From Candidatus Dadabacteria bacterium (GTDB lineage Bacteria > Desulfobacterota_D > UBA1144 > Nemesobacterales > JADFKM01), in the NCBI GenBank assembly GCA_022564935.1, contig JADFKM010000062.1, positions 1-11,171 of the forward strand: a DNA stretch of 11,171 nt, in the 5' to 3' direction. The translations under genes were made by a program, and so were the position numbers. This document shows, piece by piece, positions 1-11,171 of this stretch. The notes below the pieces were generated by a model. The model had not been told where the DNA came from and did not search any database. It saw nothing but the letters and a program-made list of their open reading frames with translations. Numbering within the stretch: the first letter of the stretch is position 1; every line of letters begins with the position of its first letter.

Positions 1-812
1 GCATAAGGGTCTATGAGTGTCACGACGGGAAAGCGGCTGGGTTCAGGCTCACCGACCACATAGACAGGCTTTTCTCTTCTGCTCATATAGGACTCATAAA
101 GATCCCATTTACAAAGCGGGAAATCATTGATGCAGTTCATCAGGTTCTTAATGAGAACGACTTAAAAGAGGCATACGTCAGACCCATAGTGTTTATCGGC
201 GACGGCTCGCTTGGCGTGTATCCCAAAGAAAACCCCATTATGGTCGCCGTAGCCGCGCAGCCCTGGGGGGCCTACCTTGGGGACGAGGGAATGACCAAGG
301 GTATAAGGGCTAAGGTCTCGTCCTTTACCCGGATGGGTGTTAATTCTTTCATGACGAAGGCAAAGATATGCGGCAATTACGTAAACAGCGTGATGGCAAA
401 GGTCGAAGCGATCGAACTCGGCTACGATGAGGCGCTGCTTCTGGATGCCCAGGGCTACGTTGCCGAGGGAAGCGGGGAGAACATCTTTATTGCTAGAAAC
501 GGCGTTCTAAAAACCCCTCCACTTGGGTCCATTCTTGAAGGGATTACCAGGAACACAGTTATCGATATTGCCGTTGATAAGGGAATGAGCGTTGTGTACG
601 AGCGTTTTACTAGGGATGAGCTCTACATTGCCGATGAGGCCTTCCTTACGGGCACGGCGGCAGAGATTACCCCCATCAGAGAGGTGGACGGCAGAGCCAT
701 TGGTGAGGCCAAACCCGGCCCGATAGTCAAGAGTCTGCAGGCGGCTTTCTTTGACATAGTCAGGGGGAAGAACAAGAAGTACAAGCAGTGGCTTGATTAT
801 ATACCTTCCTAA
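1..812 (+). CDS. ilvE: Branched-chain amino acid aminotransferase (partial, 5' end outside window)
   Basis: This is a PLP-dependent class IV aminotransferase that interconverts valine, leucine and isoleucine with their 2-oxo acids, using 2-oxoglutarate/glutamate; it is cytosolic. The reading frame is open from base 3 and stops with TAA at 810-812, giving 269 visible residues against about 305 in the family, so roughly 35 N-terminal residues are missing. The visible part begins [16 protein letters not shown] and contains the substrate-side stretch [10 protein letters not shown]. The Schiff-base lysine is expected in AKICGNY (codon 363-365), matching AKAGGNY of E. coli IlvE. Further signatures are [18 protein letters not shown] and [12 protein letters not shown], the last two lining the cofactor phosphate. 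The GTG at 189 is internal and not the start. D-alanine aminotransferase and aminodeoxychorismate lyase share this fold, but the overall pattern fits IlvE best. The gene converges on sppA. Confidence 0.93.
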
Positions 813-942
813 ATGTCCACTCGTTAGGGTTAAGTTCCATTAGTTGTACAGTACAGCAGAGAGTGGCGGTTCGTTTCGAGGATTTAAGCGATTAGATACT
901 TGTATAAACAGAACAGTCAAGCCACTTTAATAGGGCTGCCCC
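813..942. other. Convergent intergenic region, ilvE / sppA
   Basis: This 130-nt gap lies between two genes that end toward each other. A bidirectional terminator would be expected, but I see no GC-rich hairpin followed by a T run on either strand. It holds a short perfect palindrome, TGTACAGTACA, at 845-855. AGTGGC near 862 and GCCACT near 922 could pair across about 50 nt, which is too far apart to call a terminator. Confidence 0.3.
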
Positions 943-2664
943 TCAATCGAAATCCATCCAGAAAGGCATCAGGGCAAAAACTCCCTCCCTCTCAAGCGCT
1001 TTTGCCAGTTGTATGGCAGAATCAAGCTCCTGAATAACCGTGGGGGCTGTGCGGAGCATTGGGAGCCTTATCCCCATGGGTTTTGAGATGGTTTTAATTA
1101 ACGGCTCCTCGTCCGGCGGGAGTCCGGCCTCGGTCATTGCAAGTTTTACCGCCGTCATGACCCCGCCCAATTCGTCCACAAGGCCGAGCTCTCTTGCCTG
1201 TTTTCCCGTCCACACCCTGCCCCTTGATATTTTTTCCGCTGCGGTGTATTCGAGGTTTCTGCTCACTGCGACTTTGTTGACGAAGTCCGTGTACAGCTCC
1301 TCCATAATTTGGAGCTGGTTTTGCTCCTCTTCCTCAGTGAAACCGCGGGCGCTTGAGTACATCAAAGCCCTCCTGCCCCTGCTTATATACTCCTGAGTTA
1401 TGCCGAGCTTTTCGTAGAGCTTTGCGAGGTTGAACTTGCCGGAGACTATACCGATCGAGCCGGTAATAGTCGTGGACTCGGCCACTATCTTCGTCGCTCC
1501 CAGGGCTATCATATAGCCTCCTGAGGCGGCTACATCCGACATAGATACGACTACCGGCATTTTCCGGGCGATAGACCTTAGCTTATTGAGGATCAGGTCG
1601 GATGCTATGCCTGAGCCTCCGGGGCTGGAAATCCTGAGCACAAGTGCCCTGACCGCTCTGTCGCGCTCTGCTCTTTCGAGCATTCTTAGCATTGTCCGGG
1701 TCCCGATGGTTTTTGAGAGCAGGCCGCCGCTCCTGGATTCTCCAAGAGTTATAATCCCGGTGTCCGATACGAAAGCTATGGCGCTCGCCCTACCCTTTAG
1801 GGTTTGAGCGATGTAGCGAACAGTCGATTTCAGCTTCAGCAGCTTTAAAATATTGGAGGCCTTAATGATCTCTGCGTTTTGTTGAATAGACTCTTGGATT
1901 TGCTGTTTAATCTCTTCTTCGTATAAGATCCCATCTACCAGAGACTCATCCAGCGCTTCTTTGGAGGTGTATGGGCCGTTGTCGATGACACGTTTTGCCT
2001 CTTCAGGGCTCAGCCCCCTGCCCTGCGCTATATAGTCCAGGAATTTTTCATTTAGGTCGTCGTACAGAGCTTCAAGCATTTCCCTGTTCTTTTCCGACAT
2101 GGAATCCCTGGTGAACGTTTCGGCGGCGGTCTTATATTCACCCATCCCCTTGAAATTTGCCTCTACGCCCGCCTTATCCAGCAGGGATTTGAAAAAAGTC
2201 ACTTCCGCCTTCAGTCCGATGAGGTTTAGTATTGCCCAGGGAGCAATGAATACCTTGTCTGCTCCCGAGCCTATCATGTACTCGATGTTTCCCGGACTCT
2301 CAAGGTACGCAAACACCTTTTTGCCGTTTCTCCTGAGCTCTCTTATGCAACGCGCGATGGTCTGGGCTTTTGCAAGGCCGATGCGCAGGCTCCGGATTTT
2401 AATTAATAGGACCCTTATTCCCGGCTCGAAAGCTATGTGATGGAAGATCCTCTCGATGTCAAGAACGGTTAGTTTCCGTTTTCTCGGTATGAAGGGTATA
2501 AGATACCTATCCTCTTCCTCCGGTACCGTACCATCAAGCTCAAGCTCAACAACATTGAATCGTTTGAAAGGGTTCAAGGACCTTTTAAATATTCTCATAT
2601 ACTCTACGGCCCTTTTGTATATCGTTAATACAGGTGCATTAAACAGGCCCGGGCCGTTATGCAC
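943..2664 (-). CDS. sppA: Signal peptide peptidase SppA, 67K type (two-domain S49 protease)
   Basis: This is an S49 serine protease that degrades signal peptides left in the membrane after secretion. At 573 aa it is the long form with two tandem domains, as in E. coli SppA. The general-base lysine lies in the N-terminal domain at GEYKTA (K178) and the nucleophile in the C-terminal domain at ASGGY (S381). Their 203-residue spacing matches the 200 between E. coli K209 and S409. Supporting motifs are RISSPGGSG (oxyanion region), TGSIGIVSGKF and RVWTGKQARELGLVDELGG. The GTG start used here lies 1 nt after the pepA stop, which suggests translational coupling, but no good Shine-Dalgarno is visible. 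An ATG at 2598 (551 aa) is the alternative. Neither start supplies a hydrophobic N-terminal membrane anchor: the segment is basic, with KRSLNPFKRF. It is probably transcribed with pepA. Confidence 0.92.
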   Translation of the reverse strand: MHNGPGLFNAPVLTIYKRAVEYMRIFKRSLNPFKRFNVVELELDGTVPEEEDRYLIPFIPRKRKLTVLDIERIFHHIAFEPGIRVLLIKIRSLRIGLAKAQTIARCIRELRRNGKKVFAYLESPGNIEYMIGSGADKVFIAPWAILNLIGLKAEVTFFKSLLDKAGVEANFKGMGEYKTAAETFTRDSMSEKNREMLEALYDDLNEKFLDYIAQGRGLSPEEAKRVIDNGPYTSKEALDESLVDGILYEEEIKQQIQESIQQNAEIIKASNILKLLKLKSTVRYIAQTLKGRASAIAFVSDTGIITLGESRSGGLLSKTIGTRTMLRMLERAERDRAVRALVLRISSPGGSGIASDLILNKLRSIARKMPVVVSMSDVAASGGYMIALGATKIVAESTTITGSIGIVSGKFNLAKLYEKLGITQEYISRGRRALMYSSARGFTEEEEQNQLQIMEELYTDFVNKVAVSRNLEYTAAEKISRGRVWTGKQARELGLVDELGGVMTAVKLAMTEAGLPPDEEPLIKTISKPMGIRLPMLRTAPTVIQELDSAIQLAKALEREGVFALMPFWMDFD

Positions 2665-2665
2665 G

Positions 2666-4135
2666 CTAACTCAGGAGCAAATACCTGATTATCATCCTAA
2701 CGCCGAAGCCCGTGCCTCCCTTGGGGGAGTACCTTCCGCCCTTGTCGTTGAAAGCCGGCCCTGCAATGTCAATGTGCGCCCACGGCTTGCCGGAGACGAA
2801 GTTCTCGAGGAACATAGCGGCGGTGATTGCGCCTCCCCAGCGGCTCCCGGCGTTTTTAATGTCTGCGATGTTGCTGTCTATATCTTTCCTCAGATCCTCG
2901 TCTAGGGGAAGCTCCCACACCTTTTCGCCGGCAAGGGCGGCAGCTTTCTTTATTTTATTGAGCAAATTCTCGTTGTTGCCCATAATCCCTGCGGTGTGGG
3001 CCCCAAGACCCACGATGCATGCGCCGGTTAGTGTGGCGAGGTCTACTATTTCTCCCACCCCAAGCTCGACGGCATAGGAGAGTGCGTCGGCGAGGACGAT
3101 CCTTCCTTCGGCATCTGTGTTCACGACCTCTATGGTTTTGCCGTTCATGGCGCGAATGACATCATCTACCTTGTAGGCGCCGCCGCCCGTCATGTTCTCG
3201 GTAGAAGGGATCAGTCCGTGCACCCTGTAAGGGGGATTTATTTTCGATATCGCCTTCATTACACCCATTACCACACCGGCGCCCGCCATGTCCATTTTCA
3301 TAGTGCGCATGCTGTCGGGAGGCTTGAGACTGAGCCCGCCGCTGTCAAAGGTAATGCCCTTGCCCACGATTGCAATTGATTTACCTGACTTGCGTTTGGG
3401 CTCATAGGTAAAGTGAATGAATTTAGGAGGCTCGGTGCTTCCCTTATTCACGGCCAGTAACCCCCCCATTCGCCTTTTCAACATGTCTTCTTTGTCAAGA
3501 ATTGTCAGTTTTAGGTTGTTCTCCCCGGCTATTTCCTCGGCTATTGTGGCCAGCCTCGTAGGGTTCAGATACACCGGGGGCTCGTTTACAAGGTCACGGG
3601 TGAAGTTGGTTGCATCCGAAATTAGTTCTGCATAGCCAAGCTCTTTGTCGAATCGATTACTGTCCGCTACCTCGCATACGATATCAACGCTTTCAATTCC
3701 GTTAGCCTTTTTGTTATCTGACTTGTATTTGGTGAACTCGTAAGTTCCTAACAGCGTGCCTTCAATGAGGGCGGAGAAATTATCTTTTTTTAACGGTATT
3801 CCAAGTGCGTAGACGAGCTTCTTAGAGAAAGGTTTGACCTTTTTAGACACCGATATGCCCGTTTTTCTCAGCACATCGGCAGTGAGCTTTTTCCTTTTCC
3901 CAAGACCTGCTACGAGTACCCTTTCGGCTTTGATTTTTGATAGTGTGCTAACCAAAAGGCTCGTTCCTACCTCCCCTTTAAAGTCACCCTCAGAGCAGAT
4001 TTTGCTCAGCTCGCCGCCGAGCTTCTTATCGACTTGAGCAAGCTCCCCATTAAAATCCTGATCTTCGAACTTACCTACGACTAAAACACTGCACTTTATA
4101 TTAAGGGCGCTCGCTTCATTTAATCGGAATTCCAA
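2666..4135 (-). CDS. pepA: Leucyl aminopeptidase, M17 family
   Basis: This is a cytosolic di-zinc/manganese aminopeptidase that removes N-terminal residues from peptides; the family works as hexamers. I place the start at the TTG at 4135 because it gives MEFRLNEAS, like E. coli PepA MEFSVKSGS, and has a strong AGGAGG 9 nt upstream; an upstream in-frame ATG at 4189 has no such support. The protein is 489 aa, with an N-terminal macro-like domain (about 1-160) and a catalytic domain (about 165-489). All metal ligands align with the bovine enzyme at a constant offset of 9: K259, D264 (FDSGG), D282 (KMDMAGA), D341 and E343 (NTDAEGR). Catalytic K271 and R345 are also present. The gene ends in TAG, and sppA starts 1 nt later, so the two likely form a peptide-turnover operon. 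Confidence 0.95.
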   Translation of the reverse strand: MEFRLNEASALNIKCSVLVVGKFEDQDFNGELAQVDKKLGGELSKICSEGDFKGEVGTSLLVSTLSKIKAERVLVAGLGKRKKLTADVLRKTGISVSKKVKPFSKKLVYALGIPLKKDNFSALIEGTLLGTYEFTKYKSDNKKANGIESVDIVCEVADSNRFDKELGYAELISDATNFTRDLVNEPPVYLNPTRLATIAEEIAGENNLKLTILDKEDMLKRRMGGLLAVNKGSTEPPKFIHFTYEPKRKSGKSIAIVGKGITFDSGGLSLKPPDSMRTMKMDMAGAGVVMGVMKAISKINPPYRVHGLIPSTENMTGGGAYKVDDVIRAMNGKTIEVVNTDAEGRIVLADALSYAVELGVGEIVDLATLTGACIVGLGAHTAGIMGNNENLLNKIKKAAALAGEKVWELPLDEDLRKDIDSNIADIKNAGSRWGGAITAAMFLENFVSGKPWAHIDIAGPAFNDKGGRYSPKGGTGFGVRMIIRYLLLS

Positions 4136-4144
4136 ACCTCTGCA

Positions 4145-4150
4145 CCTCCT
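4145..4150 (-). promoter_or_regulatory. Ribosome binding site deciding the pepA TTG start
   Basis: On the minus strand this is AGGAGG, a perfect Shine-Dalgarno core, 9 nt before the TTG at 4135-4133. It lies inside the reading frame that an upstream ATG at 4189 would open, and so argues for the shorter protein. Confidence 0.75.
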
Positions 4151-4267
4151 GAGTTGAACGTGTTTTGAGTTAATTGTACCACAATTCACATTAGGGATTA
4201 GGTATGGATAATTTGCAATAAGTGTAGTATAGATAAAATAGGTGGATTTTTAATGTTGTGCTTCATC

Positions 4268-4294
4268 TTGTATTTCTAAAACATAGAAATACAA
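4268..4294. repeat. Perfect 11-bp inverted repeat between pepA and the PilZ gene
   Basis: The left arm TTGTATTTCTA (4268-4278) and right arm TAGAAATACAA (4284-4294) are exact reverse complements around a 5-nt AAACA-type loop. The stem is AT-rich with no T run after it on either strand, so an intrinsic terminator is unlikely. Its place midway between divergent genes would suit an operator for a dimeric regulator or a leader hairpin of the PilZ transcript; that role is inferred. Confidence 0.55.
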
Positions 4295-4356
4295 AGTGTC
4301 TGAGGGCTAAGCAAGAATTTGCACAAAATTGGGTGGGATAAAGGGGGGATTGTGAA

Positions 4357-4668
4357 ATGAGGGAGAAAAGAGGGTCGAGAAGGATACCTTTCAGGAAGAA
4401 TGTCAAATATGGCACAAATAAAAATATGACTACCGGTTACACATTTGACCTTTCTGAAACCGGACTTGGACTCAGGGGCAAAAGGGTGCTACCGCCCAAA
4501 ACCAGAATATCTCTCTCTATACAGCTCGCCGATACCATGATCTCCCTAGATGGCGTTGTCGTACATGCCAAAAGGACAATCCCGGGACAGCCTTCTGTCA
4601 TGGGTGTGAGGCTGTTACAATGCCCTGCTGTGCTTAAGGCGGTGTATATGAGGCGTGCCGGTTACTGA
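4357..4668 (+). CDS. PilZ domain protein (predicted c-di-GMP receptor)
   Basis: This is a 103-aa protein made up of little more than one PilZ domain. The two sequence signatures of c-di-GMP binding are both present: the RxxxR element in RRIPFR (R9 to R13) and the D/N-x-S-x-x-G element as DLSETG (from about residue 31). The remainder alternates hydrophobic residues as in a beta barrel (ISLSIQL, ISLDGVVVHA) and includes MGVRLLQ, typical of the closing strands. PilZ proteins bind cyclic di-GMP and adjust motility, exopolysaccharide or envelope functions through a partner; no partner gene is adjacent, so the target is unknown. The ATG has a run of six G 8 nt upstream as a plausible ribosome binding site. 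It appears to be monocistronic, with over 180 nt before the next gene. Family is secure; c-di-GMP binding is inferred from intact motifs. Confidence 0.85.
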   Translation: MREKRGSRRIPFRKNVKYGTNKNMTTGYTFDLSETGLGLRGKRVLPPKTRISLSIQLADTMISLDGVVVHAKRTIPGQPSVMGVRLLQCPAVLKAVYMRRAGY

Positions 4669-4851
4669 TTTATCGCCCCTATTCGGTAATGGTTTCTCAA
4701 GGAGCTTTCGTATTTTCCCACTATGGGTTTAAGCATAGAGGAATTTAATCTATCCTTATTTAATTCCCCAATCATCTAGGGTATCTTAATAGCTACGTGC
4801 AGCCTAAAAGTATTTAGTTCCTAATTGCCGATAGATATACTCGCAGATGCA
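4669..4851. promoter_or_regulatory. Intergenic region upstream of the type III PKS with short hairpins
   Basis: This 183-nt AT-rich gap precedes the polyketide synthase gene. It contains CTATG/CATAG (4721-4738), then an imperfect 10-bp arm pair GGAATTTAAT / ATTTAATTCC (4740-4749 and 4758-4767, one T-T mismatch), then CTAAA-AGTA-TTTAG (4804-4817). None is followed by a T run, so they are not clear terminators. The promoter for the polyketide operon is expected here, but I cannot place -35 and -10 boxes with confidence. Confidence 0.35.
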
Positions 4852-5916
4852 ATGCCGAAAGTAGTGTCAATAGGGGTGGCCGACGCTCCATACTCTTATT
4901 CGCAGTCTGAAGTTAAGGACTTTGTCGCCGGTCTGTTCAGTGATTCCGGCGAGTTCATTCAGAAAATGATCAGAGTATTTGATAACTCAGGCATCGAATT
5001 CAGACACTTTATAAATGAGAAAGATTGGTATTCAAAACCAAGGACGTTTGTGGAGCGCAACAGCGTTTACCTAAACAACGCAAGAGCTATGGCAGCCAGG
5101 GCATTGAGCGCCTGCATCGAGGAGGCCGGCCTCGGGGCAAGGGAGGTCGAGCACATAATATTTGTGTCGAGCACCGGCATTTCCACTCCCACCATCGACG
5201 CCGTACTTTACAACGAGTTCGACTTCGACTCCCACATTAAGCGCACGCCGATTTGGGGCTCGGGCTGTTTGGGGGGAGCGGTCGGTTTGAGCCGCGCAAT
5301 GGAGTTTACCAGAGCATACGCGGACTCGTGTGTGCTGGTCGTTGCCGTCGAGCTTTGCAGCCTGGCATTTCAGCTGGGCGACTGTACAAAGAGCAATGTT
5401 GTGGCTTCTGCGCTCTTCTCGGACGGAGCCGCATGTGCCCTAGTGGTAGGCGCCGAGCATAGGCTGCACCATCTTCCGGGCGTCAGTCTCATAGACTCTA
5501 TGTCGACCACTTATCCCGATACCCTTGATGTCATGGGCTGGGATGTGTCGGACTCCGGCCTGAGGGTTATTTTCAGCAAGGACATCCCAACTATCGTCAG
5601 GGGCCTTGTTAAAGACAGCATAGTCGAGCTGCTTTACGGCAGGGGATTGGAGCTTGAGCAAGTCGTTCGGTATCTTGCCCATCCGGGGGGTATGAAAATC
5701 CTTCAAGCCTATCGCGATGCGCTCGGGCTTGGGGAAAAGAGCCTGGAGATTTCCAAGGAGGTTCTGCGTACTCACGGCAATATGTCGTCGCCCACCGTAC
5801 TCTACGTATTGAAGGATTATTTGCGCAGCGGTGCGGGAAAAGAGGGCGAGCTTGGTATAATAACCGCGCTTGGGCCCGGGTTTGGCTCAGAGCTGATACT
5901 GTTTGAGTTCGGATGA
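4852..5916 (+). CDS. Type III polyketide synthase (chalcone/stilbene synthase superfamily, alkylpyrone/alkylresorcinol type)
   Basis: This is a homodimeric ketosynthase that extends an acyl-CoA starter with malonyl-CoA units and cyclises the chain to pyrones, resorcinols or phloroglucinols without an acyl carrier protein. The catalytic triad is complete: Cys139 in WGSGCLGG, His277 in LAHPGG and Asn310 in HGNMSS. The C-terminal GPGFGSELIL is the usual family closing motif. The length of 354 aa is normal. I start it at the ATG at 4852 (MPKVVSIGVA), because bacterial members begin near this point; an in-frame TTG at 4825 would add nine residues, and neither start has a strong Shine-Dalgarno. The stop overlaps the start of the next gene as ATGA, so the two should be translationally coupled. 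That partner is an ICMT-family methyltransferase, as in Bacillus bpsA-bpsB and Streptomyces srsA-srsB, which points to a fatty-acyl-primed lipid product. The exact product cannot be read from sequence. Confidence 0.92.
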   Translation: MPKVVSIGVADAPYSYSQSEVKDFVAGLFSDSGEFIQKMIRVFDNSGIEFRHFINEKDWYSKPRTFVERNSVYLNNARAMAARALSACIEEAGLGAREVEHIIFVSSTGISTPTIDAVLYNEFDFDSHIKRTPIWGSGCLGGAVGLSRAMEFTRAYADSCVLVVAVELCSLAFQLGDCTKSNVVASALFSDGAACALVVGAEHRLHHLPGVSLIDSMSTTYPDTLDVMGWDVSDSGLRVIFSKDIPTIVRGLVKDSIVELLYGRGLELEQVVRYLAHPGGMKILQAYRDALGLGEKSLEISKEVLRTHGNMSSPTVLYVLKDYLRSGAGKEGELGIITALGPGFGSELILFEFG

Positions 5917-6422
5917 GCGTGTTCACACTGTTTTTGGGCTTTTTAGTCGCACAGCGCCTGTTTGAGCTTGCGCTTGCAAGGGTCAATGAAAGGCATGTGA
6001 AAAAACTGGGGGCAGTTGAGTTTGATACAAACGGCTACCGGGTGATTGCGGCCTTTCACTCCCTCTTCTTCATATCGCTGATAACGGAAAAAACGGTGCT
6101 CGATACACCTCTCGTATCTCTGTGGATTCCCCTCGGCGTGTTGTTTGCCTTAGCACAGGTACTCCGGTATTGGGCAATATTTAGCCTCGGAAGGCTCTGG
6201 AATACGAAAATACTGGTAGTCCCGGGAATGAGTCGGGTGACCGCCGGGCCGTACGCTTTCATGAACCATCCCAATTACCTGGCAGTGATTATCGAATTCG
6301 TCACTGTGCCCCTTATTTTTTCCTGCTACTTTACGGCAGTGGTCTTTTCACTCCTTAATCTGTTGATTCTCAAAAGGCGAATCGGAATCGAAGAAGCGCA
6401 TTTAGAAAACCTGTCAAGGTAG
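5913..6422 (+). CDS. Isoprenylcysteine carboxyl methyltransferase (ICMT) family membrane methyltransferase, BpsB/SrsB-like
   Basis: This 169-aa integral-membrane protein has about five hydrophobic segments (roughly 2-20, 43-58, 67-90, 122-137 and 138-153). It carries the S-adenosylmethionine-binding hallmarks of the ICMT/PEMT group: GPYAFMNHPNY (HPNY at 119-122) and RIGIEEAHL near the C terminus. In eukaryotes the family methylates prenylated cysteine, but bacterial members beside type III polyketide synthases O-methylate alkylpyrones or alkylresorcinols. Its ATG overlaps the synthase stop by 4 nt, so that role is the best inference here. Membrane location suits a long-chain lipid substrate. 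The start MSVFTLFLGF leads directly into the first membrane span, and the gene ends with TAG. No other tailoring enzyme follows. Confidence 0.88.
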   Translation: MSVFTLFLGFLVAQRLFELALARVNERHVKKLGAVEFDTNGYRVIAAFHSLFFISLITEKTVLDTPLVSLWIPLGVLFALAQVLRYWAIFSLGRLWNTKILVVPGMSRVTAGPYAFMNHPNYLAVIIEFVTVPLIFSCYFTAVVFSLLNLLILKRRIGIEEAHLENLSR

Positions 6423-6530
6423 TATTCTCAGAGGTATATACACCTTCAACATCAATGTGCATATGACGTTTTTAAGCAAATGAAGGTATTTTGTCCATTG
6501 GGCCATACCACATACTCTGGAGTGTGAAGT
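6423..6530. other. Intergenic region before the interrupted membrane protein gene
   Basis: This 108-nt gap separates the polyketide operon from the hemB group. It holds a 14-nt near-palindrome, AGGTATATACACCT (6432-6445, one mismatched pair), and a GGAG at 6519-6522, 8 nt before the GTG at 6531. No clear terminator is visible, so readthrough from the polyketide operon is possible. Confidence 0.3.
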
Positions 6531-7244
6531 GTGAAGAAGTTTTCCTGGACTGACGCCATCAACTACGGCTGGAATACCACGAGGTCTAACCTCGTTTTCT
6601 TCATAGTACTAATGCTGATATTGGGGATTGTCGTTGTTTTGCCTGACAAACTCGTAGTCTTGCCGACCGAGCCCGGCGCCTTATTAAAATCGTCTAAGTT
6701 CTGGGTTGTAACCGCAATATCGCTCTTGATTTAGCAGCTTGTGCTGTTGAGTTTTATTAAGATCAACCTCGAATTTACACGCAACGCAAAGCCGGAGTTT
6801 TCAGACCTGGTCGATGCCCTCTCTCACTATATTCCTTACTTGATCGGCTCAATAATTTACAGTATCGCCGTTGGAATAGGGTTCATGCTGCTTGTTGTCC
6901 CAGGGGTTTACATCGCTATCAGGTATGGTTTCTTCAGCTATTTTATTATCGACAGAGGTGAGGGCGTAAAAGACTCGTTTGAGAGCAGCTCTTTCATAAC
7001 CCGGGATGCAATGAAAGACCTGTTCGTTTTAGGTTTGATACTGTTGGGGGTGAACGCCGTTGGACTAATTCTATGTTATATCAGTATAGGGGTTGTTACA
7101 ACGATTTTAATAAATAAAACTGTTGGAGCCTTCATTAGCTTCGCCGGGCTGTTGATAACTGTTCCTATTGCAGTGCTGGCGATCGCTTATGTCTTCAGAA
7201 GGCTTACGGCTAAAAGAACGAGAACCGCCCCAAGACCTTCCTAA
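6531..7244 (+). pseudogene. Multi-spanning membrane protein (YciC/DUF975-like) interrupted by one in-frame TAG
   Basis: Two open segments, 6531-6731 and 6735-7244, lie in the same frame and are separated only by TAG at 6732-6734. Read through, they give one protein of about 237 residues. It begins MKKFSWTDAINYGWNTT, has a membrane span at about 18-38, a second around the stop, then a loop with EFTRNAKPEFSDLVDAL, spans including GIGFMLLVVPGVYIAIRYG, and two more before a basic tail. The layout (DAINYGW start, FSDL loop, VPG-Y-IAIRY) is that of uncharacterised YciC/DUF975/GDPD-membrane-domain-like proteins, for which I can name no function. CAG to TAG at codon 68, next to another CAG, is the simplest origin. 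The start is GTG with GGAG 8 nt upstream. The downstream part could be restarted at GTG 6741, giving 167 aa. A real nonsense mutation, a base-call error or suppression are all possible; TAG also ends pepA and the ICMT gene, so general recoding is unlikely. Confidence 0.7.
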
Positions 7245-7245
7245 C

Positions 7246-7261
7246 ACGCTCAAAGCAATTC
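7246..7261 (+). repeat. 16-bp direct repeat, copy 1
   Basis: ACGCTCAAAGCAATTC lies just after the stop of the membrane protein gene and recurs exactly at 7333-7348, inside hemB. The copies are 87 nt apart, a multiple of three, so copy 1 would also read SKQF in the hemB frame. Confidence 0.7.
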
Positions 7262-7297
7262 TTGAATACACACCCCATAACTATTAAACTAATTTGG

Positions 7298-8278
7298 ATG
7301 TCCTTTCCAATCACTCGCCTTAGAAGGTTGAGACGCTCAAAGCAATTCAGGGATCTGGTGAAAGAGACGCAGCTTCATACGGGCGACCTCGTCTACCCTA
7401 TGTTCGTCGTTCCCGGAACTGGAGTGAGGGAAGAGATAGGGTCGATGCCCGGGATTTTCCGCCGGTCAATTGACCTCACCGTCGAAGAGGTTAAAGAGGC
7501 CAGGGATTTGGGGCTGCGCGCTGTGCTTCTTTTCGGAATCCCTGAGGAAAAGGACGATGTCGGAAGCGGGGGCTACGATGAGGATGGTATCGTGCAGAGG
7601 GCACTCAGGGAGATAAAATCTGAGATAGATGACGTATTAATGATAACCGACGTCTGTATGTGCGAGTATACTAGCCATGGCCACTGCGGAATAATTAAAG
7701 ACGGCACGGTGGACAACGATGAAACGCTCACGCTCCTTGCGCAGACCTCGCTTTCACACGCAAAGGCGGGGGCGGATATGGTCGCTCCTTCGGACATGAT
7801 GGACGGCAGGGTCGGTGCGATAAGAGAGATGCTCGATGTGGGCGGCTACCCGGACATACCAATAATGTCGTATTCGGCAAAATACGCCTCGGCCTTCTAC
7901 GGCCCGTTCAGAAAAGCGGCCGACTCCACACCGGAGTTCGGGGACAGGCGCGGATACCAGATGGACCCTTCCAATGTTCGCGAAGCCATTAGAGAAATCG
8001 AGCTCGATATCGAGGAGGGGGCCGATATTATTATGGTGAAGCCCGCCCTTTCGTACCTGGACGTCATAAGGGCCGCACGGGAGGAGTTTGATCACCCTCT
8101 GGCCGCATACAACGTGAGCGGCGAATACTCGATGGTGAAAGCGGCCGGTATGCAGGGTCTGATAGACGAGCAGAGGGTGATGATGGAGATTCTAACGAGC
8201 ATCAAAAGGGCCGGAGCGGAGATAATCATAACCTACCACGCCAAGGAAGCTGCGAAGATTTTGGGCGGTCTCGACTGA
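7298..8278 (+). CDS. hemB: Porphobilinogen synthase (5-aminolevulinate dehydratase), zinc type
   Basis: This cytosolic enzyme condenses two 5-aminolevulinate molecules to porphobilinogen, the first common step of tetrapyrrole (haem, sirohaem, B12) synthesis. The two active-site lysines are K195 ([15 protein letters not shown]) and K248 ([12 protein letters not shown]), almost the same numbers as in E. coli HemB (195 and 247). The catalytic-zinc cysteines are present as [14 protein letters not shown] (C120, C122, C130), so this is the zinc-dependent class and not the magnesium class, which has aspartates there. I start at ATG 7298 ([12 protein letters not shown]), giving 326 aa, a normal length; an in-frame TTG at 7262 would add 12 atypical residues. 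No clear Shine-Dalgarno precedes either. The gene follows the interrupted membrane protein by 53 nt and is followed by a small DUF4177-like gene after 15 nt. Its early codons carry copy 2 of a 16-bp repeat. Confidence 0.96.
7333..7348 (+). repeat. 16-bp direct repeat, copy 2 (inside hemB)
   Basis: This exact second copy of the 7246-7261 sequence encodes most of RSKQF, a conserved part of the HemB N terminus. The hemB copy is therefore likely the original and the intergenic one the duplicate. Confidence 0.7.
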
Positions 8279-8293
8279 GGACCGACACAAGAC

Positions 8294-8485
8294 ATGTTAT
8301 ACAAAGTAGTTGAAGTCGCCGTAGTAACGGATGAAGAGCTTGAGAAGGCGATTAACGAATGGGTGGAGCAGGGCTGGACCCTCGACACAATACAGTTCGC
8401 AATGCGCGAGTCTTCCAAGAGACCGTCTATGGCCTTTGTTCTCTTTGTAAATAAGGGAGATGAAGATAATCCTAAGGGTGTCTGA
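8294..8485 (+). CDS. Small DUF4177-like protein
   Basis: This 63-aa protein begins MLYKVVEVAVVTDEELEKAI and continues NEWVEQGWTLDTIQFAM, then a strand-forming FVLFVNK and an acidic tail. The order YKVVEV, helix, EQGW-LD and a final beta strand is the pattern of DUF4177, small alpha-beta proteins of unknown function found in many bacteria. It starts 15 nt after the hemB stop, on the same strand, with GAGGA overlapping the hemB stop as a possible though distant (12 nt) ribosome binding site; cotranscription with hemB is likely. There is no signal peptide or membrane segment. Nothing in the sequence points to a role, and its pairing with hemB is only contextual. Confidence 0.7.
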   Translation: MLYKVVEVAVVTDEELEKAINEWVEQGWTLDTIQFAMRESSKRPSMAFVLFVNKGDEDNPKGV

Positions 8486-8496
8486 TTCGCTCCGCT

Positions 8497-8940
8497 CTAG
8501 TCTGCGTGACCGGCGGTGAACTGCCCCCAGTTAATCAAAACCACTCCCGCCACAACAAGGACTATTCCCGCCGTCCGTTGGGTCGTTAGTCTCTCGTTAA
8601 GGATAATTACTGCGTTCAGTGCGGTGAACAATGGGAAGATGTTTACCAGAGGGACGACTCTTGTCGCTAGGTCTTGTTTGAGGGCGACGAAGTATATAAA
8701 GAGGCCGAGAATGCCGAAAAACCCACCGGCAAGTATTAGGAGAAATGTTTTACCGTCTACCGCCATCACCTCTTGCTGCTTGCCTGTGATGACTGTAAGC
8801 ACTATCAACACAACAGTGGTCGCAATGCTTCGGATAGTAAGCACGGTGAAGGATGATGCGTCTGAGAGACTCATCTTCTCAAGTATGGGAGCTATTCCCC
8901 ACAAAAAGGCAACAAGTAGACAAAGGGCAACTATGTTCAT
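8497..8940 (-). CDS. Single-repeat EamA/DMT-family membrane transporter
   Basis: This 147-aa hydrophobic protein has five predicted spans (about 2-20, 29-53, 64-88, 92-115 and 120-138) and corresponds to one EamA repeat; typical EamA permeases carry two (about 300 aa, ten spans). Family features are the opening ALLLVAF-LWGIAPI-type span (here LLVAFLWGIAPILEK), the ALKQDLATRVVPLVN loop and the closing LNERLTTQRTAGIVLVVAGVVLI, with NE-R-L at the end of span 4. Half-size members probably dimerise as EmrE-type transporters do. The substrate is unknown. The ATG has GGAGGA 8 nt upstream, a good ribosome binding site. The gene converges on the DUF4177-like gene with an 11-nt gap and lies about 107 nt downstream of the M20-HAD fusion on the same strand. 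Confidence 0.85.
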   Translation of the reverse strand: MNIVALCLLVAFLWGIAPILEKMSLSDASSFTVLTIRSIATTVVLIVLTVITGKQQEVMAVDGKTFLLILAGGFFGILGLFIYFVALKQDLATRVVPLVNIFPLFTALNAVIILNERLTTQRTAGIVLVVAGVVLINWGQFTAGHAD

Positions 8941-9047
8941 GATTCGATTCCTCCGGTGAAATCATACATTTTAAAATGAGCGATGGTTGGCAGGAAAGGG
9001 ATGATGTTAAATCATAGAAGTTATTTACGTGAACCGGGGCTTGATTT
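8941..9047. promoter_or_regulatory. Region upstream of the EamA gene with a 12-bp palindrome
   Basis: This 107-nt gap contains CATTTTAAAATG (8967-8978), a perfect palindrome 27 nt before the EamA start that could be an operator or simply AT-rich promoter sequence. CCGGG and CCCGG arms near 9030-9055 could form a weak hairpin after the HAD stop, but without a T run I do not call a terminator. Confidence 0.35.
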
Positions 9048-10682
9048 TTACCCGGCATTAATAAGCTTCATGACCTCGCTCAAGCTGTAAATCCTGGATA
9101 CGTCCTCCCTGCCGTCATACTTTCCCTCCCTGTCGAGAAGTAGGGGCTTGATACCGGACGACCCGGCGCCCATGTAGTCTAGCTCCATGCTGTCGCCTAT
9201 GTGTATGCTTTCCTCAGGAGCAAGTGAGAGTTTCCGCAGGGCCAGCTTAAAGATCTCCGGCGAGGGTTTTGCGTACCCCGATTCGCTGGATATAACGAAA
9301 GAGTCGAAATATTTGGTGATATCCAGCCTATCGCATACATCGTATACCCTTGAGTCGAAGTTGGATATCACTCCCAGTTTGATACCTCTGTCTTTAAGCT
9401 CCTCCAGAACGGCCGTCGTTTCGGGAAATAGCACCCACGCGTCCGTTCTGAAAACCTCAAATAGCTTCTCGAAATATTCGTCGAACCACTCTCCGGGATC
9501 GTGTATTAAAGTCTCCAGATGTCCGGGAAAGTTTTGGTTTTGATATTCCTCGATCGTTCTCGGCCCGGCCCCATAGAGCACCGTCGGGACGCCGGCCGCG
9601 GCATAATGTCGGGCGTCGGTATAAAGCGGCACGCCCCCGGTGGCCACATCACAGCCGAAGACTTCTGTGGCCCGCCGGCACAGGACTTCGGCCAGCCCAT
9701 CGACGCCGGCCAGCGGAGTCAGGGGTTCGGCCAGCAAGATGCGCCGCACTTCGACGCCCGATTCCGGAAAAATAGCCGCCGCATCGCCAATGACCTGGCG
9801 CAACCGGGCCTCGATCTCCGTGGTGTTTTCCTCCGGGATGATCCGGCGATCGAGCCTGAAGGTGACCCGGTCCGGCACCACATTTGTGTTGATGCCGCCG
9901 TCGATCAGACCGACGTTCAGCTGCGGCGCCCCGATACCAGGGGTCGCCGAGGGCTTCTCGGGGTAGCTCTTGCGTTCCTCGTAAAGCGCCGTCAGTATGG
10001 CCTGCGCCGCTTCCAGCGCATCCACCCCGGTCTCGGGCCGGGCCGCATGGGCCGAGCGGCCCGTGACCTCTACCTCGAGATGCAGGCAGCCGTTATGGGC
10101 CGTAATGACCGCATAGGAAAACCCGGCGCTGATCGCCAGGTCCGGCCTGCTCAGCCCCTGATCGAGCAGCCACTTCGGCCCGGTCGCGCCGCCCGCTTCC
10201 TCGTCGTAGGTAAAATGCAGCTCGATCGTGCCCACGAGCGGCGCCGCGGAGTCTTCCAGCGCCTTCAGGGCAAACAGATAGGTCGCAAAATCGGATTTGG
10301 AGACAGCCACTCCGCGTCCATACATCCATCCATCACTGATCTCGGCGCCATAGGGTTCATGCGACCAGCCGTCGCCGGGCGGCACCGCATCGCCGTGGGC
10401 GTTAAGCGCGATGGTCGGGCCCTCATCCGCCTTGGCACCGAAACTGCGGCGTGTGATCAGGTTGGTGGTCGAGACCATGCCCTGTTCGCGCACCAGATCG
10501 CCCAGGACCGGGTGCCGCTCAACCTCGAACCCCAGCGCCTCGATCAGCCCGGCCGCCCGGTCGGCGTGGGACGCACAATCGCCGGGCGGGTTAGCCGACG
10601 GCGTGCGCACCAGTTCGGCCAGAAATTCGACCTGGGCTTGGTGGCTCTTGTCGATCAGGTCGACGATTTTCTGCTCACTCAC
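9048..10682 (-). CDS. Chimeric open frame: M20 metallopeptidase-like N-terminal part joined to a truncated REG-2-like HAD phosphatase
   Basis: This reads as one 544-aa frame from a GTG at 10682 (GGAG 6 nt upstream; an in-frame TTG at 10694 is the alternative). Residues 1 to about 379 are an ArgE/DapE-like M20 protein: NAHGD (H96, D98), GRGVAVSKSD, YDEEAGG (E161, E162), the dimerisation-domain motif TGRSAHAARPETG, and YTDARHYAAAGVP near its end. It then breaks off after GPRTIEE, where the family normally continues with a metal-binding histidine segment. Residues about 380-544 are the back of a HAD-IA (REG-2/HDHD3-like) phosphatase: ISNFDSR (motif II, S440), GYAKPSPEIF (motif III, K472) and HIGDS-x3-D (motif IV, D497 and D502). 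The first hundred or so HAD residues, including the DxD nucleophile, are absent. GC drops sharply at the join (about 9545). Neither part should be catalytically complete. It overlaps uraD by 8 nt. Recombination, transfer or an assembly join is more likely than a designed fusion. Confidence 0.8.
   Translation of the reverse strand: MSEQKIVDLIDKSHQAQVEFLAELVRTPSANPPGDCASHADRAAGLIEALGFEVERHPVLGDLVREQGMVSTTNLITRRSFGAKADEGPTIALNAHGDAVPPGDGWSHEPYGAEISDGWMYGRGVAVSKSDFATYLFALKALEDSAAPLVGTIELHFTYDEEAGGATGPKWLLDQGLSRPDLAISAGFSYAVITAHNGCLHLEVEVTGRSAHAARPETGVDALEAAQAILTALYEERKSYPEKPSATPGIGAPQLNVGLIDGGINTNVVPDRVTFRLDRRIIPEENTTEIEARLRQVIGDAAAIFPESGVEVRRILLAEPLTPLAGVDGLAEVLCRRATEVFGCDVATGGVPLYTDARHYAAAGVPTVLYGAGPRTIEEYQNQNFPGHLETLIHDPGEWFDEYFEKLFEVFRTDAWVLFPETTAVLEELKDRGIKLGVISNFDSRVYDVCDRLDITKYFDSFVISSESGYAKPSPEIFKLALRKLSLAPEESIHIGDSMELDYMGAGSSGIKPLLLDREGKYDGREDVSRIYSLSEVMKLINAG
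9535..9555. other. Composition and protein-family breakpoint
   Basis: To the right, third codon positions are almost all G or C. To the left, codons such as TAT, CAA, AAC, TTT, TTA and ATA become common on the coding (minus) strand. The change coincides with the end of M20 similarity (GPRTIEE, ending about 9546) and the start of HAD similarity. I see no inverted repeat, transposase or tRNA at the join. Confidence 0.65.
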
Positions 10683-11171
10683 CCCTATCTCCAAAAATAT
10701 CTTCGAGCCGAAAGTAGGCGATGCGCTCGATCTCCTTCAGCGCTGTCCCGAACTCGGTCGCCGGATCATTTTCGAGGCGCCCTTCGAGCGCCGCCAGAAT
10801 GGCCGCCCGGTCGCTGCCCTTGACCGCCATGATAAAGGGAAATCCGAAGCGCTCCGTATAAGCCGTGTTCAGGCGATCTAGTTTCGCAAATTCCTCCAGC
10901 GTACATTCGCCCAAGCCGGCGCTTGCCTGCTCGCTGGCCGAGGCCTCAGTGAGCTCGCCAGCGACCGCCAGCCTGCCGGCCAGGTCTGGATGCGCGCGGA
11001 TGAGCGCCAGTTTTTTTCCGTCATTGGCGGCACGCATCGCTGCGCACAGCACCTTGTGAAGCCCTTCGAGCGTGCCGTCTTCGTCACGACCTGAAGCCCC
11101 GTCAAAAGCATCCTCTGCGACCCAAGTCGAACGTTCGAACACCGGACCGAAGGTCGCCACGAACTCTTCGC
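10675..11171 (-). CDS. uraD: OHCU decarboxylase (2-oxo-4-hydroxy-4-carboxy-5-ureidoimidazoline decarboxylase), partial
   Basis: This cytosolic enzyme carries out the last step of urate oxidation, decarboxylating OHCU to S-allantoin after urate oxidase and HIU hydrolase. The frame runs open to the window edge; 164 residues are visible starting EEFVATFGPVFE, close to full family length (about 165-170), so only a few N-terminal residues are missing and the true start lies outside. The GTG at 11160 is internal to conserved sequence. Diagnostic motifs are LIRAHPDLAGRLA with the catalytic histidine, SASEQASAGL with the conserved glutamate, and RFGFPFIMAVKG. The stop TGA overlaps the M20 gene start by 8 nt, so the two were an operon in their source genome. 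High GC and GC-rich codon use set it apart from genes left of 9545. It looks alphaproteobacterial, judged by eye only. Confidence 0.92.
   Translation of the reverse strand, partial: EEFVATFGPVFERSTWVAEDAFDGASGRDEDGTLEGLHKVLCAAMRAANDGKKLALIRAHPDLAGRLAVAGELTEASASEQASAGLGECTLEEFAKLDRLNTAYTERFGFPFIMAVKGSDRAAILAALEGRLENDPATEFGTALKEIERIAYFRLEDIFGDRGE

Follow-up and report, generated by a model that had tools for sequence, protein, structure and literature searches.

Chimeric contigs produced by misassembly have been described in metagenomics, and in mock-community data the chimeric sequence was always located at the contig ends (PMC8172020). The two proteins that meet at our locus have described counterparts as well, namely the REG-2-like HAD hydrolases (TIGR02252, DREG-2) and the ArgE/DapE family deacylases (M20), which in Alphaproteobacteria are encoded beside uraD. 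The window, i.e. the whole stretch of DNA analysed here, is an entire contig (C92, 11171 bp) of a MAG that consists of 104 contigs and is 88.6% complete. It resembles the described chimeric metagenome contigs in the position of the chimeric sequence at the contig end, in the presence of two taxonomic sources, in the abrupt step in composition and in the truncation of both genes at the join. The fused ORF of this contig is very probably an artefact of metagenome assembly, in which two unrelated cut-off genes share a reading frame by chance. The features on which this reading is based are the following.

7262–8278, plus strand: hemB, a host gene and conserved neighbour (domain/family match and synteny)
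8497–8940, minus strand: EamA-family half transporter of the host, a conserved neighbour of the HAD gene (domain match and synteny)
9048–9485, minus strand: REG-2-like HAD phosphatase, a host gene, 5'-truncated, with motif I and the greater part of the cap lost (51–63% identity to intact HADs of the host order; conserved gene order)
9486–9545, no strand: 60 nt matching neither side, with a host-like GC of 0.45 (no match to the HAD cap, to the M20 tail or by blastn)
9546–9549, no strand: join between the DNA of two organisms (homology stop at 9547, tetranucleotide breakpoint at 9549)
9547–10682, minus strand: M20 ArgE/DapE-type deacylase of alphaproteobacterial origin, 3'-truncated at GPRTIEE (Pfam; 81% nucleotide identity to the alphaproteobacterial region L032; longer tails of the relatives)
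10675–11169, minus strand: uraD (OHCU decarboxylase), truncated at its 5' end, where the contig stops, on the same alphaproteobacterial fragment as the M20 gene (TIGR03164, 207 bits)

The M20 part and the HAD part lie in a single open frame on the minus strand (9048–10694, 548 codons) with no stop codon between them. The earlier note had described such an uninterrupted frame, and this description is correct, both sets of domains being found by Pfam. The start given in the ORF list is a TTG at 10694, while the GTG at 10682 is the more likely start of the M20 gene. The catalytic and dimerisation domains of the M20 protein are both present (Peptidase_M20, PF01546, and M20_dimer, PF07687) and extend to residue 382, and HAD families cover the C-terminal portion of the frame, HAD_2 beginning at residue 403. 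Along the frame, GC3 drops from 0.789 in the M20 part to 0.624 in the HAD part at the join. The preservation of the frame is unremarkable in itself, since about one third of same-strand joins preserve it.

The likeness of the HAD part to the REG-2-like hydrolases consists in a match to positions 86–203 of the DREG-2 model and in 63% identity to the best relative. It differs from them, however, in that about 86 N-terminal positions of the model are unmatched, the score (116.7) is under the cut-off of 155.2, and the first ~100 residues, including motif I, are missing in comparison with intact relatives. The earlier note had held that the HAD protein starts after its nucleophile motif I and retains motifs II–IV, and the alignment upholds both points (SNFDSR, the K in YAKP, and GDSMELD); the description of motif I as DxD, however, does not stand literally, as the motif reads FFDAADTLF in the intact relatives. 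The best HAD relatives in the host order are complete ORFs of 236–346 aa that have kept their N-terminus. The gene order hemB, a 63-aa ORF, EamA and HAD is preserved in most of the ten host-order loci examined, and the HAD gene therefore belongs to the host contig.

The M20 part and uraD have a different source. Positions 9547–11171 align at 81% nucleotide identity with an alphaproteobacterial uraD–M20 region (L032, contig JADFIA010000025); the identity to another such region, L033, is 74%, uraD adjoining M20 in both, and the window's deacylase shares 83% protein identity with that of L032 in the same uraD–M20 order. Of the 80 genome loci that match the M20 part best, nearly all belong to Alphaproteobacteria or unclassified Proteobacteria (by record title, chiefly Rhodospirillales, Acetobacteraceae and Hyphomicrobiales), and the best M20 matches inside the host order are only 26–37% identical. 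The window's protein differs from the alphaproteobacterial deacylases in missing its last ~31 residues. All of the best 80 relatives run 31–47 residues beyond the break point and contain an AN.H motif; the C-terminal segment that carries this motif and the last metal-ligand histidine, the loss of which had been pointed out in the earlier note, is missing here.

The boundary between the two sources is sharp. The sequence up to ~9485 is host DNA. The DNA homology to L032 and that to L033 both stop at 9547, and the maximum-likelihood breakpoint of tetranucleotide composition falls at 9549; the boundary exceeds chance, since the breaks in homology and in composition agree within 2 nt. The GC of 9547–11171 is 0.646, above any of the host windows of equal length (n = 393; mean 0.515, maximum 0.623), and the tetranucleotide score per base of this tail is 0.187, compared with a maximum of −0.019 for the host windows and an alphaproteobacterial mean of 0.225. 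The 60 nt at 9486–9545 show no resemblance to the native HAD cap above that of shuffled sequences, match neither the M20 tail nor any fetched locus, and have no blastn match; they may come from a diverged part of the host DNA or from a short third fragment. Because these 60 nt match neither side, a simple join through a shared k-mer is not demonstrated, and with the relatives found, which are more distant than the exact donor and than a host relative of the same genus, no k-mer common to both sources could be shown at the join. In this respect, and in the distance between the two sources, our contig differs from the published example, where the genomes involved were closely similar (PMC8172020).

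These properties of the join are relevant to the possibility that the assembler made no error and that a physically chimeric molecule, formed as a library or amplification chimera, was assembled as such. Biologically this would be a sub-variant of the assembly artefact. The short stretch that fits neither side and the lack of a demonstrated shared k-mer are in agreement with such an origin, while the lack of an inverted repeat at the join argues against it; the join likewise shows no repeats or hairpins of note. Chimeric molecules of this kind are normally too rare for assembly, and we consider this origin unlikely.

A false join made during assembly, which we favour, fits the data because the foreign piece reaches the contig end, no mobility genes are present, and the genes that natively adjoin HAD are located terminally on another contig of this MAG. 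In the relatives, metH is found upstream of the HAD gene in nine of nine cases, and a small gene resembling response regulators lies between metH and HAD in eight of the nine. In the window's MAG, both genes are on contig C96 (the B12-synthase domain of metH at 9140–9715, the regulator-like gene at 9807–10160), which terminates at 10217, 42 bp beyond the start codon of the regulator, and faces the missing start of HAD; the HAD start codon of the relatives comes at about the same distance past the regulator. C96 stops at the expected native position, and therefore its end and that of C92 would face each other across ~0.3 kb holding the HAD N-terminus, the two contigs probably being adjacent in the real genome. 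A search of the MAG for this N-terminus, run without a positive control in this genome, gave no match, a result accounted for by the end of C96 just before the HAD start. Two signs of a chimeric contig are thus observed: DNA of two organisms with a sharp boundary (9547 by homology, 9549 by composition) and a native continuation elsewhere in the assembly (C96).

According to the sequence of events that we propose, the host contig would have broken inside the HAD gene at a coverage gap, the N-terminal part of the gene being left in the unassembled interval. The true host continuation would be the end of C96 with metH and the regulator-like gene, and the 1.6 kb contig end of an uncultured alphaproteobacterium, bearing the 5'-truncated uraD and the 3'-truncated M20 gene, would have been wrongly attached where C96 belongs. 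We infer that the join arose outside the cell, through the assembler or in the library.

A real and recent insertion, or horizontal transfer, by which alphaproteobacterial purine-catabolism DNA (uraD–M20) entered the HAD gene of the host and turned it into a dead in-frame fusion, would also account for the well-defined foreign DNA and for the flanks that meet without a stop codon, and C96 could then adjoin the other end of the insert. Such an insertion requires a second boundary, however, and the foreign DNA continues to the contig end with no such boundary seen. No integrase, transposase or other mobility gene was found on the window contig. The remaining donor operon was not found in the MAG, where puuE gave no match and the only aminotransferases are 33–35% identical to that of the operon; uraD was not found in the other genomes of the host order (n = 42); and the end of C96 at the expected native position also speaks against an insert. 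We regard a real insertion as highly improbable. The conditional reading of the earlier note, in which the join, if real, would mark the edge of a deletion, recombination or transfer of recent date, is not supported, since the foreign DNA extends to the contig end, mobility genes are lacking and the HAD neighbours are located on C96.

The finding that the earlier note had named as refuting the chimera reading, the same fused M20–HAD architecture in other genomes, was looked for in the host order and its class, at the 80 alphaproteobacterial loci and in plasmids, and was seen in none of them. A 100-residue query spanning the join matched nothing that covers both its halves, whether among 57 genomes of the class or among 72,556 plasmid records. 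No HAD gene of the REG-2-like kind was found near M20 in the fetched flanks of the best 80 M20 loci, and among the matches no HAD relative has a frame exceeding 346 codons. A genuine bifunctional M20–HAD enzyme, for which the single open frame of 548 codons might be taken, is contradicted by the truncation of both parts (HAD without motif I, M20 without the C-terminal AN.H segment), by the GC3 step at the join and by the lack of a fused relative in the class genomes, the M20 loci and the plasmid records, and can practically be discarded. The earlier interpretation of the frame as a breakpoint chimera, and not as a selected bifunctional enzyme, thus gains support from the two cut genes and from the failure to find a fused relative.

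The assembly chimera that we favour illustrates cleanly that two genes joined in frame at the end of a contig can be mistaken for a new fusion protein. It also puts a false uraD into the gene list of a lineage otherwise devoid of uraD. The value of the observation lies in curation, i.e. in trimming C92 after ~9485 and linking it to C96, and not in biology.

Two minor observations concern other parts of the material. At positions 4825–6422 the window encodes a type III polyketide synthase (DpgA-like, below the cut-off) followed by an ICMT-family methyltransferase, the reading frames of the two overlapping, and the same pair is present in a relative (L140). Contig C1 of the MAG (2264 bases) has a GC content of 0 and contains no readable bases, these being presumably withheld or masked as N.
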